Below, piece by piece: positions 1-64,000 of a DNA stretch of 64,000 bases. Position numbers and translations under genes: made by a program. Position 1 is the stretch's first letter. The number at the start of each line of letters is the position of its first letter. Below the pieces are notes generated by a model. The model did not search any database. It was not told the origin of the DNA and worked only from the letters and a program-made list of their open reading frames with translations. This stretch comes from Carboxylicivirga sediminis. Lineage in GTDB: Bacteria > Bacteroidota > Bacteroidia > Bacteroidales > Marinilabiliaceae. The stretch lies in contig NZ_JAGTAR010000007.1 in assembly GCF_018156225.1 (NCBI RefSeq), positions 62,001 to 126,000 of the forward strand, in the 5' to 3' direction.

Positions 1-405
1 TGGGGTGAAGTTGGAACACCTGCTAAAACAGTTACATTGAGTAATCCGGATCCGGTGCCTTATTACCTGAAGGGAGACTATCTGGCTGAATTATACAGGA
101 TGCCTGCTACATTTGAAGATGGTACTGTCCAAAATATTACAGCTAATTCAGCTGAATTATCACTGACCATTTTAGATTTAGGAACTAACGCTCAGGGATA
201 CCTGTTCTGGGGCAGGGAAGAAGGCTTAACAAAAGAAGATAAGTGGGAAAATAATAAATCAATTGAAATGACCTATGGAAAGCAATCCTTTTGTCTTGAA
301 GAACTGCAAGCCGATACAGAGTATTATTATCGAATTAAAATTAAGAATGATCAAGGTATTACTTGGTCTTTCGATACACAAAAGTTCAGGACTTTAAAAG
401 AATAG
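1..405 (+). CDS. C-terminal part of a secreted FN3-like domain protein (5' truncated)
   Basis: The reading frame is open from base 1 and ends at TAG 403-405, so the gene begins outside the window. The last 134 residues are visible. Residues 45-134 resemble a fibronectin type III or purple-acid-phosphatase-N-like beta sandwich, ending in a LQADTEYYYRIKIKND strand pair typical of such folds. The preceding stretch (about residues 15-40) looks like a linker. No catalytic motif is visible. It lies 56 bp upstream of a sulfatase on the same strand and probably belongs to the same glycan-degradation block. The function of the missing N-terminal part cannot be inferred. Confidence 0.6.
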   Translation, partial: WGEVGTPAKTVTLSNPDPVPYYLKGDYLAELYRMPATFEDGTVQNITANSAELSLTILDLGTNAQGYLFWGREEGLTKEDKWENNKSIEMTYGKQSFCLEELQADTEYYYRIKIKNDQGITWSFDTQKFRTLKE

Positions 406-461
406 GAGTATTAGCTGCCTATTGATTGTAAGAATTTAAAATTAATATCAGAACCAGCAGA

Positions 462-2024
462 ATGAGAACAATTACACTATTAGCGTTAGTTGCATTGTTT
501 ACCATTTCATTAAATGGATGCCTTACGACTAACACGAAGCAGACAAAGGAAGCCAATAAGCCAAATATCATCTATATTCTTGCAGATGATCTGGGTTATG
601 GAGAATTAGGCTGTTATGGGCAAAAACAGATTGAAACACCACATATCGATGCCCTCGCAGCAAGTGGAATGCTTTTTAAACAGCATTATTCTGGTGCTCC
701 GGTATGTGCGCCATCGCGTTGCGTTTTAATGACAGGAAAGCATATGGGACACTCATATGTGCGCGGAAATGATGAATGGAAAGAGCGAGGCGATGTGTGG
801 AACTACAAAGCCCAGATTGCTGATTCAACACTTGAAGGACAAAGGCCATTACCCAAAGAAACACAAACAATTGGCAGGTTATTACAGTCGAATGGTTATA
901 AAACGGCAGTTGTTGGTAAATGGGGGTTAGGAGCGCCACATACAGATGGTATTCCTACAAAGCAGGGATTTGATTATTTCTTTGGGTATAATTGTCAGCG
1001 TCAGGCACATACCTACTATCCCGTGCATCTTTATGAAAATGAAAACCGATTTTATCTTAATAATGACACTGTTGCTCCAGGCACAAAGTTAGCCGATGGT
1101 GCCGACCCATATGATATAGATAATTATAAACCTTACAATTTAAATGAATATTCACCTGATTTAATGTTTGGCCGTATAACCAATTTCATTGAGCATTCGA
1201 AGGATGAGCCTTTCTTTCTCTATTGGGCAACACCTATACCGCACGCTCCTATCCAGGCCCCTCAGCATTGGGTAGATTATTATACACAAAAGTTTGGCGA
1301 TGAAGAGCCTTATGATGGTAATCGAGGTTATTTTCCACACCGATATCCACATGCAGGTTATGCTGCTATGGTATCATACCTCGATGAACGTGTTGGTCAG
1401 CTTATTGCACAGTTAAAAGAACTGGGACAATACGAAAATACCATTATCATCTTCAGTTCTGATAATGGCCCTACATATAATGGAGGTACAGATTCTCCAT
1501 GGTTTAATAGCGGAGGCCCGTTCAATAGTAAGTATGGCAGTGGTAAAGGTTTTTTGCATGAAGGAGGGATTCGTGTACCAATGATTGCTTCCTGGCCAGG
1601 TCATATAAAAGCAGGTTCGGAAAGTGAACATATATCAGCGTTCTGGGATGTCTTGCCAACGTTGTGTGATATAGGAGGTGTAGAAAAGCCAGAAGATACA
1701 GATGGAATAAGTTTTTTACCTGAGTTAATGGGTGAACAACAGGAAGTCCATCAGTACCTGTATTGGGAATACCCCGAATACGGAGGGCAGCTCGCTGTTC
1801 GACTTGGTAATTTTAAGGCAATTTGTAAGAACGTTAGAAAGGAAAACAATACTCAATTTGAGTTATATAACCTTGAGCTGGATCCGCAAGAACAAAATAA
1901 CATAGCAGCCAGTCACCCTGAAATTTTGGTTCAAGTTGGCCAGATTTTAAATGATGAACATATTGAATCTTGGAATAACAGATGGAAATTTATGCAATTA
2001 GGCGATAGCATAACGAATGAATAA
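462..2024 (+). CDS. Sulfatase, S1 family lipoprotein
   Basis: This is a formylglycine-dependent sulfatase that removes sulfate esters from glycans in the periplasm or at the cell surface. The N-terminus is a lipoprotein signal with a lipobox-like LNGC near residue 20. The metal-binding start of the alkaline-phosphatase fold is present (PNIIYILADDLGYGE). The sulfatase signature CAPSR lies at residues 82-86, with Cys82 the residue expected to become formylglycine, followed by the usual VGKWGLG and SSDNGP segments. At 520 residues it has normal S1 length. The nearest named groups are arylsulfatase A and N-acetylgalactosamine-6-sulfatase, but substrate cannot be set by eye. It is followed after 23 bp by an M60-like peptidase, suggesting co-expression on a sulfated glycoprotein substrate. 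Confidence 0.93.
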   Translation: MRTITLLALVALFTISLNGCLTTNTKQTKEANKPNIIYILADDLGYGELGCYGQKQIETPHIDALAASGMLFKQHYSGAPVCAPSRCVLMTGKHMGHSYVRGNDEWKERGDVWNYKAQIADSTLEGQRPLPKETQTIGRLLQSNGYKTAVVGKWGLGAPHTDGIPTKQGFDYFFGYNCQRQAHTYYPVHLYENENRFYLNNDTVAPGTKLADGADPYDIDNYKPYNLNEYSPDLMFGRITNFIEHSKDEPFFLYWATPIPHAPIQAPQHWVDYYTQKFGDEEPYDGNRGYFPHRYPHAGYAAMVSYLDERVGQLIAQLKELGQYENTIIIFSSDNGPTYNGGTDSPWFNSGGPFNSKYGSGKGFLHEGGIRVPMIASWPGHIKAGSESEHISAFWDVLPTLCDIGGVEKPEDTDGISFLPELMGEQQEVHQYLYWEYPEYGGQLAVRLGNFKAICKNVRKENNTQFELYNLELDPQEQNNIAASHPEILVQVGQILNDEHIESWNNRWKFMQLGDSITNE

Positions 2025-2047
2025 TTTTAATTACTAAATGAATTTCG

Positions 2048-4246
2048 ATGAAAGAAAATCTGCATAGAGCTATATTCCTGATAGGAATTATTGCCATAAG
2101 TATTTTATACGCTTGTAGTAAGGATGAATCAATTGAGGTTGAGATTCCAAAATTTGAATACATAGTTGGAGATCTTGATGAGATTATAAATGGTGATCCG
2201 CAAAAAGTAAAAATTAGTGGTTTGGAATTGCAGGTCAATCATACTGAACGAGCTTCACAGCCACTGAGTATGGCATTTGATGGAGATTTATCAACCAAGT
2301 ATCATAGTCCGTGGTCAACTGATAATCCACCTACCGAATTTCCTGTGATTATTACGGTTACATTTCCAGATGATTCACCATCCTTTGAGTATCTGTATTA
2401 CTGGCCGCGTCAGGTTGGTAGTAATGGTAGAATTTTAACAGGTGCTGTTAAAGTATCACCAAAAAATGATCCAGAAAACTATACAACCATATTGGATTTA
2501 CAATACGTAGATGATCCTGCGCCTAAGAAAATTAAAATACCGGCTGAATTTCAAGGTAACATCAAGAAGTTGATTTTTGATATATCATCAGGTATTGGTG
2601 ACGTTGTTTCAATTCAGGAAATAGAGTTTTATAACGAAGGAGTTGGAATGAATATTCCAGATGTATTCACTGATAAAAGTTGCTCAGCTATTAAGGAGGG
2701 CGTATCAAGGGAATCTATTGAGAGCATGACAAATTCTGTTTTTCGAAATCTGGCTTTATCCTTGTTTGATGAAACCTATGATAAGCGTCGTGTAGGAACC
2801 TATAAAAGTTATCCACATCCAAGTATTCAAAGTAATTTAAACAAAACTTCAACATATGGTTTGCTTGATAATGTCACAGGTGTTTTTGTGTCACAAGGGG
2901 ATGATTTACTTGTTTTTGCCCAAGAGCACAATCATGAATTGATATTAAGAATTATCGATCATGAAGACGACCAAGGATCTGGCTTTACAGGACAAAATAC
3001 TGTTTTAAATTCGGGTGTAAATAAAATTAAGGCACAAATTAGTGGTTTAGTTTACTTGTTATATCATAATGATTCTGATGAACAAATTAAAGTCAATTTT
3101 GCAAATGGTAAAGTAAACGGACAATTTGATATTGAGCACAATACCAATGACGAATGGCAAGATATCTTAAATTCATCGATATATAACCGCATCGATTTAA
3201 AAGGGAAATATTCTCACATTATTTTTAACACAGCGGATCTGAAGAAATATACACCAGATCCGACGCGTTTAATAGAAGTATATGATTCGATCGTGTGGCT
3301 TGAAGAACAGTTTTTGGGATTTTACAAATACAACCGCACGAATAAATCAAGAATGCTCTTTAGGTCATCTCCTGCAGCTACTTATATGCATGCGACAAGT
3401 TATCGGACAGAATATAATCCATCTACAATGCCTAAGTTGTGTGACGTTGATGGTTTAAGGACAACTGATATTTGGGGGCCTGCTCACGAAGTAGGGCATG
3501 TTAATCAGACCAGGCAAGGCTTTAGGTGGAAAAATATGGCCAATGAGAGCGTCCTGGGTGAGGTCTCAAATAATGTTTATTCGTTATATGTGCAGGCTGC
3601 TTTTGGCAACACATCACGCTTGGAAACACAAGGTAAATATATGCCAGCCTATAATTCGTTTATGGTTGAAGACATGAAGCATATGGAAGCGACAGGAGCA
3701 GTTGATAAGAAATACTTTTTTGAACAACTCGTCCACTTCTGGCAATTGGAGTTGTATTTCTCACAGGTATTGGGAATGGAAGATTTTTATAAAGACTTGC
3801 ATGAAGAGATAAGGATTACCCCAGACCCTGCAAGGGGAGTTGAACACCATGAGTTTGCCTACCTAGTTAGTAAAATATCTGGCTTTGATATGACTAGTTT
3901 CTTTAACCTTTGGGGGTATCAATTATCTGACGAAATAAAAGCACGTATCGCTGAACTTGGATTTAATGAGCCGACACAGCCAATTCAGTATATTCGTGAA
4001 TCACAGGTTGAACTTTATAAAGAGCAGAAAGCCATCGTAAAAGGAAATGCCACACAGTATAGCAATGGGAATTCATATACTTTTAATATGTCGACTTACG
4101 AAAATGTAGTTGCTTATGAGGTATATGTAAATGATGCGATTGTTCATATTGATATAAACAATCAATTTACAACAACTTTACCTGAGGGTAATTATTCAGT
4201 ATTTGCAATAGGTGCTGATGGGAATAAAACGGAAGTGACATTTTAG
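2048..4246 (+). CDS. M60-like (enhancin/mucinase-type) metallopeptidase lipoprotein
   Basis: Predicted zinc glycopeptidase of the M60-like family, members of which cleave mucin-type O-glycoproteins. Visible features in order: a lipoprotein signal (SILYACSKD, Cys about residue 23), an N-terminal discoidin/F5-8C-like sandwich at about residues 55-195, a middle M60 N-terminal beta region, and the zinc motif HEVGH at residues 480-484. Glu500, 16 residues later, fits the HExxH-(8-28)-E pattern of the family. A small Ig-like domain closes the protein after about residue 650. The 732-residue length is normal for Bacteroidota members. The sulfatase upstream and exported lectin-like proteins downstream fit a glycoprotein-processing role. 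The peptide or glycan specificity is not readable. Confidence 0.85.
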   Translation: MKENLHRAIFLIGIIAISILYACSKDESIEVEIPKFEYIVGDLDEIINGDPQKVKISGLELQVNHTERASQPLSMAFDGDLSTKYHSPWSTDNPPTEFPVIITVTFPDDSPSFEYLYYWPRQVGSNGRILTGAVKVSPKNDPENYTTILDLQYVDDPAPKKIKIPAEFQGNIKKLIFDISSGIGDVVSIQEIEFYNEGVGMNIPDVFTDKSCSAIKEGVSRESIESMTNSVFRNLALSLFDETYDKRRVGTYKSYPHPSIQSNLNKTSTYGLLDNVTGVFVSQGDDLLVFAQEHNHELILRIIDHEDDQGSGFTGQNTVLNSGVNKIKAQISGLVYLLYHNDSDEQIKVNFANGKVNGQFDIEHNTNDEWQDILNSSIYNRIDLKGKYSHIIFNTADLKKYTPDPTRLIEVYDSIVWLEEQFLGFYKYNRTNKSRMLFRSSPAATYMHATSYRTEYNPSTMPKLCDVDGLRTTDIWGPAHEVGHVNQTRQGFRWKNMANESVLGEVSNNVYSLYVQAAFGNTSRLETQGKYMPAYNSFMVEDMKHMEATGAVDKKYFFEQLVHFWQLELYFSQVLGMEDFYKDLHEEIRITPDPARGVEHHEFAYLVSKISGFDMTSFFNLWGYQLSDEIKARIAELGFNEPTQPIQYIRESQVELYKEQKAIVKGNATQYSNGNSYTFNMSTYENVVAYEVYVNDAIVHIDINNQFTTTLPEGNYSVFAIGADGNKTEVTF

Positions 4247-4573
4247 TTGGTGAATTCTTCATGCTCTTCCTAATGCGATGAGAGTGTAGAATCAAAGTTA
4301 CGCTGATATTCCTCTTTTGATTCAGAATGAGGAGTTATCAGTGCTGGACTTTCTATATCCAAAATTTGAAAGAAAAAATCGTTGTTAACTTCAGTTGTTC
4401 ATCCTCTAATTGACAGCATATAAATGATATATGTAATGTGGGGTGGTGATTGTAAATCATTGAAAATAATGGCTGGCATCACTCTGATATTGGATGAATA
4501 TTCAAGAGAATAGCCTATAAAATTATCTTGATCAGGTTGGTGTCGGCTGCATCAAGTCCTTATTTATTAATTT
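4247..4573 (+). other. Intergenic region, 327 bp, with a terminator-like hairpin
   Basis: No convincing ORF. An imperfect inverted repeat at 4303-4341 (CTGATA and CCTC pairing with GAGG and TATCAG) follows the M60 gene stop by about 55 bp and could end its transcript, though no clear T-run follows. The rest is AT-rich and without recognised motifs. Confidence 0.4.
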
Positions 4574-5521
4574 ATGAAAAAAAACTACAAAATGAGAAAA
4601 GTGAATGTATTTAGAAAAGTAATATCAATTGTTGCATTGGTATTGGTAGGTGTTGTAACAAGTTATGGACAAATTTTGCATTTACCTTTAACGGAGAATG
4701 TGAACGATGCATCGACTAACAACACAACGGTTAATGATGAGAACACCAGTGTAACTTTTACAAGTGATACTGAAAAAGGTAATGTGGCTGTACTGAATGG
4801 TGCAGATTGTCAAATAGTTGCAACTACAGACGGAGTTTTAGGTGCTGGTGCTCGAACTATTGCTGCCTGGATAAAAACATCAGTGACAGCTACGTCTCAA
4901 TGTATTGCAAGTTATGGGGTGTCAACTACAAGAAACAAATTTACATTTTATGTAGCAACAGGTAATGTTATAAGGGCTGAAATTGTGGGTAATTTTGTTT
5001 TAGGTACTACGACTGTTACAGATGGAGCATGGCATCATGTTGCAGTAACGTTCGATGGGGCTACCGTGAAGTTGTATGTTGATGGTGTTGAAGATGCTTC
5101 AAAAGCCTGGGCTGACGTCAATACTTTGGCACGAGATCCTCAGGAATTTTACATTGCACATGATGCTGTTTATCAAGACACTCCTCGTTTTTGGTTTAAT
5201 GGCAATATGAGTGATTTTAGATTGTATGATATAGCTCTTTCAGCTCAAGAAATAGCAGCATTTAATGTTCCTACAGCTTTATCAGATGTGAAGGATTCAG
5301 ATTTGTATTCAGTAACACCCATTAATAATAGTAGTATTGAAATTAAAGCTAAAGAAAATGCGGTTTGTAGTATTTATTCTATAAGTGGCCAAAAAGTACT
5401 TCAACAAAAAATAGAAATTGGTACAAACTCAATTAACACCAATGGCTTGAGTGGTATTTGTCTGATTAAGATTGAAGCTGGTAACGGTAAAGCTTTTGTT
5501 AAAAAAGTTTTTCTTAAATAG
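4574..5521 (+). CDS. T9SS-exported LamG-like (concanavalin fold) protein
   Basis: A secreted protein with a single LamG/Laminin_G_3 jelly-roll domain at about residues 45-230 (markers: AAWIKTS, DGAWHHVAVTFD, LYVDG, GNMSDFRLYDIALS) and a type A T9SS C-terminal sorting domain over the last 75 or so residues (YSISGQKV ... GKAFVKKVFLK). The N-terminus is a signal peptide ending near YGQ. A second in-frame ATG at 4592 is an equally good start. No catalytic residues are visible, so a carbohydrate-binding or adhesive role is the simplest inference. The domain is closely similar in layout to the C-terminal LamG of the next gene, suggesting paralogy. Confidence 0.8.
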   Translation: MKKNYKMRKVNVFRKVISIVALVLVGVVTSYGQILHLPLTENVNDASTNNTTVNDENTSVTFTSDTEKGNVAVLNGADCQIVATTDGVLGAGARTIAAWIKTSVTATSQCIASYGVSTTRNKFTFYVATGNVIRAEIVGNFVLGTTTVTDGAWHHVAVTFDGATVKLYVDGVEDASKAWADVNTLARDPQEFYIAHDAVYQDTPRFWFNGNMSDFRLYDIALSAQEIAAFNVPTALSDVKDSDLYSVTPINNSSIEIKAKENAVCSIYSISGQKVLQQKIEIGTNSINTNGLSGICLIKIEAGNGKAFVKKVFLK

Positions 5522-5553
5522 TACCACTGATACAATTTTATAAAGTTGTTATT

Positions 5554-5581
5554 GTCGGAAAGCACTTTGTTACTTTCCGGC
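5554..5581 (+). terminator. Hairpin terminator after the LamG gene
   Basis: GTCGGAAAG pairs with CTTTCCGGC across a 10-base loop and is followed by ATTTTTC. It lies 33 bp past the LamG stop. It also argues against an earlier start for the next gene inside this hairpin. Confidence 0.7.
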
Positions 5582-5599
5582 ATTTTTCAAAATAAGAAC

Positions 5600-8500
5600 A
5601 TGAGGAATAAAGGTAGATTACTGGCAGGGTGTATAATATCAACAATAATTACTTCTGTTATTATTGTTAGGTTGAATCATAGTCCGAATATTGATGGTTC
5701 AGAGTATAGTGAATACCCCGTTTGGATTGAAATGATGGATCAGCCTGATGTAAATATGCTGGAGGCCCGTAATGCTTTCGATACCTATTGGTCAGGCCAT
5801 GAGCATTATCAGGGAGACCGCCATAAGCAGTTTGAGCGTTGGTATGCCATCAACTCAAAGCGTATTGATGAAAATGGACATCTGATACCGGCTAAAGCAG
5901 TAAGCAGCGCTTACAGAAATATGATGAGTGCGGCAAATGCAGAAATGGAAGGGCATTGGTATTGCTATGGTCCGGTGAATGTAGGGCCTCGTAATGGAAC
6001 CAAAAGAGATGGTGGCCGTGTTAAAGATATTCAGTTTCATCCTGTTGATCCTCAAACCTTGTATGTGTCCTGTTTCAAAAGTGGATTGTTCAAGACGATG
6101 GATGGGGGAGCCTCATGGGAACCCTTATGCGACAATATTCCTGAGCAGGTGTATGTGAGTGCCATCAAACCCTCAGATCCAAATACGATTTTAATTGGGA
6201 CAGATATGGGGGTGTATATCACCAATGATGGGGGTGACACCTGGAATACGACCTCAATAACTACAGAAGTGAAGGCTTTATTGATTCAGCCGGGCAATGA
6301 AAATGTTATTATTGCGGGAGCTGGTAATGGGATTTACCGTTCTTCCAATGGCGGTGAATCCTGGAGCTTTGTGTTATCTTCCAATAACGTTGAAGATCTA
6401 AAGTCTCATCCGACAAATCCGGATATTTTATTTGCGGCCACCAATGGTCCAACCAGTCAGTTCTATCGTTCAAGCGACGGAGGTGCAAGCTGGACGGAAA
6501 ACACGTCATTCGGAAAAGGCTGTTTTATGAAAATAGCGGTTACTTCTGCAGCACCTGATCACGTATTTGTATTAAATGCCAGAGACCATCTTGGTGATGA
6601 CTCCTTTGAAGGCTTCTATAAATCAACCAATGCAGGAGTAAGTTTTACAAAGCTGTCAGGTACCACTCCTTGTATAACAGGGTATAAAGATGATGGTGCT
6701 ATTTCGAGGGGACAGCCCAACTATAATCTGTTTGTAGTGGTTGATCCTGCTGATGCATCCAAGGTATGGGCCGGTGGCGTTAAGAGTTGGAAATCAGAGG
6801 ATGGTGGAAGCTCCTGGACGCAATTTTTCAATGGCGTGACAACTGATGGGGATAATCTGCACCTGGATCAGTTGAACTGGGCTTATTCACCACATAATAA
6901 TGCCCTGTACGCTGCCAATGACGGAGGCATCTATTACCTGAATGACGCCAATCAGTTTCAGATGATAACCGATGGTTTGCCTATTGCCGAGGTGTATGAA
7001 TGCACCCAAAGCCAGACAAGGAAAACCAATGTGGCTGGTGGTACTATGCATTGTGGGGTTAAACTGAATAACAACGGAGTATGGTATACTCCCTGGGGCG
7101 GTGATGAAGCGACTTGTATTATAGATCCAACAGATGTTCAATATGTTTATCACCTCAAGTATGAAAAGGTGAGCCGTTCGACCAACGGAGGGTTTAATTT
7201 TTCGAGGATTAATGCTGCAAATACTGACCGCGGTGAGTATACCGGGACAGGTGTATTACATAAAAGTGATGTAAATACACTTTTTGCCGGATTTACGCAG
7301 CTGCAACGAAGCAATAATGTGCGCGCTGCTTCGGTTAACTGGAATACCATTTCTTCGTTTGCAGGTACGTCTAAAATTCAAAAGGTTGAACAGTCTGGAG
7401 CTAATGAGGATGTGTTTTATGTGGCCAGGGGAACAGAACTCTATCGCAGTGATAATATAAATGCTGCTACCCCATCGTACACCAATTTAACGGGCAATCT
7501 GCCATTGTCAGGGGTGTCAGTCAATGATATTGCTGCTCTTTCAACTGATGAGAATGTGGTTTTCATCCTGCAGGGTAGTAAGGTTTACCGCTCATCCAAT
7601 AAGGGTGCTTCATGGACTGATTTAACCAGCAATCTGCCGGCAGTAGCTTTACTGGAGATGACGATTGATCAGACAGCCAATGAGGGCATCTATGTAGAAA
7701 CCGATATAGGCGTGTTTTATAAAGAATCCGGCATGTCTGACTGGATTAACTTTTCCAATGGTTTACCGGCGGTTCGGGTGTCGGGTATGGATATTTACTA
7801 TGGTGATACTCGTGACGAAAGCCTGATTACCGTGTCCACCGATGGTCGTGGATTCTGGCGTTCGCCACTGCATGGAGTCGCTGTTGAAGCGCCTGTCGCT
7901 AATTTTGAAGCCAATTATGTGAATGCGGTGGTGGGCAGTACCATCCAGTTTAGCGATTTAAGTACACAGCATCTACAGAGTTATCTGTGGCAGTTTGAAG
8001 GAGGTTCACCGGCTACCAGCCTGGACATTAATCCATTGGTACGCTATGATGCTCCGGGAACTTATGAGGTAAGTCTAACGGTTACCAATAGTGCCGGGAC
8101 TGATACAAAAACGTTTACTAATTATATAACTGTGGCGTCTGAAGGGGGCGATCTGCAGGTGCACTATCAGTTTGATGGAGATGCACAGGATGCCTCATTA
8201 TACCATCGGGATGGATTGAATGCTGGCGTTGACTTTATTGCTGATTCGAAGCATGGAGAAGTTGCTGACTTTGATGGCAGTGCACAAATTGCAGTATCTG
8301 GATACAGTGGTGAAGAAGGAACCAATGCCCGTTCCATTAGTGCCTGGATTAAGACATCGACTAACAGCAAGGCCATAGCTGCGTGGGGTAAAGCAGCCAC
8401 ATCTACTAAATGGGCATTCCGCCTTGAGACAACTGGCGTTTTACGCCTGGAGCCCGGTGGCGGTAATATCATCGGTAGTACCAATGTGGCTGATGGTCAA

Positions 8501-9004
8501 TGGCATCATGTGGCGTGCGTGTTTGACGATGATTGCAGTCCAACAGTTGATGATGTAAAGCTGTTTGTTGATGGCATTGAGGAAGTTACCTATCCATCGA
8601 GTGTGGCAATCAATACTGTGGCACAAGGCGATGTAACCATTGGAAACGATCAAATGGGACGCAGGTTTGTTGGGCAGATGGCTGATGTCAGAATATATAG
8701 TTCTGCATTGAGTAGTGGTGATATAACCCAATTGGCAGCCACTTCAACAGCTATTAAACAATCCGCTGCAGAGCAATGGGTAAAATTGCATGTGCTCGGA
8801 GGTGGCCATATTCAGCTTGAGCTTTTGGGTAGCAAGTCAGCACAGGTAAGTGTTTATAGTTTAGCTGGTAAGATGTTGAAAAAGGAAATTATTCAGGAAG
8901 GCGTATCCACTATTTCACTATCATCCCGACAAAAGGAGTTGGTGGTTGTACAGGTGCTTGATAGTACAAAAGGAGAGTTTGTAAAAAAGATATTCCTGGA
9001 ATAA
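5600..9004 (+). CDS. Large T9SS-exported BNR-repeat / PKD / LamG protein
   Basis: A multidomain exported protein of about 1134 residues. After an N-terminal membrane or signal segment (about residues 5-28) comes a beta-propeller region of VPS10/sortilin-like BNR repeats (recurring DGGASW, DGGDTW, NGGESW, DGGSSW, NKGASW) to about residue 765. Then follow a PKD domain (about 770-850), a LamG domain (about 860-1060) and a type A T9SS sorting domain at the C-terminus (GEFVKKIFLE). ATG 5600 is preferred because an upstream start would lie in the terminator hairpin, and the hydrophobic export segment directly follows ATG 5600. No glycosidase active site was recognised. A surface adhesin or glycan-binding role is inferred from the domains and the neighbouring sulfatases. 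Confidence 0.83.
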   Translation: MRNKGRLLAGCIISTIITSVIIVRLNHSPNIDGSEYSEYPVWIEMMDQPDVNMLEARNAFDTYWSGHEHYQGDRHKQFERWYAINSKRIDENGHLIPAKAVSSAYRNMMSAANAEMEGHWYCYGPVNVGPRNGTKRDGGRVKDIQFHPVDPQTLYVSCFKSGLFKTMDGGASWEPLCDNIPEQVYVSAIKPSDPNTILIGTDMGVYITNDGGDTWNTTSITTEVKALLIQPGNENVIIAGAGNGIYRSSNGGESWSFVLSSNNVEDLKSHPTNPDILFAATNGPTSQFYRSSDGGASWTENTSFGKGCFMKIAVTSAAPDHVFVLNARDHLGDDSFEGFYKSTNAGVSFTKLSGTTPCITGYKDDGAISRGQPNYNLFVVVDPADASKVWAGGVKSWKSEDGGSSWTQFFNGVTTDGDNLHLDQLNWAYSPHNNALYAANDGGIYYLNDANQFQMITDGLPIAEVYECTQSQTRKTNVAGGTMHCGVKLNNNGVWYTPWGGDEATCIIDPTDVQYVYHLKYEKVSRSTNGGFNFSRINAANTDRGEYTGTGVLHKSDVNTLFAGFTQLQRSNNVRAASVNWNTISSFAGTSKIQKVEQSGANEDVFYVARGTELYRSDNINAATPSYTNLTGNLPLSGVSVNDIAALSTDENVVFILQGSKVYRSSNKGASWTDLTSNLPAVALLEMTIDQTANEGIYVETDIGVFYKESGMSDWINFSNGLPAVRVSGMDIYYGDTRDESLITVSTDGRGFWRSPLHGVAVEAPVANFEANYVNAVVGSTIQFSDLSTQHLQSYLWQFEGGSPATSLDINPLVRYDAPGTYEVSLTVTNSAGTDTKTFTNYITVASEGGDLQVHYQFDGDAQDASLYHRDGLNAGVDFIADSKHGEVADFDGSAQIAVSGYSGEEGTNARSISAWIKTSTNSKAIAAWGKAATSTKWAFRLETTGVLRLEPGGGNIIGSTNVADGQWHHVACVFDDDCSPTVDDVKLFVDGIEEVTYPSSVAINTVAQGDVTIGNDQMGRRFVGQMADVRIYSSALSSGDITQLAATSTAIKQSAAEQWVKLHVLGGGHIQLELLGSKSAQVSVYSLAGKMLKKEIIQEGVSTISLSSRQKELVVVQVLDSTKGEFVKKIFLE

Positions 9005-9047
9005 CAGAATTGTTTGAGTTGATATATTAGTATGTGAGAATGGATCT

Positions 9048-9080
9048 GTCTCCCTCGGGTTGCAACAGCACGAGGGAGAC
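9048..9080 (+). terminator. Strong hairpin between the BNR/LamG gene and the second sulfatase
   Basis: Perfect 10-bp stem GTCTCCCTCG / CGAGGGAGAC with a 13-base loop, 43 bp past the stop. Only a weak T-run follows (AATTT), so it may act as a terminator, a processing site or an mRNA stabiliser. Confidence 0.6.
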
Positions 9081-9110
9081 AATTTAGCTGAAAACAGAAA
9101 TAAATAGAAC

Positions 9111-10535
9111 ATGCAATTAAAAACGTTTGTAGTCCTTGCATCACTGTTGGTTTTAACAACATTCAAAAGTTATAGTGCTATTAAGCCCAAATCAGCAAGT
9201 AAGCCTAATATTCTCTTAATCCTTGTGGATGATTTAGGTTGGCAGGATGTGAGTTATCGTGGTTCCAACTATTTTGAAACAAAGCATATTGACCGCCTGG
9301 CTGAGACAGGAGTCATGTTCAATAACGCCTATGCACCCGCTGCCAATTGTGCGCCAAGCAGGGCCTGTATTATCTCTGGTCAAAACACACCAAGGCATAG
9401 TATATATACCGTTGGCTCCTCGGAAAGGGGCAAGTCCATTAACCGGAAGCTCATACCAGTTGTGAATAATACTGTATTAGCTGACAGTGTAGTAACGATA
9501 GCCGAAAAACTGAAGTCAGCGGGTTATACCACTGCTTCAATGGGCAAGTGGCATTTGGGGGAAGATCCTTGTTCGCAGGGATTTGATGTGAACATTGGTG
9601 GTTCGCATGCTGGTCACCCTAAGTCTTACTTCAGTCCATATAAGAATGCTGCTTTGAAAGATGGTCCTGATGGCGAGTATCTGACTGACCGGCTCACAAG
9701 TGAAGCCATTGATTTTATCAAAAGCAGCGCTGCAGAAAGTGAACAACCATTTTTCCTTTATTTGCCATACTATACGGTTCATACGCCTCTGCAGGCAAAA
9801 GACAAGCTCATTAAAAAGTACGAGCAAAAGCCAGGATGCAAAGGGCGTAATCATGCGGTATATGGCGCAATGGTGGAATCCATGGATGATAATGTAGGGC
9901 GACTGCTTGCTTGTCTTGATGATTGTGGTATTTCAGAAAACACCCTGGTTGTATTTTTCTCAGATAATGGAGGTATCGCTAATATCTCGTCACAATACCC
10001 TGCCAGGGCAGGGAAAGGCTCATACTACGAAGGAGGTATCAGGGAACCACTTATTATGCGATGGCCATCCGGATTTCCCTCTGGTAAAGTGATAGACCAG
10101 CAAGTGTCTGGCCTCGATTTTTACCCGACATTTATGGCTATTGCGGGTGTCAAACCGGATACTAAGCAGATATTGGATGGCGTATCACTGGTGAAATTGA
10201 TCACAAAAAATAAGCGCTTGAAACGAAAAGCGCTATTTTTCCATTTTCCCATTTATTTGCAGGCCATTAATCCTGAAACGGATCAGGCACGAGATCCTCA
10301 TTTCCGGACAACGCCCGGTTCAGTCGTTATAAAAGGAGACTGGAAGTTACATGTGTACTACGAAGACAATGAGATGGAGTTGTACAATCTGAAAGATGAT
10401 CCGGGTGAAAGTACCAACCTGGTGAATACATATCCTGAGGTGGCAAAAGCCTTGAATAAACAACTGGTTGATTGGCTTAATGAGACTGATGCTCATGTGC
10501 CAACCATCCATAATCCCGAATATCAAAAAAAGTAA
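9111..10535 (+). CDS. Sulfatase, S1 family, secreted
   Basis: Second formylglycine sulfatase of the block, 474 residues, with a cleavable signal peptide ending near SYSA. The metal-binding segment is PNILLILVDDLGWQD and the signature CAPSR lies at residues 80-84 with Cys80 as the formylglycine precursor. MGKWHLGED and FFSDNGG segments follow. It is predicted to hydrolyse sulfate esters on glycans in the periplasm or outside the cell. Sequence divergence from the first sulfatase in the window suggests a different linkage. Only 7 bp separate its stop from the next sulfatase gene, so the two are very probably cotranscribed. Confidence 0.93.
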   Translation: MQLKTFVVLASLLVLTTFKSYSAIKPKSASKPNILLILVDDLGWQDVSYRGSNYFETKHIDRLAETGVMFNNAYAPAANCAPSRACIISGQNTPRHSIYTVGSSERGKSINRKLIPVVNNTVLADSVVTIAEKLKSAGYTTASMGKWHLGEDPCSQGFDVNIGGSHAGHPKSYFSPYKNAALKDGPDGEYLTDRLTSEAIDFIKSSAAESEQPFFLYLPYYTVHTPLQAKDKLIKKYEQKPGCKGRNHAVYGAMVESMDDNVGRLLACLDDCGISENTLVVFFSDNGGIANISSQYPARAGKGSYYEGGIREPLIMRWPSGFPSGKVIDQQVSGLDFYPTFMAIAGVKPDTKQILDGVSLVKLITKNKRLKRKALFFHFPIYLQAINPETDQARDPHFRTTPGSVVIKGDWKLHVYYEDNEMELYNLKDDPGESTNLVNTYPEVAKALNKQLVDWLNETDAHVPTIHNPEYQKK

Positions 10536-10542
10536 ACAGACG

Positions 10543-11970
10543 ATGAACAGAATAAAATATGTAATACTGGCAAGTGTCATGATAAGCCTGACAAGCCTGT
10601 CGGCGTATGGCAAAGAGCCTGTCAAACAGCCTAATATCATCCATATTTTAGCGGATGATGTGGGTTACGATGACTTAAGTTGTTTTGGCTCCAAGGACAT
10701 TTCAACACCCAGCCTGGATGAGCTGGCGGCTAAAGGCATGAAATTCACCAGTTTTTATGCCCCACACGGCACCTGTACGCCTTCGCGAGCTGCTTTGATA
10801 ACCGGCCGATACGCGCCAAGGATTAATGAGGGACAAGGCTTGTACGTGTTGTTCCCTCATTCAAAGCATGGCCTGGAGGATGAAATGGAGACGACCATTG
10901 CAGAGCTGTTGAAGGCACAAGGCTACACTACCGGTTTATACGGTAAGTGGCATTTGGGGCATCTGCCACAATATTTGCCTTGCGTGCATGGTTTTGATGA
11001 ATTTCTGGGTATTCCTTACCCGAATGATCATGGACCTGAACGGATTGGTAATAGTGGCTGGCGGCCTAATGGGGTAAGCGATCCGGCTATTCCGCTTATT
11101 GAGCAGGCACAGGTGATTAAACGTTGTGATAACAACGATTTGGCCGAATTGCCGGCCCTATTTACCCGTGAAGCGTGTAAATTTATTTACCGTTCGGTTA
11201 AGGAAGATAAAAAACCATTTTATTTGCAGTACGCCAATATTGAAACGCACACGCCCTGGTTTGTACCGAAAGGTTTTGAAGGTCAGAGTAAGGCTGCGGC
11301 CTTTGGCGATGCGGTGGAATACCTTGACCGTTCGGTGGGCATCATTATGAATACTTTAAAGCGCCTGGGCATCGAGAACAATACAATCATCGTGTTTTCG
11401 TCTGATAATGGTCCGCTGGTGCACCGCGATGAGGAACTGGAGAATTGCTATGGCAAGTTTGGTTTTACCAATCCTGAGCGTAAGCATGTACTGCGCGAAG
11501 GAAAATACCAGGAGCGATACGATGGAGGCATTCGCGTATCCTGCATCATGACATGGCCGGGGAATATTCCTGCCGGAGCGACCTGTGATGAGCCAATTGC
11601 CGCTATGGATTTATTTACCACAATGGCACGCATAGCAGGGGCAGATGTGCCTGATGACCGCGTGATCGATGGCAAAAATATCCTGCCATTGATGAAGGGA
11701 GAAAAGGGTGCAAAATCGCCTCATAAGGCTATATACGGCTTCAGGGCAACCGGCGGTTTGTTGAGTGTGCGATATAAAAACTGGAAATTAATACTGCCTG
11801 GTAAACACTGGACAGGAGAACTAACAACACCTCATTTATATGATTTATCATCAGATATTGGGGAAACGATAAACGTTGCAGAGCAACATCCTGATGTTGT
11901 AAAAACTATCATGCGATTGGCCGAAGATGCCAATAAAGCCATTGAGAGTAATCAGCCAATAGAGCAGTAA
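10543..11970 (+). CDS. Sulfatase, S1 family, secreted
   Basis: Third sulfatase, 475 residues from ATG 10543. This start is preferred over an upstream one because it lies just behind the previous stop and opens directly on a signal peptide (MNRIKYVILASVMISLTSLS). The signature is CTPSR at residues 78-82, a permitted C-x-P-S-R form, with Cys78 as the formylglycine precursor. PNIIHILADDVGYDD, YGKWHLG and SSDNGP motifs are present. It resembles arylsulfatase A/N-acetylgalactosamine-6-sulfatase-type proteins. It closes the plus-strand glycan block and is followed by a strong terminator. Its higher GC codon use than the first sulfatase suggests different histories. Confidence 0.93.
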   Translation: MNRIKYVILASVMISLTSLSAYGKEPVKQPNIIHILADDVGYDDLSCFGSKDISTPSLDELAAKGMKFTSFYAPHGTCTPSRAALITGRYAPRINEGQGLYVLFPHSKHGLEDEMETTIAELLKAQGYTTGLYGKWHLGHLPQYLPCVHGFDEFLGIPYPNDHGPERIGNSGWRPNGVSDPAIPLIEQAQVIKRCDNNDLAELPALFTREACKFIYRSVKEDKKPFYLQYANIETHTPWFVPKGFEGQSKAAAFGDAVEYLDRSVGIIMNTLKRLGIENNTIIVFSSDNGPLVHRDEELENCYGKFGFTNPERKHVLREGKYQERYDGGIRVSCIMTWPGNIPAGATCDEPIAAMDLFTTMARIAGADVPDDRVIDGKNILPLMKGEKGAKSPHKAIYGFRATGGLLSVRYKNWKLILPGKHWTGELTTPHLYDLSSDIGETINVAEQHPDVVKTIMRLAEDANKAIESNQPIEQ

Positions 11971-11999
11971 ATGAAATTGCTTTTCATAGGATTAGTATG

Positions 12000-12033
12000 C
12001 TCCCCTGGTATTTTGAATAGAATGTCAGGGGAG
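12000..12033 (+). terminator. Rho-independent terminator of the sulfatase operon
   Basis: CTCCCCTG pairs with CAGGGGAG, followed by TTTTTTA. It lies 29 bp past the third sulfatase stop and just before the convergent kinase gene end. Confidence 0.85.
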
Positions 12034-12037
12034 TTTT

Positions 12038-13921
12038 TTATACAGGCAACGAAAAATAGAATACCGAGCCTTTACCTGGTTCACTTTCCAGCCATATTCG
12101 GCCATTAAGTAGTTCCACCACTTTTTTTGAGATGGCCAAACCAAGACCTGCACCTTCGTTTATGGAGCTCGAATTGCTGGCTTGCCAGAACGGCTTAAAA
12201 ATCGACTCCTGGTCTTTTTTATCGATGCCAATACCTGTGTCAGACACAAACAGTACTATTTCTTTGGCTGTTTTTGTAAACCCGACTTCAATGGTCCCTT
12301 TTTGAGTGTACTTAATAGCATTGGAAATAAGGTTGTTTAATATCCGTCGTACCAATAATTCATCAGAAACAATAAAGGTTTCAGGTGGAGAAGAGTCAGC
12401 CCGGTTGATGAGTTGGATATTGCTTTTTAAACCATAAGAAAAGAGCTTGACGCCATCTTCAATGATATGATTAACTGAGAAATTGCTGGGCGACGGTTTT
12501 GTAACGCCTGAATCCATCTTAGCTACCTCAATGATATTGTTGAGGATAGCCAGCAGGTGATGACCATTCTCAACAATTAGGTTGGCAAAGGGCCTGAGCT
12601 CATTATTGTCCAACAGTTCGGCATGCAGCAATTGAGCAAAGCCCATGATGCTGTTCATTGGGGTGCGCACTTCATGACTGATATTGGCCATAAATGCTTT
12701 GGTCAGCTTTTCACTCTCCGATGCCTTTTCAATGGCAGTATTCAATTCAATATTGATGCTTTTTAGCTGACTTTTTTCCTTTTCCAAATCAGCATTGGCG
12801 GTGTTCAGGTGTTTTATTACCAGCGATAGCTGTTTCTGCATGCTGGCAAACTCTTTGGCTAACTGACCAATTTCATCGTTGCGATTAACCAGCTTTTCTT
12901 TTACTGTAACATCCAGTTTTGAGTGCGCCAACTGGCTGGACAGCTGTGTGAGGTGAACAATGGGTCTTGAAATATTTTGTGCCAGCCACGATGCTACAAT
13001 GAGGGTTAATATCAGCATAATGATGGTGAGCCATACGGTATTATACCCAATGACATCTAATATTTCCAGCAGGTCGCTTTGAGGTATAATCATTACCACC
13101 TTATAATCGGCAGCACCAACGGGCATGGTAGCCAGCTCATATTTTTCATTACTGAAATGCACCTCGCGTATAATCTGTTCTCCCAGGCTGTTTAATATGC
13201 TATCCACCACATAGGCTTCAAACAGACCCGTCAGGCTGGTGTTAATCTCCTCGGTATTCTCAGAAAGCAGTATTTTACCCTTGTTGTCAACTAACCAGAG
13301 GAGGGTGTTGGACGATGGTTTGTTTTGTTCAAACTGTTTGATAAGAATACTCGGATCAATACCTACACCAGCTACGCCTATCGGTTGATGGGTATCACCC
13401 ATAATCACATTCACAAACAGCATGGATTGCTTTAGCACATTATTATAGTCAAAGTTGAGTGTGCTTTTGCGCGTATGGCGCAGTGTTTCAAAAAACCAGC
13501 TGTCATCAGGGTCGTCCTCAGAAACCACATCGAGCAATCTAAAATCTTCGCACCAATACTCATTGGAGGTATTACTTACTGCAAAAACAGACGGATAACC
13601 CAGATTTTTATGCAGGAAGTCTAACTTCTGCAATGCAATTTGCTTTATTTCGGGACTATCATTCATTCCGCTAAACCACTGAATGAAGGCGGGATCATCG
13701 GCAATGGTAGCTGATGTTTCAATGGCTTTTTCCAGTATAATCAGCAGGTTGCTTTGATGGGCTTTCAGGTCGGTGATGAGTTCGTTTTTATAAACATCGT
13801 CCATGATAGAAGCACGCACCGCATAATAATGCACCCAGCCCAGTGCCATTACCGTGAGCATCACAAATAAGCCCATGGTAAGGGCCAGATTATTCTTTAT
13901 GGATTTAGGATGGTACTTCAA
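12038..13921 (-). CDS. Membrane sensor histidine kinase (Cache-HAMP-HisKA-HATPase)
   Basis: A 627-residue sensor kinase without a receiver domain. Order: first membrane helix at about residues 12-32, an extracytoplasmic Cache-type sensing region (about 35-285), second membrane helix (about 290-315), HAMP (about 315-370), a coiled coil (about 370-405), HisKA with ANISHEVRTP (phospho-acceptor His416), and HATPase_c with N, G1 and G2 boxes (NLISNAIKYT, DTGIGI, GAGLGLAI). It should autophosphorylate in response to a periplasmic small ligand and pass phosphate to an unknown regulator, as none is adjacent. Convergent with the sulfatases, it may or may not control them. Confidence 0.9.
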   Translation of the reverse strand: MKYHPKSIKNNLALTMGLFVMLTVMALGWVHYYAVRASIMDDVYKNELITDLKAHQSNLLIILEKAIETSATIADDPAFIQWFSGMNDSPEIKQIALQKLDFLHKNLGYPSVFAVSNTSNEYWCEDFRLLDVVSEDDPDDSWFFETLRHTRKSTLNFDYNNVLKQSMLFVNVIMGDTHQPIGVAGVGIDPSILIKQFEQNKPSSNTLLWLVDNKGKILLSENTEEINTSLTGLFEAYVVDSILNSLGEQIIREVHFSNEKYELATMPVGAADYKVVMIIPQSDLLEILDVIGYNTVWLTIIMLILTLIVASWLAQNISRPIVHLTQLSSQLAHSKLDVTVKEKLVNRNDEIGQLAKEFASMQKQLSLVIKHLNTANADLEKEKSQLKSINIELNTAIEKASESEKLTKAFMANISHEVRTPMNSIMGFAQLLHAELLDNNELRPFANLIVENGHHLLAILNNIIEVAKMDSGVTKPSPSNFSVNHIIEDGVKLFSYGLKSNIQLINRADSSPPETFIVSDELLVRRILNNLISNAIKYTQKGTIEVGFTKTAKEIVLFVSDTGIGIDKKDQESIFKPFWQASNSSSINEGAGLGLAISKKVVELLNGRIWLESEPGKGSVFYFSLPV

Positions 13922-14624
13922 AATAATGGTGATTTGGCGTAACTAATTCCTTAGCGAATATGCAGAATATTATTTGTTTACGCAACGGAAGTTAATGAAA
14001 TGATGGTGCGGACCAAAGGCAGGGATTGTGCTTTAAAATATAGATTGATTAAATTCCCTCTTTTATCCACTAATTTCATGACTACAATAAATTTTAAATC
14101 CTAAAAGTGAAACAATTTGCGTTATTGATGCAGTTAGTCGATTAAAAAACTTAATGTTGCGTTAAGCGCTAAAAATTTTTTATAACCACAGATTACACGG
14201 ATTATCACAAAGAGGATGTCCGAAAATCAAGAGAGACATTTTTTTATACTAATAATCTATAAATTCATCACCTCATCCCAGCCTTTCCGCTCTGGCGGAA
14301 TAAATCCTCCTCAAGGAGAAGGTGACATTATATAAAAAGACAACTATCTCCTATGCATGAGGATATCTTTGTTTAGTAGTGGCTTTCTCTCCTTGAAGTA
14401 GAGGATTGAGGAGAGGAGTTTTATTATGAATTATAAGTTTATTATTATGATTTTTTGATTTTCGGAAACTCCCAAAATCTGTTTAATCTGAGATAGCTGT
14501 GGTTAAAATAGCGTGTAATATCTAATACTAGTTTTACAGGTAATACCCTGGGCTTATTTATAGATTTTAACTGTACACCAATGATTTTTGTTATTTTCAA
14601 CAATCATTCAAACACATCAGAACT
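13922..14624. other. 703-bp intergenic region holding a fold-back repeat
   Basis: No supported gene. About half of the region (14183-14505) is a nested imperfect palindrome listed separately. The flanks are AT-rich. The rightmost 100 bp presumably carries the promoter of the HD-domain gene, but no clear TTG/TAnnTTTG pair was found. Confidence 0.5.
14183..14505. repeat. Fold-back (MITE-like) element, 323 bp
   Basis: The outer arms are TAACCACAGATTACACGG at 14183-14200 and, inverted, 14476-14505, where the copy is split by an insert of about 9 bases. Nested inside is a perfect 12-bp inverted pair, TCCGAAAATCAA (14219-14230) and TTGATTTTCGGA (14455-14466). Further in, AATAATCTATAAATTCAT (14251-14268) pairs loosely with ATGAATTATAAGTTTATT (14426-14443), and the centre has Pu/Py-rich CTCCTCAAGGAG-type arms. 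There is no transposase. The element could be a non-autonomous mobile repeat or a dispersed Bacteroidota extragenic repeat. Confidence 0.6.
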
Positions 14625-15203
14625 ATGACAACAATTCCTACGAGAGAACGAGCGCTTGAATTATTTCGCACCTATAATCAAACCGATAGTCTGTACCGCC
14701 ATGGCCTGGCTGTTGAAGCGGTGATGCGCCATTTTGCAAGGCTATATGGCGAAGATGAAGAGAAATGGGGGATAATTGGGCTGGCACATGATCTCGACTA
14801 TGAAATGTATCCGGATGAGCATTGCCTTAAAACAGAAGAGATATTGAAGCAAGCCAACTGGCCCGATGATTATATCCGTGCCATCTTAAGTCACGCCTGG
14901 GGTATATGTACCGATGTTGAACCAATGCATACCATGGAAAAGGTGCTTTATGCCTGCGATGAACTGACCGGATTGGTAACCACAGCTGTATTGGTGCGAC
15001 CTGATAAGAGTATTCACACCTTAAGCGTTAAATCAGTTAAGAAGCGTTGGAAAGATAAGCGTTTTGCAGCTAAGGTTGACCGTGGGATTATTACCAAGGG
15101 GGCCGAGCTATTGAATATGCCAATTGAGGAGCTGATTGAAGAAACAATCAAAGGCATGCAGCAGGTAGCTGCTGAATTGGGTTTGAATGGCATGGAGCAG
15201 TAA
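14625..15203 (+). CDS. HD-domain phosphohydrolase
   Basis: 192-residue HD superfamily protein. The metal ligands are visible as His in LYRHGLAVEAVM, the HD pair in GLAHDLDYE (about residues 54-55) and a later Asp in YACDELTG. HDIG-type proteins of this size act as phosphohydrolases or nucleotidases, but the substrate is unknown. The C-terminal half is helical. The next gene, an SDR oxidoreductase, starts 1 bp after this stop at its preferred start, so the two are translationally linked. No regulatory domain is fused. Confidence 0.8.
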   Translation: MTTIPTRERALELFRTYNQTDSLYRHGLAVEAVMRHFARLYGEDEEKWGIIGLAHDLDYEMYPDEHCLKTEEILKQANWPDDYIRAILSHAWGICTDVEPMHTMEKVLYACDELTGLVTTAVLVRPDKSIHTLSVKSVKKRWKDKRFAAKVDRGIITKGAELLNMPIEELIEETIKGMQQVAAELGLNGMEQ

Positions 15204-15204
15204 A

Positions 15205-15966
15205 ATGGGAACGATGATACATAGTTTTGCAAATAAAATTGTATTAGTAACCGGCGCAGGATCTGGTATAGGGCGAGAGATAGCCAGGAGTTATGCCCGT
15301 TGCCAGGCCACTGTTTTGGTGGTGGATAAAACTGGGGAGATGGCCGCAAATACCGCAGATATGATCCATCAGGATGGGGGAGTAGCAGCGGTATATCAGG
15401 CGGATATTAGCCGGGCAAATGAAATTGTGAACTTATTTGATAGCATAAAGAATCAATATGGTTGTCTTGATATATTAATCAATAATGCCGGTGTTACCAG
15501 CTTTAAATCACCTTATGAAATAACAGTGGATGAATGGGACAGTGTGATTGACACAAATTTGCGAGGTACCTTTTTATGTGCACGCGAAGCAGCTAAGCTG
15601 ATGCGGCCAAATAAAGGAGGTGCCATTGTAAACATTGCTTCCACAAGGGCTTTGATGTCGGAGCCCAACAGTGAAGCCTATGCAGCCTCTAAAGGTGGTA
15701 TTATTGCCCTGACTCATGCTTTGGCCGCTTCAATGGCAACAGATAACATACAGGTTAACTGCATTAGTCCGGGGTGGATAGAAACAGGTGATTACGCTCA
15801 ACTGCGCGCTAAAGACCATGCACAACACTTTTCAGGACGGGTAGGCCGGCCGGCTGATATTGCCAGGGCCTGTATGTATCTCACACAACCAGAAAACACT
15901 TTTATAAATGGCACTAACCTGGTGATAGACGGTGGTATGACCCGCAAAATGATGTATGAGGAGTAA
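15205..15966 (+). CDS. Short-chain dehydrogenase/reductase (SDR)
   Basis: NAD(P)-dependent classical SDR. The Rossmann motif VTGAGSGIGREI is near residues 14-25, NNAG near residue 90, the catalytic Ser in VNIASTRA near residue 145, and YAASK has Tyr159 and Lys163. The C-terminus has GTNLVIDGGMTRKM, the usual substrate-side tail. Length (about 253) is typical. ATG 15205 is chosen because it follows the HD gene stop by one base; ATG 15187 and 15214 are alternatives. The family resembles glucose 1-dehydrogenase and 3-oxoacyl reductase, and the substrate is undetermined. Confidence 0.88.
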   Translation: MGTMIHSFANKIVLVTGAGSGIGREIARSYARCQATVLVVDKTGEMAANTADMIHQDGGVAAVYQADISRANEIVNLFDSIKNQYGCLDILINNAGVTSFKSPYEITVDEWDSVIDTNLRGTFLCAREAAKLMRPNKGGAIVNIASTRALMSEPNSEAYAASKGGIIALTHALAASMATDNIQVNCISPGWIETGDYAQLRAKDHAQHFSGRVGRPADIARACMYLTQPENTFINGTNLVIDGGMTRKMMYEE

Positions 15967-16031
15967 TGGTAAAGTACGCCGCTCCCGGAGTAATCCTTTT
16001 GCGTGGTTTAGTATAGTACAAATAAGATAAC

Positions 16032-16068
16032 AACAAAAGCTGCTCTATTTTTTAGGATAGCTTTTGTT
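16032..16068 (+). terminator. Hairpin terminator after the SDR gene
   Basis: AACAAAAGCT pairs perfectly with AGCTTTTGTT over a 17-base loop, followed by ATATTTG. It lies 65 bp past the SDR stop. Confidence 0.55.
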
Positions 16069-16102
16069 ATATTTGACGGTATGAGCATTTACATTACGTT
16101 AA

Positions 16103-16300
16103 GGGATTGGCTGCGCTGAAGGTTGTTTTGCACGGGAGTTGAGAACCACACGAGAGGATTTGTGCGGCAGCATGTGGTATGATTTTGTAGCTGTTCCAAA
16201 TATGAATCAGATTCAAGATAATATCATTAATAATAGTTATCCATTAGAAGGAGTATATAACCCAGCTACAGGGATGTATGATATAGCTTTTGGATGGTAA
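16103..16300 (+). pseudogene. Toxin-tail-like ORF fragment (putative polymorphic-toxin C-terminus)
   Basis: The frame is open from 16103, after an in-frame TAA at 16100, to TAA 16298-16300. The first ATG is 16172, giving a 42-residue peptide that starts MWYDFVAVPNMNQ and ends YNPATGMYDIAFGW. There is no obvious promoter or ribosome site. The ORF lies 13 bp upstream of a small membrane-protein gene and its 5' half overlaps one copy of a 29-bp direct repeat. That layout, a headless C-terminal tail plus a small neighbour, is how displaced Rhs-type toxin cassettes look. No known toxin fold is recognised, so this is a hypothesis; a chance ORF is possible. Confidence 0.3.
16143..16171 (+). repeat. 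29-bp direct repeat, copy 1
   Basis: GAACCACACGAGAGGATTTG plus TGCGGCAGC. An identical copy is at 16919-16947. The two copies bracket the small membrane-protein gene and the hairpin run. Confidence 0.85.
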
Positions 16301-16313
16301 AAAATATTAAAGA

Positions 16314-16712
16314 ATGAAAAATTTATATTATCAGATTTGGGTTGATGCAATTGAAAACTCAAAAGGATTTAAGAATAAAGAACCTAATTGGAAATCAAAT
16401 GTATTTTTTCTATTGACTGTTGCTGGAGCGCTGAATTTCTTTGTGGTATTATTATGGCTTGAATATTTCAATATTGATACGCATAAATATTTGCTAACAT
16501 TTAAGTCTAATAATATTTTATCAAGTGCAATCGGAGGTTTTTTAAATTTTGGATTACCTTTTGCTATAGTTAATTACTATGCTATTTTACACAAGAATAG
16601 GTATTTAAAATTAATAGAAGAATATTCCTCTTCGCACAAAGGAAAGTTGGCATTATTGTATATTCTTGGGAGTATATTTCTTGTGTTAGTAACAGTTCTA
16701 ATTACACCATGA
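16314..16712 (+). CDS. Small three-TM membrane protein, putative immunity protein
   Basis: 132 residues with three hydrophobic segments at about residues 30-50, 68-92 and 108-130 and charged loops between. No family is recognised. Codon use is much more AT-rich than in the flanking SDR and PepF genes, which hints at recent acquisition. It starts 13 bp after the toxin-tail-like fragment and lies between two copies of a 29-bp direct repeat, so an immunity role against a membrane-active toxin is a reasonable guess. Nothing in the protein proves that role. Confidence 0.55.
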   Translation: MKNLYYQIWVDAIENSKGFKNKEPNWKSNVFFLLTVAGALNFFVVLLWLEYFNIDTHKYLLTFKSNNILSSAIGGFLNFGLPFAIVNYYAILHKNRYLKLIEEYSSSHKGKLALLYILGSIFLVLVTVLITP

Positions 16713-16740
16713 ATATAAAAAGTAAAAATCCCCTGCTCGC

Positions 16741-16907
16741 CATAGTTTATAACTATGTCGTATATAAATGTTAGTTTGCAACTGACATTACTAAGCAGAC
16801 ATGTAATTGATAATTGAAAGTCGCGTTAGCAATAGCGTGGCTTTTTAATGCAAATATGTTCTGTAGTCAGAGACTACTTGTTTGGTGTGACGAAGTTGCA
16901 AACTTCG
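16741..16907. repeat. Run of five short hairpins
   Basis: Five consecutive inverted repeats, several with three-base loops: 16741-16757 (CATAGTT/AACTATG, loop TAT), 16769-16787 (TGTTAGTT/AACTGACA, loop TGC), 16817-16844 (AAAGTCGCG/CGTGGCTTT with G-U pairs, then T's), 16863-16877 (GTAGTC/GACTAC, loop AGA) and 16891-16907 (CGAAGTT/AACTTCG, loop GCA). They occupy most of the gap between the small membrane protein and the PepF terminator. They may form a structured transcript or a dispersed repeat family. Confidence 0.65.
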
Positions 16908-16918
16908 CCGAGCGAAGG

Positions 16919-16947
16919 GAACCACACGAGAGGATTTGTGCGGCAGC
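16919..16947 (+). repeat. 29-bp direct repeat, copy 2
   Basis: Identical to 16143-16171. It follows the fifth hairpin directly and ends 17 bp before the PepF terminator. Confidence 0.85.
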
Positions 16948-16963
16948 GGAGTGACTGATAACA

Positions 16964-16993
16964 AAAAAGGCCACTCCAGAGTGGAGCAGCCTT
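16964..16993 (-). terminator. Rho-independent terminator of pepF
   Basis: On the minus strand AAGGCTGCTCCACTCTGGAG folds back on AGTGGCC and is followed by a run of six T. It lies just past the pepF stop. Confidence 0.8.
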
Positions 16994-17015
16994 CAATAAT
17001 ATAGCATGTAAATGC

Positions 17016-18890
17016 CTATTTTTTCTTGTTCAAAATAGCTTCAATCTCGTCCATGATGCTGTTCATGGCCTCAATGGCCTTATCAAACGGTTCTGATGAA
17101 GTCATGTCTACACCGGCTTTTTTAAGCAATTCGATTGGGTAATCCGAGCCACCTGATGACAGGAACTCGATGTAACGCTTAGTGGCTTCCTTATCGCCTT
17201 CCAGCACTTTAGCTGCTAAAGCCTGTGAGGCCACAAAAGATGTACTGTACTGGTACACATAAAAGTTCATGTAGAAGTGAGGAATGGCAGCCCATTCAAC
17301 CGCAATATTATCTTCAACGGTACACACACCTTTATCGTGTCCGTAGTATTTGCGGGTAATGTCGCCATACATCTGTGTTAACACTTTACCTGTTAAAGGT
17401 GTGCCTTTTTCGGCTGCTTCATGTATAGCCAGTTCAAACTCGGCAAATTGTGTCTGGCGGAACAAGGTGCCTTTAAAGCCATCGAGCATGCTCATTAATA
17501 AAGACAGACGTAAATCATCGTCTTTCAGTTTTTTCTGCATCATGTCGTTCAGCAATACCTCGTTGAAGGTAGAGGCTACCTCCGCTACGAAAGTAGCATA
17601 GTCGGCTGTTGCAAATGGCTGTGTTTTGTTTGAGAAATAGCTGTGCATGGTATGTCCCAGCTCGTGAGTCAGGGTACTCACCTCGTTATACTGGTCGGTG
17701 TAGTTCATTAAAATGTAAGGGTGCACGTCGTAGGCGCCACCGTTTGAATAGGCACCACTGCGTTTACCAGGGTTTGGATACACATCAATCCAGCGGCTGT
17801 TAAATGCTTTATCAACGACTTCTACATACTCTTTACCCAGTGGTTTCAATGATGTCAGGATAAGCTCCTGTGCTTCTTCGTACGAGTATTTCAGTTCAAC
17901 ACCTTTTACGGTTGGCGCATACATATCCGAGTACACCAGCTCATCAACACCAAGCATACGCTTCTTAAGCGCCAGGTAACGGTGGAACGTCTCCAGATTA
18001 TTATTCACATTTTCAACCAGCGACTTGTATACTTCAACCGGAATATTGTTTGGCTTAACGGCTGCTTCTAATGCCGAATTATAGTTGCGGGCTTTGGCAC
18101 GGAAAACGTTCACTTTAACCTGACCGTTCAGCATTTCACCAAAGGTACCTTCGTATTTCAGGTAGTTGTCCCAGTATACTTTGGTGGCTTCCTGACGCAT
18201 CTCACGGTCGGCCGATGAGCGGGCAACACTAAAGCTGGCAGGTGTCAGTTCGGTTTCTTTACCATCCATCATAATGGTAGCACGTGGCATTTCGGCGTTG
18301 CTGAATACACTGAATGCCGCATTAGCAGTACCGGTGATCATACCTGTTTTAGCCATCACAGCTTCTTCCAGTTCTGACAGGGTGTGCATCTTCATGCGGT
18401 ACACATCCATCAGCCCCATCTCATAAATTTTTAGTTTTGGTTCCTCTGCAATAAACTGCTTCATGGTAGCTTCAGGGATAGCAGCCAGCTCAGGTGTTAC
18501 AAACGAGGCTTTTTGACCATATTCAATAAAAACCTGGCGGATTTCCTTCACGCGACCCATGTTATCTGCATCGCGCAGGTCAACATCCGATTTAAGTGAA
18601 GCATAAATGTAAAGGCGGTAGCCTTCCTTCATCAGTTGTTCTGAATATTGCATGTAATTCAACAGGCTGGCGGCAGATGTGCCCAACTGGCCTTTGTAGC
18701 TGCTCACCTTTTCCATTTCTTGAGCCAACTTATCTTTAGCAGCCGACCAGGCCTGGTCACTTTCATACAAATCAGTGAAATTCCATTTGTATTTGTCTTC
18801 AATCTCAGAGCGCTCTTTTTGAGCAAAAGAAGTCATTACAGTCAATAGCATTAAGGCCAGTGACAGCAGTTTGGTAGATACTTTCTTCAT
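17016..18890 (-). CDS. pepF: Oligoendopeptidase F (M3B metallopeptidase), exported
   Basis: Zinc oligopeptidase that cuts short peptides. The protein is 624 residues, the usual PepF length of about 600 plus a signal peptide (ending near TSFAQ), so it should act in the periplasm. The catalytic motif is HELGH at residues 409-413 in LTHELGHTMHSYF, with a conserved downstream Glu-containing helix (AEVASTFNEVLL). The N-terminal helical lobe begins KERSEIEDKYKWNFTDLYES, a family hallmark. It has its own terminator and a 350-bp upstream region, so it is likely monocistronic. It fits a peptide-scavenging lifestyle. Confidence 0.93.
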   Translation of the reverse strand: MKKVSTKLLSLALMLLTVMTSFAQKERSEIEDKYKWNFTDLYESDQAWSAAKDKLAQEMEKVSSYKGQLGTSAASLLNYMQYSEQLMKEGYRLYIYASLKSDVDLRDADNMGRVKEIRQVFIEYGQKASFVTPELAAIPEATMKQFIAEEPKLKIYEMGLMDVYRMKMHTLSELEEAVMAKTGMITGTANAAFSVFSNAEMPRATIMMDGKETELTPASFSVARSSADREMRQEATKVYWDNYLKYEGTFGEMLNGQVKVNVFRAKARNYNSALEAAVKPNNIPVEVYKSLVENVNNNLETFHRYLALKKRMLGVDELVYSDMYAPTVKGVELKYSYEEAQELILTSLKPLGKEYVEVVDKAFNSRWIDVYPNPGKRSGAYSNGGAYDVHPYILMNYTDQYNEVSTLTHELGHTMHSYFSNKTQPFATADYATFVAEVASTFNEVLLNDMMQKKLKDDDLRLSLLMSMLDGFKGTLFRQTQFAEFELAIHEAAEKGTPLTGKVLTQMYGDITRKYYGHDKGVCTVEDNIAVEWAAIPHFYMNFYVYQYSTSFVASQALAAKVLEGDKEATKRYIEFLSSGGSDYPIELLKKAGVDMTSSEPFDKAIEAMNSIMDEIEAILNKKK

Positions 18891-19243
18891 GGTTTAATCG
18901 TTGTGTGTTAATTATTAGTGCCGCAAAATAAGGAAAGTAAATGAGAAGCACATATGTTTAGGGGGTATAATGGCGATGCGAAAAGATGATTATCATCAAT
19001 TGTGAAGGTCTGCCAGAGGCTAGTTGTTAGCTTTTTCAGGGATGCTAATTAAAAGGCTAATTGCTTATGGCAGATAGCTAGCGAATCTTATGACGTACAA
19101 ATTAAAGTGTTATTTTTCTTCGTCCTCGTCCTCTGTCTTCTGACTTATTTTTTAAAAAAAATCCATTTTCGATAAGGGTAAAAAAACACATGAGCTGTCC
19201 TTATGATGACAATGCGATAAATAAACAATTAAACCTAAATATC
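18891..19243. other. Divergent intergenic region with two inverted repeats
   Basis: 353 bp between divergently transcribed genes, so it must hold promoters for both. GATGAT-T-ATCATC at 18985-18997 is a perfect short palindrome and could be an operator. TCTGCCA (19009-19015) and TGGCAGA (19068-19074) form the ends of a larger imperfect stem. No ORF or RNA gene is recognised. Confidence 0.4.
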
Positions 19244-20548
19244 ATGAAAGCAAATAGTCAATCAATTGGATTAAGCACACGTTTCTTTTGGATTTTGATG
19301 GCAGGAATGCTCTCCATCTCTTTTATGGCCCAGGGAGTGGTAAAAAAAGAGAAGCGGGTTTTTGAAGAAGGCACCTATAAAGAAATCAAAGGAAAAGTTG
19401 TGGATGCAAACAGTGGCGACGACCTGGTATTTGCCAACGTAACCATTGAAGGAACGAACATAGCAACAGTTACTAATTCCGAAGGTAGTTTTGCACTAAA
19501 AGTGCCCAACGAAATGCTGAACAAGAATATGACCTTCTCATACATCGGCTATGAAAAGAAGTCAGTACCTATTGCTTCTCTTAAAGACGACAAAAACAAG
19601 ATTAAGCTGGAACTACTAACGGTGTCATTGGATGCCATTACAGTGTTTCCCAAGGATCCTAACCTACTCATTGAGGCAGTTTTGAATCATCGAAAAGACA
19701 ATTACTCGCAGGATGAGAATAAAATGACTGCTTTTTACCGCGAGACAATTCGTAAGCGCCGCAACTATGCATCTTTATCAGAAGCTGTAGTGGAAGTGTA
19801 TAAGCAAGGCTATTCAAACCATAAAGATGATGCAGTGAAGCTGCTGAAGGGACGTAAGAGCGTTGATTACAGTAAGCTGGATACCGTATTGTTCAAATTG
19901 CAGGGCGGCCCATATTCAACATTGATGCTGGATATTATGAAGAGTCCGTATATGATTTTACGATACGACTTACTTGACCAGTATGATTTTGAGATTGCCA
20001 ATATCACCCGTCAGGACGATCGCATATTGTATATCTTAAATTTCAAGCAGAAAGACTGGGTACCTGAACCATTGTTCTACGGCAGTTTATACATCGACTC
20101 TGAAACTATGGCTATTGTAAGTGCATCGTACAATGTAAATACTGAGGATAAAAGAGCAGTAGGTGAGATGTTTATCAAGCGTAAGCCTGCCGGTGCCGAT
20201 GTTTATCCCACTAAAGCGTCTTACCTGGTGACCTACCGAGAGAAAGGTGGTAAGTGGATCTATGGTTACTCGCGTGGTGAGATAACATTTAAGGTGGATT
20301 GGAAGAAAAAGTGGTTTAACACTGTTTACCATACCGGTATTGAAATGGCTATTACCGATTGGGAAAGAACAAGTGAGAAAGCTTTTAAAGGTACAGAGCG
20401 TATGAAGAAGAGCGTGGTGATGAGTGATACCGAAATGGGCTTTGCTGATGCTGATTTCTGGGGAGCCTATAATGTGATTGAACCAGAAAAATCAATCGAG
20501 TCGGCTATTAAAAAGATTCAGAAGAATATCGAAAAGCTGGATAACTAG
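19244..20548 (+). CDS. Carboxypeptidase-regulatory-like domain protein, exported
   Basis: An envelope protein of 434 residues with a signal peptide (ending near FMAQG). A CarboxypepD_reg-like/TonB-plug-type beta sandwich lies at about residues 30-110 (EIKGKVVDANSGDDLVFANV ... SYIGYEKKSV), as on SusC proteins, but no beta barrel follows. The remaining 320 residues form a conserved Bacteroidota region without a known catalytic motif. ATG 19244 is preferred because the signal peptide begins there; an upstream ATG at 19190 would put 18 polar residues in front of it. A role in envelope maintenance or surface display is a guess. Confidence 0.72.
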   Translation: MKANSQSIGLSTRFFWILMAGMLSISFMAQGVVKKEKRVFEEGTYKEIKGKVVDANSGDDLVFANVTIEGTNIATVTNSEGSFALKVPNEMLNKNMTFSYIGYEKKSVPIASLKDDKNKIKLELLTVSLDAITVFPKDPNLLIEAVLNHRKDNYSQDENKMTAFYRETIRKRRNYASLSEAVVEVYKQGYSNHKDDAVKLLKGRKSVDYSKLDTVLFKLQGGPYSTLMLDIMKSPYMILRYDLLDQYDFEIANITRQDDRILYILNFKQKDWVPEPLFYGSLYIDSETMAIVSASYNVNTEDKRAVGEMFIKRKPAGADVYPTKASYLVTYREKGGKWIYGYSRGEITFKVDWKKKWFNTVYHTGIEMAITDWERTSEKAFKGTERMKKSVVMSDTEMGFADADFWGAYNVIEPEKSIESAIKKIQKNIEKLDN

Positions 20549-20573
20549 CATTAAAACCAATACATCATATATC

Positions 20574-20603
20574 AAGCTGGTAGTCCCTGGTGACTATCAG
20601 CTT
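20574..20603 (+). terminator. Terminator overlapping the end of the convergent MATE gene
   Basis: AAGCTGGTAGTC pairs with GACTATCAGCTT (11 of 12) and is followed by TCTTTTTG on the plus strand. It includes the last codons of the MATE gene on the other strand. Confidence 0.75.
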
Positions 20604-21973
20604 TCTTTTTGCCCAAATGCAATGGCCCTGTTAAGGCGCTTAAGCTCGTAAATTAGAAATACTGATGTAATCAGAGCCGATACGGTATCGGCAATCGGTC
20701 CGGCCAGCCATACGCCATTAAGGCCGATGTGCTTGGGCAATATCAGCAAAATAGGTACCAGCACAATCACCTGACGAAGTAAGGAGATTAGCGCAGCCAA
20801 ACCGGCTTTTCCGGTCGACTGAAAATAGTTACCCGTTATAATCTGAAATCCAACCAGTGGCAGAGCCAGCAAAAAGAGTCTTAATCCGCGTGTGCCAATA
20901 TCAAGCAGCTCCTGACTGTTGTTGTTAAAGGCTTTAATAATGGTACGCGGAAATAATTCGCTCAAGGCAAATCCCAGTATGGAAATGATGGTGGCAAATA
21001 TCAGTCCTATAACCAATGTTTCTTTCACACGGCGATAGTTTTTAGCCCCATAATTGAACCCTATGATGGGTTGGGCGGCCATATTAATGGCAATAACGGT
21101 CATTACGAGCAGCATGGCTACGCTCATGATCACACCCATGGCACCAACCGCCAGATCGCCTCCATATTTCACCAATTGCACATTAAAAGTACCGAACACC
21201 AGGCTTGAAGCCATTTGCATCGAGAATGGAGCAAAGCCGATGGAGATGATGTACCAGATAATCTCATTGTTGAGCTTAAAGTTGCGTACTCTAAGCCGTA
21301 TAACCGAACGCCGGCTTCTGAAATGCGCAATGACCCAAATACATAAAGCCAGCTGCGATAAAATTGTGGCATAGGCGGCTCCTTCGACACCCATGTTAAG
21401 GCCAAATATGAATATCGGGTCCAATATCAGGTTTAAGCCGGCACTGATGAGCATTGATACCATGGCTACCTTTGCACTGCCCTCAGAGCGTATCAGGTTA
21501 TTCAGCGAGTAGCCAACAATATTAAATACCGATCCAAATAATATGATGTTAAGATATTCATTGGCATAGTCGAAGGTTTCGTCATTAACACCAAAAAAGC
21601 GAAGCAATGGATCTTTAATTGTAAACCCAAGAAACATAATAAACAAGGCAACCATCACCATGAGTACAAAGGCGTTGCCAAGCACTTTTTCAGCCCGGTC
21701 AAAGTCTTTTTTACCCAGGTTTAGAGAGACCCGCACACCGGCTCCCATGCCTATCAGCATACCAAAAGCCATCATGATGACCATGATAGGGAATACAGCA
21801 CTTAGGCCCGATAGAGCCATGGCTCCCACGCCATGCCCGATAAAAATGCGGTCGACAATGTTATAAAGAGAGTTGATAATGACACCTGCAAAGGCTGGCA
21901 AAAAGTACCTCCAAAGGAGCTTTGGAATCTTCTCAAATTCCAGCTCTTTTACATTTTGTGCCTGTTTCGACAT
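20597..21973 (-). CDS. MATE family efflux transporter (MepA/DinF-like)
   Basis: Multidrug and toxic compound extrusion transporter of 458 residues with about 12 hydrophobic helices. Family markers include YNIVDRIFIGHGVG near the N-terminus and the internal repeat at PIIGFNYGAKNYRRV in the second half. It is expected to exchange cationic or organic substrates for H+ or Na+ at the inner membrane. ATG 21973 is preferred over a start 36 bp upstream because the extra 12 residues are atypical and the -7 promoter motif lies upstream of 21973. The gene is monocistronic. Confidence 0.9.
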   Translation of the reverse strand: MSKQAQNVKELEFEKIPKLLWRYFLPAFAGVIINSLYNIVDRIFIGHGVGAMALSGLSAVFPIMVIMMAFGMLIGMGAGVRVSLNLGKKDFDRAEKVLGNAFVLMVMVALFIMFLGFTIKDPLLRFFGVNDETFDYANEYLNIILFGSVFNIVGYSLNNLIRSEGSAKVAMVSMLISAGLNLILDPIFIFGLNMGVEGAAYATILSQLALCIWVIAHFRSRRSVIRLRVRNFKLNNEIIWYIISIGFAPFSMQMASSLVFGTFNVQLVKYGGDLAVGAMGVIMSVAMLLVMTVIAINMAAQPIIGFNYGAKNYRRVKETLVIGLIFATIISILGFALSELFPRTIIKAFNNNSQELLDIGTRGLRLFLLALPLVGFQIITGNYFQSTGKAGLAALISLLRQVIVLVPILLILPKHIGLNGVWLAGPIADTVSALITSVFLIYELKRLNRAIAFGQKES

Positions 21974-21997
21974 GAATAAAGTTTCTGTTGCGCGGCA

Positions 21998-22005
21998 CAA
22001 AAGTA
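21998..22005 (-). promoter_or_regulatory. Putative -7 element for the MATE gene
   Basis: TACTTTTG on the minus strand matches the Bacteroidota TAnnTTTG consensus, 25 bp upstream of the chosen start. No well-spaced TTG -33 box was found. Confidence 0.3.
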
Positions 22006-22177
22006 ACAAAAGGTAATCAACGACTGGGTTATTTCATGCTTTTTGTCAGTTTTTATTGTTTATTATGAGAAATTAAATATATCAACCTCGATTATCAAAA
22101 GGCCGTTTAACTTTGAAATATGTTTTTCTCATTTTAAATGGCTAATTTGTTATTTGTTTAATTACTATACCTATTCT

Positions 22178-23623
22178 ATGAGAGTAAGACTACTGATTAT
22201 TTTAAGTATTATTTTGGCTAGCGCTAGTGCCCAGGATGCCCATTACTGGACCGAACAATATGGTACGCGCTCTATGTTGCTGAGCAACTCGGTGTATGGT
22301 AGTGTTGAGGATTTAGGAGCCGTATATTACAATCCGGCCCGCTTGAGTTTTATCGAAGAAAATGCCTTTTTAATTAGTGGTAAAGTGTATCAGCTTAGTT
22401 CATACGCTTTTGATACAAATACTAATGGTGAACGCACGTCACCTAAAAGGCAGTCGTCTTTTGGTGGTGCGCCCAGTTTGCTGGCTGGTACCTACCGCGT
22501 TAAAGGGTGGGATAAGCACTCTTTTGCCTACTCCTTTTTAGGGCGTCGTAATATGGATATCAGCCTCACGGAAAGCAGCAGCACTTATGGCGATGTTCTG
22601 CCAATATTACCTGGTGAGGAGTACTTTAGTGGTGATGTTTACCTTCAAAAGAAGTTTAACGAAGAATGGTTTGGTCTCAGTTGGTCGTTTGCCCCCAACG
22701 AGCGATTTAGCATTGGCTTATCTAATTTTTTGACCATTCGCAAGCAGAATGCACTGGATGAAACGCAGATATATGCCTATACCGAAGCTCAGGATGTTGA
22801 ATCGTATAAAAACAATAATAGCTATAGTTTTTCGCACGCCGGTGTGCTATGGAAGATTGGCTTGGCTTGGAATCTCGACCCTATAACCTGTGGGATTACC
22901 ATAACGACGCCAATGGTTTCTCTATCGGGTAATGGCTCCTTTAACTACGACTACGTTTATACAGGTATTAATGAGGCTAATCCCATTTATGAGCGCAATA
23001 AGCAAAATGATTTGGATATGACCTATAAAACACCATTCTCGATAGCTGGTGGTGTGGGAGTTAATATTAAACGTAACTCAATTCATGCCAGCGCCGAGTA
23101 TTTTGGGGCTATAAGTGAATATACACTGATGACCAGTGAACCGTTTACCGGTCAGAGTACCAATACAGAATATCAGGCAGTTTTGGTTGATAAGCTGAAG
23201 CCGGTGCTCAACTTTGGTATTGGTTATAATTTTGTGTTTAGCGATGCTCTTTATGGGTATATCAGTTATTCAACAGATTTTTCCGCGGCTTCGGCAACGG
23301 TAAACGAAGGAGATATATTCAGGGCCAAAACCTATGCATCTACCTTTAAAAGCAATATTAACCATTTTGGGGGTGGAGTGGTGATGCACCTCAAAAGAGC
23401 AGATATTACTTTAGGTGCTTCGCTGGCAACTACCGACTACCGGATTAAGCGCTCGCTGGTATTTCCCGAGGATGGCAATTCCGGTATCTTTGATCCGGAC
23501 GCTTACACTGATGTTCATTGGAATCGCTGGCGTTTCATCGTCGGTGTATCTATACCTTTCTTAAATGATTTTGCCAAAAAGTGGGAGGATAAACTGCTCA
23601 ACAACGGCGATAAGGCCAATTGA
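22178..23623 (+). CDS. Outer-membrane beta-barrel protein (FadL/PorV-like)
   Basis: An outer-membrane protein of about 481 residues with a signal peptide (LLIILSIILASASAQ). The mature part alternates short amphipathic strands and opens with the FadL/PorV-type motif (GTRSMLLSNSVYGSVEDLGAVYYNPA). The C-terminus has an SIPFL-like closing strand. FadL-type channels carry hydrophobic compounds and PorV-type proteins serve T9SS; neither is proven here. ATG 22178 is chosen because it opens on the signal peptide, while an earlier in-frame ATG (22043) adds 45 residues that do not look like protein. The stop is 2 bp from the convergent neighbour's stop. Confidence 0.75.
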   Translation: MRVRLLIILSIILASASAQDAHYWTEQYGTRSMLLSNSVYGSVEDLGAVYYNPARLSFIEENAFLISGKVYQLSSYAFDTNTNGERTSPKRQSSFGGAPSLLAGTYRVKGWDKHSFAYSFLGRRNMDISLTESSSTYGDVLPILPGEEYFSGDVYLQKKFNEEWFGLSWSFAPNERFSIGLSNFLTIRKQNALDETQIYAYTEAQDVESYKNNNSYSFSHAGVLWKIGLAWNLDPITCGITITTPMVSLSGNGSFNYDYVYTGINEANPIYERNKQNDLDMTYKTPFSIAGGVGVNIKRNSIHASAEYFGAISEYTLMTSEPFTGQSTNTEYQAVLVDKLKPVLNFGIGYNFVFSDALYGYISYSTDFSAASATVNEGDIFRAKTYASTFKSNINHFGGGVVMHLKRADITLGASLATTDYRIKRSLVFPEDGNSGIFDPDAYTDVHWNRWRFIVGVSIPFLNDFAKKWEDKLLNNGDKAN

Positions 23624-23625
23624 TT

Positions 23626-24150
23626 TCAGGCGATCGCCTCTAAAATTTTCTTAGCCCGGTTGACTTCTCCTTTACTGCCGTATGGCAGTAGGTTTTCGAG
23701 TACAGCTTTGAGTTCGGGAATAAGTTCAGGATAGGTGGTGGTTAAATTATAAATGATTTGCATACAATGGGCTTTAACGGCTATGGGTGTTTCCTCGGTT
23801 TGTAGCCAGGTAAAACAACAATTGAGCAAATTACCATCAGCTTTTTCGCTAATATCGTGCTGGGTAAGTATTCTCAGGTAGTGCCGTCTGATGCTTTGAT
23901 TAGTAAGCTGTGGGGTGCGTTCCAAAATCAGCTCCAGATAGTCATCCAGCACATGCACGTCTATGTCATGAGTCAAGTCAAGCAGGTAGGCAGAACGCCA
24001 GGCGATTTTACTATCTGCATGTTCGTTTAATTCAAAAAGAATCTGAATATCATCTGATGATTGGTATAGTTCTTTAGCCAGGTTTTTAAATGAATCACCT
24101 GCCCATTCGCCATCAATCAGCGATATTAGTTCTTCTTTTCGTTTATGCAT
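23626..24150 (-). CDS. HEAT-like helical repeat protein
   Basis: 174 residues, wholly alpha-helical by composition, with weak HEAT/armadillo periodicity (KIAWRSAYLLDLTHDID, PIAVKAHCMQIIYNL). There is no signal peptide, so it is cytoplasmic. ATG 24150 (MHKRKEELI) is preferred since a near-consensus -7 element TATCTTTG lies only 4 bp upstream at 24155-24162, which would give a nearly leaderless mRNA. The protein may be a Bacteroidota-specific adaptor, but its function is unknown. Its promoter is divergent from the Lnb-like gene. Confidence 0.6.
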   Translation of the reverse strand: MHKRKEELISLIDGEWAGDSFKNLAKELYQSSDDIQILFELNEHADSKIAWRSAYLLDLTHDIDVHVLDDYLELILERTPQLTNQSIRRHYLRILTQHDISEKADGNLLNCCFTWLQTEETPIAVKAHCMQIIYNLTTTYPELIPELKAVLENLLPYGSKGEVNRAKKILEAIA

Positions 24151-24241
24151 GGCGCAAAGATACAGCCCTTGAGCAATATTCGATAGCAGCAAGATGTTTT
24201 TTGGCACTGATAATTTTATATCTTCGACAAAAAAACAAAAA

Positions 24242-25405
24242 ATGCGTTACCTCCTTATACTCTCTTTACTGCTGGGTTTTACTTTTCATACGTCAGCCAC
24301 ACAGCAGTTATCAAACGAAGCTAGTATCTCATTATTAACCTGCTCGCCCGGCGATCAGCTATATTCACTGTTTGGCCACAGTGCTATCAGAGTGAATGAT
24401 CCGGTTACCGGATATGATCAGGTATTTAACTATGGTACTTTTGACTTTGATACACCAAATTTCTACCTCAAGTTTGCGAAGGGAGATCTAAACTATTGGC
24501 TTACCTATTATAGTTTTGAGCGTTTTAAAAGAGCCTATGCCTATTATGGGCAAAGTGTGGTTGAGAATAAGCTAAACCTGAGTAACAAGGAGAAACAAAA
24601 ACTGTTTGACGCACTTTTGTTTAATGCACAGGAGGAAAATCGCTATTATCGTTATGATTTCTTATTTGATAACTGTGCTTCGCGCATCCGTGATATTATA
24701 GAGGCTAATGTTGATGGAACGCTAACTTATGATTCCAAAGAGGTGCAATCATATAGCTATCGCGAAATGTTGCATCTATACAATGGTGCATATCCCTGGA
24801 TTAGCAATGGCCTGGATATTATTCTTGGCCTAAAAACAGATGATAATGCCAGCCAGTATAACCAAATGTTTTTGCCTGATTATTTGCAGCAGCATTTGGC
24901 AGCAGCCAGCGTCAGCAATGAAGCCACCAAACGGTTATTAGGGCCCGATATACCCGTAATAACCATTAAAACAACCGTTGCACCTGGAGGATTTGCACCA
25001 GCGCAGGTGTTTTGGTTCCTGTTTATTCTTTCAATGTTTATTGCTTACACCGAGCTAAAGCGGAAAAAGCCATTGGTATTCCTCAATCGGCTGTTTTTAT
25101 TGCTTACTGGTATCGTTGGTGCATTAATTTTCTTCCTTTGGTTCCTATCAAGGCACAGTGTAACAGGTGAAAACTTCAATATACTATGGGCCATGCCTTT
25201 TAACTTGTTTGTAGCATTCTTTGCTTCATGGTTTTACAAGTCAAAGGTATTTAAACTGTACCTGGCAATGCTGGTAGTATGTGCAGCTATCCCTGTTGTA
25301 TTCTTTTGGATGATACCGCAATATCTGCCTGTTATTGTGTACCCATTGTGTCTTCTGTTAATCAGTCGATATGCTACCTGGCTATATCTCTTAACAAGGC
25401 GTTAA
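24242..25405 (+). CDS. lnb: DUF4105 protein, Lnb-type lipoprotein N-acyltransferase candidate
   Basis: 387 residues: a signal peptide (about 1-19), a DUF4105 domain of the NlpC/P60-like cysteine fold (about 25-235) and a C-terminal block of four or five membrane helices (about 255-385). The likely catalytic pair is His46 (SLFGHSAIRV) and Cys145 (DNCASRIRD). DUF4105 proteins with this build are the Lnb lipoprotein N-acyltransferases described in Bacteroides, which add the third acyl chain to outer-membrane lipoproteins. Assignment rests on the domain pattern; other DUF4105 paralogues of unknown role exist. ATG 24242 is chosen as the start of the signal peptide. Confidence 0.65.
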   Translation: MRYLLILSLLLGFTFHTSATQQLSNEASISLLTCSPGDQLYSLFGHSAIRVNDPVTGYDQVFNYGTFDFDTPNFYLKFAKGDLNYWLTYYSFERFKRAYAYYGQSVVENKLNLSNKEKQKLFDALLFNAQEENRYYRYDFLFDNCASRIRDIIEANVDGTLTYDSKEVQSYSYREMLHLYNGAYPWISNGLDIILGLKTDDNASQYNQMFLPDYLQQHLAAASVSNEATKRLLGPDIPVITIKTTVAPGGFAPAQVFWFLFILSMFIAYTELKRKKPLVFLNRLFLLLTGIVGALIFFLWFLSRHSVTGENFNILWAMPFNLFVAFFASWFYKSKVFKLYLAMLVVCAAIPVVFFWMIPQYLPVIVYPLCLLLISRYATWLYLLTRR

Positions 25406-25450
25406 CATCATAGCTTCGAACCATCTAAAAGACTTTCTGTTTGTTTAAAT

Positions 25451-25930
25451 ATGAAACGGATGGTTTTGAGTTTATTTGTGCTGACTGGATTTTTTACGCA
25501 TGCTTATAGTCAGCAGGTAGAAGAGGTGACTGTTAGGCAATTACTGCAACGTGTTAATCAGCAAAATGACAGTGTTTATGTCGTCAACTTTTGGGCTACA
25601 TGGTGTGGCCCTTGTGTTGAAGAGTTACCTGTTTTTAGCGCTGATGAGCTTCATCAAAATCAGAAACACCTTAAAGTTTTACTGGTCAGCCTTGATTTTA
25701 AATCGCAAAAGGAAAAAACTTTAATACCCTTTATCCGTCAGAAAAAGATGGAACAGGAGGTGTTGTTGCTTAATGAACGGAATCCGAATGACTGGGTGGA
25801 TTTGATTCATCCTTCGTGGTCAGGCGCTATTCCGGCAACAGTGATCTATAAGAACAGTTCGTCAGTTTTCCATGAAGGGGAGTTAAACCTTCATGAATTG
25901 AAGGAATTAATTAAGACTATTCACCATTAA
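25451..25930 (+). CDS. TlpA-like thioredoxin, periplasmic
   Basis: 159-residue exported thiol-disulfide protein with a signal peptide ending near AYSQ and a thioredoxin fold. The active site WCGPC has Cys52 and Cys55, in the context NFWATWCGPCVEELP shared by TlpA/ResA. It lacks the long N-terminal DUF4369 arm seen in many Bacteroidota TlpA homologues. Its stop overlaps the next gene's start (TAATGA), so the two thioredoxin-fold proteins are translationally coupled. It probably reduces periplasmic disulfides or supports cytochrome maturation, but the partner is unknown. Confidence 0.85.
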   Translation: MKRMVLSLFVLTGFFTHAYSQQVEEVTVRQLLQRVNQQNDSVYVVNFWATWCGPCVEELPVFSADELHQNQKHLKVLLVSLDFKSQKEKTLIPFIRQKKMEQEVLLLNERNPNDWVDLIHPSWSGAIPATVIYKNSSSVFHEGELNLHELKELIKTIHH

Positions 25931-26523
25931 TGAAATATGTTATGAGAAAAATGAGCACGTTGTTATTGATGTTCGCCTTGTCTTTGGTTGCCATGGCGCA
26001 GGTACAGGTTGGTGATGTTGCGCCAAAATTTAAACTACTGAATACGGATTATACTGAGGTGGCATTAGAGGATTATAACGAGCAGGAAGGGGTTATTCTG
26101 ATTTTTACATGTAACCATTGCCCCTATGCCAAGTTCTACGAAGAGCGTATAAAGCAGCTGCACTCAGCTTATAAATCACAGGGATTTCCGGTGGTAGCCA
26201 TTAATCCCAATGACTCGGTTAAATACAAGGAAGATGGTTTTTCATACATGGTAGATAAAGGCTATGAGTTTCCTTATTTGCTGGACAATGAAGGTATCTA
26301 TAAAGCCTATGGAGCTAATAAAACGCCACATGTGTTTTTGCTTCTTAAATCCGGTGCTGATAACTTTAAAGTAGGATATATTGGCGCTATTGATGATAGT
26401 CCACAGGATGCCAGTGAGGTTCAATTAAAATATCTGGAGAATGCTATTAAGGCTGTTAAAAAAGGAACGGCAATTAATCCTACATTAACAAAAGCAATTG
26501 GTTGCAGCATCAAACCTTTTTAA
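25930..26523 (+). CDS. Thioredoxin-fold peroxiredoxin-like protein, periplasmic
   Basis: 197 residues, exported (signal ending near AMAQ), with an AhpC/TSA-like domain. The CxxC motif lies at residues 61-64 (TCNHCPYAKFYEERI), a form shared by the redoxin family in which CNHCPY replaces WCGPC. A conserved final Cys in AIGCSIKPF may act as resolving cysteine. It is predicted to reduce peroxides or disulfides in the periplasm. The start codon overlaps the stop of the TlpA-like gene, so stoichiometric expression is likely. Confidence 0.83.
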   Translation: MKYVMRKMSTLLLMFALSLVAMAQVQVGDVAPKFKLLNTDYTEVALEDYNEQEGVILIFTCNHCPYAKFYEERIKQLHSAYKSQGFPVVAINPNDSVKYKEDGFSYMVDKGYEFPYLLDNEGIYKAYGANKTPHVFLLLKSGADNFKVGYIGAIDDSPQDASEVQLKYLENAIKAVKKGTAINPTLTKAIGCSIKPF

Positions 26524-26599
26524 TGCATAAAGCGGCCCAATTCAGTCGTATAACTCTCGAATTACTTGTTTGAAAGTTTTAAAACTGAGTAGAAAGCTT

Positions 26600-26607
26600 T
26601 ATTTTTG
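26600..26607 (+). promoter_or_regulatory. Putative -7 element for the serine hydrolase
   Basis: TATTTTTG fits TAnnTTTG and lies 20 bp upstream of ATG 26628. The nearest TTTG (26569-26572) is 27 bp away, more than the usual 17-23, so the -33 box is uncertain. Confidence 0.3.
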
Positions 26608-26627
26608 CGTGGTTGGACATTGAATAC

Positions 26628-27956
26628 ATGAAGTTACTATATAAATCTCTGGCAGCAGTTGCCATAACAAGTTGTTTATGGGTTTCATCAGCAATGATAA
26701 ACCCGGTTACCGAATCATACGGTAGTGATTTTAATCCCCCAGGAAGCAAGGCCAGTTCGTTTCACGTACCGGCTTACTTATCCGATAACGAGGAGTTTAC
26801 TCAGTTGGAGAAGCAATTGCAGCGTTTTATGCGCCGCGAGGTGTTGGAGGGTGCTTCTGTGGCCGTTGCCAGAGATGGAAAATTGGTATATGCCAAAGGA
26901 TTTGGTTATGCCGATAAAGAGTCAGGAATAGTAGTAGAACCGCATCACCTTTTTAGAATAGCAAGTGTTTCAAAGCTGATTACTGCAGCAGGCATTATGC
27001 GTTTGCAGGAGCAGGGAAGAGTATCGTTAGATGATAAAGTCTTTGGGGCTGATGGTATTTTAAACGACTCCATCTATTTAAATTATCGTGATAAACGGGT
27101 GGAAGATATTACGGTTCGTCATCTGTTGGAACATAGTGGGGGCTGGACTACTCGATGGGGCGATCAGATGTTTATGCCAACTATTGTGGCCAGTTCGCTG
27201 AACAAGTCTTTGCCAGTCAGCAAAAATGATATTATTCGTTTCGTACTTAATAAACGATTACATTTTACCCCTGGAGAATCATCCTACTATTCCAACCTGG
27301 GTTATATGATATTGGGCGAGGTAATCAGTCATGCTTCAGGTATGGATTACGAAAAGTACATACAAACCAACTTACTGTATCCATTGGGTATATTTGATAT
27401 GCGTATTGGAGGAAGTCATTTGCATGAACGTGCCGAGTTAGAGGTGAAGTATTATGAGCCAACCCCTACATTTATGGTGGCTGATCATACAGGTGCTGAG
27501 GGTGAGGTGCTGCGCACCTACGGGGGAAATGATATGTATGCCTTAGGAGCAGCAGGTGGATGGATTGCATCCTCAACTGATCTGATGAAGCTGATGTTGT
27601 CAATTGATGGTTTCGATAGTTATCCTGATTTTCTGAGTGCCGAAAGTATCCAAACGATGGTGGATGATGAAAGTAATAAATATGGTCCACTGGGATGGCG
27701 TCGTATACGCTCCAATACTTGGTTTCGAACAGGAACCCTTGCCGGTACCTCGGCGTTGATGGCCCGACAAGAAAATGGAATTTCATACGTTGTATTATTT
27801 AATACCGGCAGCTGGAAAGGGCCTGCATTAGCCAATGATATTGCCCGTGTAATGGACCGTGGTTTGGATGCAGTTGAAAACTGGCCCGATTATAACCTCT
27901 TTCAAATGGACAATACATGGGCTTCAACACGAAAACGTCCACAGGTTATATATTAA
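26628..27956 (+). CDS. Class C beta-lactamase-family serine hydrolase, exported
   Basis: 442-residue exported protein of the beta-lactamase/D-alanyl-D-alanine carboxypeptidase superfamily. The SxxK motif SVSK lies at residues 113-116 and YSN at residues 221-223, with a later GGW/GTL-type segment. These fit class C-like esterases and peptidases that act on peptidoglycan or D-peptides, but Bacteroidota have many such paralogues and true antibiotic hydrolysis is not implied. ATG 26628 opens directly on the signal peptide, while a TTG 15 bp upstream is less likely. It appears to be a single gene. Confidence 0.85.
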   Translation: MKLLYKSLAAVAITSCLWVSSAMINPVTESYGSDFNPPGSKASSFHVPAYLSDNEEFTQLEKQLQRFMRREVLEGASVAVARDGKLVYAKGFGYADKESGIVVEPHHLFRIASVSKLITAAGIMRLQEQGRVSLDDKVFGADGILNDSIYLNYRDKRVEDITVRHLLEHSGGWTTRWGDQMFMPTIVASSLNKSLPVSKNDIIRFVLNKRLHFTPGESSYYSNLGYMILGEVISHASGMDYEKYIQTNLLYPLGIFDMRIGGSHLHERAELEVKYYEPTPTFMVADHTGAEGEVLRTYGGNDMYALGAAGGWIASSTDLMKLMLSIDGFDSYPDFLSAESIQTMVDDESNKYGPLGWRRIRSNTWFRTGTLAGTSALMARQENGISYVVLFNTGSWKGPALANDIARVMDRGLDAVENWPDYNLFQMDNTWASTRKRPQVIY

Positions 27957-28165
27957 ATTCCTTTATATCAATTCTTAAGGCTTCTTTTGTGGGTTGGGTG
28001 TCTTACTAAAATTCTCTTGGTGTAAACATATGTGCTAATGCCGTGAACATGTTTTGAAGGGGAAACATGCCTGTTATGAACACCGATAAGAGTAATTGAA
28101 CACGCTGCGGTTTTACATGCATCTGTTTTTGGTGAATTTTATGATGAATTAAAATACGCCGAAAC

Positions 28166-30490
28166 ATGAAACAATTGCACATGCTTTTATTTGTTGGATC
28201 CTTACTGTTTTTAGTCGCATGTAACAATAAGGAGGCCGATAAAACACCTTTAATTCCTTTACCCAATAGTATCAATTACCATTCCGATGCTTTTGTTCTG
28301 ACCAATAAGACGGAAATTGTGATTGAGCAAGCGGATTTATTACCGGGCATTGAAGCGTTCAATGAGAGGATTGCCCGACATTGTAAAAATAAACTGAAGA
28401 TTACGGATAATGCCCTTTCAAAGTCTAATATTACCATCAATTTTAATGGGCAGTTACCTGATGAAGGCTATAAACTGGAAGTAGGCAGCGCTGGCGTTAC
28501 AGTTGAATCATCCGGTGCGAAAGGGGTCTATTATGCGCTCCAAACATTCCTTCAAATGTGCCCTGAATTATTAGTTGATGGAGAAAAGAACCAGTTTAGT
28601 TATGCCGTAAAAGGCGCTAGTATTGAGGATAGCCCCCAGTTTGCCTGGCGTGGAATGATGCTCGATGTATCGCGCCATTTTTTCACCAAAGAGGAGGTGA
28701 TGGAGCTGATCGATTATCTGGCATTCCATAAAATAAATGTATTTCATTGGCACCTGGTGGATGATCAAGGCTGGCGAATCGAAATTAAGAAATATCCGAA
28801 GCTGACAGAAGTGGGTGCCTGGCGCGTAGACCGTGAACATTTGCCCTGGAATGCCCGTCCGGCTATGCAAGCTGGTGAGAAAGCCACTTACGGAGGTTAT
28901 TATACACAGGAAGATATCAAAGAAGTAGTTGCATACGCACAAAAGCGGTTTATTACAGTTGTGCCTGAGATAGAGATGCCGGGACACACAACCTCGTCGT
29001 TGGCCGCTTATCCCGAATATTCATGCACAGGAGGACCCTTTAATGTAGTACCTGGAGGCTTATGGCCTATTACTGATATTTATTGTGCCGGTAAGGATGA
29101 AACCTTTCTGTTTATTGAAGACATCTTAACCGAAGTTATGGAGCTGTTCCCATCAAAATACATCCATATTGGCGGTGATGAAGCCAATAAAGCTGAATGG
29201 GAAAAATGCGCTAAATGTCAGGCTCGAATTAAAAGTGAAAAGCTGGCCGATGAGCATGCTTTACAAAGCTATTTCATTAAGCGGGTGGAGAAGTTCCTAA
29301 TGGCCAACGACAGAGTTTTAATTGGTTGGGATGAGATTTTAGAAGGAGGATTAGCTCCGAATGCAACAGTAATGAGCTGGAGAGGTTTTCATGGTGGCAT
29401 TGAGGCGGCTCAAAGCGGTCATGATGTTGTTATGACGCCAACTTCGCATTGTTACTTTGATTATTATCAGGGGCCAATGGATACAGAGCCTGTAGCTTTC
29501 AATGGCTACATTCCTTTAGAAAAAGTGTACCAGTTTAATCCTGTTCCGGCAGAATTGAGTGCTGAAAGCGCCAAACATATTTTGGGTGGACAAGGTAATT
29601 TATGGACAGAGCATGTGCCCACAAAAGAACATATGCAGTACATGACATTTCCACGCATGGCTGCTATGGCTGAAGCGCTTTGGACAAACGCCGAAACGCG
29701 TAACTGGAATGATTTTACAACACGTATTGGGCAAATAACACAAAGCTATGATGTCATGGGCTTAAACTATGCCAAAAGTATGTATACTGTACAATTCGAA
29801 AGTGTGTTTAATGCCAGGAATAAAACTATTGCGCTTGAGCTGAATACAGAAATTTCGGAGGCAGATATATATTATACACTGGATGGTACACCACCAGATC
29901 TCACAGCAATTCATTACTCAGGTGCCATTGATATTGACTCATCGGTTGAGGTGGTGGCTGCTTCATTCATTAATGGAAAGCAGGCCGGAAAGGATGCCCG
30001 TGTGAACTTTAGTTTGCATCTCGCTACGGCAAAGCCATTGAAGTATGAAAAGCAACCAAGTGATAATTATCCCGGTCTTACTGATATAACCTTAGTTAAT
30101 AGCCTGCGTGGTAGCCGAAATTTTAATGACGGCAACTGGCAAGGTTTTGAAGGAAACGATTTGGATGTAGTTATCGATTTAAATAAGGTTGAGGATTTAA
30201 CGAAGGTGACTGTTGGTTGTCTGCACCAGACTGGCTCATGGATATTCTTACCACAGCAGGTGAAGGTACAAACATCGCTTGATGGTGAGCTTTTTGCGGA
30301 AGCAGGAGCAACCATTAATAACATTCCACTGCAGAGTGAAGATCAGATGATGGATTTTACGGTGGATATCTCAGGTACAACTGCCCGGTATGTAAAAGTG
30401 ACTGTGGTTAATCAGGGTATGCTGCCTCCATGGCATGGAGCCGCTGGTAGTAAAGCCTGGTTGTTTGTTGATGAAATAATTGTAGAGTAG
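28166..30490 (+). CDS. GH20 beta-N-acetylhexosaminidase lipoprotein with C-terminal CBM-like domains
   Basis: Exo-beta-N-acetylhexosaminidase removing terminal GlcNAc or GalNAc from glycoproteins or glycolipids. Order: lipoprotein signal (FLVACNN), GH20b N-terminal domain (about 28-150), the catalytic TIM barrel (about 150-500), a CHB_HEX_C-like Ig domain (about 555-625) and an F5/8C discoidin-like domain (about 640-774). The catalytic pair in HIGGDE is Asp338-Glu339, the substrate-assisted pair of the family. The length of 774 is typical of multidomain Bacteroidota enzymes. It complements the PNGase F and second GH20 further along. Confidence 0.93.
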   Translation: MKQLHMLLFVGSLLFLVACNNKEADKTPLIPLPNSINYHSDAFVLTNKTEIVIEQADLLPGIEAFNERIARHCKNKLKITDNALSKSNITINFNGQLPDEGYKLEVGSAGVTVESSGAKGVYYALQTFLQMCPELLVDGEKNQFSYAVKGASIEDSPQFAWRGMMLDVSRHFFTKEEVMELIDYLAFHKINVFHWHLVDDQGWRIEIKKYPKLTEVGAWRVDREHLPWNARPAMQAGEKATYGGYYTQEDIKEVVAYAQKRFITVVPEIEMPGHTTSSLAAYPEYSCTGGPFNVVPGGLWPITDIYCAGKDETFLFIEDILTEVMELFPSKYIHIGGDEANKAEWEKCAKCQARIKSEKLADEHALQSYFIKRVEKFLMANDRVLIGWDEILEGGLAPNATVMSWRGFHGGIEAAQSGHDVVMTPTSHCYFDYYQGPMDTEPVAFNGYIPLEKVYQFNPVPAELSAESAKHILGGQGNLWTEHVPTKEHMQYMTFPRMAAMAEALWTNAETRNWNDFTTRIGQITQSYDVMGLNYAKSMYTVQFESVFNARNKTIALELNTEISEADIYYTLDGTPPDLTAIHYSGAIDIDSSVEVVAASFINGKQAGKDARVNFSLHLATAKPLKYEKQPSDNYPGLTDITLVNSLRGSRNFNDGNWQGFEGNDLDVVIDLNKVEDLTKVTVGCLHQTGSWIFLPQQVKVQTSLDGELFAEAGATINNIPLQSEDQMMDFTVDISGTTARYVKVTVVNQGMLPPWHGAAGSKAWLFVDEIIVE

Positions 30491-30520
30491 GTTTAGGTTA
30501 ATAATGTAGTGATTAGAAGC

Positions 30521-30552
30521 AAAGGGTGGATATCTTCGGGTATCTGCCCTTT
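30521..30552 (+). terminator. Hairpin terminator after the GH20 gene
   Basis: AAAGGG-TG-GATA pairs with TATC-TG-CCCTTT across an 8-base loop, 30 bp past the stop, followed by a weak CAATTTT. Confidence 0.5.
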
Positions 30553-30685
30553 CAATTTTGCATCTGGGTTTTTGAATTGCTAATCTATTGTTCCAATGCT
30601 CAATTAGTGTTTTGGGAAGCATGTTGCAATGGTTGGCCTAACGGCCGAATTATATTGAAATGCGGAGTTACTAGAAGCAAAGAGA

Positions 30686-30707
30686 AGCCCCATCTGATGA
30701 TGAGGCT
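30686..30707 (-). terminator. Hairpin terminator of the PepSY/OB-fold operon
   Basis: On the minus strand AGCC-TCATC pairs with GATG-GGGCT, followed by TCTCTTT, 11 bp past the PepSY gene stop. Confidence 0.5.
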
Positions 30708-30718
30708 AATGTATATTG

Positions 30719-31267
30719 CTATAGCATAAATATATAGATGATTGGTATGGCCAGTCCCAGCAGCAGGTAGTATTTACCTCGCCCGGCCAGTCCTTTCGGT
30801 CCTTTCACCATGAACAGCCCAGAAATTGCGAAGAATATCAACGTAAAGGCAAAGATATCGCCCATAATGGTCCAGCCACCTACTTTATTGTAATGCAATT
30901 TGTTAATGAAATAAATAAAAGGCTTTTTGCGGTGCTGCTCATACACCACCTCACCATTGTGACTTTGGTAAACGCCAATCCCACCATCGAGCATTAGCCG
31001 GTAATGCTCAGTGTCAATAGGCAGAATGCGTTTTAGGGCAGGCAAGTCAGTCTGCAATGTCCATGCCGTTTCTACCTGTGTCTTTGATAAGCCAGCCGGC
31101 AGCATTAGTGTTCCTTCTATGGTTTCATAGGCTGGGTCTTTGCCATCCATATGATTGAGCACATAACCTGAAATTCCATATATAATAGTAATGCCAACCA
31201 TTACATAGCCTAAGTCGCGGTGGATGATGCGAAGCCATTTTCTAACAGCTTTATTCGACCACTTCAT
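30719..31267 (-). CDS. PepSY-associated TM protein
   Basis: 182 residues with the PepSY_TM pattern. A cytoplasmic N-terminus with the WLRIIHRDLGYVM motif precedes the first helix (about 20-40), followed by a periplasmic PepSY-like loop (about 45-125) and two further helices (about 130-180). The family is linked to iron reduction and flavin or heme-related electron transfer, though the substrate is unknown. It begins 17 bp inside the upstream lipoprotein gene, so the two are translationally coupled. Confidence 0.75.
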   Translation of the reverse strand: MKWSNKAVRKWLRIIHRDLGYVMVGITIIYGISGYVLNHMDGKDPAYETIEGTLMLPAGLSKTQVETAWTLQTDLPALKRILPIDTEHYRLMLDGGIGVYQSHNGEVVYEQHRKKPFIYFINKLHYNKVGGWTIMGDIFAFTLIFFAISGLFMVKGPKGLAGRGKYYLLLGLAIPIIYIFML

Positions 31268-31775
31268 AGTTCAATCCTTCAATAAAGTATATCGAATAAT
31301 GGTCTTTATTATTTGCTTTCATCCAGCTACGCATATCATTAATGTTATTGATCTCTGTAGCACAGCTTTCGGCCGATCCGTCTTCCTTCACCTTTTCATT
31401 AACTTCATGCTCCATCTGGTCAATATACTCTTTAGATAGGCGACGCTCTTTAAGAACACCTTCCACTTCGATGGTGTTGCCAACCAGTTCGCGATTAAAG
31501 CCAGTAATCTTTCCGCCTGCCTCTATGCGAATGGTAAATTGTTCATTGTCGCCTACCAAGAAGCAACGTTTGCCCGAGTGTTTACAGGTATGTGTTACAT
31601 GGCCTTTCACTTTAATGGTTTTCTCTACTAGGTTGTCGGCTTGAGCAAGCAGGTTATCAACAGATACTGATTTAAGTTGTTGTGTTTCGTTTTGAGTTTC
31701 GGTGGTTTTCTTAGCTGGTCCGTTGCAGGCCATCAGGCTAAAGACGGCAACGGCTGCCAATAATAAATGTTTCAT
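31251..31775 (-). CDS. OB-fold lipoprotein
   Basis: 174-residue lipoprotein (SLMACNG). The central part, about residues 40-110, has OB-fold character (KTIKVKGHVTHTCKHSGKRC ... VGNTIEVEGVLKER) with two cysteines in TCKHSGKRC. That motif could bind a metal or a redox cofactor. The C-terminal third is charged and helical. The gene overlaps the PepSY protein downstream by 17 bp, so both probably act in the same inner-membrane or periplasmic process. No specific function is recognised. Confidence 0.6.
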   Translation of the reverse strand: MKHLLLAAVAVFSLMACNGPAKKTTETQNETQQLKSVSVDNLLAQADNLVEKTIKVKGHVTHTCKHSGKRCFLVGDNEQFTIRIEAGGKITGFNRELVGNTIEVEGVLKERRLSKEYIDQMEHEVNEKVKEDGSAESCATEINNINDMRSWMKANNKDHYSIYFIEGLNYEVVE

Positions 31776-32120
31776 GTTACGATTAATTTTAGTTTGTTGA
31801 TGGTCTGTAAAAAATAGTTATCGATGATAAAGCTACATATTTCGCTTTAATAAGAATTGGAAATACTTAATTATTTATTTGGATTACCCTGGGTTTAACA
31901 TCGCATTAACAAGTTTGAGCAGTTAATTGCGGATCGTAAGTTTTTAAAGAGTTGTGTCACCCAAAACGCGTGTATTAGTGTCTTTAAGATAAATATGATT
32001 TTTAACCAAAATCATTATAAGAGATTTTAACAAGATATTTTGGTCGTATATTTGTTACATCCTATTTACACTAACGTATAAGTTGAAGATAATACGGTTT
32101 CATATTAAAAACAGTAATCA
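31776..32120 (+). other. Divergent intergenic region, 345 bp
   Basis: No ORF of note. It must hold the promoters for the minus-strand lipoprotein and the plus-strand nDsbD-like gene; a TATATTTG element is listed separately. AT-rich, and no RNA structure was recognised. Confidence 0.4.
32047..32054 (+). promoter_or_regulatory. Putative -7 element for the nDsbD-like gene
   Basis: TATATTTG fits TAnnTTTG, 66 bp upstream of the start. No TTG box at the expected distance is evident. Confidence 0.3.
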
Positions 32121-32579
32121 ATGATGAAAAGAAACATTTTTGCCTTAATGGTACTCCTTATTTTTGGAGCAATAGGGGTGAGTGCGCAGGTGAAAGAGCC
32201 TGTAAAATGGAAGTTTGAGATTAAAGAGGTTAACCAGTACGAAATACAGGTAGTGGCGCATGCTACTATTGAAGATGGCTGGAAAACCTACGGCGTAAAT
32301 GTACCAGAAGGCGGTCCTGTAGCCACAGAGTTTACTTTTGAAGGCATGGAGAATGCCAAAGAAATTAAAAAGCCCGTAGAAGTGACTAAGCCAACTGTAA
32401 AGCACGATGAAGTGTTTGATATGGAGGTGCCATTTTTTAAGCACGAAGCAACCATTACGCATAATGTGCGCATTACAAAGCGTCCGGCAACTGTTAAAGG
32501 CTATCTGACTTTTATGTGTTGTGATAATGAGACGTGTCTGCCACCAACTGATGTAGAATTTGAATTCCAGGTGAAGTAA
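32121..32579 (+). CDS. Stand-alone nDsbD-like (DsbD N-terminal) periplasmic domain
   Basis: 152-residue exported protein (signal ending near VSAQ) that matches only the N-terminal Ig-like domain of thiol:disulfide interchange protein DsbD. The paired cysteines in the FMCCDNETCLPP segment near residues 132-138 correspond to the nDsbD redox site. No membrane domain or C-terminal thioredoxin domain follows, so reducing power would have to come from a separate CcdA/DsbD. It has its own promoter motif and a strong terminator. Confidence 0.8.
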   Translation: MMKRNIFALMVLLIFGAIGVSAQVKEPVKWKFEIKEVNQYEIQVVAHATIEDGWKTYGVNVPEGGPVATEFTFEGMENAKEIKKPVEVTKPTVKHDEVFDMEVPFFKHEATITHNVRITKRPATVKGYLTFMCCDNETCLPPTDVEFEFQVK

Positions 32580-32600
32580 ATACATCTAAAAAACAATAAA

Positions 32601-32623
32601 AAATCCCGCATTTTGCGGGATTT
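32601..32623. terminator. Bidirectional rho-independent terminator
   Basis: AAATCCCGCA / TGCGGGATTT, a perfect 10-bp stem with a TTT loop, flanked by A- and T-runs. It serves both convergent genes. Confidence 0.88.
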
Positions 32624-32648
32624 TTTATTGTGGCACGTATTCAATTAT

Positions 32649-33410
32649 TTATTTAAGCGTGATAATGGCCAAATCATAATGGTTTTTCAGTTCTCGCTCA
32701 GATAGTTTCATGCTCAATAGCTCTCTTCTTTTTTCGAGCATATTAATCATCTCTTTGTGCATACCCAGTTGTTCGTAGTTGCGTGCTTTCCAAAAGGCAA
32801 TTGTTGGATCGTTAGGCATGTAAACAGTAGCTGCATTCAGTTGGTTAATAGAACTGTTGAACTGACGCTGCGATTTACGAACTTTTTTCTTGTTCGCAAG
32901 AAGCTGATTACTTTCGATATACATGCCTTTTTTGAATCGTTTAACAGCCACCAAATAATGGTCTCGTGCTATTTGTTCAAATGATTCATTGTCAGGATTG
33001 TCAAACCGCACATACACTCTCTTTTCCATTGGTGATGGTTGACCATTTACTTCACCTGGTCGCCACATGCCTTCTGTTTCTTTAATACATTCAATAACAG
33101 CTTGTTCTAAAGTGTAGTTTACGCGATTGGCAACCGTAAAGTTAGATAATGTACCGTTAGAGTTAACTGTAAACTCTATGGCTACGGTACCTTCTGGTAG
33201 CATGCCATTAGCAGGTACTTCTATGTCCAAATGCTCCTGAAGGTAGCAGCAGATGGGCGACTGCTTTACTTCTTCTTTCACCTCAGGTTCTATACCAGCA
33301 AATTTTGGTGGTACAACCTGTTGGTCACTCAACATGATGTTTCTTTCTTCCTGTGCAACTAAGCCAAGAACAAAAAAACACATGGCAATTGTTAACAATG
33401 TCTTTTTCAT
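32649..33410 (-). CDS. TonB C-terminal-like domain protein with TPR-like tail
   Basis: 253 residues, with a signal peptide (ending near LVAQ) instead of the TonB membrane anchor. The middle, about residues 50-140, matches the TonB C-terminal fold (EGTVAIEFTVNSNGTLSNF ... GMWRPGEVNGQP). The C-terminal part has two helical TPR-like repeats. Proteins of this build are common in Bacteroidota and are not energy transducers; protein binding in the periplasm is a fair guess. ATG 33410 is chosen because the signal peptide starts there. Confidence 0.65.
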   Translation of the reverse strand: MKKTLLTIAMCFFVLGLVAQEERNIMLSDQQVVPPKFAGIEPEVKEEVKQSPICCYLQEHLDIEVPANGMLPEGTVAIEFTVNSNGTLSNFTVANRVNYTLEQAVIECIKETEGMWRPGEVNGQPSPMEKRVYVRFDNPDNESFEQIARDHYLVAVKRFKKGMYIESNQLLANKKKVRKSQRQFNSSINQLNAATVYMPNDPTIAFWKARNYEQLGMHKEMINMLEKRRELLSMKLSERELKNHYDLAIITLK

Positions 33411-33652
33411 GGCTTGTAGATTAAATGAGTAATTGATTGAAAAGCAACAGTAATCAAATAGACCGAAGAACGTTTTACTGTTAGATTCAATATGCAAATT
33501 ACAACCATATTGGTGTGTTAACTGAACTGTGAAGTTGCAGGTTATTGTAACATCAGGAGTAGATATGTTTCAGTTATTGTAATTTAGTAGCACGTCACCT
33601 TTAGGCCTGCACTTTTATTGTAATATTGTGGAATAAATGTGTATTCGTGTTA

Positions 33653-35593
33653 CTATTTTGTATACGGAAGTTTCATTTTTTGTAACAGATGTATATATCG
33701 AACATCATCTTTAATGTCTTTACTATGGGGGTAAAAGTTAAGATAGGTAATGGGATATGTTTTATCATCAATGGCTTCATTCAGATATTTAAAGGCATCG
33801 TCTTTAAAGCCTAAGCTAGAAGCCATCATGCCTCTATAGCACGAATTTATAGGTTGAGTTTGGGCTAAAGCTTCATAGTGTTGCCATATTTCCAAAGCCT
33901 TTTCTCGCTGCCCGCTTTCAATGTAGCAAAAGGCACGTTGGGCATCCCAATACATACCTTTAGGCAAGCGCTCGTGATAGGCAATTGCCTGAAGGTACTT
34001 TTTTTGGTAAAGGCAACACCTGCCCAGTATCAGTTGACCATAGGCGGCGTTGGCATTTAAGTCCAAAGCACGGCGGGCAGATTGTTCAGCTTTGTCAAAT
34101 TGATGGTTGTGGACATATATTAGTCCCAGCCAGGCATGAAAGGAAGCGGAAAGAGGATCAAGTATAGTTGCCTGGTATGCATGTTCAATGGCTTTCTTAT
34201 TGTTATTGAAGAGTACGTAATACCACGCATAATGAGCATGAGCTACAGCATTATTAGGATTGACATCAAGTGCACTTTCGAATGATGATGCAGCAAGCGA
34301 CCAGTTCCAATCCTGATAAAGAATCAACAAAGATAGAGCAGTGTATGATTCGTCAAGAGTCGGATCGAGTTTAATGGCTTTATTGGCAGCATTAAAAGCC
34401 TTTAAAAACGCTGAATGAGCATCAAGCTGGCCATGGCCCATAGTGGCATAGCCAAGTGCCATACCGGCATAAGCAAATGCATCACCAGGATCTTTTTCAA
34501 TGGCTTCTTCCAGGTAGGTGATACCTTCTTCAAAATCTGCAGTGTTGCCCTGATGCAATAAATACATTCCTCTAAGGTAAGCTTTGTAAAGTTCCGGATT
34601 AACAATTTGGGTGTTTTGCATTTGCTTGTATTCCTTATTGGAGATGTTAGCTCTTATTTTTTTAGCTATAGCTTGTGCAACCTTCGATTGTATGCTCAGT
34701 ATATTGGCTAAACTATCATGAAAGTCTAATGTCATCAAGTGTTCTTCTTTACGGCCAACTTTTATGACTTGAATAAGCAGGTGAATGCTATCGCCAGCTG
34801 ATAGTATTGAGCCTTCAATGATAGTGTTAACATCCAGTTCTTCAGCGATGTCTTTAATTAACATATCGCTGTCTTCATAGCGTAGTGTAGATCTGCGTGA
34901 GATGACTCTTAGTGCCGATATCTGGCCTAGTTCACCAATTAATGCGTTGTGTATACCGTCTATAATATAATCATTTTCAGCTGAACCTGTCAGGTTTTCA
35001 AGTGGTAAAACAGCTATAGACTTAGGTGTAGCTAATAATGCTGTAAGAGAGAATAATAAGATAAAACCGATACCTGCCAATGCAATAATCGTAGCTATAA
35101 ATTTAACTCTAGTTTTAGTTAATAAGAGGTGAATTCTAGTATTGGCAGTTGTTTGTTCAAATCGTTTGACCTGATCTTCGGCTTGAGCTTCTTTTTTGAT
35201 CTCGCCTGGTGATATATGGTAATAGCTTTTAAAAACTTTATTAAAGTAGCTGGGGCTTTTAAAGCCTACGCGGTAGGCTGTTTCTGAGACTGTTGCAACG
35301 TTGTGTTCCAATAAATCTCTAGCCCGGCTTAAACGCACATGTGAAATTGTTTCACTTGCACTCTTACCTGTTAATTTGGTTAGTTTTCGATGTAACATTG
35401 AACGACTCAATCCTACCTGGCAGGCCAATTCTTCTACCGAAAAATTCTCATTGTCAATGTTCTGTTCAATGATATCCTGAACTTTGCTAATGAATTGATC
35501 ATCCATAGATTGATGTTCTTCCATGGCAGTAGTTGTGAATAGTGATGATTGAATGTTCGCAATAGGTAAAGATACGACCTCATGGCAGACCAT
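33653..35593 (-). CDS. Membrane-anchored AraC-type regulator with TolB-N/FlgO-like and TPR domains
   Basis: 646 residues. An N-terminal AraC helix-turn-helix pair (about 30-140: SVEELACQVGLSRSMLHRKL and AYRVGFKSPSYFNKVFK) is joined by one membrane helix (about 165-190) to a domain like the TolB-N/FlgO adenylate-cyclase-associated fold (about 193-315, SIAVLPLENLTG). At least seven TPRs follow to the end. The topology puts the DNA-binding part in the cytoplasm and the TPR part outside the membrane. It looks like a one-component membrane-bound sensor-regulator. Start codons at 35524 and 35506 are alternatives. Confidence 0.85.
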   Translation of the reverse strand: MVCHEVVSLPIANIQSSLFTTTAMEEHQSMDDQFISKVQDIIEQNIDNENFSVEELACQVGLSRSMLHRKLTKLTGKSASETISHVRLSRARDLLEHNVATVSETAYRVGFKSPSYFNKVFKSYYHISPGEIKKEAQAEDQVKRFEQTTANTRIHLLLTKTRVKFIATIIALAGIGFILLFSLTALLATPKSIAVLPLENLTGSAENDYIIDGIHNALIGELGQISALRVISRRSTLRYEDSDMLIKDIAEELDVNTIIEGSILSAGDSIHLLIQVIKVGRKEEHLMTLDFHDSLANILSIQSKVAQAIAKKIRANISNKEYKQMQNTQIVNPELYKAYLRGMYLLHQGNTADFEEGITYLEEAIEKDPGDAFAYAGMALGYATMGHGQLDAHSAFLKAFNAANKAIKLDPTLDESYTALSLLILYQDWNWSLAASSFESALDVNPNNAVAHAHYAWYYVLFNNNKKAIEHAYQATILDPLSASFHAWLGLIYVHNHQFDKAEQSARRALDLNANAAYGQLILGRCCLYQKKYLQAIAYHERLPKGMYWDAQRAFCYIESGQREKALEIWQHYEALAQTQPINSCYRGMMASSLGFKDDAFKYLNEAIDDKTYPITYLNFYPHSKDIKDDVRYIHLLQKMKLPYTK

Positions 35594-35716
35594 GACAAGA
35601 GCGATACTGTATAATTTGATGAGTACTAAATAATGCTTGCAGTCCTTTATTATTAGGGTTTTGACTTTCTTTCAGAATATTAACATTTGTCGTGGCATCA
35701 GCTGATTTATTCAATT

Positions 35717-35724
35717 TATATTTG
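35717..35724 (+). promoter_or_regulatory. Putative -7 element for the Cof phosphatase
   Basis: TATATTTG fits TAnnTTTG, 18 bp before the ATG. TTTG at 35686-35689 is 27 bp upstream, longer than the usual spacing. Confidence 0.35.
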
Positions 35725-35742
35725 CTGGAAAATTTATAGGCG

Positions 35743-36540
35743 ATGATTAAGATGATTGTGTCTGATATGGACGGTACACTATTAAACTCCAAAAAGCAAC
35801 TGCCCAACGATTTTGCTGAGGTTTATGAGCAAATCACAAAGGCAGGTATACAGTTTGTAGTGGCCAGTGGGAGGCAATATTATACATTGATAGATGAATT
35901 TGCTCACCTCGATCATAACATTGCCTTTGTAGCTGAAAATGGCGGGTATATTGGCTGGAACGAGCAAACCAAAGTGATGCAGCCATTACTTATGACGGAA
36001 ATAAAACCACTGATACTGGCGGCCAGAGAAGCAGGGTCTAATATTGTGTTATGTGGCAAAGAAGCGGCTTATGTCGAAAATACTTCCTCAGATGCCTTTA
36101 AAGCCGAACTGGCCAAATACTATGCAAAGCATCAGTTGGTTGATGATTTACTGCGTGTTGATGACCACCTGCTGAAAATTGCTATTAATGATTTCTCAAA
36201 TATCGAGACGCAGGTTTATCCACTTTTAAAGGCACGTTTTGGGCACTTATTTCAGATTAGTACATCCAGTCCTATTTGGCTTGACGTAATGCCCAATGGG
36301 ATTAATAAAGGCAGGGCGCTTCAGTTTCTGCAACAAGAGTTGGGTATTTCAGCCAATGAAACAATGGCTTTTGGCGATTATCTGAACGATTATGAAATGC
36401 TGCAGGTAGCAGGGCACAGTTATGCTATGGCTAATGCGCACCCTGACATAAAAGAGGTGGCCAGGTTTTCAACCCTGAGTAATGATGAAAGCGGCGTATT
36501 GCATGCGATTCGTAAGAGCTTGGCTCAATTAACCAATTAA
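35743..36540 (+). CDS. Cof-type HAD phosphatase
   Basis: 265-residue cytoplasmic haloacid-dehalogenase-fold phosphatase of the Cof/YbiV type. Motif I is DMDGT with nucleophile Asp8 and acid-base Asp10. Motif II is in VVASGRQYYTL and motif IV is in AFGDYLNDYEML. Such enzymes dephosphorylate sugar phosphates and related small molecules with broad specificity. Length is normal. It is divergent from the AraC-type regulator, which could control it but need not. Confidence 0.88.
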   Translation: MIKMIVSDMDGTLLNSKKQLPNDFAEVYEQITKAGIQFVVASGRQYYTLIDEFAHLDHNIAFVAENGGYIGWNEQTKVMQPLLMTEIKPLILAAREAGSNIVLCGKEAAYVENTSSDAFKAELAKYYAKHQLVDDLLRVDDHLLKIAINDFSNIETQVYPLLKARFGHLFQISTSSPIWLDVMPNGINKGRALQFLQQELGISANETMAFGDYLNDYEMLQVAGHSYAMANAHPDIKEVARFSTLSNDESGVLHAIRKSLAQLTN

Positions 36541-36605
36541 GGATGCCATTACCTGTTTTAACTCTTTCTTGAACATTTGTTCCCTTTATATGTAACAATG
36601 GCGTT

Positions 36606-36627
36606 TAATTTTGTAGTCAAACTACAA
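36606..36627 (+). promoter_or_regulatory. Promoter/operator candidate of the PNGase F gene
   Basis: A -7 motif TAATTTTG (36606-36613) overlaps a perfect inverted repeat TTGTAGT-CAA-ACTACAA (36611-36627), 19 bp before ATG 36647. A regulator bound there would sit on the promoter. The nearest TTTG, at 36576-36579, is 26 bp upstream. Confidence 0.4.
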
Positions 36628-36646
36628 TTAACTCAATTTGAAACAT

Positions 36647-38359
36647 ATGAAGATTTTTTGTTGGTCGCTACTAACTCTCATACTAATGAGCAGTGCATTA
36701 GCGCAGGATTATTCCAAACAGGGGACAGTATCTTACAAAGTATTGTATAATGGCAAAGAGCGTGGCGATATGCCGCTATTGCATGTTATGTATGCCAAAC
36801 AATCTGCAAAGGTTTGGCGCGACCAACCTGTGGTGGAACAACTGATACCAGGTTATGCCCAAGAGGCTACTTATGTTGATTACATCAACAAGGAGTTGAT
36901 TCAGATGGCTTCGTTTGATGATGGTGATGTTTATAATTCGAGCACTGACTTTGATGGTTTGCCAACATTGGAATTAACCGATAAAACACGCGAAATAGAA
37001 GGCTACATTTGTAGGCAGGCTAAAACAGTTATCAACTCCAATCATATTGAGGTGTGGTACACCACCGAAGCTGGCATTCAAGGCTCGCCTCAACCACATG
37101 TGGGATATGTGCCTGGCCTGGTGCTCAGCATCGTTCGTAATGGCAACTATGAGACACTCGCCACCAAAATTGATATTAAAAGAAAGAAAGCTAAAGAATC
37201 AGTATTGCCCGCTTCTATTGGGCAGACGGTGACGAAGAATGAGCTGGGTGATATCAAGCGGGAGAAAATGATTATCACCACTCGAGTGTTTGACGATGAG
37301 CAAATATGCTGGGGTAAAGATAAAATGGAGGTGACTGAGCCGGTGCTGGATTCGGTTTATCACTTCGCTGGTGGCACCTTGATTGTAAAAAAGGTGAAAC
37401 TGCCCGAAACACCCGACCATTATTCGGTGTTTGCTGAGATTGAGCAGTATAGTAATGGCGATGCCTACGACCGCACCGGCTCGGTGTTTGTGATACCAAC
37501 CAATCGGGAGCAGAGCTTCTGGGATGGGCTAAGAGATGGCATGGGTACCTTGCCCGTTTATTACGATGCCGACAGCCTCGATTATCAGGGTGTTGTAGTG
37601 ACAGATAACTATGAGCCAGTCGTTGAACTGGTGCGTTTCTTTACCACCTTTGGTGTGCGCCATTTTAACGATCGAGTGAAAATTAAGGATATTGAATGGG
37701 AAGACCACTCCATATATAAGCAGGATATTACCGAACTGAAGTCATACCTGGAAGGCGAGGTGCTGATTGGCGCATTTATTGGAAATTATGATAGGGGCGG
37801 ACATAAGCTGTCGCTCGATATTAAGGCGTATCCGGGTAGTTTCGATTGGAAAGAGGATGCGGGTAAAAAGCAATATATGCAACCGCTCTTTAATACCTGT
37901 AATGTGATGGAGATGGGTGGCCAGCGCTATGGTACCATGTTTAAAAATGACAGTCTGACGCTTGAATTTACGGTACCTGAAGGAGCCAGGAATATCAAAC
38001 TGCGATATATAACAACTGGTCACGGTGGCTGGGGTGGCGGCGATGAGTTCAACCCTAAGCAAAATGAAATTTTTATCGATGGTGAACGTGTATTTGTATA
38101 TACGCCCTGGCGCACCGATTGTGCAGCATATCGCAAGCACAATCCTGTGTCGGGTAATTTCTGGAATGGTATTTCTTCATCGGATTTAAGCCGAAGCGGC
38201 TGGTGTCCGGGTACGGCCACCAATCCCGAATATGTGGAGTTGCCCGATTTAAAGCCAGGACGTCACCAATTGAAAGTGGCTATTCCACTTGGAGAGCGAG
38301 CCGGAACAAGTTTTAGTGCCTGGAATATTTCAGGTATTCTGATAGGTGAGTTTGAGTAG
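36647..38359 (+). CDS. Exported PNGase F-like amidase fused to a GLPGLI-like N-terminal domain
   Basis: Peptide-N-glycosidase F family amidase that releases N-glycans from glycoproteins at the Asn-GlcNAc bond. Order: signal peptide (ending near ALAQ), a GLPGLI-type beta domain (about 22-180; IEGYICRQAK and HVGYVPGLVLSI echo that family), then the two-domain PNGase F jelly-roll unit (about 250-570; FGVRHFNDRVKIKDIEWE and NWKAYP-like GSFDWKEDAG, then TGHGGWGGGDEFN and WRTDCAAYRKHNPVSGNFW). Typical PNGase F is about 310-550 residues, so the extra N-terminal domain is the odd part. ATG 36647 follows a TTG that is less likely. Single gene. Confidence 0.85.
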   Translation: MKIFCWSLLTLILMSSALAQDYSKQGTVSYKVLYNGKERGDMPLLHVMYAKQSAKVWRDQPVVEQLIPGYAQEATYVDYINKELIQMASFDDGDVYNSSTDFDGLPTLELTDKTREIEGYICRQAKTVINSNHIEVWYTTEAGIQGSPQPHVGYVPGLVLSIVRNGNYETLATKIDIKRKKAKESVLPASIGQTVTKNELGDIKREKMIITTRVFDDEQICWGKDKMEVTEPVLDSVYHFAGGTLIVKKVKLPETPDHYSVFAEIEQYSNGDAYDRTGSVFVIPTNREQSFWDGLRDGMGTLPVYYDADSLDYQGVVVTDNYEPVVELVRFFTTFGVRHFNDRVKIKDIEWEDHSIYKQDITELKSYLEGEVLIGAFIGNYDRGGHKLSLDIKAYPGSFDWKEDAGKKQYMQPLFNTCNVMEMGGQRYGTMFKNDSLTLEFTVPEGARNIKLRYITTGHGGWGGGDEFNPKQNEIFIDGERVFVYTPWRTDCAAYRKHNPVSGNFWNGISSSDLSRSGWCPGTATNPEYVELPDLKPGRHQLKVAIPLGERAGTSFSAWNISGILIGEFE

Positions 38360-38380
38360 AAGTTAGAATGTGTGAATCTG

Positions 38381-38412
38381 AAAAGGTCAATACTGAATTG
38401 TATTGGCCTTTT
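38381..38412 (+). terminator. Rho-independent terminator of the PNGase F gene
   Basis: AAAAGGTCAATAC pairs with GTATTGGCCTTTT (one G-U) and is followed by TTTCTTTTT, 22 bp past the stop. Confidence 0.85.
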
Positions 38413-38723
38413 TCTTTTTATTCACCCCACAATGGAGGTTGTGAGAATATGGTGTAGGCTTCAGTTTCCTTCTTCTAAATTCAGGACGTTATCAAATGGC
38501 ATATTTCAGTTCACTATACAATTATTAGGATAACAGAAATCCATTTTGAAGCAGCAATTAAAATCTATGGTAAGGTTTATATGAATGATGGCAAGGGGAA
38601 CTGGATGGGTAGTAGTTGTTGATTAATCTGATTAAGAAAGAAGTTGGGTGGGCTATAAAAAAAGAGAGGACAGATACGTTTATCTGTCCTTACCCTTAAA
38701 TCAGCTAACTAAATCCAAGTTTT

Positions 38724-38825
38724 ATGAAAAAATCCATTACAAAGATGGGGATATTTTTGGGGGTTGCAAGAGTGAAAGTGTTAAAAAATTGTAAAAGCAC
38801 TATTAAAATAGGGGGGTATTTGTAA
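38724..38825 (+). pseudogene. Vestigial 5' end resembling a SusC/TonB receptor gene
   Basis: A 33-codon ORF starting MKKSITKMGIFLGVA. The sequence just before it, CTAAATCCAAGTTTTATGAA, is the form usually seen at the start of SusC-family genes in Bacteroidota, and the opening residues look like the beginning of their signal peptide. The frame stops at TAA 38823-38825 with nothing of the barrel downstream. It could be a relic or a real short leader peptide. Confidence 0.3.
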
Positions 38826-38931
38826 AAATACTAATTAATGACATGTTTCGGTAATGAAAATAGGGGGGTGTGATTCAATAAAGTGCTTAAATATATACTT
38901 GAAATTGTATTTTTGTAGGGGGTGAAAGTAA

Positions 38932-38976
38932 CAATCCCCGTTTGATTGCCATTTTATCTGCAATAAACGGGGGTTG
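38932..38976 (+). ncRNA. Long hairpin, attenuator or small-RNA candidate
   Basis: CAATCCCCGTTT pairs with AAACGGGGGTTG (one G-U), with an inner ATTGC/GCAAT stem, so about 17 bp in all. The -7-like TATTTTTG (38908-38915) sits just upstream. The CCCC strand could instead pair with the GGGGG at about 38918-38922, giving two competing folds. No T-run follows and no gene is directly downstream on this strand. Confidence 0.3.
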
Positions 38977-39010
38977 CTTTATGTTTGACACTTTTTAATA
39001 TTTAATGCTG

Positions 39011-40363
39011 TTAAGTTGTAATTTGAAGTGCTTTTTTATTCAGCTTCTGAAGTCGAAAATGGAATAGCAAGGCACAAATGCCTAATCCGACCGGAAAGCC
39101 CAGCCAAATGCCTATTTCACCAAATCCACCTATAAAGGCAGCCCAGTAACTAAAGGGGATGGCAATACCAAAATAGGAGATAATGGTTAAAATACCGGGG
39201 ATGGTAGCGTCGGCCATACCTCTTAAAATGCTTGAGTAGATGATTTGTACGGCATCAAAAAGCTGAAAGATTACCAGCACTACAATCATTTTAGATGCTA
39301 AAGCAATCACCTCCGCATCGTTAGTAAAGAGCTGGGGTAGCCAGTTGCGTAATAATATAAAAGCGGATGATATAACCACAACCATCACAATAACAATCTG
39401 AAAAGAAGCCTGTGAGGCTTGTTTAATCAATGCGGGTACCTGGCGGGCCGAAAACTGACTGATGCGAATTGTGGTACCCGCACCAATACCCTGGTAAAGC
39501 ATAAAACCAAAAGTGGAGAGGCTGATAACAATCTGATGGGCGGCCAGACCGGTATCACTTATCCAACCAATCATAATGCCGGCCACAATAAACGCCGATG
39601 CCTCTGAAAACAGATGTAAGCCCATTGGAACACCCAGTTTGACAATTGATTTAACCGTCTGCAATACCTTTTTAAAAGTCAGCTTAACAGCTGCAGATTT
39701 CAGTGGCTTATACCTTCTGATGAAGACAGTCATTATAACAGCCATTGCCACCCGTGCTATGAGGGTTGACCAGCCGGCTCCGTAGAGGCCCAGTTCGGGT
39801 GCTCCGAGCTTACCAAAGATAAGGATGTAGTTACCGAGGATATTCATCACATTAGCTATTAGCGTAACAACCATGGCCAGGCGTGTATTTGAAAGACCTT
39901 CGGCGAGTTGCTTGCCACTTAAAAACAGCATGAGTGGTATAATGGACAGGCTGATGATGCTAAAGAAGGTTTGTGATTGTTGAATTATATTCTCAGGCTG
40001 ATGCATAAAAGGCATCGCATAGTACAGTGCCAGGCAGGTGAGCGCCAGGATGATACCCATTAGGCTGTTGGTGGCATAAGCTCCATACTTCAGAAAATGC
40101 AATTGTTCGTACTGCTTTTTACCAAATGCTTTACCTACCAATGGCGTGATGGCCATGGCAAAACCCATTCCGAAAATAAGTGGTAATGAAAACAAGGTAT
40201 TGGCAAAGGCCGCAGCAGCCAATTCTGTTTTACCCAAATGGCCAATCATCATGTTGTCAACCATTCCAACGGTAATTTGTCCTACCTGCGCTATAATAAC
40301 AGGCAACGCTAATCTTCGTGTTTCGGCATAGTGCGGACGAAACAAACGCCAGTATCGCTTCAT
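39011..40363 (-). CDS. MATE family efflux transporter (NorM-like)
   Basis: 450-residue multidrug efflux protein with about 12 helices. The N-terminal signature IAQVGQITVGMVDNMMIGHLG and the central GFLMYQGIGAGTTIRISQF-like region (here FMLYQGIGAGTTIRIS) mark the NorM branch rather than the MepA/DinF branch of the pump at 20.6 kb. It probably couples Na+ or H+ to drug or metabolite export. It is transcribed alone, with a 213-bp gap to the GH20 gene. Confidence 0.9.
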   Translation of the reverse strand: MKRYWRLFRPHYAETRRLALPVIIAQVGQITVGMVDNMMIGHLGKTELAAAAFANTLFSLPLIFGMGFAMAITPLVGKAFGKKQYEQLHFLKYGAYATNSLMGIILALTCLALYYAMPFMHQPENIIQQSQTFFSIISLSIIPLMLFLSGKQLAEGLSNTRLAMVVTLIANVMNILGNYILIFGKLGAPELGLYGAGWSTLIARVAMAVIMTVFIRRYKPLKSAAVKLTFKKVLQTVKSIVKLGVPMGLHLFSEASAFIVAGIMIGWISDTGLAAHQIVISLSTFGFMLYQGIGAGTTIRISQFSARQVPALIKQASQASFQIVIVMVVVISSAFILLRNWLPQLFTNDAEVIALASKMIVVLVIFQLFDAVQIIYSSILRGMADATIPGILTIISYFGIAIPFSYWAAFIGGFGEIGIWLGFPVGLGICALLFHFRLQKLNKKALQITT

Positions 40364-40576
40364 AATAAAAATAAAATAAACTAATTACAATGTGGGCGAG
40401 ACCTTGCCCTTTAATACACCTGCAACATTCAAGGCTTGCAAAACGAGGTTTTGGGCTTCAAGGTGAGAAGTTTTGAAATGTCGGTCATCAATGTATTAAA
40501 GTCGCCAAAGACGGAGGCAAAAATAGTTGGTTTTTGTGTTAATACGCGTTAAAAAACTATGTCATTTGGTAATTAT

Positions 40577-42490
40577 TTACCGGTATGTCTTCAGTATGGC
40601 CTTCATTTTATTTGCTGAATCAGCAAGACCTCCATCACGATTTCTCATTCGCCATATGGTTTCGTGCTGTGCAATAAGAGCTTCCAATTCCTGCTTTAGT
40701 TCGGCTTTTCTGGCTGCATCCAGACTGTCAAACTGTCCATTTGTGGTGGTGAGCTTAGCCAGTGCCAGATGGCAGGCATGTAGTGCTAATGTGCTGGCCT
40801 GTGTCACCTCTTGTCGGACAATATCAGCATCGGCACATTGGATAGGGGCAGCTTGAAATGCGGCGAGTTGTTGCTCAATAAAAGCAATGGTTGCTTCAGT
40901 ATTGGTTTTATTAATCCTCTTAAGCCATCGATCGGTTTTAATGGATTTGCTGTTACGTTTCAGTAATTGATGAAATATATTACTGTTGTCAGTCGAGGCA
41001 TGCATCTTAAGGTAGGCATTGCCCAGGTTGACCAGTGCTGTTCCACTCTGTCCGCTTGTGTCATTCAGCACCTGCAGCGAAACGTGTTGTGCAATGTTTA
41101 TTTCGGTATTGCTTTCAACGCTCCAGCTGAGTGCTGCTCCATATAAAAGGGCAGGGTAGCAAACGCTAAGTGGTTGCCAGTGGCCCTGATCGCCCCAGTT
41201 AGTGTTCAGAAAGCCATTGGCACCGTATTGCTTGCCGTTGATGGCGGCATTTTTTAAGTTGGCAAACGCATTTTGGTTGCGCCCAATGATGCTGTTCCAG
41301 GTAGATGTGCCCGGACATACATAATAGGGCAGACCAGCCTTCTGGAACTTTGGACAATTCTTATCGAATGGGTAATCGGCCTCATAACCCCAGATAAGGG
41401 CCACCATGTCTTTGGGGAGCTCAGGTATCAACTCGGGGTGGTGCAGAATAATATCGCCCCAAAACTGTGTTGTGCGATTGTATTTATCCACTTCTTCTTT
41501 TAGTTCGAGAACAAAATCGAGGTACACACGGCCTTTGCCTTTTTGCTGGCATAGTGCCTTTGATTTACCAACGCCAAGTTCAACAGTTTCGTCGCAGCCA
41601 ATATTAAAATATTGGCTGGTAAAGTTGGGCAGCAGCTCGGCATATAGCTCTTGCATCAGCTCTAGTGAGCCAGGTTCAACGGGACTAAGACTGGTGCGCG
41701 ACATCATGCCCCAGATGGTTTTGCCGGGTTGTGGCAGTTCGGCCAGGTGTTCATATTCCTCGTGTATCAGCCAGCGCTTCATATGACCAAAGGAATTCTG
41801 GTTGGGCACCAAATCGATATAATGACGCCGACAATAGGCATCTAAAGTCTGTACCTGTTCGGCCGTCATGGGGCTGGCATCTTGCCATACGGTCTGATGA
41901 TTCTGATAGGCAAAGGTGTGTTCTGTATATAATTGCAGCTCATTAATTTTCCATGACGCCAGCTTATCCACAATGCCATACAGTGTTTCCATGGTGGGGA
42001 CTTTATCACGACTGATGTCCAACATTACACCACGTCGTTCAAAATCGGGGTCGTCAAGAATGGTTACCAATGGCCAGTAGCCATGGTGAACAGCATAGCG
42101 GCCTACTTGCTGTAATGTCAGCAATCCATAATACACGCCTGTTTCACTGCCGCCAGTTAGCTGTATATTATACTCGCTGATGGCTAGCTTATAAGCTTGT
42201 GGCTTCAGTTGCGTGTCAATTATTATTGAGAGTGCGGATTGGCCAATTAGCGCAGGGGTAGGCAAAAGTTTTGTTTCAATACCGGTTTGTTCAAAGTTGG
42301 TAAGTAAATGAAGTAACGGTTTGCTCCATTGAACAGCAGTGCCAGGCAGGTGAATCGTCAGACTAGTTGCTTGCAGTTGTCCCTCATGTATTTGAAGTGC
42401 TTTAGGTGCTGGCAACAAATAGTTGCTTAAAACAGAGGCGATGCTCAATTGACCTGTCAAAAGAACAAGGCATAAGAAAAGGATTCGCAT
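40577..42490 (-). CDS. GH20-family hexosaminidase, variant catalytic motif
   Basis: 637-residue exported glycosidase (signal ending near SIAS). The GH20b domain covers about 25-140 and the TIM barrel about 145-480 (VMLDISRDKVPT, INELQLYTEHTFAY, NIGCDETVELG). The acid/base pair is Asp300-Glu301 within NIGCDE, where canonical GH20 enzymes read H-I/L-G-G-D-E, so it belongs to a divergent GH20 branch. The C-terminal 150 residues are helical. The likely substrate is terminal GlcNAc or GalNAc, but specificity may differ from the GH20 at 28 kb. There is no lipobox, so it is probably periplasmic. Confidence 0.82.
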   Translation of the reverse strand: MRILFLCLVLLTGQLSIASVLSNYLLPAPKALQIHEGQLQATSLTIHLPGTAVQWSKPLLHLLTNFEQTGIETKLLPTPALIGQSALSIIIDTQLKPQAYKLAISEYNIQLTGGSETGVYYGLLTLQQVGRYAVHHGYWPLVTILDDPDFERRGVMLDISRDKVPTMETLYGIVDKLASWKINELQLYTEHTFAYQNHQTVWQDASPMTAEQVQTLDAYCRRHYIDLVPNQNSFGHMKRWLIHEEYEHLAELPQPGKTIWGMMSRTSLSPVEPGSLELMQELYAELLPNFTSQYFNIGCDETVELGVGKSKALCQQKGKGRVYLDFVLELKEEVDKYNRTTQFWGDIILHHPELIPELPKDMVALIWGYEADYPFDKNCPKFQKAGLPYYVCPGTSTWNSIIGRNQNAFANLKNAAINGKQYGANGFLNTNWGDQGHWQPLSVCYPALLYGAALSWSVESNTEINIAQHVSLQVLNDTSGQSGTALVNLGNAYLKMHASTDNSNIFHQLLKRNSKSIKTDRWLKRINKTNTEATIAFIEQQLAAFQAAPIQCADADIVRQEVTQASTLALHACHLALAKLTTTNGQFDSLDAARKAELKQELEALIAQHETIWRMRNRDGGLADSANKMKAILKTYR

Positions 42491-42629
42491 ATGACCGGTT
42501 TATCAATTTAATTCCGAAAATACGAAATGCACTGGCGATTGCAAGAAAAGGGTGGGAATTCTTTTGTGTGCAGTTACATCCTGCATAATAGAAAAACACT
42601 CAACTAACGCATTATTTTTACGCACATGA

Positions 42630-42659
42630 TTGTCTGCTTTTTATAAACCATTAGTTTTG
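42630..42659 (+). promoter_or_regulatory. Bacteroidota-type promoter of cstA
   Basis: TTG (42630-42632), a 19-bp spacer, then TAGTTTTG (42652-42659), matching the TTG / TAnnTTTG consensus and spacing. The expected start of transcription is about 20 bp before the cstA ATG. Confidence 0.55.
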
Positions 42660-42687
42660 TTAATGTGAAACTCCTTATGATTATACT

Positions 42688-44166
42688 ATGTGGACATTTG
42701 TTGGAGCCATTGTGGTTTTAGTACTTGGCTTTATCTTTTACGGCAGATTTATAGAGCGCTTCTTTGGGGCGGACGACAGCAGACCAACACCAGCTATTAA
42801 ACAAGCCGATGGTGTTGATTTTGCGCCCATGGCTACCTGGAAAGTATTTACCATTCAGTTTTTGAATATTGCCGGACTGGGTCCTATATTCGGAGCCATT
42901 TTGGGAGCTATGTATGGGCCAATGGCCTATGTATGGATTGTGTTGGGCTGTATTTTTATGGGGGCTACTCACGATTATTTCTCTGGCATGCTGTCTATTC
43001 GCCACGGAGGCGCAAGTATTCCCGAGATTGTGGGTAAATATCTCGGACCGGGATTTCAGAATTTTCTACGGGTGTTTACTTTGTTGCTGTTAATCTTTGT
43101 TGGGGTTGCTTTTGTTTCGGGGCCAGCCGGCCTGTTGGCCAACCTCACCGGTGGCGGTCTGCGCATCTGGTTATACGTGATATTTGCCTACTACCTGATT
43201 GCTACTTTATTGCCCATCAATAAAATCATTGGTAAAATATATCCACTCTTTGGCGCTGCTTTAATAATTATGGCACTCGCCATTGCCGGAGCGATGCTTT
43301 GGGGGGGACTGTCGGGTACATTGCTGATGCCCGAGCTATCGGCTGCCAGCTTTGCCAACTGGCACCATCATCCTACCGAAAATATCCTGTTTCCTATGAT
43401 GTTTATTGTCATATCCTGTGGAGCTCTGAGTGGTTTTCATAGTACGCAGGCTCCTATGATGGCTCGTACCATTAAAAAGGAAAGCTATGGTCGTTATGTG
43501 TTCTATGGCGCGATGGTGGCAGAAGGGATAGTTGCTATCATCTGGGCAACCGCTGCAATGACCTTCTTTGGCGGCGCCGAAGGCTTGAATACAACCATGC
43601 AAATGGATGGACATAATCCGGCCTGGGTGGTGAACGAAATCAGTGTAGCGTGGTTAGGGTCTGTTGGGGCTATTTTCGCCATTATTGGTGTTATAGCCTG
43701 TCCGATAACAACCGGCGACACAGCCTTTAGAAGTGCAAGGCTTACCATTGCCGATGTATTTAAATACGATCAGTCGACCATTAAAAAGCGCTTAATCATT
43801 AGTCTTCCGTTATTTGCTGTGGGTTTTATATTGTCGCAGCTTGAGTTTACAACGATCTGGAAATACCTGGGGCTATCGAACCAAATACTGGCTGTGGTGG
43901 TGTTGTGGACAGGGGCCATGTACCTCGCTAAAGTCAATAAGGCGCACTGGTATTTGTCATTACCTGCTGCATTCATGACCGTGGTTTGTATCACCTATTT
44001 GATGGTGGCTCCTTTGAAAAATGGCGGATTGGCTATGGAAGCACAATTAGGAACAGTAATTGGCTTGCTGTCAGGTTTAATGGCTTTAGGCTTATTTATA
44101 TTCCGTACCAGGCGAATCGCCATGAAAGCACAAGCTGTATTTGTAAAGGTAGATGATATAAAATAG
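42688..44166 (+). CDS. cstA: CstA family peptide/pyruvate transporter
   Basis: Inner-membrane carbon starvation protein A family member, 492 residues, with about 14 hydrophobic segments. Motifs include GVDFAPMATWKVFTIQFLNI, GPIFGAILGAMYGP, GATHDYFSGMLSIRHGGASIPEI (family hallmark) and SGFHSTQAPMMAR. It is shorter than E. coli CstA (about 700), as in other Bacteroidota members. CstA and the related BtsT carry peptides or pyruvate under carbon limitation; peptide uptake would suit the proteolytic genes nearby. The nucleotidyltransferase-like gene starts 6 bp later, so they share a transcript. Confidence 0.88.
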   Translation: MWTFVGAIVVLVLGFIFYGRFIERFFGADDSRPTPAIKQADGVDFAPMATWKVFTIQFLNIAGLGPIFGAILGAMYGPMAYVWIVLGCIFMGATHDYFSGMLSIRHGGASIPEIVGKYLGPGFQNFLRVFTLLLLIFVGVAFVSGPAGLLANLTGGGLRIWLYVIFAYYLIATLLPINKIIGKIYPLFGAALIIMALAIAGAMLWGGLSGTLLMPELSAASFANWHHHPTENILFPMMFIVISCGALSGFHSTQAPMMARTIKKESYGRYVFYGAMVAEGIVAIIWATAAMTFFGGAEGLNTTMQMDGHNPAWVVNEISVAWLGSVGAIFAIIGVIACPITTGDTAFRSARLTIADVFKYDQSTIKKRLIISLPLFAVGFILSQLEFTTIWKYLGLSNQILAVVVLWTGAMYLAKVNKAHWYLSLPAAFMTVVCITYLMVAPLKNGGLAMEAQLGTVIGLLSGLMALGLFIFRTRRIAMKAQAVFVKVDDIK

Positions 44167-44172
44167 CACTGT

Positions 44173-45294
44173 ATGGGCGATGAGAGCATAATACAATCGA
44201 CTGAGAAGCAATGGCTGATTGAGGTTTTGGCTAATAAGCAACCAAAGTGGCCGATGAGCTGTGATGGTGATAATGCAGTGCATACAGCAGTGCAAAATGG
44301 AGTAGGGGCCTTGGTGTTCCAAACCATCAGTGAACAGAAGCTGGATTGTCCGCCGGAAGTAAAAGCCGAGCTGAAAAAAGCATATTTTACTAATCTGATG
44401 CGTAATGCTAATATAGAGCAGGTTTGGAAAGAGTTGAAAGTGGAGATGGAGCAACTTCAATTTAGCTATATACCGCTCAAAGGCATTTATCTATCGCAAT
44501 ACATCTACACTGATTCTACCCTGAGGGCCATGAGTGATATTGATGTATTGATGAAGCCTCAGGAAGCCGATGAACTCTATCTTCAATTACTTGGAAAGGG
44601 GGCTGTCAGTGCAGAACCCGGATATCAGCCGTATTCTTCAACTACTGATCACCATCTGCCCGGACTTACTTACAAAGGTGTATATATAGAACTTCATCGG
44701 GGATTATTTCCGGATGACGCTAACTATAACTTACCGGTTGATCTTATCTGGAAACAGGCTATCAGACACAAGCATACTTTGGGTATTCATCCACATCTGA
44801 ATCTAATATATCTATGTCTGCACCTGTATTATACCGTTAAACGTGGTGGATTGCGCATTGGGTGGCTCTACGATTTTATTATCTATAGCCAATCTGATGA
44901 GTTCGGGCAGTGCGAGGGCGATTTTATGCAGCAACTGCATGAGCTTAACTGCACAGAACCAGTGTTGGGATTGCTTTATGCCACTGAAGATCTCTTTGCA
45001 TATCACTTTGACTTTATTGAGCATGGAATTAAGGGTAAAACCATTCGCTCGGTTAAAAAGCGAATTATCTACTTTTTGAATCACCAAGGTGAGGGTGGAA
45101 CTGATTACAGCTACGAGATAGCGCTTGAACGACTAAAAAATACAAAAGGATTGGCAGCAAAGTTGGCGTTTGTAAAGCAGCGAATTTTAAAACGTGATAA
45201 TAATTCACAATCAACCCTTAAGCGTCTTGGTACCCTAAGCATCCGCATGCTGGGCATGCTGCGCCAAAAGATGATTAGTTTCTTCAGGTTTTAA
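44173..45294 (+). CDS. Uncharacterised nucleotidyltransferase-family protein (NTP_transf_5-like)
   Basis: 373 residues, cytoplasmic. The core IPLKGIYLSQ ... RAMSDIDVLM at about residues 96-131 is the NTP_transf_5 signature (a GxxL and DxD-type metal site). Members often occur with PqqD or polysaccharide genes, but here the gene is directly behind cstA. The C-terminal half is mostly helical with no other domain recognised. Function is unknown; a link to peptide or carbon starvation is only suggested by the shared transcript. Confidence 0.7.
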   Translation: MGDESIIQSTEKQWLIEVLANKQPKWPMSCDGDNAVHTAVQNGVGALVFQTISEQKLDCPPEVKAELKKAYFTNLMRNANIEQVWKELKVEMEQLQFSYIPLKGIYLSQYIYTDSTLRAMSDIDVLMKPQEADELYLQLLGKGAVSAEPGYQPYSSTTDHHLPGLTYKGVYIELHRGLFPDDANYNLPVDLIWKQAIRHKHTLGIHPHLNLIYLCLHLYYTVKRGGLRIGWLYDFIIYSQSDEFGQCEGDFMQQLHELNCTEPVLGLLYATEDLFAYHFDFIEHGIKGKTIRSVKKRIIYFLNHQGEGGTDYSYEIALERLKNTKGLAAKLAFVKQRILKRDNNSQSTLKRLGTLSIRMLGMLRQKMISFFRF

Positions 45295-45376
45295 GAGCTA
45301 TTATGCTTGTAGCACGACTTCAAGAACCTTTATTGAACAGACTATTTAACTGTACAATCAACTTACGACTAAGCTA

Positions 45377-45916
45377 ATGCATCTTAAAACCGAAAGATTA
45401 ATTATTCGTCCTATTGAAGCTAATGACGCCAGTGCGTTATTTAAGTATCGTTCAGACAAGGAAGCTAATAAATATCAAGGGTGGATACCTGAAACTATAA
45501 AAGATGCAGAAGCATTTATTTCTAAAGTAGCGAAGCAGCCAAATGTGCCTGAGACCTGGTTTCAGCTGGTGCTGATAGAGCCAGCTACTCAGCAGATAAT
45601 TGGGGATATTGGCTTACACTTCTTAGATAGTGATAATTTGCAGGTAGAGTTAGGCTGCACACTTGATAAAGAGTATCAGGGAAATGGATTCGCCACCGAA
45701 GCACTTGAAACGATGATAGACTATCTGTTCAATCACCTTAGCAAACACCGAATCATTACTTCTATTGACCCGTTTAATAGTAGTTCTATAAAGCTGGTTG
45801 AGCGTCTTGGTTTTCGCAAAGAAGCACATTTTGTACAGAGCCTGCTGATTAACGGGCAATGGGTGGATGACCTGGTTTATGCTGTGCTTAAAAAGGATTG
45901 GAAAACTATAGTATAA
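45377..45916 (+). CDS. GNAT acetyltransferase (RimJ-like)
   Basis: 179-residue Gcn5-related N-acetyltransferase of the Acetyltransf_3 (RimJ/RimL) type. Typical elements are the opening TERLIIRPIEANDASALFKY, the acetyl-CoA loop region in LDKEYQGNGFATEAL, and IDPFNSSSIKLVERLGFRKE near the end. The substrate (protein N-terminus, amine or antibiotic) is not visible. The gene lies alone, 82 bp past the nucleotidyltransferase gene. Confidence 0.87.
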   Translation: MHLKTERLIIRPIEANDASALFKYRSDKEANKYQGWIPETIKDAEAFISKVAKQPNVPETWFQLVLIEPATQQIIGDIGLHFLDSDNLQVELGCTLDKEYQGNGFATEALETMIDYLFNHLSKHRIITSIDPFNSSSIKLVERLGFRKEAHFVQSLLINGQWVDDLVYAVLKKDWKTIV

Positions 45917-46374
45917 TTGAAGGAATAGTAGACTATTGCTATAAAATTTGACATGGTAGATACGGTATTTGTTGGCAGGACATTAAAAATAGCGAAAGGC
46001 CCTGCATTTTAATTAGCAGGCCTTCGAAAATATGGGAAGGCCGTTGCGTTTTTATAGCAGGCCATGGAAAATATGGGAAGGCCGTCAAAAATATCATATT
46101 TTCAGCGCCCTTCCGTTTTTATACTATTTGCAAAGTGGCTGGATGATTGTTGTTTACATTTCTGGTTGTTATTGTGGAAGAAATACCGGACAAGGTCGTG
46201 TATCGCAGTCATTTTCATGTATCGCAGAGTCCATGTTCAGGTGCAAAGCATAGTGTCCCTGGTCAGGCTGTGAGTGCTGTAGACAATAGAAAGCTGTTGT
46301 TTAATATAATTTGTAGATATACGTTTCCGTTTGCTTGTTGAGGTTCTGTTCTATCAGTTTTTGACATCAGGCTG
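45917..46374. other. 458-bp convergent intergenic region with tandem repeat and hairpins
   Basis: Holds a 41-bp tandem repeat (see its entry), a terminator-like hairpin AAAGGCCCTGC/GCAGGCCTT (45995-46024) and a perfect AAAATAT-C-ATATTTT palindrome (46087-46101). The right half, 46130-46340, has overlapping short frames in all directions without protein character and probably represents a dispersed extragenic repeat. Confidence 0.5.
46015..46085 (+). repeat. Two-copy 41-bp tandem repeat
   Basis: AGCAGGCC and, 12 bp later, AAAATATGGGAAGGCCGT occur at 46015/46027 and again at 46056/46068, so the period is 41 bp. The second copy runs into a long imperfect hairpin ending in CCTTCC. Confidence 0.65.
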
Positions 46375-47346
46375 TTAAACTTCCTGATAAACAGGGATAA
46401 TCTCTTTCCCTTTAGTGGCAAAATACGCTTTAGCAGCCGAATAATTACGCGTAAACCCCAGGAAGAAACCTCCGCCGCCCGAGCCACAAAGCTTAAGGGT
46501 ATAGAGTTCTGTATTAAATCCTTCTTCCCAGAATGCCTGAATTGGCTCAGGTATCATCTCCTTAAAATAGTTAAGCTGAAAATGCGAAAGTTCTTTTAAC
46601 GACTGAAACATATCATTCAATTGCCCACTTAGCATTGTGCTGATACAGCGATTGGTGGTAGGAATCAGTTGTGTATCAATCAGCTTTTTAAAGCCTGGGT
46701 CGCTCACCTTATCCATAAACTGCTTCACCAATGGAGCTGTTTTACCGGTGGTTTCGGCATCAAGCAAAAAGATGGCATCTTCGTTGAGTATATCCTGTCG
46801 AGGAATACCCACAGATGAAATATGGTGTGCATTTTCCAGTACAATTGGGTGTTTAAGATAGCAGATAAGCGGGTCGATGCCCGAACTGGTACCATGGTAA
46901 AACGACTCAATCTGAGCAAATGCCTTTTTAAGTTCAAACAGCTCTTTGTCGCTAATGTCGGCCCTGGCTTCAATTTTGTTGTTAGCATAACTGTTATAAA
47001 GCGTGGCCACCAAGGCACCACTACTGCCCAATCCATATCCTTCTGGGATGGATGATTCAAAATATAAGCCTTTTTTCAGGTCGTTAGTCAATCGCTCTGT
47101 ATCAATATCAGCCAGTAGTACCTTTTGTTCTTTAAGCGAAACAATGTAATCGAACAGCTCCTTTAGCTGCAGATTTGAGTTTCTGGCAAAATTTAGATTG
47201 GTATAGCTATCACTGTTGATGAATCGCAGTTCCCCGTTGAAATGTGAATAGGGAATAGTGAGCCCCATTGAGCCTAGAATAATGCTGTATTCGCCAAACA
47301 GCATCACCTTTGAATAATAGATATCTTTTTTAGTTTGTTCCTGCAT
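46375..47346 (-). CDS. mvaK1: Mevalonate kinase (GHMP family)
   Basis: 323-residue ATP-dependent kinase forming 5-phosphomevalonate, or a close GHMP relative in that position of the pathway. It opens with KDIYYSKVMLFGEYSII (the GHMP N-terminal motif), has IPEGYGLGSSGALVATLY as the ATP loop and a C-terminal LKLCGSGGGGFFLGF motif 3. ATG 47346 is preferred because it follows the decarboxylase stop by 7 bp; an earlier in-frame start would overlap that gene. It is the last gene of the mevalonate operon. Confidence 0.85.
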   Translation of the reverse strand: MQEQTKKDIYYSKVMLFGEYSIILGSMGLTIPYSHFNGELRFINSDSYTNLNFARNSNLQLKELFDYIVSLKEQKVLLADIDTERLTNDLKKGLYFESSIPEGYGLGSSGALVATLYNSYANNKIEARADISDKELFELKKAFAQIESFYHGTSSGIDPLICYLKHPIVLENAHHISSVGIPRQDILNEDAIFLLDAETTGKTAPLVKQFMDKVSDPGFKKLIDTQLIPTTNRCISTMLSGQLNDMFQSLKELSHFQLNYFKEMIPEPIQAFWEEGFNTELYTLKLCGSGGGGFFLGFTRNYSAAKAYFATKGKEIIPVYQEV

Positions 47347-47353
47347 GCTTCTG

Positions 47354-48385
47354 TTAGTCAATCGAAATTTCGTCATAGATTACTTCCTGGTTGTCACAAA
47401 GCGGCCTAAGGTGTTCCTCAATAAATGGCAACAACACTTTACTCTGCGATTTAGGATAGATGAGGTGGATGTTGGGGCCTGCATCAAGGGTGTAGGTCAC
47501 TGGTACATGCTGATGTTCCCTGAATTTAACAATACGCTTAATTGCCCGCAGCGATTCCGGAGCCATCAACGTATAGCCCGGTGAAGAGCTCATCATTAAA
47601 CCGTGTAGGCTAAGGGCTTCTTCTTCACAAATCTGAGCAAAAGCTTTAAAATCACCATCTTTTATTGCTTTCAGCAGGGCGATGGTATTTTTATTGGCTT
47701 GCTCAATACGTCCGTGGCGGTAGGGGTGATGAGTCATTAGCTCGTGCCCCAATGAGCTGCTTACCGCTTTGCTGCCTTTACGTATGACCAGTATCGTGTC
47801 TTGTAAATCATTGAATGAATCATGTACCTGCTGGTTAATGCTAAGGCCATACTTGTTGGATGCCTCTGGCAGGGCTGATGTTTCACCCCATAATACCCAG
47901 CCTGACATAGTTGAACGGCAAGCACTGCCTGAGCCGAGACGAGCCATTTCGGATAGCATCTGGCGATAATCATTGAGTAGTTGTGAGGCATCTACCTGCT
48001 TCTGAATAGCCAATAAAGCTTTGGCTATGGACGCCATAGAGCTGGCCGAGGAGGCGATACCACTTGAATGGGGAAAGGTGTTGGAGCTTTCAATCTTCAA
48101 ACGTCCGCTGCTTAGAAAGGGCAGAAACGTTTTCAGTCTGTCGCTTAAGGTTTGTAATTTGGGTAAAAAGTCAGGTTTAGCTATTCCTTCAAACAGGAAC
48201 TCTATATTTAATGGAGCATCACCTGGCTGATAGGAGACCGCTGTTTTGGTTAATGCTTTTGAAAGCGTAAAGCTGATGCTTGGGTTGACCGGTTCCTGTA
48301 TACCTTTTTTTCCCCAGTATTTGACAATGGCTATATTTGATGGAGCACTGGTGGCTGACTGATAGCTTTGAGTTGATATAGACAT
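47354..48385 (-). CDS. mvaD: Diphosphomevalonate decarboxylase
   Basis: 343-residue enzyme that converts mevalonate 5-diphosphate to isopentenyl diphosphate with ATP. The near-invariant N-terminus SAPSNIAIVKYWGKK and the ATP loop FPHSSGIASSASSMASIA are present, with the later LGSGSACRS and TLDAGPNIHL motifs. ATG 48385 is chosen, as the alternative TTG 9 bp upstream would overlap the previous gene. The MvaD-specific Asp in TLDAGPN is intact. A phosphomevalonate decarboxylase activity cannot be excluded by eye. Confidence 0.9.
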   Translation of the reverse strand: MSISTQSYQSATSAPSNIAIVKYWGKKGIQEPVNPSISFTLSKALTKTAVSYQPGDAPLNIEFLFEGIAKPDFLPKLQTLSDRLKTFLPFLSSGRLKIESSNTFPHSSGIASSASSMASIAKALLAIQKQVDASQLLNDYRQMLSEMARLGSGSACRSTMSGWVLWGETSALPEASNKYGLSINQQVHDSFNDLQDTILVIRKGSKAVSSSLGHELMTHHPYRHGRIEQANKNTIALLKAIKDGDFKAFAQICEEEALSLHGLMMSSSPGYTLMAPESLRAIKRIVKFREHQHVPVTYTLDAGPNIHLIYPKSQSKVLLPFIEEHLRPLCDNQEVIYDEISID

Positions 48386-48386
48386 G

Positions 48387-49310
48387 TTACCCAATTTTTA
48401 ATTCGTTTAGTTTAAATATGGTGTTCAGGCCTTTTTCAGAAAAATAGTCTTTAACATATTTTTCAGGTTCTGTTGAAGCTACCATGATAAAATCGCCCCC
48501 CCAGGCACCCAGTGCTTTAATAAAACCACGGAAATCCTTAAAATGTTCACTTTTGATTGGTGATAATTGAACAATCTTGCTGATGTGGGCTTCATGCTCT
48601 TCCATCAAATGGCCAAACTCATATAAGTCGTTACATGCAAGCATCCTATCAGTAAGAGAGCTGATGTGTTGGATACTTTCAGGGTGTATTTCCTTTTTGT
48701 TAAAGCTGGCAATAGCTTGCTGGCTGCTTTGTTTTCGGCCCGAATAGATGAAATATATTTGTTCATGAAAATCAGGCTGAAACTTTACAGATTCGTTTTT
48801 AGGAATGCCGTTCTTTAGCTCATAGACGATAGGCGATGTTACTGTTGCACAGGCAATGTCGTAACCTGAGCCACCAAAAGTGTCTTGCAGCAGAAGGTAG
48901 GGATTAACCCCCAGCCACTGCGCCAGTAGTGATATCAATGTTGAACTGCTTCCCCATCCCCAACTTGCATTAAACTCCAGGTGAGTTGTTACCTGCTTAT
49001 TTTGTAGTAACTGTGTTATATCTTCTCGATAATCCAGACATTTACGAAGGATATCCGCCAGCCTTTGGGCCAGCAATAAATTGTCACACTCTAACACTTC
49101 TAATGATTGGTTGTAGCTGGCCTCAAACCAGCTGCCATTGACTGTACTTGCCTTCCATGTCAGAAAGTGAGTGTGATTCTCTTCAACTCTCAGGCTTTGT
49201 CCGTATTTTAAAGGTATCGCCAGTGATTTTGCACCTGCTAACACTAGGTATTCGCCGCTAATCAGCAGTTTGCCATGTGCATAGTATGACTCTGAGTTAT
49301 CCTGCACCAT
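48387..49310 (-). CDS. GYDIA-type GHMP kinase, candidate phosphomevalonate kinase
   Basis: 307-residue GHMP-fold kinase. N-terminal YYAHGKLLISGEYLVLAGAK, ATP loop NASWGWGSSSTLISLL and the GGSGYDIACA segment that names the GYDIA family of Bacteroidota. It lies between HMG-CoA reductase and the decarboxylase, where a phosphomevalonate kinase is needed and no canonical one is present. Assignment as that kinase rests on the gene position and fold only. ATG follows the reductase stop without a gap. Confidence 0.78.
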   Translation of the reverse strand: MVQDNSESYYAHGKLLISGEYLVLAGAKSLAIPLKYGQSLRVEENHTHFLTWKASTVNGSWFEASYNQSLEVLECDNLLLAQRLADILRKCLDYREDITQLLQNKQVTTHLEFNASWGWGSSSTLISLLAQWLGVNPYLLLQDTFGGSGYDIACATVTSPIVYELKNGIPKNESVKFQPDFHEQIYFIYSGRKQSSQQAIASFNKKEIHPESIQHISSLTDRMLACNDLYEFGHLMEEHEAHISKIVQLSPIKSEHFKDFRGFIKALGAWGGDFIMVASTEPEKYVKDYFSEKGLNTIFKLNELKIG

Positions 49311-50615
49311 CTATCTTCTAATCGTATTCAAAAAGTTTGCCACCATCGTGTAACTAACCACGCTATCCTTAAAATGTTTGGTAGCTGCAGCTTTTTCCGC
49401 TTCATCAGCACCAAAGGCATTAAGTATATTGCTCAGATGCAGTTTCATATGGCCTTTTTGTATGCCGGTGGTTACGAGAGATGCTACTGCAGCAAAGTTA
49501 TTGGCCATGCCGGCTGCCGCTGCCACCTGCATCAACTGTTCGGCCGATGGTTGCTGTAATATGTGCATAGCTGCTTTGGCCATTGGGTGATTGTTGGTTA
49601 ATCCGCCAACCGTACCCAATGCCAATGGCACTGTTAATGTGTATTTAAATTGTTCATCCCTCAGTTCAATGTTGGTGAGTGATGCATAGCGGCCGTTGCG
49701 CGATGCGTAGGCCTGTGCGCCGGCTTCAATGGCTCTGAAATCATTACCAGTGGCCAATACCACAGCATCAATGCCATTAAAAATACCTTTGTTGTGTGTA
49801 ACGGCCCGGTACGGATCATTCATGGCAATGTCAACTGCTGTTTTAAATCGTTTTGCAAATTCTTTCGGTGTGTAGCTGCCTGCGTAAGGTCGCAGTTGTT
49901 CAATTGAGCAGCTTATTTTACATTCAACCAAACACTCAGGGGTGTAGTTGCTCAATATGGCCATGATAACCGATGCCTCGTGTTCCTGCTTAAGTTGAGG
50001 ATGTTGGTTGATGTAGGCCATTAGCTCGGGACCGATGGTTTCGAGGCAGGTATTAATAAAATTGGCACCCATCGAATCGGCCGTTTGAAACTTAATTAGT
50101 GCCTGGTAGATATCCACTATATTTGGTACCTTTTCAAACTCAATGCCCGTTATGCCGCCACCTCGCTGTCGCATTTTAGAAGTGATGGTGGCAGTAGCAG
50201 TAAGGATTAAATCTTCTATCTCTTTCTTACGTTCATTAAGGGCATTGATATTGCCCTGCCAGTTGAAGAAGAGCTGACCATTCTTGGTGGTACTGATGAC
50301 TCTGGTTTGGAAACCACCATTTTTAGCCCAAAAACCTGCAGCTTTTGAAGCAGCAGCCACCACCGAGCTTTCCTCAATCACCATGGGCACCATATACAAT
50401 GTTTCATTTATCAGGAAGTTTGGCGCCAGGCTAAATGGTAAATAGAAATTTGAGATGATATTCTCCGAAATGTCATTAAATAAATGTTGCTGTTCAGGGT
50501 GAAGAAATGCCTCAAAGGATGCGGCAATTTCAGGTGCCAGCTGCTGTTGCTCAGCTAGCACCTTAATCTTTTCTTCCCGACTCAATTTAGAGAAACCTTT
50601 TATCAGTGATTGCAT
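49311..50615 (-). CDS. mvaA: HMG-CoA reductase, class II
   Basis: 434-residue reductase converting HMG-CoA to mevalonate. Class II features: MVIEESSVVAAAS with the catalytic Glu81/82, the substrate and nucleotide region TADSMGANFINTCLE, THNKGIFNGIDAVVLATGND with the catalytic Lys and Asp, and KGHMKLHLSNIL with the class II catalytic His near the C-terminus. Class II enzymes were first known as degradative (Pseudomonas mevalonii) but are biosynthetic in many bacteria; the neighbours make synthesis likely here. ATG 50615 lies 1 bp after the fni stop, so a further upstream frame is not used. Confidence 0.92.
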   Translation of the reverse strand: MQSLIKGFSKLSREEKIKVLAEQQQLAPEIAASFEAFLHPEQQHLFNDISENIISNFYLPFSLAPNFLINETLYMVPMVIEESSVVAAASKAAGFWAKNGGFQTRVISTTKNGQLFFNWQGNINALNERKKEIEDLILTATATITSKMRQRGGGITGIEFEKVPNIVDIYQALIKFQTADSMGANFINTCLETIGPELMAYINQHPQLKQEHEASVIMAILSNYTPECLVECKISCSIEQLRPYAGSYTPKEFAKRFKTAVDIAMNDPYRAVTHNKGIFNGIDAVVLATGNDFRAIEAGAQAYASRNGRYASLTNIELRDEQFKYTLTVPLALGTVGGLTNNHPMAKAAMHILQQPSAEQLMQVAAAAGMANNFAAVASLVTTGIQKGHMKLHLSNILNAFGADEAEKAAATKHFKDSVVSYTMVANFLNTIRR

Positions 50616-50616
50616 A

Positions 50617-51618
50617 TTACGCTTGTTTGACTTTGAGGAAATTAGTTGCCAAGCTCCAGCTTTGGTCAATCTTCTCGACAAATGCGCGCAGCTTACTGTA
50701 ATCGCCCATGGCATGACGCAGAAAAGCAGAACCCATGCCATAAAAGGCAGGTAGCTTCGAGATAGATGTCAGGTAATAACCATCCAGCACGCTTGAAATG
50801 CCACCTGATATGATGAGCTGCTTCGCCTGTATAGCTTCAAGCGGTAGTTCATCCACCAGTTTATTTACCATGTGCGTCATTTCTTCAGCTGTATGACCTA
50901 CATGTATAAAAGGATTAAACACCTCGGCAGCAACAGCATCGGAACGGTTGAGTTCTACCAGTGAGAAATTGGTGCCTCCCATGGCCGCAAACTCGATAGC
51001 TTCTATCGGCAATTGTAATAACTGTTTCAGGCTGGCATAGCCAAATCCCTGACCAACCTCTTTGACGATGATCTTCATGGTGGTGTTCTCCAGATATTCC
51101 TGAAGCAGCTCTAAAGCCGGTCGCTTTAACTGATCGCCTTCGGGCTGAAAAGCTTCCTGTAGTGGATTGATGTGTATAATCAGGCCATCGGCATCCAATT
51201 TATCAACCAGTTCAGCTAGTTTATCTGAACTGCCATCTTGCAGCATGTTTTCTAACTGGCAGATGCCTATATTGGCAAACAGCGGGGCCTCATTGCCCAT
51301 GATGGGGCGGACATTAAAATCTTCAAAGTGTTCAGGTGAGTCCAACAGGATGCGACATGAGCCCAAACCCATTCCCAAACCAAACTCGGCGCAGGCCTGA
51401 GCCAGGTTTTTGTTGATGGTGCCGGCTCGCTTGGTGCCACCCGTCATGCTTGATACCCATAATGGTAGCCGCATTTTTTTACCGGCGAAATGAAATTCCT
51501 GCTCCGTTTTATGGTGGGTACCAAACAAAGGCTCGTAATCAAAGCGGTTATCAGCATGCTTTGCTTCAAGTCGCGAGCTAAAAGCTAAATCAATATGGTC
51601 GCGTTTCCTGTCTTCCAT
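50617..51618 (-). CDS. fni: Type II isopentenyl-diphosphate isomerase (FMN)
   Basis: 333-residue FMN-dependent isomerase that interconverts IPP and DMAPP. The opening RKRDHIDLAF, the FMN site SSMTGGT, the metal-binding HINPLQEAFQPEGD and the KEVGQGFG and GGISS segments match the family. Length is usual. It sits 41 bp after the acyl-CoA dehydrogenase gene and 1 bp before HMG-CoA reductase, a clear operon member. Confidence 0.93.
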   Translation of the reverse strand: MEDRKRDHIDLAFSSRLEAKHADNRFDYEPLFGTHHKTEQEFHFAGKKMRLPLWVSSMTGGTKRAGTINKNLAQACAEFGLGMGLGSCRILLDSPEHFEDFNVRPIMGNEAPLFANIGICQLENMLQDGSSDKLAELVDKLDADGLIIHINPLQEAFQPEGDQLKRPALELLQEYLENTTMKIIVKEVGQGFGYASLKQLLQLPIEAIEFAAMGGTNFSLVELNRSDAVAAEVFNPFIHVGHTAEEMTHMVNKLVDELPLEAIQAKQLIISGGISSVLDGYYLTSISKLPAFYGMGSAFLRHAMGDYSKLRAFVEKIDQSWSLATNFLKVKQA

Positions 51619-51659
51619 TACCTGTAGTTTTGTTTAATTATGGTAAAAATAAGGTGAAC

Positions 51660-52808
51660 TTAAACCAATCCCAAATGCTTACTGATAACAATGCGCAAAA
51701 TTTCAGATGTGCCTTCACCAATTTGCAGAATACGCTGATCACGATAGAAGCGCTCAATGGCGGATGATTTTAGTAAGCCTTGTCCCGAAAAGATCTGAAC
51801 GGCTTCATCTGCAATCTCTTTGGCAATGTCGCTACAATAAAGTTTGGCCATAGCTGCTTCTTTACCAAAAGGCTGTCCGGCATCTTTTAATGCACAGGCG
51901 TTATATAACGTATTGCGTGCCAACTCAAGTTTCAGGGCCATATCAGTCAATTTGAAAGCAATTACCTGGTTGCTGGCAATTGTCTGACCAAATTGTTCGC
52001 GCTTCTGAGCATAATCCAGAGCCATTTCGTAGGCTCCCTGTGCCAATCCTAATCCCATGGCAGCAATGGATAAACGTCCTGAATCAAGCGTCTTTAGCAT
52101 TTGCCCCAGACCTTTGTCTTTTTTACCCAGAAGCTGATCTTTTTTGACCTTGATATCAGAGAATTTAAGTTCAGCCGTATCTGAGGCTCGCCACATCATT
52201 TTTCCAAAAATACGTTTAGTTTCAAATCCTTCTGAGTCTCTGTCAACCAGGATTGTTGAGAAGCGCTTCTTACCATTTTCTTCATTCGTAACGGCCAGAA
52301 CGGTAATGCCTTTCATCAGTTCATTACTGCCATTGGTAATGTATCGTTTACTGCCGTTGATTAGCCAGTGAGCACCTTTGTCTTCAGCGATTGTCTCAAC
52401 GCCCTGAGCATCGGAGCCTGCCATTACCTCTGTCAGACCAAAGGCCCAAAGTCCTTCTCCGGAAGTTAATAGGGGTACATATTTCTGGCGTTGTTCTTCG
52501 GTGCCAAAATGATATACGGGAGCCAGTCCCAGACTATTGTGAGCAGCCATAGTAGCAGCCTGCGAACTATCCACGCGAGCCAGTTCTTCAACAGCAATAA
52601 TATAAGACAGGGTGTCTTTGCCCTGTCCGCCATGTTCTTTAGGAATATCGATGCCATATAACCCTGCTTGTCCCATTTTACGGGATAACTCCACCGAAAA
52701 GGTTTCGTTTTCGTCCAGCTGGGCAGCCATTGGTTTAATCTCTTTTTCGGCAAAGGCTCTCACTTCTTGTCTAAAAGCTTCGTGTTCTTTTGTACTTAGT
52801 ATTGACAT
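51660..52808 (-). CDS. Acyl-CoA dehydrogenase (SCAD/MCAD-type active site)
   Basis: 382-residue FAD-dependent dehydrogenase that makes the 2,3-enoyl-CoA. Typical segments: LTEVMAGSDAQG, ITNGS, REQFGQ and the C-terminal QIGEGTSEILR. In short- and medium-chain enzymes the Glu of this last motif (Glu365) is the base, and it is kept here. Isovaleryl-CoA dehydrogenases instead use a Glu of an LDxERL segment and have Gly or Ala at the later site; here the segment reads LDSGRL. So a branched substrate is suggested only by context. First gene of the mevalonate operon. Confidence 0.88.
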   Translation of the reverse strand: MSILSTKEHEAFRQEVRAFAEKEIKPMAAQLDENETFSVELSRKMGQAGLYGIDIPKEHGGQGKDTLSYIIAVEELARVDSSQAATMAAHNSLGLAPVYHFGTEEQRQKYVPLLTSGEGLWAFGLTEVMAGSDAQGVETIAEDKGAHWLINGSKRYITNGSNELMKGITVLAVTNEENGKKRFSTILVDRDSEGFETKRIFGKMMWRASDTAELKFSDIKVKKDQLLGKKDKGLGQMLKTLDSGRLSIAAMGLGLAQGAYEMALDYAQKREQFGQTIASNQVIAFKLTDMALKLELARNTLYNACALKDAGQPFGKEAAMAKLYCSDIAKEIADEAVQIFSGQGLLKSSAIERFYRDQRILQIGEGTSEILRIVISKHLGLV

Positions 52809-52886
52809 GTAATTTCTTGTTATGCTTTATTTCAAATTCAGTTATGTTCTTCCATTAGTATTAAAATCGGCTAAAATTTCAATGTT

Positions 52887-53021
52887 CAACCCATTACAGG
52901 GTTGCTTGATGATTTTTCCATTATCCCCACGCTCTGCATGGGGTTATTATTATTAATGTCCTTCAGACATTTCTTTATCCCAAAGGGATTTTACTTTAAT
53001 AGCCACGGGTGTAACCCATGG
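52887..53021. repeat. Five-hairpin array between mccA and the dehydrogenase
   Basis: Stem-loops in order: CAACCC/GGGTTG (52887-52904), CCCCACGC/GCATGGGG (52925-52943), AATGTC/GACATT (52955-52971), ATCCC/GGGAT (52977-52989) and CCACGGGT/ACCCATGG (53003-53021). Spacers are short and several loops are of three bases. The array takes up most of the 270-bp gap. It may be a processing, termination or mobile extragenic repeat and could separate the two halves of the gene block. Confidence 0.65.
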
Positions 53022-53078
53022 AATATAAACACATCACCAACAAAACCCCGGAGTGGATTCAATTGTTAATGCGCATTA

Positions 53079-55013
53079 TTATTCGTCAGCTTTGTAGGCC
53101 AGTAGGTTCTGATTGAACTTTACCTGCTGTCCTGCGCTGATATGTACTTTATCGATGATGCCATCTTTCCAGGCTTTAATATGGTTTTCTGTTTTCATGG
53201 CCTCAAGCACCAGTAGCAAATCGCCTTTTTTCACCTCTTGACCTTCATCTACATGCACTTTCATTACCTGTGATGGGATAGGAGCCAGGTAATGATCGCC
53301 ATTTAAGGTTGTCTCTCCATTACTTTCAGGATGGTAGTCCGGTAGCCAGTCATGGGCTTTAATGCTTACCCATTGTTGATGATGATTGATGAGCACATTA
53401 TCCGCTTCCTCAAAGCAATAGAAGTGATAATCCTCACGATCAAGCTGAAAGTTAAGCTGATGATTGTCTAATATGCAGTTTTTTAGCTGGAAAAATTCTT
53501 GATTGAGTTGAATGTTAAGGTCATTATCAATCAGATTGACTTCGCTCAGGTAGCGATTTTCGTTGATACTGAAAGTAAACAGCGGCAATTGTCGCCAAAA
53601 ATGGCCTTGTTGTCGTAGGATGCGGTAGGCTGTATAAGCTAAACTGATGAGGTCATCATTATCAGCTGTAGTTTTCAGTAATTCTGCCAGATGCTCATCA
53701 CAGAAACGGGTGTGTAAACTCGAATCTGTAAAAGCCTGATGTTGCAGCAGGGTGTTCAGGAAACCGGCATTGGTGGAAATACCCTGAATAATTAAATTAT
53801 CATTTGCGTGTATTGCTTTTTGTATAGAAGTCGCCCTGTCTTTTGCATGCACAACCAGTTTGGCAATCATCGGATCAAACTGTGAATGTATCTCACCTGG
53901 TTGATTAAAACCTATCTCCAGTCGTGCGGAATTGGGATCAGGAAGCAATAGATTCTTTATTACTCCAGGGCTCGGTCTGAAATTGTTGGTCACATCTTCG
54001 GCACAAACACGCAATTCGATGGCATGACCATTAATAGCCAGGTCATTCTGGTTGAAGTCAAGAGTTAATCCATTGGCGATTTTAAACTGCCATTGAACTA
54101 AATCTACACCTGTGATTTCTTCTGTTACGCAGTGTTCAACCTGAATGCGTGTGTTCATTTCCAGAAAATAATGCTGCCCCTCATCATCCACTAAAAATTC
54201 AATAGTACCGGCATTGGTGTAGTTAATGGAGCGACAAAGTCGCAGGGCATCATTGTATAAACGTTGTTTTATGTCATCAGAAAGATGTGCAGCAGGTGCT
54301 TCTTCTATTATCTTCTGGAAGCGACGCTGTACCGAGCATTCTCTATCAAACAGGTGAACTTTGTTGCCATGCTTGTCAGCCAGCACTTGTACTTCAATGT
54401 GCCGTGCTTTTTGAATGTATTGCTCAACATAGAGACGTTCATCGCCAAAGTAGCGCAAGGCCTGCTTACTTAAAATGGGCAGGTGTTCGAGCAGCTCGTT
54501 TTTATTATGACATATTTGCATGCCTTTGCCACCACCCCCCATGGCAGCTTTAACAAGTACCGGGTAGGGCAGGGCATCTGCTTCAGCCAAAATAGTTTGC
54601 AGAGAACCTTCCCACGATTTGGTAAGTGATACATTGGCCTGTTGCGCAATGCTTCGGGCTACTTGTTTATCGCCCATCAGTTTGAGATTATTCGCTGATG
54701 GCCCTACGAATGTAATATCGGCCTTTTGGCAAGCCTCTGCCAGGTGTTGATTCTCCGACAAGAAACCATAACCCGGGTGTATACAGTCAGCTTTATACTG
54801 TCTGGCAATATCAATAATGCCTTCAATATTCAGGTAATTCTCTTCGAATGGTCCATCTGCAAATAGATGCACTTCGTCACTTAGCTGTGCCGGTAGTGTA
54901 TCTTTTTCAAGTTCAGAGAGTGTGACAACCGTTTTCAAACCCAACTGATGCGCTGCCCTTATTATTCTGGCAGCAATTTCTCCTCTGTTTGGTATCAGTA
55001 CTTTCCTCATCAT
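53079..55013 (-). CDS. mccA: Methylcrotonyl-CoA carboxylase alpha (biotin carboxylase/carrier) subunit
   Basis: 644-residue biotin-dependent subunit. The biotin carboxylase domain is N-terminal (VLIPNRGEIAARIIRAA; ATP-grasp loop KAAMGGGGKGMQI; VEHCVTEEITGVDL) and a BCCP domain is C-terminal with the biotin site EAMKTEN (Lys607). Length suits MccA/PccA-type subunits rather than AccC. The neighbouring beta subunit and hydratase favour 3-methylcrotonyl-CoA. The start is MM; both ATGs (55013, 55010) are possible, 6 bp after the hydratase stop. Confidence 0.88.
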   Translation of the reverse strand: MMRKVLIPNRGEIAARIIRAAHQLGLKTVVTLSELEKDTLPAQLSDEVHLFADGPFEENYLNIEGIIDIARQYKADCIHPGYGFLSENQHLAEACQKADITFVGPSANNLKLMGDKQVARSIAQQANVSLTKSWEGSLQTILAEADALPYPVLVKAAMGGGGKGMQICHNKNELLEHLPILSKQALRYFGDERLYVEQYIQKARHIEVQVLADKHGNKVHLFDRECSVQRRFQKIIEEAPAAHLSDDIKQRLYNDALRLCRSINYTNAGTIEFLVDDEGQHYFLEMNTRIQVEHCVTEEITGVDLVQWQFKIANGLTLDFNQNDLAINGHAIELRVCAEDVTNNFRPSPGVIKNLLLPDPNSARLEIGFNQPGEIHSQFDPMIAKLVVHAKDRATSIQKAIHANDNLIIQGISTNAGFLNTLLQHQAFTDSSLHTRFCDEHLAELLKTTADNDDLISLAYTAYRILRQQGHFWRQLPLFTFSINENRYLSEVNLIDNDLNIQLNQEFFQLKNCILDNHQLNFQLDREDYHFYCFEEADNVLINHHQQWVSIKAHDWLPDYHPESNGETTLNGDHYLAPIPSQVMKVHVDEGQEVKKGDLLLVLEAMKTENHIKAWKDGIIDKVHISAGQQVKFNQNLLAYKADE

Positions 55014-55019
55014 TCTTTC

Positions 55020-55820
55020 CTATTTATTCCATTCAGCCAGGCGCTTTTCAAAAAATGCTTTTACGCCTTCTACACCTTCAGCACTGCTGCGTGCTTCAGC
55101 AATGGCACTGGTACATGTTTCTTTATTTTGAGATAGGCTGACTTGACTCATTTGATTAATAAGCTGTTTGGTTGTTGCCATGGCTTGTGGTCCGTTCCCT
55201 TTAAAGGCTTCACATAGCTCATCAATACGGGCTGGTATGTCTTTGCTGGCCATAATTTCGTGTACAAGACCAATCTGACGTGCTTTTTTTGCCGTAAAGG
55301 ACGCTGCACTTAACATGAGCGCTCTGGCATGAGAGTTACCAATTTTGTTTATCACAAAAGGAGCGATGGTGGCCGGCACCAATCCAAGCTTAACTTCAGA
55401 AAATGCCATGCGGGCATCTTTATCAGACACTACATAGTCGGCAGTGGCCAATAAGCCCAATGCTCCGCCCATGGCATACCTTTCTACCCAGATAATGACT
55501 GGCTTTGGAAAGTTATTGAGCAGTTCAAAAGCCTCATAAAACAAGTTGGCATCAGCCAGGTTTTGCTCTTTAGTTTGGTTTAAACCTTCCTGCATCCATT
55601 GTAAATCGGCTCCTGAACTGAATACGCCTTCCGCTCCTCTGATAACAACTACCTTTTGCCGCTCATCGTCCTTTATCTTATTGAGGGCTTTTATGAGGCA
55701 TGACAGCATACCTTTAGAAAGTGCATTTCGTTTGGTAGGATCGTTCAATAATAAACGACTGATGCCATTGGATTGATTCAGCTCTACAAGCGGTTTAATA
55801 CTACATTCTAAAGACGCCAT
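55020..55820 (-). CDS. liuC: Enoyl-CoA hydratase, methylglutaconyl-CoA hydratase-like
   Basis: 266-residue crotonase-fold enzyme. [11 protein letters not shown] and the stretch [18 protein letters not shown] are characteristic of 3-methylglutaconyl-CoA hydratases (LiuC type). These hydrate 3-methylglutaconyl-CoA to HMG-CoA in leucine breakdown. The gene overlaps the end of mccB by 20 bp and is followed by mccA after 6 bp, so all three are one translation unit. Other crotonases could have similar motifs; context raises confidence. Confidence 0.82.
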
Positions 55821-57402
55821 ATTTTGTGTTTTGTGATTCGTTGTTATGAATAATCTCTAATACCAGGCTTGCAATGGAGCGCGTGGAGTCAGGCGTGATG
55901 ATGCCATCATCCCACAAACGACTGGTACTGTAATAAGGTGAGCCTTCCTCTTCGTATTTTTTTAGGATGGATGCCTCAATTTTTCCCAGTTCTGCTTCAT
56001 CAACAACCGTGTTTTGTGCTGCTGCCTGGTCACGTTTAAGGGTGGTTAATACTTGTGCCGCTTGTTTGGCACCCATCACGGAAATACGGGCATTGGGCCA
56101 CATAAATAGAAAGCGAGGATCGTAAGCACGCCCAGCCATGGCATAGTTGCCGGCCCCGTATGAGCCGCCCATAATAATGGTAAAGTAAGGCACGGTTGAA
56201 TTAGCCAGAGCATTCACCATCTTGGCGCCATCTTTGGCAATGCCACCATGTTCATAATCTTTACCTACCATGAAGCCGGTAATGTTTTGCAGAAATAGCA
56301 TGGGAATACCACGCTCATTGCACAACTGGATAAAGTGTGTACCCTTCAATGCCGACTCTGAAAAGAGAATACCATTATTGGCCAAAATGCCGACTTGTTT
56401 ACCTTCAATTCTGGCAAATACTGTGACTAGTGTAGTGCCATAGTCACTTTTAAATTCATGAAATTCACTGTTGTCAACCAGGCGGGCAATTATTTCACGC
56501 ACATCGGGGAACGGTTTACCTGTTTCGGGGATCAGTCCACTTAATTCATTAACAGGGTTGCTTGGTTCTTGATTATCTTCTGATGTAATTGCTGGTTGCT
56601 TTGGCAAGGTTTCGATGATGTTACGGCAAATATGAATAGCATGCTCATCGTTATCGGCCAGATGATCGGCAACACCCGAAATCTGCGTGTGCACAGCGCC
56701 GCCTCCTAACTCTTCCGCACTCACCACCTCGCCGGTTGCTGCCTTTACCAATGGAGGACCTGCTAAAAATATAGTTCCTTGCTCCTTAACAATAATTGTT
56801 TCATCGCTCATGGCTGGCACATAGGCGCCACCAGCTGTGCACGAACCCATTACGATGGCAATTTGCGCGATGCCTTTGGCCGAAAGTCTTGATTGGTTGA
56901 AAAAGATACGACCAAAATCATCCCTGTCGGGAAATACCTCAGCCTGGTTAGGCAAAAATACGCCTCCACTGTCCACCATATATATACAAGGCAGTTGATT
57001 TTGCAGTGCAATTTCCTGTGCCCGAAGATGTTTTTTTATCGTTTCGGCAATATACGTACCTCCTTTTACGGTGGCATCGTTGGCCACAATCATTACCTGC
57101 CGGCCATGCACCTGTCCAATGCCGGTAACAATGCCCGCTGATGGAAATGCATCGTTGTACTGGCCATTAGCAGCCAGGGCTGATAATTCCAAAAAGTACG
57201 AATCTTTATCGAGCAGGTAATCGATACGCTGACGGACGCTTAGTTTACCTTTTTGCATGTGCTTTTGCATGGCTTTGAAACCACCACCTTCATAAACTTT
57301 TCGTAGTTTTTGATGGTACTCTTCAGCCAACAGCTTGTTTAACTTTTGGTTGTTGACAAACTCCAGTGAATCGGTATCTATAGTCGTTTTATACTTAAAC
57401 AT
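55801..57402 (-). CDS. mccB: Methylcrotonyl-CoA carboxylase beta (carboxyltransferase) subunit
   Basis: 533-residue carboxyltransferase with the two crotonase-like halves. MccB markers are [37 protein letters not shown] and [19 protein letters not shown] followed by [20 protein letters not shown]. With MccA it carboxylates 3-methylcrotonyl-CoA to 3-methylglutaconyl-CoA. Length is typical. It is the first gene of the leucine-side operon, behind a region with three TAGCTGA half-sites, and its last 20 bp overlap the hydratase gene. Confidence 0.92.
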
Positions 57403-57448
57403 CTTTTATTCGCTATTCGCAAATAATAACCTTTTCACAGGGTAAATG

Positions 57449-57517
57449 TTCAGCTAAAAGAGAAAATATCTGAACGAATTTAGCTGAAGTATTTTGTTGA
57501 AGTGAAATACTAGCTGA
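57449..57517. promoter_or_regulatory. Operator candidate upstream of mccB (three TAGCTGA half-sites)
   Basis: A perfect 10-bp inverted repeat TTCAGCTAAA (57449-57458) / TTTAGCTGAA (57479-57488), plus a third half-site TAGCTGA at 57511-57517. The 7-bp cores start at 57450, 57481 and 57511, so spacings are 31 and 30 bp, about three helix turns. They lie 47-115 bp upstream of mccB. Confidence 0.45.
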
Positions 57518-57570
57518 TTCTTAAAGTCTAACGCTTGTGTAGTAGTATTTCAGGAGGAAACATTAATAAC

Positions 57571-57598
57571 AAAAAAGTCCGGCCGAAGCCAGACTTTT
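57571..57598 (-). terminator. Rho-independent terminator of lolA
   Basis: On the minus strand AAAAGTCTGGC-TTCG-GCCGGACTTTT with a UUCG-type loop, followed by TT. It separates lolA/ftsK from the mcc operon. Confidence 0.85.
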
Positions 57599-57619
57599 CA
57601 CCTGAATATTTCTGTTTGG

Positions 57620-58279
57620 TTATCTCATATCAATAACATCCACATTAGGATTGGCTGCCTTGTCAAATACAAAAGTTTTATCATCAAATGGCTTATTGGT
57701 TGTCATGTTCTTCACAATCACTGTGTAGTTATTGCCATCTTTGCCCACCTGACGGATAGAGTATAGCTGCAAATCATCTTTTAATACTAAAAGTTTAATG
57801 CGCGAAAAGGGTTTGTCGCGATTAACCGGGTACAGGTCAATTTCGTGACATGCTTTTCCATTAGCCGTTCCTTCGGCCACATAATTAAAGGTATAGCCCT
57901 CTTCATAAATGGTAAAAATAGTTGCCGGGTTAAGCGTTTCTTCATCGTCCAAATCCGGAATCGTAATATTTACTTCATCAGCATCTATCATATGTGTATA
58001 GAGTATCCCGCCATCAAAATAGGTATCTACATCCATCAGGTTTACCTTGTATTTATTGCCTTTCAGGATGATATGGCCGTCATACACTTCGTTGATGTCT
58101 TCCTGCATATTTTCCAGGGAAAATGAAAATGTCGCTTCAATGGAAGTGTAAGCTTTTGTTTTTGCAGATAGCTGGTCAAGAATGGCTTTGGCTTTTTCTT
58201 GTGATTGAGCATTGCTAATTAGGCCGATAATAGCCAGTACCAGTGTGAAAATGTATCTCATATTAATCGTTTTTTTCAT
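57620..58279 (-). CDS. lolA: LolA-like outer-membrane lipoprotein carrier
   Basis: A periplasmic protein of about 219 residues with the LolA open beta-barrel pattern (AKAILDQLSAKTKAYTSIEATF near the N-terminus, ITIPDLDDEE and NYTVIVKNMTTNKPFDDKTF later). It would carry lipoproteins from the LolCDE complex to the outer membrane. ATG 58279 is chosen; ATG 58261 starts the signal peptide just as well. It is 54 bp downstream of ftsK, an arrangement common in Bacteroidota. Confidence 0.85.
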   Translation of the reverse strand: MKKTINMRYIFTLVLAIIGLISNAQSQEKAKAILDQLSAKTKAYTSIEATFSFSLENMQEDINEVYDGHIILKGNKYKVNLMDVDTYFDGGILYTHMIDADEVNITIPDLDDEETLNPATIFTIYEEGYTFNYVAEGTANGKACHEIDLYPVNRDKPFSRIKLLVLKDDLQLYSIRQVGKDGNNYTVIVKNMTTNKPFDDKTFVFDKAANPNVDVIDMR

Positions 58280-58333
58280 ATGCTGTTTGTTTAGATGTGC
58301 TATAGCATTCAATAACTGTTCCAAAAATGGACT

Positions 58334-60793
58334 TTAATTAAATTGGGCCAGATGTTTTTCCAGTTCCAGTTCATCAGGTATGAGTACCTGGCGCGCTTTA
58401 CTACCCTCAAATGGACCAACCACACCGGCGGCTTCTAACTGGTCGATGATACGGCCTGCACGATTATAGCCAATAGAGAAACGTCGCTGAATAAGAGAAG
58501 TAGATCCACTTTGATTAGCCACTACTACGCGGGCGGCTTCTTCAAACATGGGGTCACGCTTACTTAGGTCAACCTCTCCGGCGGCAGGCTCCGAACTGCT
58601 TTCACCAACATACTCTGGCAGCAGGAAAGCCGATGTATAGCCACGTTGCGAACCAATAAAATCGTTGATGCGTTCTACCTCAGGTGTATCAACAAAGGCA
58701 CACTGTACACGCACCAGGTCGCTGCCTTGCGAAATCAACATATCACCACGTCCAATCAGTTGATTGGCTCCTGGTGAGTCTAATATGGTTCGTGAGTCAA
58801 TCATAGAAGCTACTTTAAAGGCCACACGTGTTGGGAAGTTAGCTTTAATGACACCGGTAATAATATTGGTAGAAGGACGCTGGGTAGCTACAATCATATG
58901 AATACCTACCGCACGTGCCAGCTGGGCTATACGCGCAATTGGTAGTTCTACCTCTTTGCCGGCGGTCATAATCAGGTCGGCAAACTCATCGATAATGACT
59001 ACGATGTATGGTAAGAAGCGATGTCCTTTTTCAGGATTCAATTGTCGTTTAACAAACTTATGATTGTACTCCTTAATGTTACGGGCATGGGCTGTTTTTA
59101 GCAGCTCATAGCGGTTATCCATCTCAATGGCCAGCGAGTTAAGCGTGTTCACCACCTTCTGTACGTCGGTAATGATTGGATCTTCCTCATCGGGCATTTT
59201 CGCCAGGAAGTGACGCTCTATTTTCGAATAGATATTCAACTCTACCTTCTTGGGGTCCACCATCACAAATTTCAACTGCGATGGGTGCTTTTTATACAAT
59301 AGAGATGAGATGATGGCATTCAGACCAACCGATTTACCTTGACCGGTGGCACCAGCTACCAGCATGTGAGGCGCTTTGGCCAGGTCAATCACAAAGGTTT
59401 CGTTCGAAATGGTTTTACCTAATGCGATAGGAAGTTCATATTTTGTATTCTGGAATTTCTTGGCGCTTATGATTGAGCGCATCGCAACTACTTCAGGTTC
59501 TGAATTAGGCACTTCAATACCAATGGTACCTCGTCCTGGTATAGGTGCTATGATTCGAATACCCAAGGCAGCCAGTGAGAGGGCAATATCATCCTCCAGA
59601 TTTTTAATCTTAGAGATGCGAACACCAGGTGCCGGAACAATCTCATACAAAGTAACGGTTGGTCCAACAGTAGCTTTGATGTTTTTAATCTGAATCTTAT
59701 AGTCTTCCAGAGTTTTAACAATGCGGTTTTTGTTAGACTCCAGCTCTTCCATTGACACTTCCGAGTTGTCGGCGCTGTGATCGTCCAGCAGTTCAACACC
59801 CGGCAATTTGTATGATGATAAATCGAGCGTTGGATCGTAGTCGCCAAGCGGTTCGTTTTCGTAGTCGTCTGATAACTCTTCCTCTTCCACCTTTTCAATG
59901 GTTAAGTCCAGGCTCGCTTCATCATCCACCATGTTTTTATCAACTGTCGGTGAAAATTCTAATGTTGAACCAGCCATTGGTTCCTGGGGTGATTCAACGG
60001 GTGCTTCTTCTACCTGTTGAATTACTTCTTTCTCTTCCAGTTCGATTTCCTTATCAAAGCTCAACTCTTCAACTGGCACAGGAGTGGTTGTGTCAGGCTC
60101 TGTTACATCATTTGCAGACACATCACTGCCTGGCTCACTGACTGCTAGCTCTTCCTCTGCTTTTTGCTCCTTATTAAGCGGCTTACTTATAAAATGGAAA
60201 AAGGAATCAAAGGTGACAGACAGGTAAATAAGTAGTGTTACAAGGAGTAAAATGACAGTACCAACACCACCAATAGCAGCAGTTAGCCATTTACTCATGA
60301 AATAACCATGCGTTCCACCCAATAAAAGGTACTGGTCATTAACTGAACTGATAAATAAAAAGCCTAATGCCACTGACAACCATACTGAGATAACAAAACA
60401 GTGCAAAAAGGTTTTTCGCAGTGGAAGTACTCGAGCTCCCAATAAGCGGAAACCGATGACAAACAAGAGCAGTACTACTGAAAAGGCAGCAATGCCAATG
60501 CCTTGGTTGATGAATAGGTCGGCTATAAGTGCACCGCGATGCCCCGTCCAGTTCTTAACAGCAATGTCTGAGCTGGTGAATAGTTCCCAACGGTTAATAT
60601 CAAATATACTTTTATCGGCAAACCCGGTGAAAAGGAATGAGAAAAAGGCCAGTAGGAAATAAAAGGCTACACCAATGGTGATAATACCCAGTATAAAGCG
60701 AAATTTAAAGTTCTTAAAATTGTCCTTTAATGCACTTAGTCTTCCTTTGGCTGATGTTTTCTGTGATTTGGTCTTCGTTTTCTTCTTTGCCAT
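58334..60793 (-). CDS. ftsK: DNA translocase FtsK
   Basis: 819-residue chromosome translocase acting at the division septum. N-terminal part: about four membrane helices (about 30-215). A linker rich in Glu/Asp (about 220-340) follows. The motor domain has Walker A in AGATGQGKSVGLNAII and Walker B in YIVVIIDEFADLIM, then the C-terminal winged-helix gamma domain (TSLIQRRFSIGYNRAGRIIDQLE) that reads KOPS-type sites. Length is typical for Bacteroidota. It is cotranscribed with lolA. Confidence 0.96.
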   Translation of the reverse strand: MAKKKTKTKSQKTSAKGRLSALKDNFKNFKFRFILGIITIGVAFYFLLAFFSFLFTGFADKSIFDINRWELFTSSDIAVKNWTGHRGALIADLFINQGIGIAAFSVVLLLFVIGFRLLGARVLPLRKTFLHCFVISVWLSVALGFLFISSVNDQYLLLGGTHGYFMSKWLTAAIGGVGTVILLLVTLLIYLSVTFDSFFHFISKPLNKEQKAEEELAVSEPGSDVSANDVTEPDTTTPVPVEELSFDKEIELEEKEVIQQVEEAPVESPQEPMAGSTLEFSPTVDKNMVDDEASLDLTIEKVEEEELSDDYENEPLGDYDPTLDLSSYKLPGVELLDDHSADNSEVSMEELESNKNRIVKTLEDYKIQIKNIKATVGPTVTLYEIVPAPGVRISKIKNLEDDIALSLAALGIRIIAPIPGRGTIGIEVPNSEPEVVAMRSIISAKKFQNTKYELPIALGKTISNETFVIDLAKAPHMLVAGATGQGKSVGLNAIISSLLYKKHPSQLKFVMVDPKKVELNIYSKIERHFLAKMPDEEDPIITDVQKVVNTLNSLAIEMDNRYELLKTAHARNIKEYNHKFVKRQLNPEKGHRFLPYIVVIIDEFADLIMTAGKEVELPIARIAQLARAVGIHMIVATQRPSTNIITGVIKANFPTRVAFKVASMIDSRTILDSPGANQLIGRGDMLISQGSDLVRVQCAFVDTPEVERINDFIGSQRGYTSAFLLPEYVGESSSEPAAGEVDLSKRDPMFEEAARVVVANQSGSTSLIQRRFSIGYNRAGRIIDQLEAAGVVGPFEGSKARQVLIPDELELEKHLAQFN

Positions 60794-60828
60794 AAGATAT
60801 GTTTGTTGTCCGAGGTCTTATTCAATCA

Positions 60829-60836
60829 CAAAAATA
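60829..60836 (-). promoter_or_regulatory. Putative -7 element for ftsK
   Basis: TATTTTTG on the minus strand, 35 bp before the ATG. The nearest TTG is 13 bp upstream, too close for consensus, so the -33 box is unclear. Confidence 0.25.
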
Positions 60837-60927
60837 ATAAAACCACCACCAATAAGGTCATTCCTTTATTAGTTTTTAAAACTATGGCTTAAGAACAAAT
60901 TATATGGGTCTTCTAAATGTATTACAC

Positions 60928-61608
60928 TTATTGAATTAGTGAGCTAACAAGTTCTGCAATTTCACCCGAATCACTTTGAGTATAATTGTTAGGTGTAGCA
61001 AATTCTTTGTCATTTATCTTTTTAAGTTCTATGTTTTGAGCCGTAAATGTTAGATTTAAATCTTTATATGGCAGCGAAAACTCAAGTAAAACGCCCGGTA
61101 TGTCATCAAACGGGCTGTTTTCTTTAGGGCGGTTAAATTTTACCTCTTCAGAGTAATACACTTCAATGTTTGGCGTATTACTGCCATTAAGATACACCAA
61201 AGCCTTGTTAGCAATCAGGCCTGCTATTTGTTTATGCGTATCATTTATAAACTCTACTCTTGATTCTCCGTGTTTCTCAAAAAGGAAAAGATGTTCACCA
61301 GTTTTATGATTATGGAACATACGTTTGTCAAACACTCTAAATAAGGTTGTTGCGCTGTCACCATTGGCTCTTGAGATGTATTCGAGGCTATAAAGACTGA
61401 GTTCGCCTTTTATAGAAACTTTATAGTTTTTGTTTTTGAAGGTGGTTTCCATTTTGGTAGGCAGGAAACTGGCATATCCTTTTTTCTGAATCTCATCGGG
61501 GTATGCAATTTTATAGTTTATAACTCCCTGGTTTTTCGGGGCCTGTTGGTTGATGTTACAAGCTGTGACAAACGCTGTAAGAAGTATTAAAACAAATAAT
61601 TTTTGCAT
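60928..61608 (-). CDS. GLPGLI-like lipoprotein of unknown function
   Basis: 226-residue lipoprotein (lipobox FVTACN). The body is all beta, with INYKIAYPDEIQKK near the start and DDIPGVLLEFSLPYKDLNLTF in the second half, which echoes the DLPGLILE core of GLPGLI proteins. No catalytic residues are visible. ATG 61608 begins the lipoprotein signal; an earlier frame adds 31 residues with no signal and is unlikely. The gene stands alone between ftsK and arcC. Confidence 0.6.
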   Translation of the reverse strand: MQKLFVLILLTAFVTACNINQQAPKNQGVINYKIAYPDEIQKKGYASFLPTKMETTFKNKNYKVSIKGELSLYSLEYISRANGDSATTLFRVFDKRMFHNHKTGEHLFLFEKHGESRVEFINDTHKQIAGLIANKALVYLNGSNTPNIEVYYSEEVKFNRPKENSPFDDIPGVLLEFSLPYKDLNLTFTAQNIELKKINDKEFATPNNYTQSDSGEIAELVSSLIQ

Positions 61609-61928
61609 TGTGTTTTGGTTTGTAGATACCCTCAATGAGTTTAGGTCAAAAGTAATAATAATAAATGCTTCGGATATAATCGTTGACAAGGTAAAAACCA
61701 TGATTGGTCAAAAACAAGCTTTTGATTAAGTATGGTTTATTCAGAAACGTTGTGCAGATTCTGATACTAAATTATCACGTACTTACAAATTGAAACCGCT
61801 GAAATATGCTTAATAACAGCTTATGCGGGATGAATGATAATAATCATGTATTAAATCACTAAAAGTTTGTTATATCGCAAAAAGAAGACCTAATAATTAT
61901 AAACCAAGTAACTAAAATCTAAAAAACC

Positions 61929-62909
61929 ATGGGCAAATTAGCAGTTATTGCACTTGGAGGAAATGCTCTGTTGCGTGACAATCAGGTTGGTACTATTGAT
62001 GAGCAAGAGCAAAATACTACTGATACACTAGAAAATATCGTATTTCTGTTGAAGGAAGGCTACAACATTGTTATATCTCACGGCAATGGTCCGCAGGTTG
62101 GTAACATTGTGATGCGTAACGATGCAGGCGAACAAATGTATAATATACCTCAGATGCCATTAGATGTTTGTGTAGCTGATTCACAGGGAGGTATCGGGTA
62201 TATGATTGAGCGTTCGCTCAAAAATGTGATGCGAAAGCACGGTATTCAGCGTAATGTACTTACCTTGATGACAACAGTGGAAGTAGATCCTAATGATGAA
62301 GCCTTTAAGAATCCAACCAAACGTATTGGTAAAATTGTTTCGAAAGAAGAAGCCGATAAGCTGGCACAGGAAAAAGGCTGGACCTTTAAAGAGGAAAAGA
62401 AAACTACGAGTGGCTACCGACGCGTGGTACCATCTCCTCAACCAAAAACTGTAGGCAACTGGGAAGTGATTGAGAAGAATGCCCGGGAAGGAACCATTAT
62501 TATAGCAGTTGGTGGTGGTGGCGTTCCTGTTTACACCGATGAAAAGGGCGACATTCGTCCAATAGAAGCTGTTATCGACAAGGATTTGGCCAATTCTTTA
62601 TTGGCGCGTCAGATTAAAGCAGATCGTTTCTATATTTTAACGGATGTACCATTTGTTTATACTAACTTTGGCGAGCCTGATCAAAAGGTGTTGGAATTCC
62701 TCAACGTGGAGGATACCCATAAATACCTCGAGGCTGGAACATTTGGCGAAGGAAGTATGGCTCCAAAAATCAAGGCAGCTCTTCAATTTGTTGAAGGTGG
62801 AGGCGATATGAGTGTGATTACCGAAGCCACAAAGCTGGAAGATAAAGCTTATGGTACAAAAATTACCACAGAGTACGACGAGGCAGATTTAAAAAAGTAC
62901 GAGAAGTAA
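61929..62909 (+). CDS. arcC: Carbamate kinase
   Basis: 326-residue amino-acid-kinase-fold enzyme that makes ATP and carbamate from carbamoyl phosphate. Motifs: VIALGGNALLRD, VISHGNGPQVGN, PLDVCVADSQGGIGYMI, AVGGGGVPVY and IDKDLANSLLA. Length is typical for ArcC. The next gene, ornithine carbamoyltransferase, begins 135 bp later on the same strand, so the pair supports arginine or citrulline fermentation. No arginine deiminase lies in the window. Confidence 0.95.
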   Translation: MGKLAVIALGGNALLRDNQVGTIDEQEQNTTDTLENIVFLLKEGYNIVISHGNGPQVGNIVMRNDAGEQMYNIPQMPLDVCVADSQGGIGYMIERSLKNVMRKHGIQRNVLTLMTTVEVDPNDEAFKNPTKRIGKIVSKEEADKLAQEKGWTFKEEKKTTSGYRRVVPSPQPKTVGNWEVIEKNAREGTIIIAVGGGGVPVYTDEKGDIRPIEAVIDKDLANSLLARQIKADRFYILTDVPFVYTNFGEPDQKVLEFLNVEDTHKYLEAGTFGEGSMAPKIKAALQFVEGGGDMSVITEATKLEDKAYGTKITTEYDEADLKKYEK

Positions 62910-63044
62910 GATTAGATAGAGTACACTGTAAATTATGAATAAGTCATTGATATATAGAGTGGTTGTGGTAATTGATAATCAACTTTTTGTAACTAATGGC
63001 TTTGATAAATAAACCAAATAAATAACATATAAAAACAAAGAATT

Positions 63045-64000
63045 ATGGCATTCAACCTTAAAAATCGGAACTTCCTGAAGTTGTTGGATTTCACACAGGA
63101 AGAGATTAAGTTTTTACTGAAGTTATCGCAAGATTTGAAAGCTGCTAAATATGCAGGTATCGAGCAACCACGTATGACCGGTAAAAACATTGCTCTGATT
63201 TTTGAAAAGTCATCGACACGTACAAGGTGTGCTTTTGAAGTAGCAGCTCACGATCAGGGAGCACATGTTACTTACCTAGGCCCTTCAGGTTCACAGATCG
63301 GACATAAAGAGTCGATGAAAGATACAGCACGCGTTTTAGGTCGTATGTATGATGGTATCGAGTACCGTGGATATGGTCAAAAGATTGTTGAAGAGTTGGC
63401 TGAGTATGCAGGTGTACCTGTGTGGAACGGTTTAACTGATGAGTTTCACCCAACGCAAATTTTGGCTGACTTCTTAACCATGATGGAGCACACAAGTGTG
63501 CCATTAAATCAGGTGTCGTATGCATACCTGGGTGATGCCCGTAATAACATGGCTAACTCATTATTGGTAGGTGGTGCTATCATGGGTATGGATGTACGTA
63601 TTGTTGGTCCGGCCTCACTGCAGCCAGATGCTGACTTAGTGAAGCAGTGCCAGGAAATTGCTGAAAAATCAGGCGCAACTATTACTATCACAGATGATGT
63701 GAAAGAAGGTGTTGCAGGCTGTGACTTCCTTTATACTGACGTTTGGGTATCAATGGGCGAGGCTGATGAAGTATGGAAAGAGCGTATCGACTTGTTAAAG
63801 CCATACCAAATCAATAAAGAAACCATGGAAGCTACAGGTAATCCGGCTTGTAAATTCTTACACTGTCTGCCAGCATTCCACAACCGCGAAACAAAGGTGG
63901 GAGAAGAGATTTTCCAGAAGTTTGGTTTAGACGGAATGGAAGTAACTGAAGATGTGTTTGAATCACCTGCTTCAATTGTATTTGATCAGGCTGAAAACCG
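63045..64000 (+). CDS. arcB: Ornithine carbamoyltransferase (3' end beyond the window)
   Basis: The frame opens at ATG 63045 and is still open at base 64000 with 318 residues visible, so only the last 10-20 residues are likely missing. Motifs: SSTRTR in [14 protein letters not shown] (carbamoyl-phosphate site), HPTQ in [11 protein letters not shown] and HCLP in [10 protein letters not shown] (ornithine site). The catabolic enzyme forms carbamoyl phosphate and ornithine from citrulline; next to arcC this is the likely direction. An anabolic ArgF role is the alternative. Confidence 0.93.

Follow-up and report, generated by a model that had tools for sequence, protein, structure and literature searches.

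The window analysed here, a 64,000-nucleotide stretch of the Carboxylicivirga sediminis genome, carries a block of nine ORFs, all on the minus strand at 46375-57402, that begins with genes for leucine breakdown and continues into genes of the mevalonate pathway. The gene names and order proposed in a sequence-only reading are confirmed by the ORF positions, and domain scans back each name; the start codon of the HMG-CoA reductase (HMGR) gene lies at 50615, however, and the mechanically assigned 50741 is wrong. The features are as follows, in minus-strand order.

57572 to 57599, minus strand: hairpin resembling a terminator, 12 pairs followed by a T tract, which separates mccB from the lolA-like gene upstream of it; a consensus match only
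55801 to 57402, minus strand: mccB, methylcrotonyl-CoA carboxylase (MCC) carboxyltransferase subunit; the block's first gene; PF01039, E 7e-152
55020 to 55820, minus strand: crotonase-family, methylglutaconyl-CoA hydratase-like protein, the proposed HMG-CoA former; ECH_1, E 7e-45
53079 to 55013, minus strand: mccA, biotin carboxylase plus biotin carrier domain (EAMK motif); PF00289, PF02786, PF02785, PF00364
52809 to 53078, no strand: 270-nt gap holding a palindrome-rich insert (about 220 bp) that C. mesophila lacks
51660 to 52808, minus strand: acyl-CoA dehydrogenase, proposed to be of short-chain type and to act on isovaleryl-CoA; domain matches; Glu in QIGEGTS
50617 to 51618, minus strand: fni, type 2 isopentenyl-diphosphate isomerase (IDI-2); TIGR02151, 196 bits; PDB IDI-2, E 1.5e-31
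49311 to 50615, minus strand: class II-like HMGR; PF00368, E 2e-83
48387 to 49310, minus strand: GYDIA-family GHMP kinase, proposed phosphomevalonate kinase (PMK); NF040656, 359 bits (cut-off 225)
47354 to 48394, minus strand: diphosphomevalonate decarboxylase (MDD); TIGR01240, 171.3 bits; MVD-like_N and MDD_C
46375 to 47376, minus strand: mevalonate kinase (MK), divergent; TIGR00549, 65 bits; GHMP_kinases_N; position conserved

The spacing between mccA and the acyl-CoA dehydrogenase gene is about 50 nt in C. mesophila, compared with 270 nt here. Upstream of mccB, the hairpin would delimit the block as a separate transcription unit. The terminator scan performed above chance (21 found versus 12.5 expected), the promoter scan was at chance level (22 found versus 25 expected), and no Bacteroidota -7 motif was present in the three intergenic stretches searched.

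Identity of the encoded proteins

The alpha and beta subunits of MCC, the hydratase and the acyl-CoA dehydrogenase of the leucine/isovalerate utilization (liu) pathway are all present. MccB scored 575-673 bits against PDB chains named methylcrotonyl-CoA carboxylase beta and 434 against geranyl-CoA carboxylase. Two chains that carry the name propionyl or acetyl/propionyl reached 666-690 bits, and the remaining propionyl-CoA carboxylases at most 272. The top NCBIfam models for the hydratase were PRK07468 and PRK05674 (gamma-carboxygeranoyl-CoA hydratase), each matched below its cut-off, and one of its three PDB matches with E of 1e-35 or lower is an isohexenylglutaconyl-CoA hydratase. The [ED].MK motif of mccA occurs in all 24 copies linked to mevalonate genes, and a QIGEGTS-type dehydrogenase motif in 59 of the 70 relatives scanned. 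The classical IVD motif GAGTSE is absent from the cluster dehydrogenase and from its matches in the same genome, and none of those five matches is a classical isovaleryl-CoA dehydrogenase. The cluster dehydrogenase probably acts on isovaleryl-CoA.

Each of the five steps between HMG-CoA and IPP/DMAPP has a candidate gene, and the canonical mevalonate set of HMGR, MK, PMK and MDD is complete, with the PMK role resting on the GYDIA kinase. Several of these proteins fall below their NCBIfam equivalog cut-offs (fni, 196 versus 281 bits; MK, 65 versus 163), and MDD sits at its own (171.3 versus 171.35). A Pfam scan returned no match for fni or for the GYDIA kinase. In fni, NPLQE is conserved with the IDI-2 proteins of the PDB, and the HMGR residues E83, K278, D294 and H391 (alignment numbering), which we take to be catalytic, are invariant across 14 aligned linked copies. 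The GYDIA kinase has only weak matches among PDB sequences, to mevalonate kinases (E 0.002), and its AlphaFold model (pLDDT 94) has a GHMP-kinase fold; by position, fold and elimination, we propose that it is the PMK. The motif patterns applied across linked copies had been loosened from stricter first versions. Even so, of 24 fni copies, 2 escape NP.QE and 7 escape a longer fni pattern; the hydratase pattern fails on 5 of its 23 copies, and the kinase pattern on 2 of its 23. A second, ill-made hydratase pattern matched none of the 23, the window copy included.

HMG-CoA synthase and lyase in the genome and across the order

It had been noted from the sequence that HMG-CoA lyase and HMG-CoA synthase (mvaS) are both missing from the window. 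This holds, and the whole-genome search suggested at that time extends it to the genome by profile: no mvaS was found with Pfam PF01154 or the Bacteroidota profile A2, and no HMG-CoA lyase with PF00682 or NF004283. PF01154 alone is weak, giving just 70-82 bits on Bacteroidota synthases (in 5 of 18 genomes), so we built A2 from the synthases of those 5 genomes and repeated the mvaS searches; A2 recovers near-full-length synthases in its 5 source genomes and in one further genome (that of L149). There are also named Flavobacteriia, and Saprospira, in which mvaS is missing. The PF00682 matches in the C. sediminis genome are two LeuA-like ORFs of 517-543 aa and a partial match in a 640-aa ORF, and the best NF004283 score is 64 bits.

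Among NCBIfam models, HMGR is best matched by the degradative TIGR00532 (254.5 bits, slightly short of the cut-off of 260), and this raises the idea that the unit runs in reverse: a degradative-like class II reductase would oxidize mevalonate to HMG-CoA, and dehydration and decarboxylation of HMG-CoA would yield isovaleryl-CoA as a precursor of iso-fatty acids, in the manner of an alternative myxobacterial route. The aib genes of Myxococcus xanthus can run HMG-CoA back to isovaleryl-CoA, according to the available text of PMC9548883. However, the block also encodes enzymes on the way to IPP, namely three of the GHMP family and fni, and no mvaS was found to supply HMG-CoA from acetyl-CoA. MCC-type carboxylases, moreover, run in the carboxylating direction. 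We regard reverse operation as very improbable.

The full nine-gene set, with order and orientation unchanged, recurs in 10 other genomes among 198 sampled from the order and at 9 of 80 loci taken from GTDB species genomes; this recurrence excludes chance. More broadly, the leucine half is linked to the mevalonate half in 16 genomes of the order sample, from 12 families. HMGR is found in 60 of the 198 genomes and MccB in 86 (one only 35% identical), and 56 of the 60 HMGR-positive genomes also have MccB (Fisher 2e-22, kinship ignored), the exceptions being G040, G123, G128 and G157. None of the 60 has mvaS, whether searched with PF01154 at E 0.001 or with A2 at 1e-10. The three genomes of the sample with synthase matches (G012, G047 and G192) have weak, archaeal-type ones and lack HMGR; the G012 protein, 349 aa long, is taken to be of this type.

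HMG-CoA lyase was found in 0 of the 16 linked genomes and in 28 of the 40 unlinked genomes with both HMGR and MccB (Fisher 1.5e-6, kinship ignored). On the HMGR tree, about 2 of 3 independent pairs show this association in the expected direction and none in reverse; with kinship counted it is not significant, the independent pairs being too few. Among the 71 mcc loci fetched, 14 have a lyase-family gene as the next identified same-strand gene after mccB, hydratase, mccA and the dehydrogenase gene, in the slot that fni and HMGR occupy in the present block.

Alternatively, the two halves may be merely neighbours, with an unrecognized lyase (for example, of AtuA type) ending leucine breakdown at acetoacetate and a non-homologous HMG-CoA synthase feeding the mevalonate genes. 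Absence by profile leaves room for unknown enzymes; six relatives have an AtuA-family gene (PF07287 on L212) in their mcc locus; and in G143, of the same family, HMGR and MccB are unlinked, 46 kb apart on one contig, with HMG-CoA lyase absent too. Those six AtuA-bearing genomes are unlinked and one is HMGR-negative, and we dropped absence of HMG-CoA lyase alone as a marker of the route. Against separate roles, neither the window nor the fetched linked loci gave a lyase or AtuA match, the linkage spans 12 families, and mvaS is missing from every HMGR-positive genome of the sample. We therefore consider mere proximity unlikely.

A candidate route from leucine to isoprenoids

Given that gene order is conserved and that the two halves co-occur across the order, a joint pathway is supported, and we place a probability of about 0.8 on the block being a single metabolic unit in which HMG-CoA is made from leucine via isovaleryl-CoA and flows on to IPP. 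Genes for every step from isovaleryl-CoA to IPP lie at 46375-57402, with the dehydrogenase and the GYDIA kinase assigned their predicted specificities. Starting from isovaleryl-CoA, derived from leucine or its keto acid, the dehydrogenase would form 3-methylcrotonyl-CoA, carboxylation by MccA and MccB would turn this into 3-methylglutaconyl-CoA, and from that the hydratase would produce HMG-CoA. HMGR, MK, the GYDIA kinase (as PMK) and MDD would then carry HMG-CoA to IPP, and fni would convert IPP to DMAPP. The leucine genes would thus replace HMG-CoA synthase as the source of HMG-CoA, and the mevalonate genes would replace HMG-CoA lyase as its sink. From the established chemistry of these enzymes, MDD removes the very carboxyl group that MCC adds, and IPP would therefore keep all five carbons of isovaleryl-CoA. 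The earlier suggestion that leucine carbon may enter isoprenoids without passing through acetoacetyl-CoA gains support from conserved gene order, co-occurrence and the lack, by profile, of mvaS and lyase.

How much such a route would contribute depends on the MEP pathway. Since ispG is present in the C. sediminis genome, MEP probably operates in parallel, with the leucine route probably additional; MEP may supply most or all isoprenoids in this strain. There is a sizeable chance, a little short of even, that MEP makes most of them and that the block serves as an auxiliary route dependent on stress or oxygen, or as an outlet for excess isovaleryl-CoA, and ispG is likewise present in 188 of the 198 genomes of the order. 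This is compatible with a leucine-to-IPP route and bears on physiology only. Furthermore, 7 of the 10 ispG-negative genomes keep HMGR and MccB and have no synthase (4 of those 7 are at least 90% complete). In these seven, at any rate, the route may have a main role, and leucine could be the only isoprenoid source.

Known systems and biological meaning

The Pseudomonas-type liu operon comprises isovaleryl-CoA dehydrogenase, MCC, hydratase and HMG-CoA lyase. Dehydrogenase, MccB, hydratase and MccA are grouped in both that operon and the present block, but where some mcc loci of the order continue with a lyase-family gene, the present block continues with fni, HMGR, GYDIA kinase, MDD and MK, and the genome lacks HMG-CoA lyase by profile. 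Similarly, the block shares HMGR, MK, a PMK-type kinase, MDD and IDI-2 with canonical bacterial mevalonate operons, but it has leucine-breakdown genes in place of an HMG-CoA synthase, which is found neither in the block nor, by profile, in the genome.

We know of no operon for the leucine-to-sterol route of trypanosomatids. That route is eukaryotic; like the one proposed here, it draws on leucine, and the accessible part of PMC5993337 describes a contribution of leucine to sterols in Trypanosoma brucei. A bacterial precedent comes from the myxobacteria (Myxococcus, Stigmatella, Vitiosangium), where labelled-precursor studies connect leucine and dimethylacrylate with terpenoids: dimethylacrylate label enters sesquiterpene nucleosides (PMC7321100), and deuterated leucine and dimethylacrylate were fed to trace geosmin (PMC8949605). 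M. xanthus, however, has an MvaS, to judge from the title of a crystal-structure paper, whereas searches of the present genome found no mvaS, and a single block holds both halves. The sequence-only reading knew of no bacterial cluster built like this, and for the cluster our literature search agrees, having turned up no report of such an operon, nor any of mevalonate synthesis fed by leucine in Bacteroidota; the chemistry, in contrast, has its precedent in these myxobacterial feeding studies.

Textbook mevalonate synthesis starts with acetyl-CoA and HMG-CoA synthase. We consider it an even bet that much of the Bacteroidota does not start mevalonate synthesis from acetyl-CoA: in HMGR-positive, synthase-negative genomes, several of them ispG-negative, leucine or isovaleryl-CoA would be the source of all isoprenoids, the CO2 fixed by MCC would be lost again at MDD, and the nine-gene operon would be the fused form. 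If the operon does begin at isovaleryl-CoA, this compound would be a common precursor for branched fatty acids and isoprenoids, and mevalonate genes in genomes seemingly without the first committed step would have an explanation. The operon would also offer engineers a source of HMG-CoA whose five carbons pass into IPP intact, and some bacteria would be predicted to require leucine or its keto acid for their quinones and pigments. Our results suggest that bacteria with this operon may turn leucine carbon directly into building blocks for membranes and pigments.

Gene block layout and enzyme identities

The sequence-only reading had described nine leucine-breakdown and mevalonate genes in a fixed order on the minus strand, and both the ORFs and the domain scans bore this out. 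The block is filled by nine ORFs that domain and profile scans identify, in reading order, as mccB, a crotonase-family hydratase, mccA, an acyl-CoA dehydrogenase, fni, HMG-CoA reductase (HMGR), the GYDIA kinase, diphosphomevalonate decarboxylase (MDD), and mevalonate kinase (MK). The genes overlap or lie no more than ~40 nt apart, except that 270 nt separate mccA from the dehydrogenase gene; HMGR starts at 50615, directly past the fni stop codon.

Features of the block in the window
46375-57402, minus strand: the nine-gene block
52809-53078, between mccA and the dehydrogenase gene: palindrome-rich insert of ~220 bp, without counterpart in C. mesophila
57572-57599: terminator-like hairpin between the block and the lolA-like and ftsK genes upstream of it

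We assign the ~220-bp insert to the window's strain because the corresponding gap in C. mesophila (locus L104), whose proteins are 89-98% identical, is only ~50 nt. It has no second copy within the window and may be a REP-like element.

MccB scored 575-673 bits against PDB chains named methylcrotonyl-CoA carboxylase (MCC) beta, compared with 434 bits against geranyl-CoA carboxylase and at most 272 bits against most propionyl-CoA carboxylases, and two strong matches bear the depositor names acetyl/propionyl or propionyl (4q0g, 690 bits; 9tps, 666 bits). The best models and PDB matches of the hydratase include carboxygeranoyl- and isohexenylglutaconyl-CoA hydratases, which share its reaction type. 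In the dehydrogenase, QIGEGTS has a glutamate at the short-chain position, as in 59 of the 70 relatives scanned; all five of its matches in its own genome (the protein's own ORF, three sites within two longer ORFs, and an ORF of short-chain-like type) lack GAGTSE, the isovaleryl-type motif. Because the same gene sits between mccA and a lyase-family gene in relatives (e.g., loci L226 and L227), we take it to be an isovaleryl-CoA dehydrogenase.

Residues E83, K278, D294, and H391 of the reductase are invariant across 14 aligned copies from linked loci, in which both halves of the block are adjacent. The GYDIA protein matched PDB sequences only weakly, and its predicted structure (pLDDT 94.3) has a GHMP kinase fold, matching mevalonate kinases and others at a TM of ~0.65. 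Since this fold cannot separate mevalonate from phosphomevalonate kinase, we propose the phosphomevalonate kinase role by elimination and position.

Synthase and lyase searches

Genome-wide searches for HMG-CoA synthase (mvaS) and HMG-CoA lyase (HMGL), which the earlier reading had named as its check, found neither in the genome that holds the window (5.8 Mb in 133 contigs, with completeness 100 and contamination 3.16). The synthase profile PF01154 had no match there. Since PF01154 recognizes Bacteroidota synthases only weakly (70-82 bits), we built a profile, A2, from five such sequences found with it, one of which was confirmed as HMG-CoA synthase against PDB and NCBIfam; A2 likewise had no match. 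The lyase-type profile PF00682 matched in three places (two LeuA-like ORFs of 517-543 aa and, partially, a 640-aa ORF), and the best NF004283 score was 64 bits, in a 517-aa ORF.

Among 31 genomes of named records, A2 found a synthase in 6: the Flavobacterium genomes of L159, L165, and L168; Apibacter; Flavilitoribacter; and the L149 genome, an independent positive because the other five supplied A2's rows. It found none in genomes, of unstated completeness, of Maribacter, Muricauda, Winogradskyella, Saprospira grandis, Fluviicola, Ancylomarina, Plebeiobacterium, Marinilabilia, Thermophagus, and two Carboxylicivirga. MccB was present in 33 of 34 HMGR-positive named-record genomes, the exception being the synthase-positive Apibacter, and in 15/15 synthase-negative genomes among the 21 tested both ways (the match in the L154 genome being partial). 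The fni-HMGR-GYDIA-MDD-MK block was also seen in L112, L122, L132, and L154, titled Bacteriovoracaceae, Halobacteriovoraceae, Oligoflexia, or Bdellovibrionota; the three genomes tested (L122, L132, L154) had MccB, with one match partial, and no synthase.

Co-occurrence and linkage in Bacteroidales

In an even sample of 198 genomes from the order, we found HMGR (PF00368) in 60, MccB (E <=1e-80) in 86, one of them (G064) at 35% identity, and ispG, the marker of the MEP route, in 188. HMGL was found in 54 at >=80 bits, a threshold of our own, the curated cut-off of 246 being reached by none. MccB occurred in 56/60 HMGR-positive genomes (Fisher 2e-22, kinship ignored), the others being G040, G123, G128, and G157, and HMGL in 25/30 MccB-positive HMGR-negative genomes (G064 counted) versus 28/56 that had both. 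HMG-CoA synthase was found in three genomes, all HMGR-negative (L004 1498-2547 in G012; G047; G192); one of these synthase-like proteins read as 349 aa, and the G012 gene comes after an ORF with a biotin-carrier-like end. Some HMGRs lay in open frames of ~745-800 aa, far longer than the cluster type (G010, G123, G124, G128, G157, G167, G174), and a second high-scoring type exceeded 400 bits (G016, G032, G035, G038, G056, G084, G146, G163).

Ten of the 198 genomes lacked ispG. Seven of these had both HMGR and MccB, and no synthase was found in them (completeness: G038, 98; G046, 94; G101, 99; G131, 82; G156, 76; G163, 91; G164, 82%); the other three (G054, G095, G150) had neither HMGR nor MccB. 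G046 and G156, of one genus, were concordant, while the ispG loss in G131 may reflect incompleteness, because its genus-mate G014 carries ispG.

We fetched 60 loci around HMGR genes, covering 58 of the 59 other HMGR-positive genomes (all but G128). All nine genes stood in the same order and strand in 10 of these loci, and five more were partly alike.

Partly alike loci
L044: without mccB and hydratase, at a contig edge
L080: without mccB, hydratase, and fni
L077: no mccA match
L074, L083: no mevalonate kinase match

Including the window's, 16 linked genomes span 12 family codes. Among 80 loci of GTDB species genomes, a set that overlaps the order sample (at least L106 is in both), the order was complete in 9 (including two Carboxylicivirga, Marinilabilia salmonicolor, Thermophagus xiamenensis, Breznakibacter, Sunxiuqinia, and Tangfeifania) and partial in 5 more. 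HMGL was present in 0/16 linked versus 28/40 unlinked HMGR- and MccB-positive genomes (Fisher 1.5e-6), some of the 40 being unlinked only as far as contigs reach and some having another HMGR type. A tree built from 50 HMGR proteins, after dropping 10 HMGR-positive genomes whose HMGR was of another type or fragmentary, requires 5 changes of linkage; about 2 of 3 independent pairs agree on linkage and lyase with none opposing, which is not significant. The trait varies within the window's own family: G143 carries the two halves on a single contig with 46 kb between them and lacks HMGL, and G029 has neither HMGR nor MccB. In two Ancylomarina loci (L109, L110), the dehydrogenase gene is joined to fni-HMGR-GYDIA-MDD-MK with no mcc genes alongside; the L109 genome has MccB on another contig.

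Linked loci plus 71 mcc loci covered the MccB neighborhoods of 85/86 positive genomes, G064 excepted. A lyase-family gene was found in 26 of the 71, and in 14 it was the next identified gene, on the same strand, after mccB-hydratase-mccA-dehydrogenase or a recognized part of that set. In the window's block, fni-HMGR-GYDIA-MDD-MK occupies this lyase slot, a swap that reads as a change of HMG-CoA consumer. Six loci (L211, L212, L216, L218, L219, L228) have an AtuA-family gene inside or after the mcc genes (PF07287 checked on L212), which may represent a third route of HMG-CoA use; the remaining loci had neither family within reach.

A probable leucine route to isoprenoids

Published passages on myxobacteria describe sesquiterpene nucleosides labelled from dimethylacrylate and not from acetate (PMC7321100), labelled leucine in geosmin feeding (PMC8949605), and conversion of HMG-CoA to isovaleryl-CoA (PMC9548883). 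One passage calls the mevalonate pathway independent of branched-chain amino acid breakdown, having its own HMG-CoA synthase (PMC9636800); the present genomes suggest exceptions to that statement. A review has a considerable Bacteroidota subset encoding the mevalonate pathway alone, does not mention leucine in its main text, and reports most Legionella species to be without HMG-CoA synthase, a gap similar to that in the present genomes (PMC13001223). Our literature search, with most subscription journals outside its reach, found no report of this operon.

In the route that we consider most likely, dehydrogenation of isovaleryl-CoA followed by carboxylation and hydration would yield HMG-CoA, to be reduced to mevalonate and converted to IPP and DMAPP. 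From the known chemistry of these enzymes, the decarboxylase takes off the same carboxyl that MCC puts on, so IPP would keep the five carbons of isovaleryl-CoA, and this retention offers a clean labelling test. Since ispG is present in the window's genome, the leucine route probably runs beside MEP in this strain; one guess at the reason for keeping both is oxygen damage to MEP's iron-sulphur enzymes.
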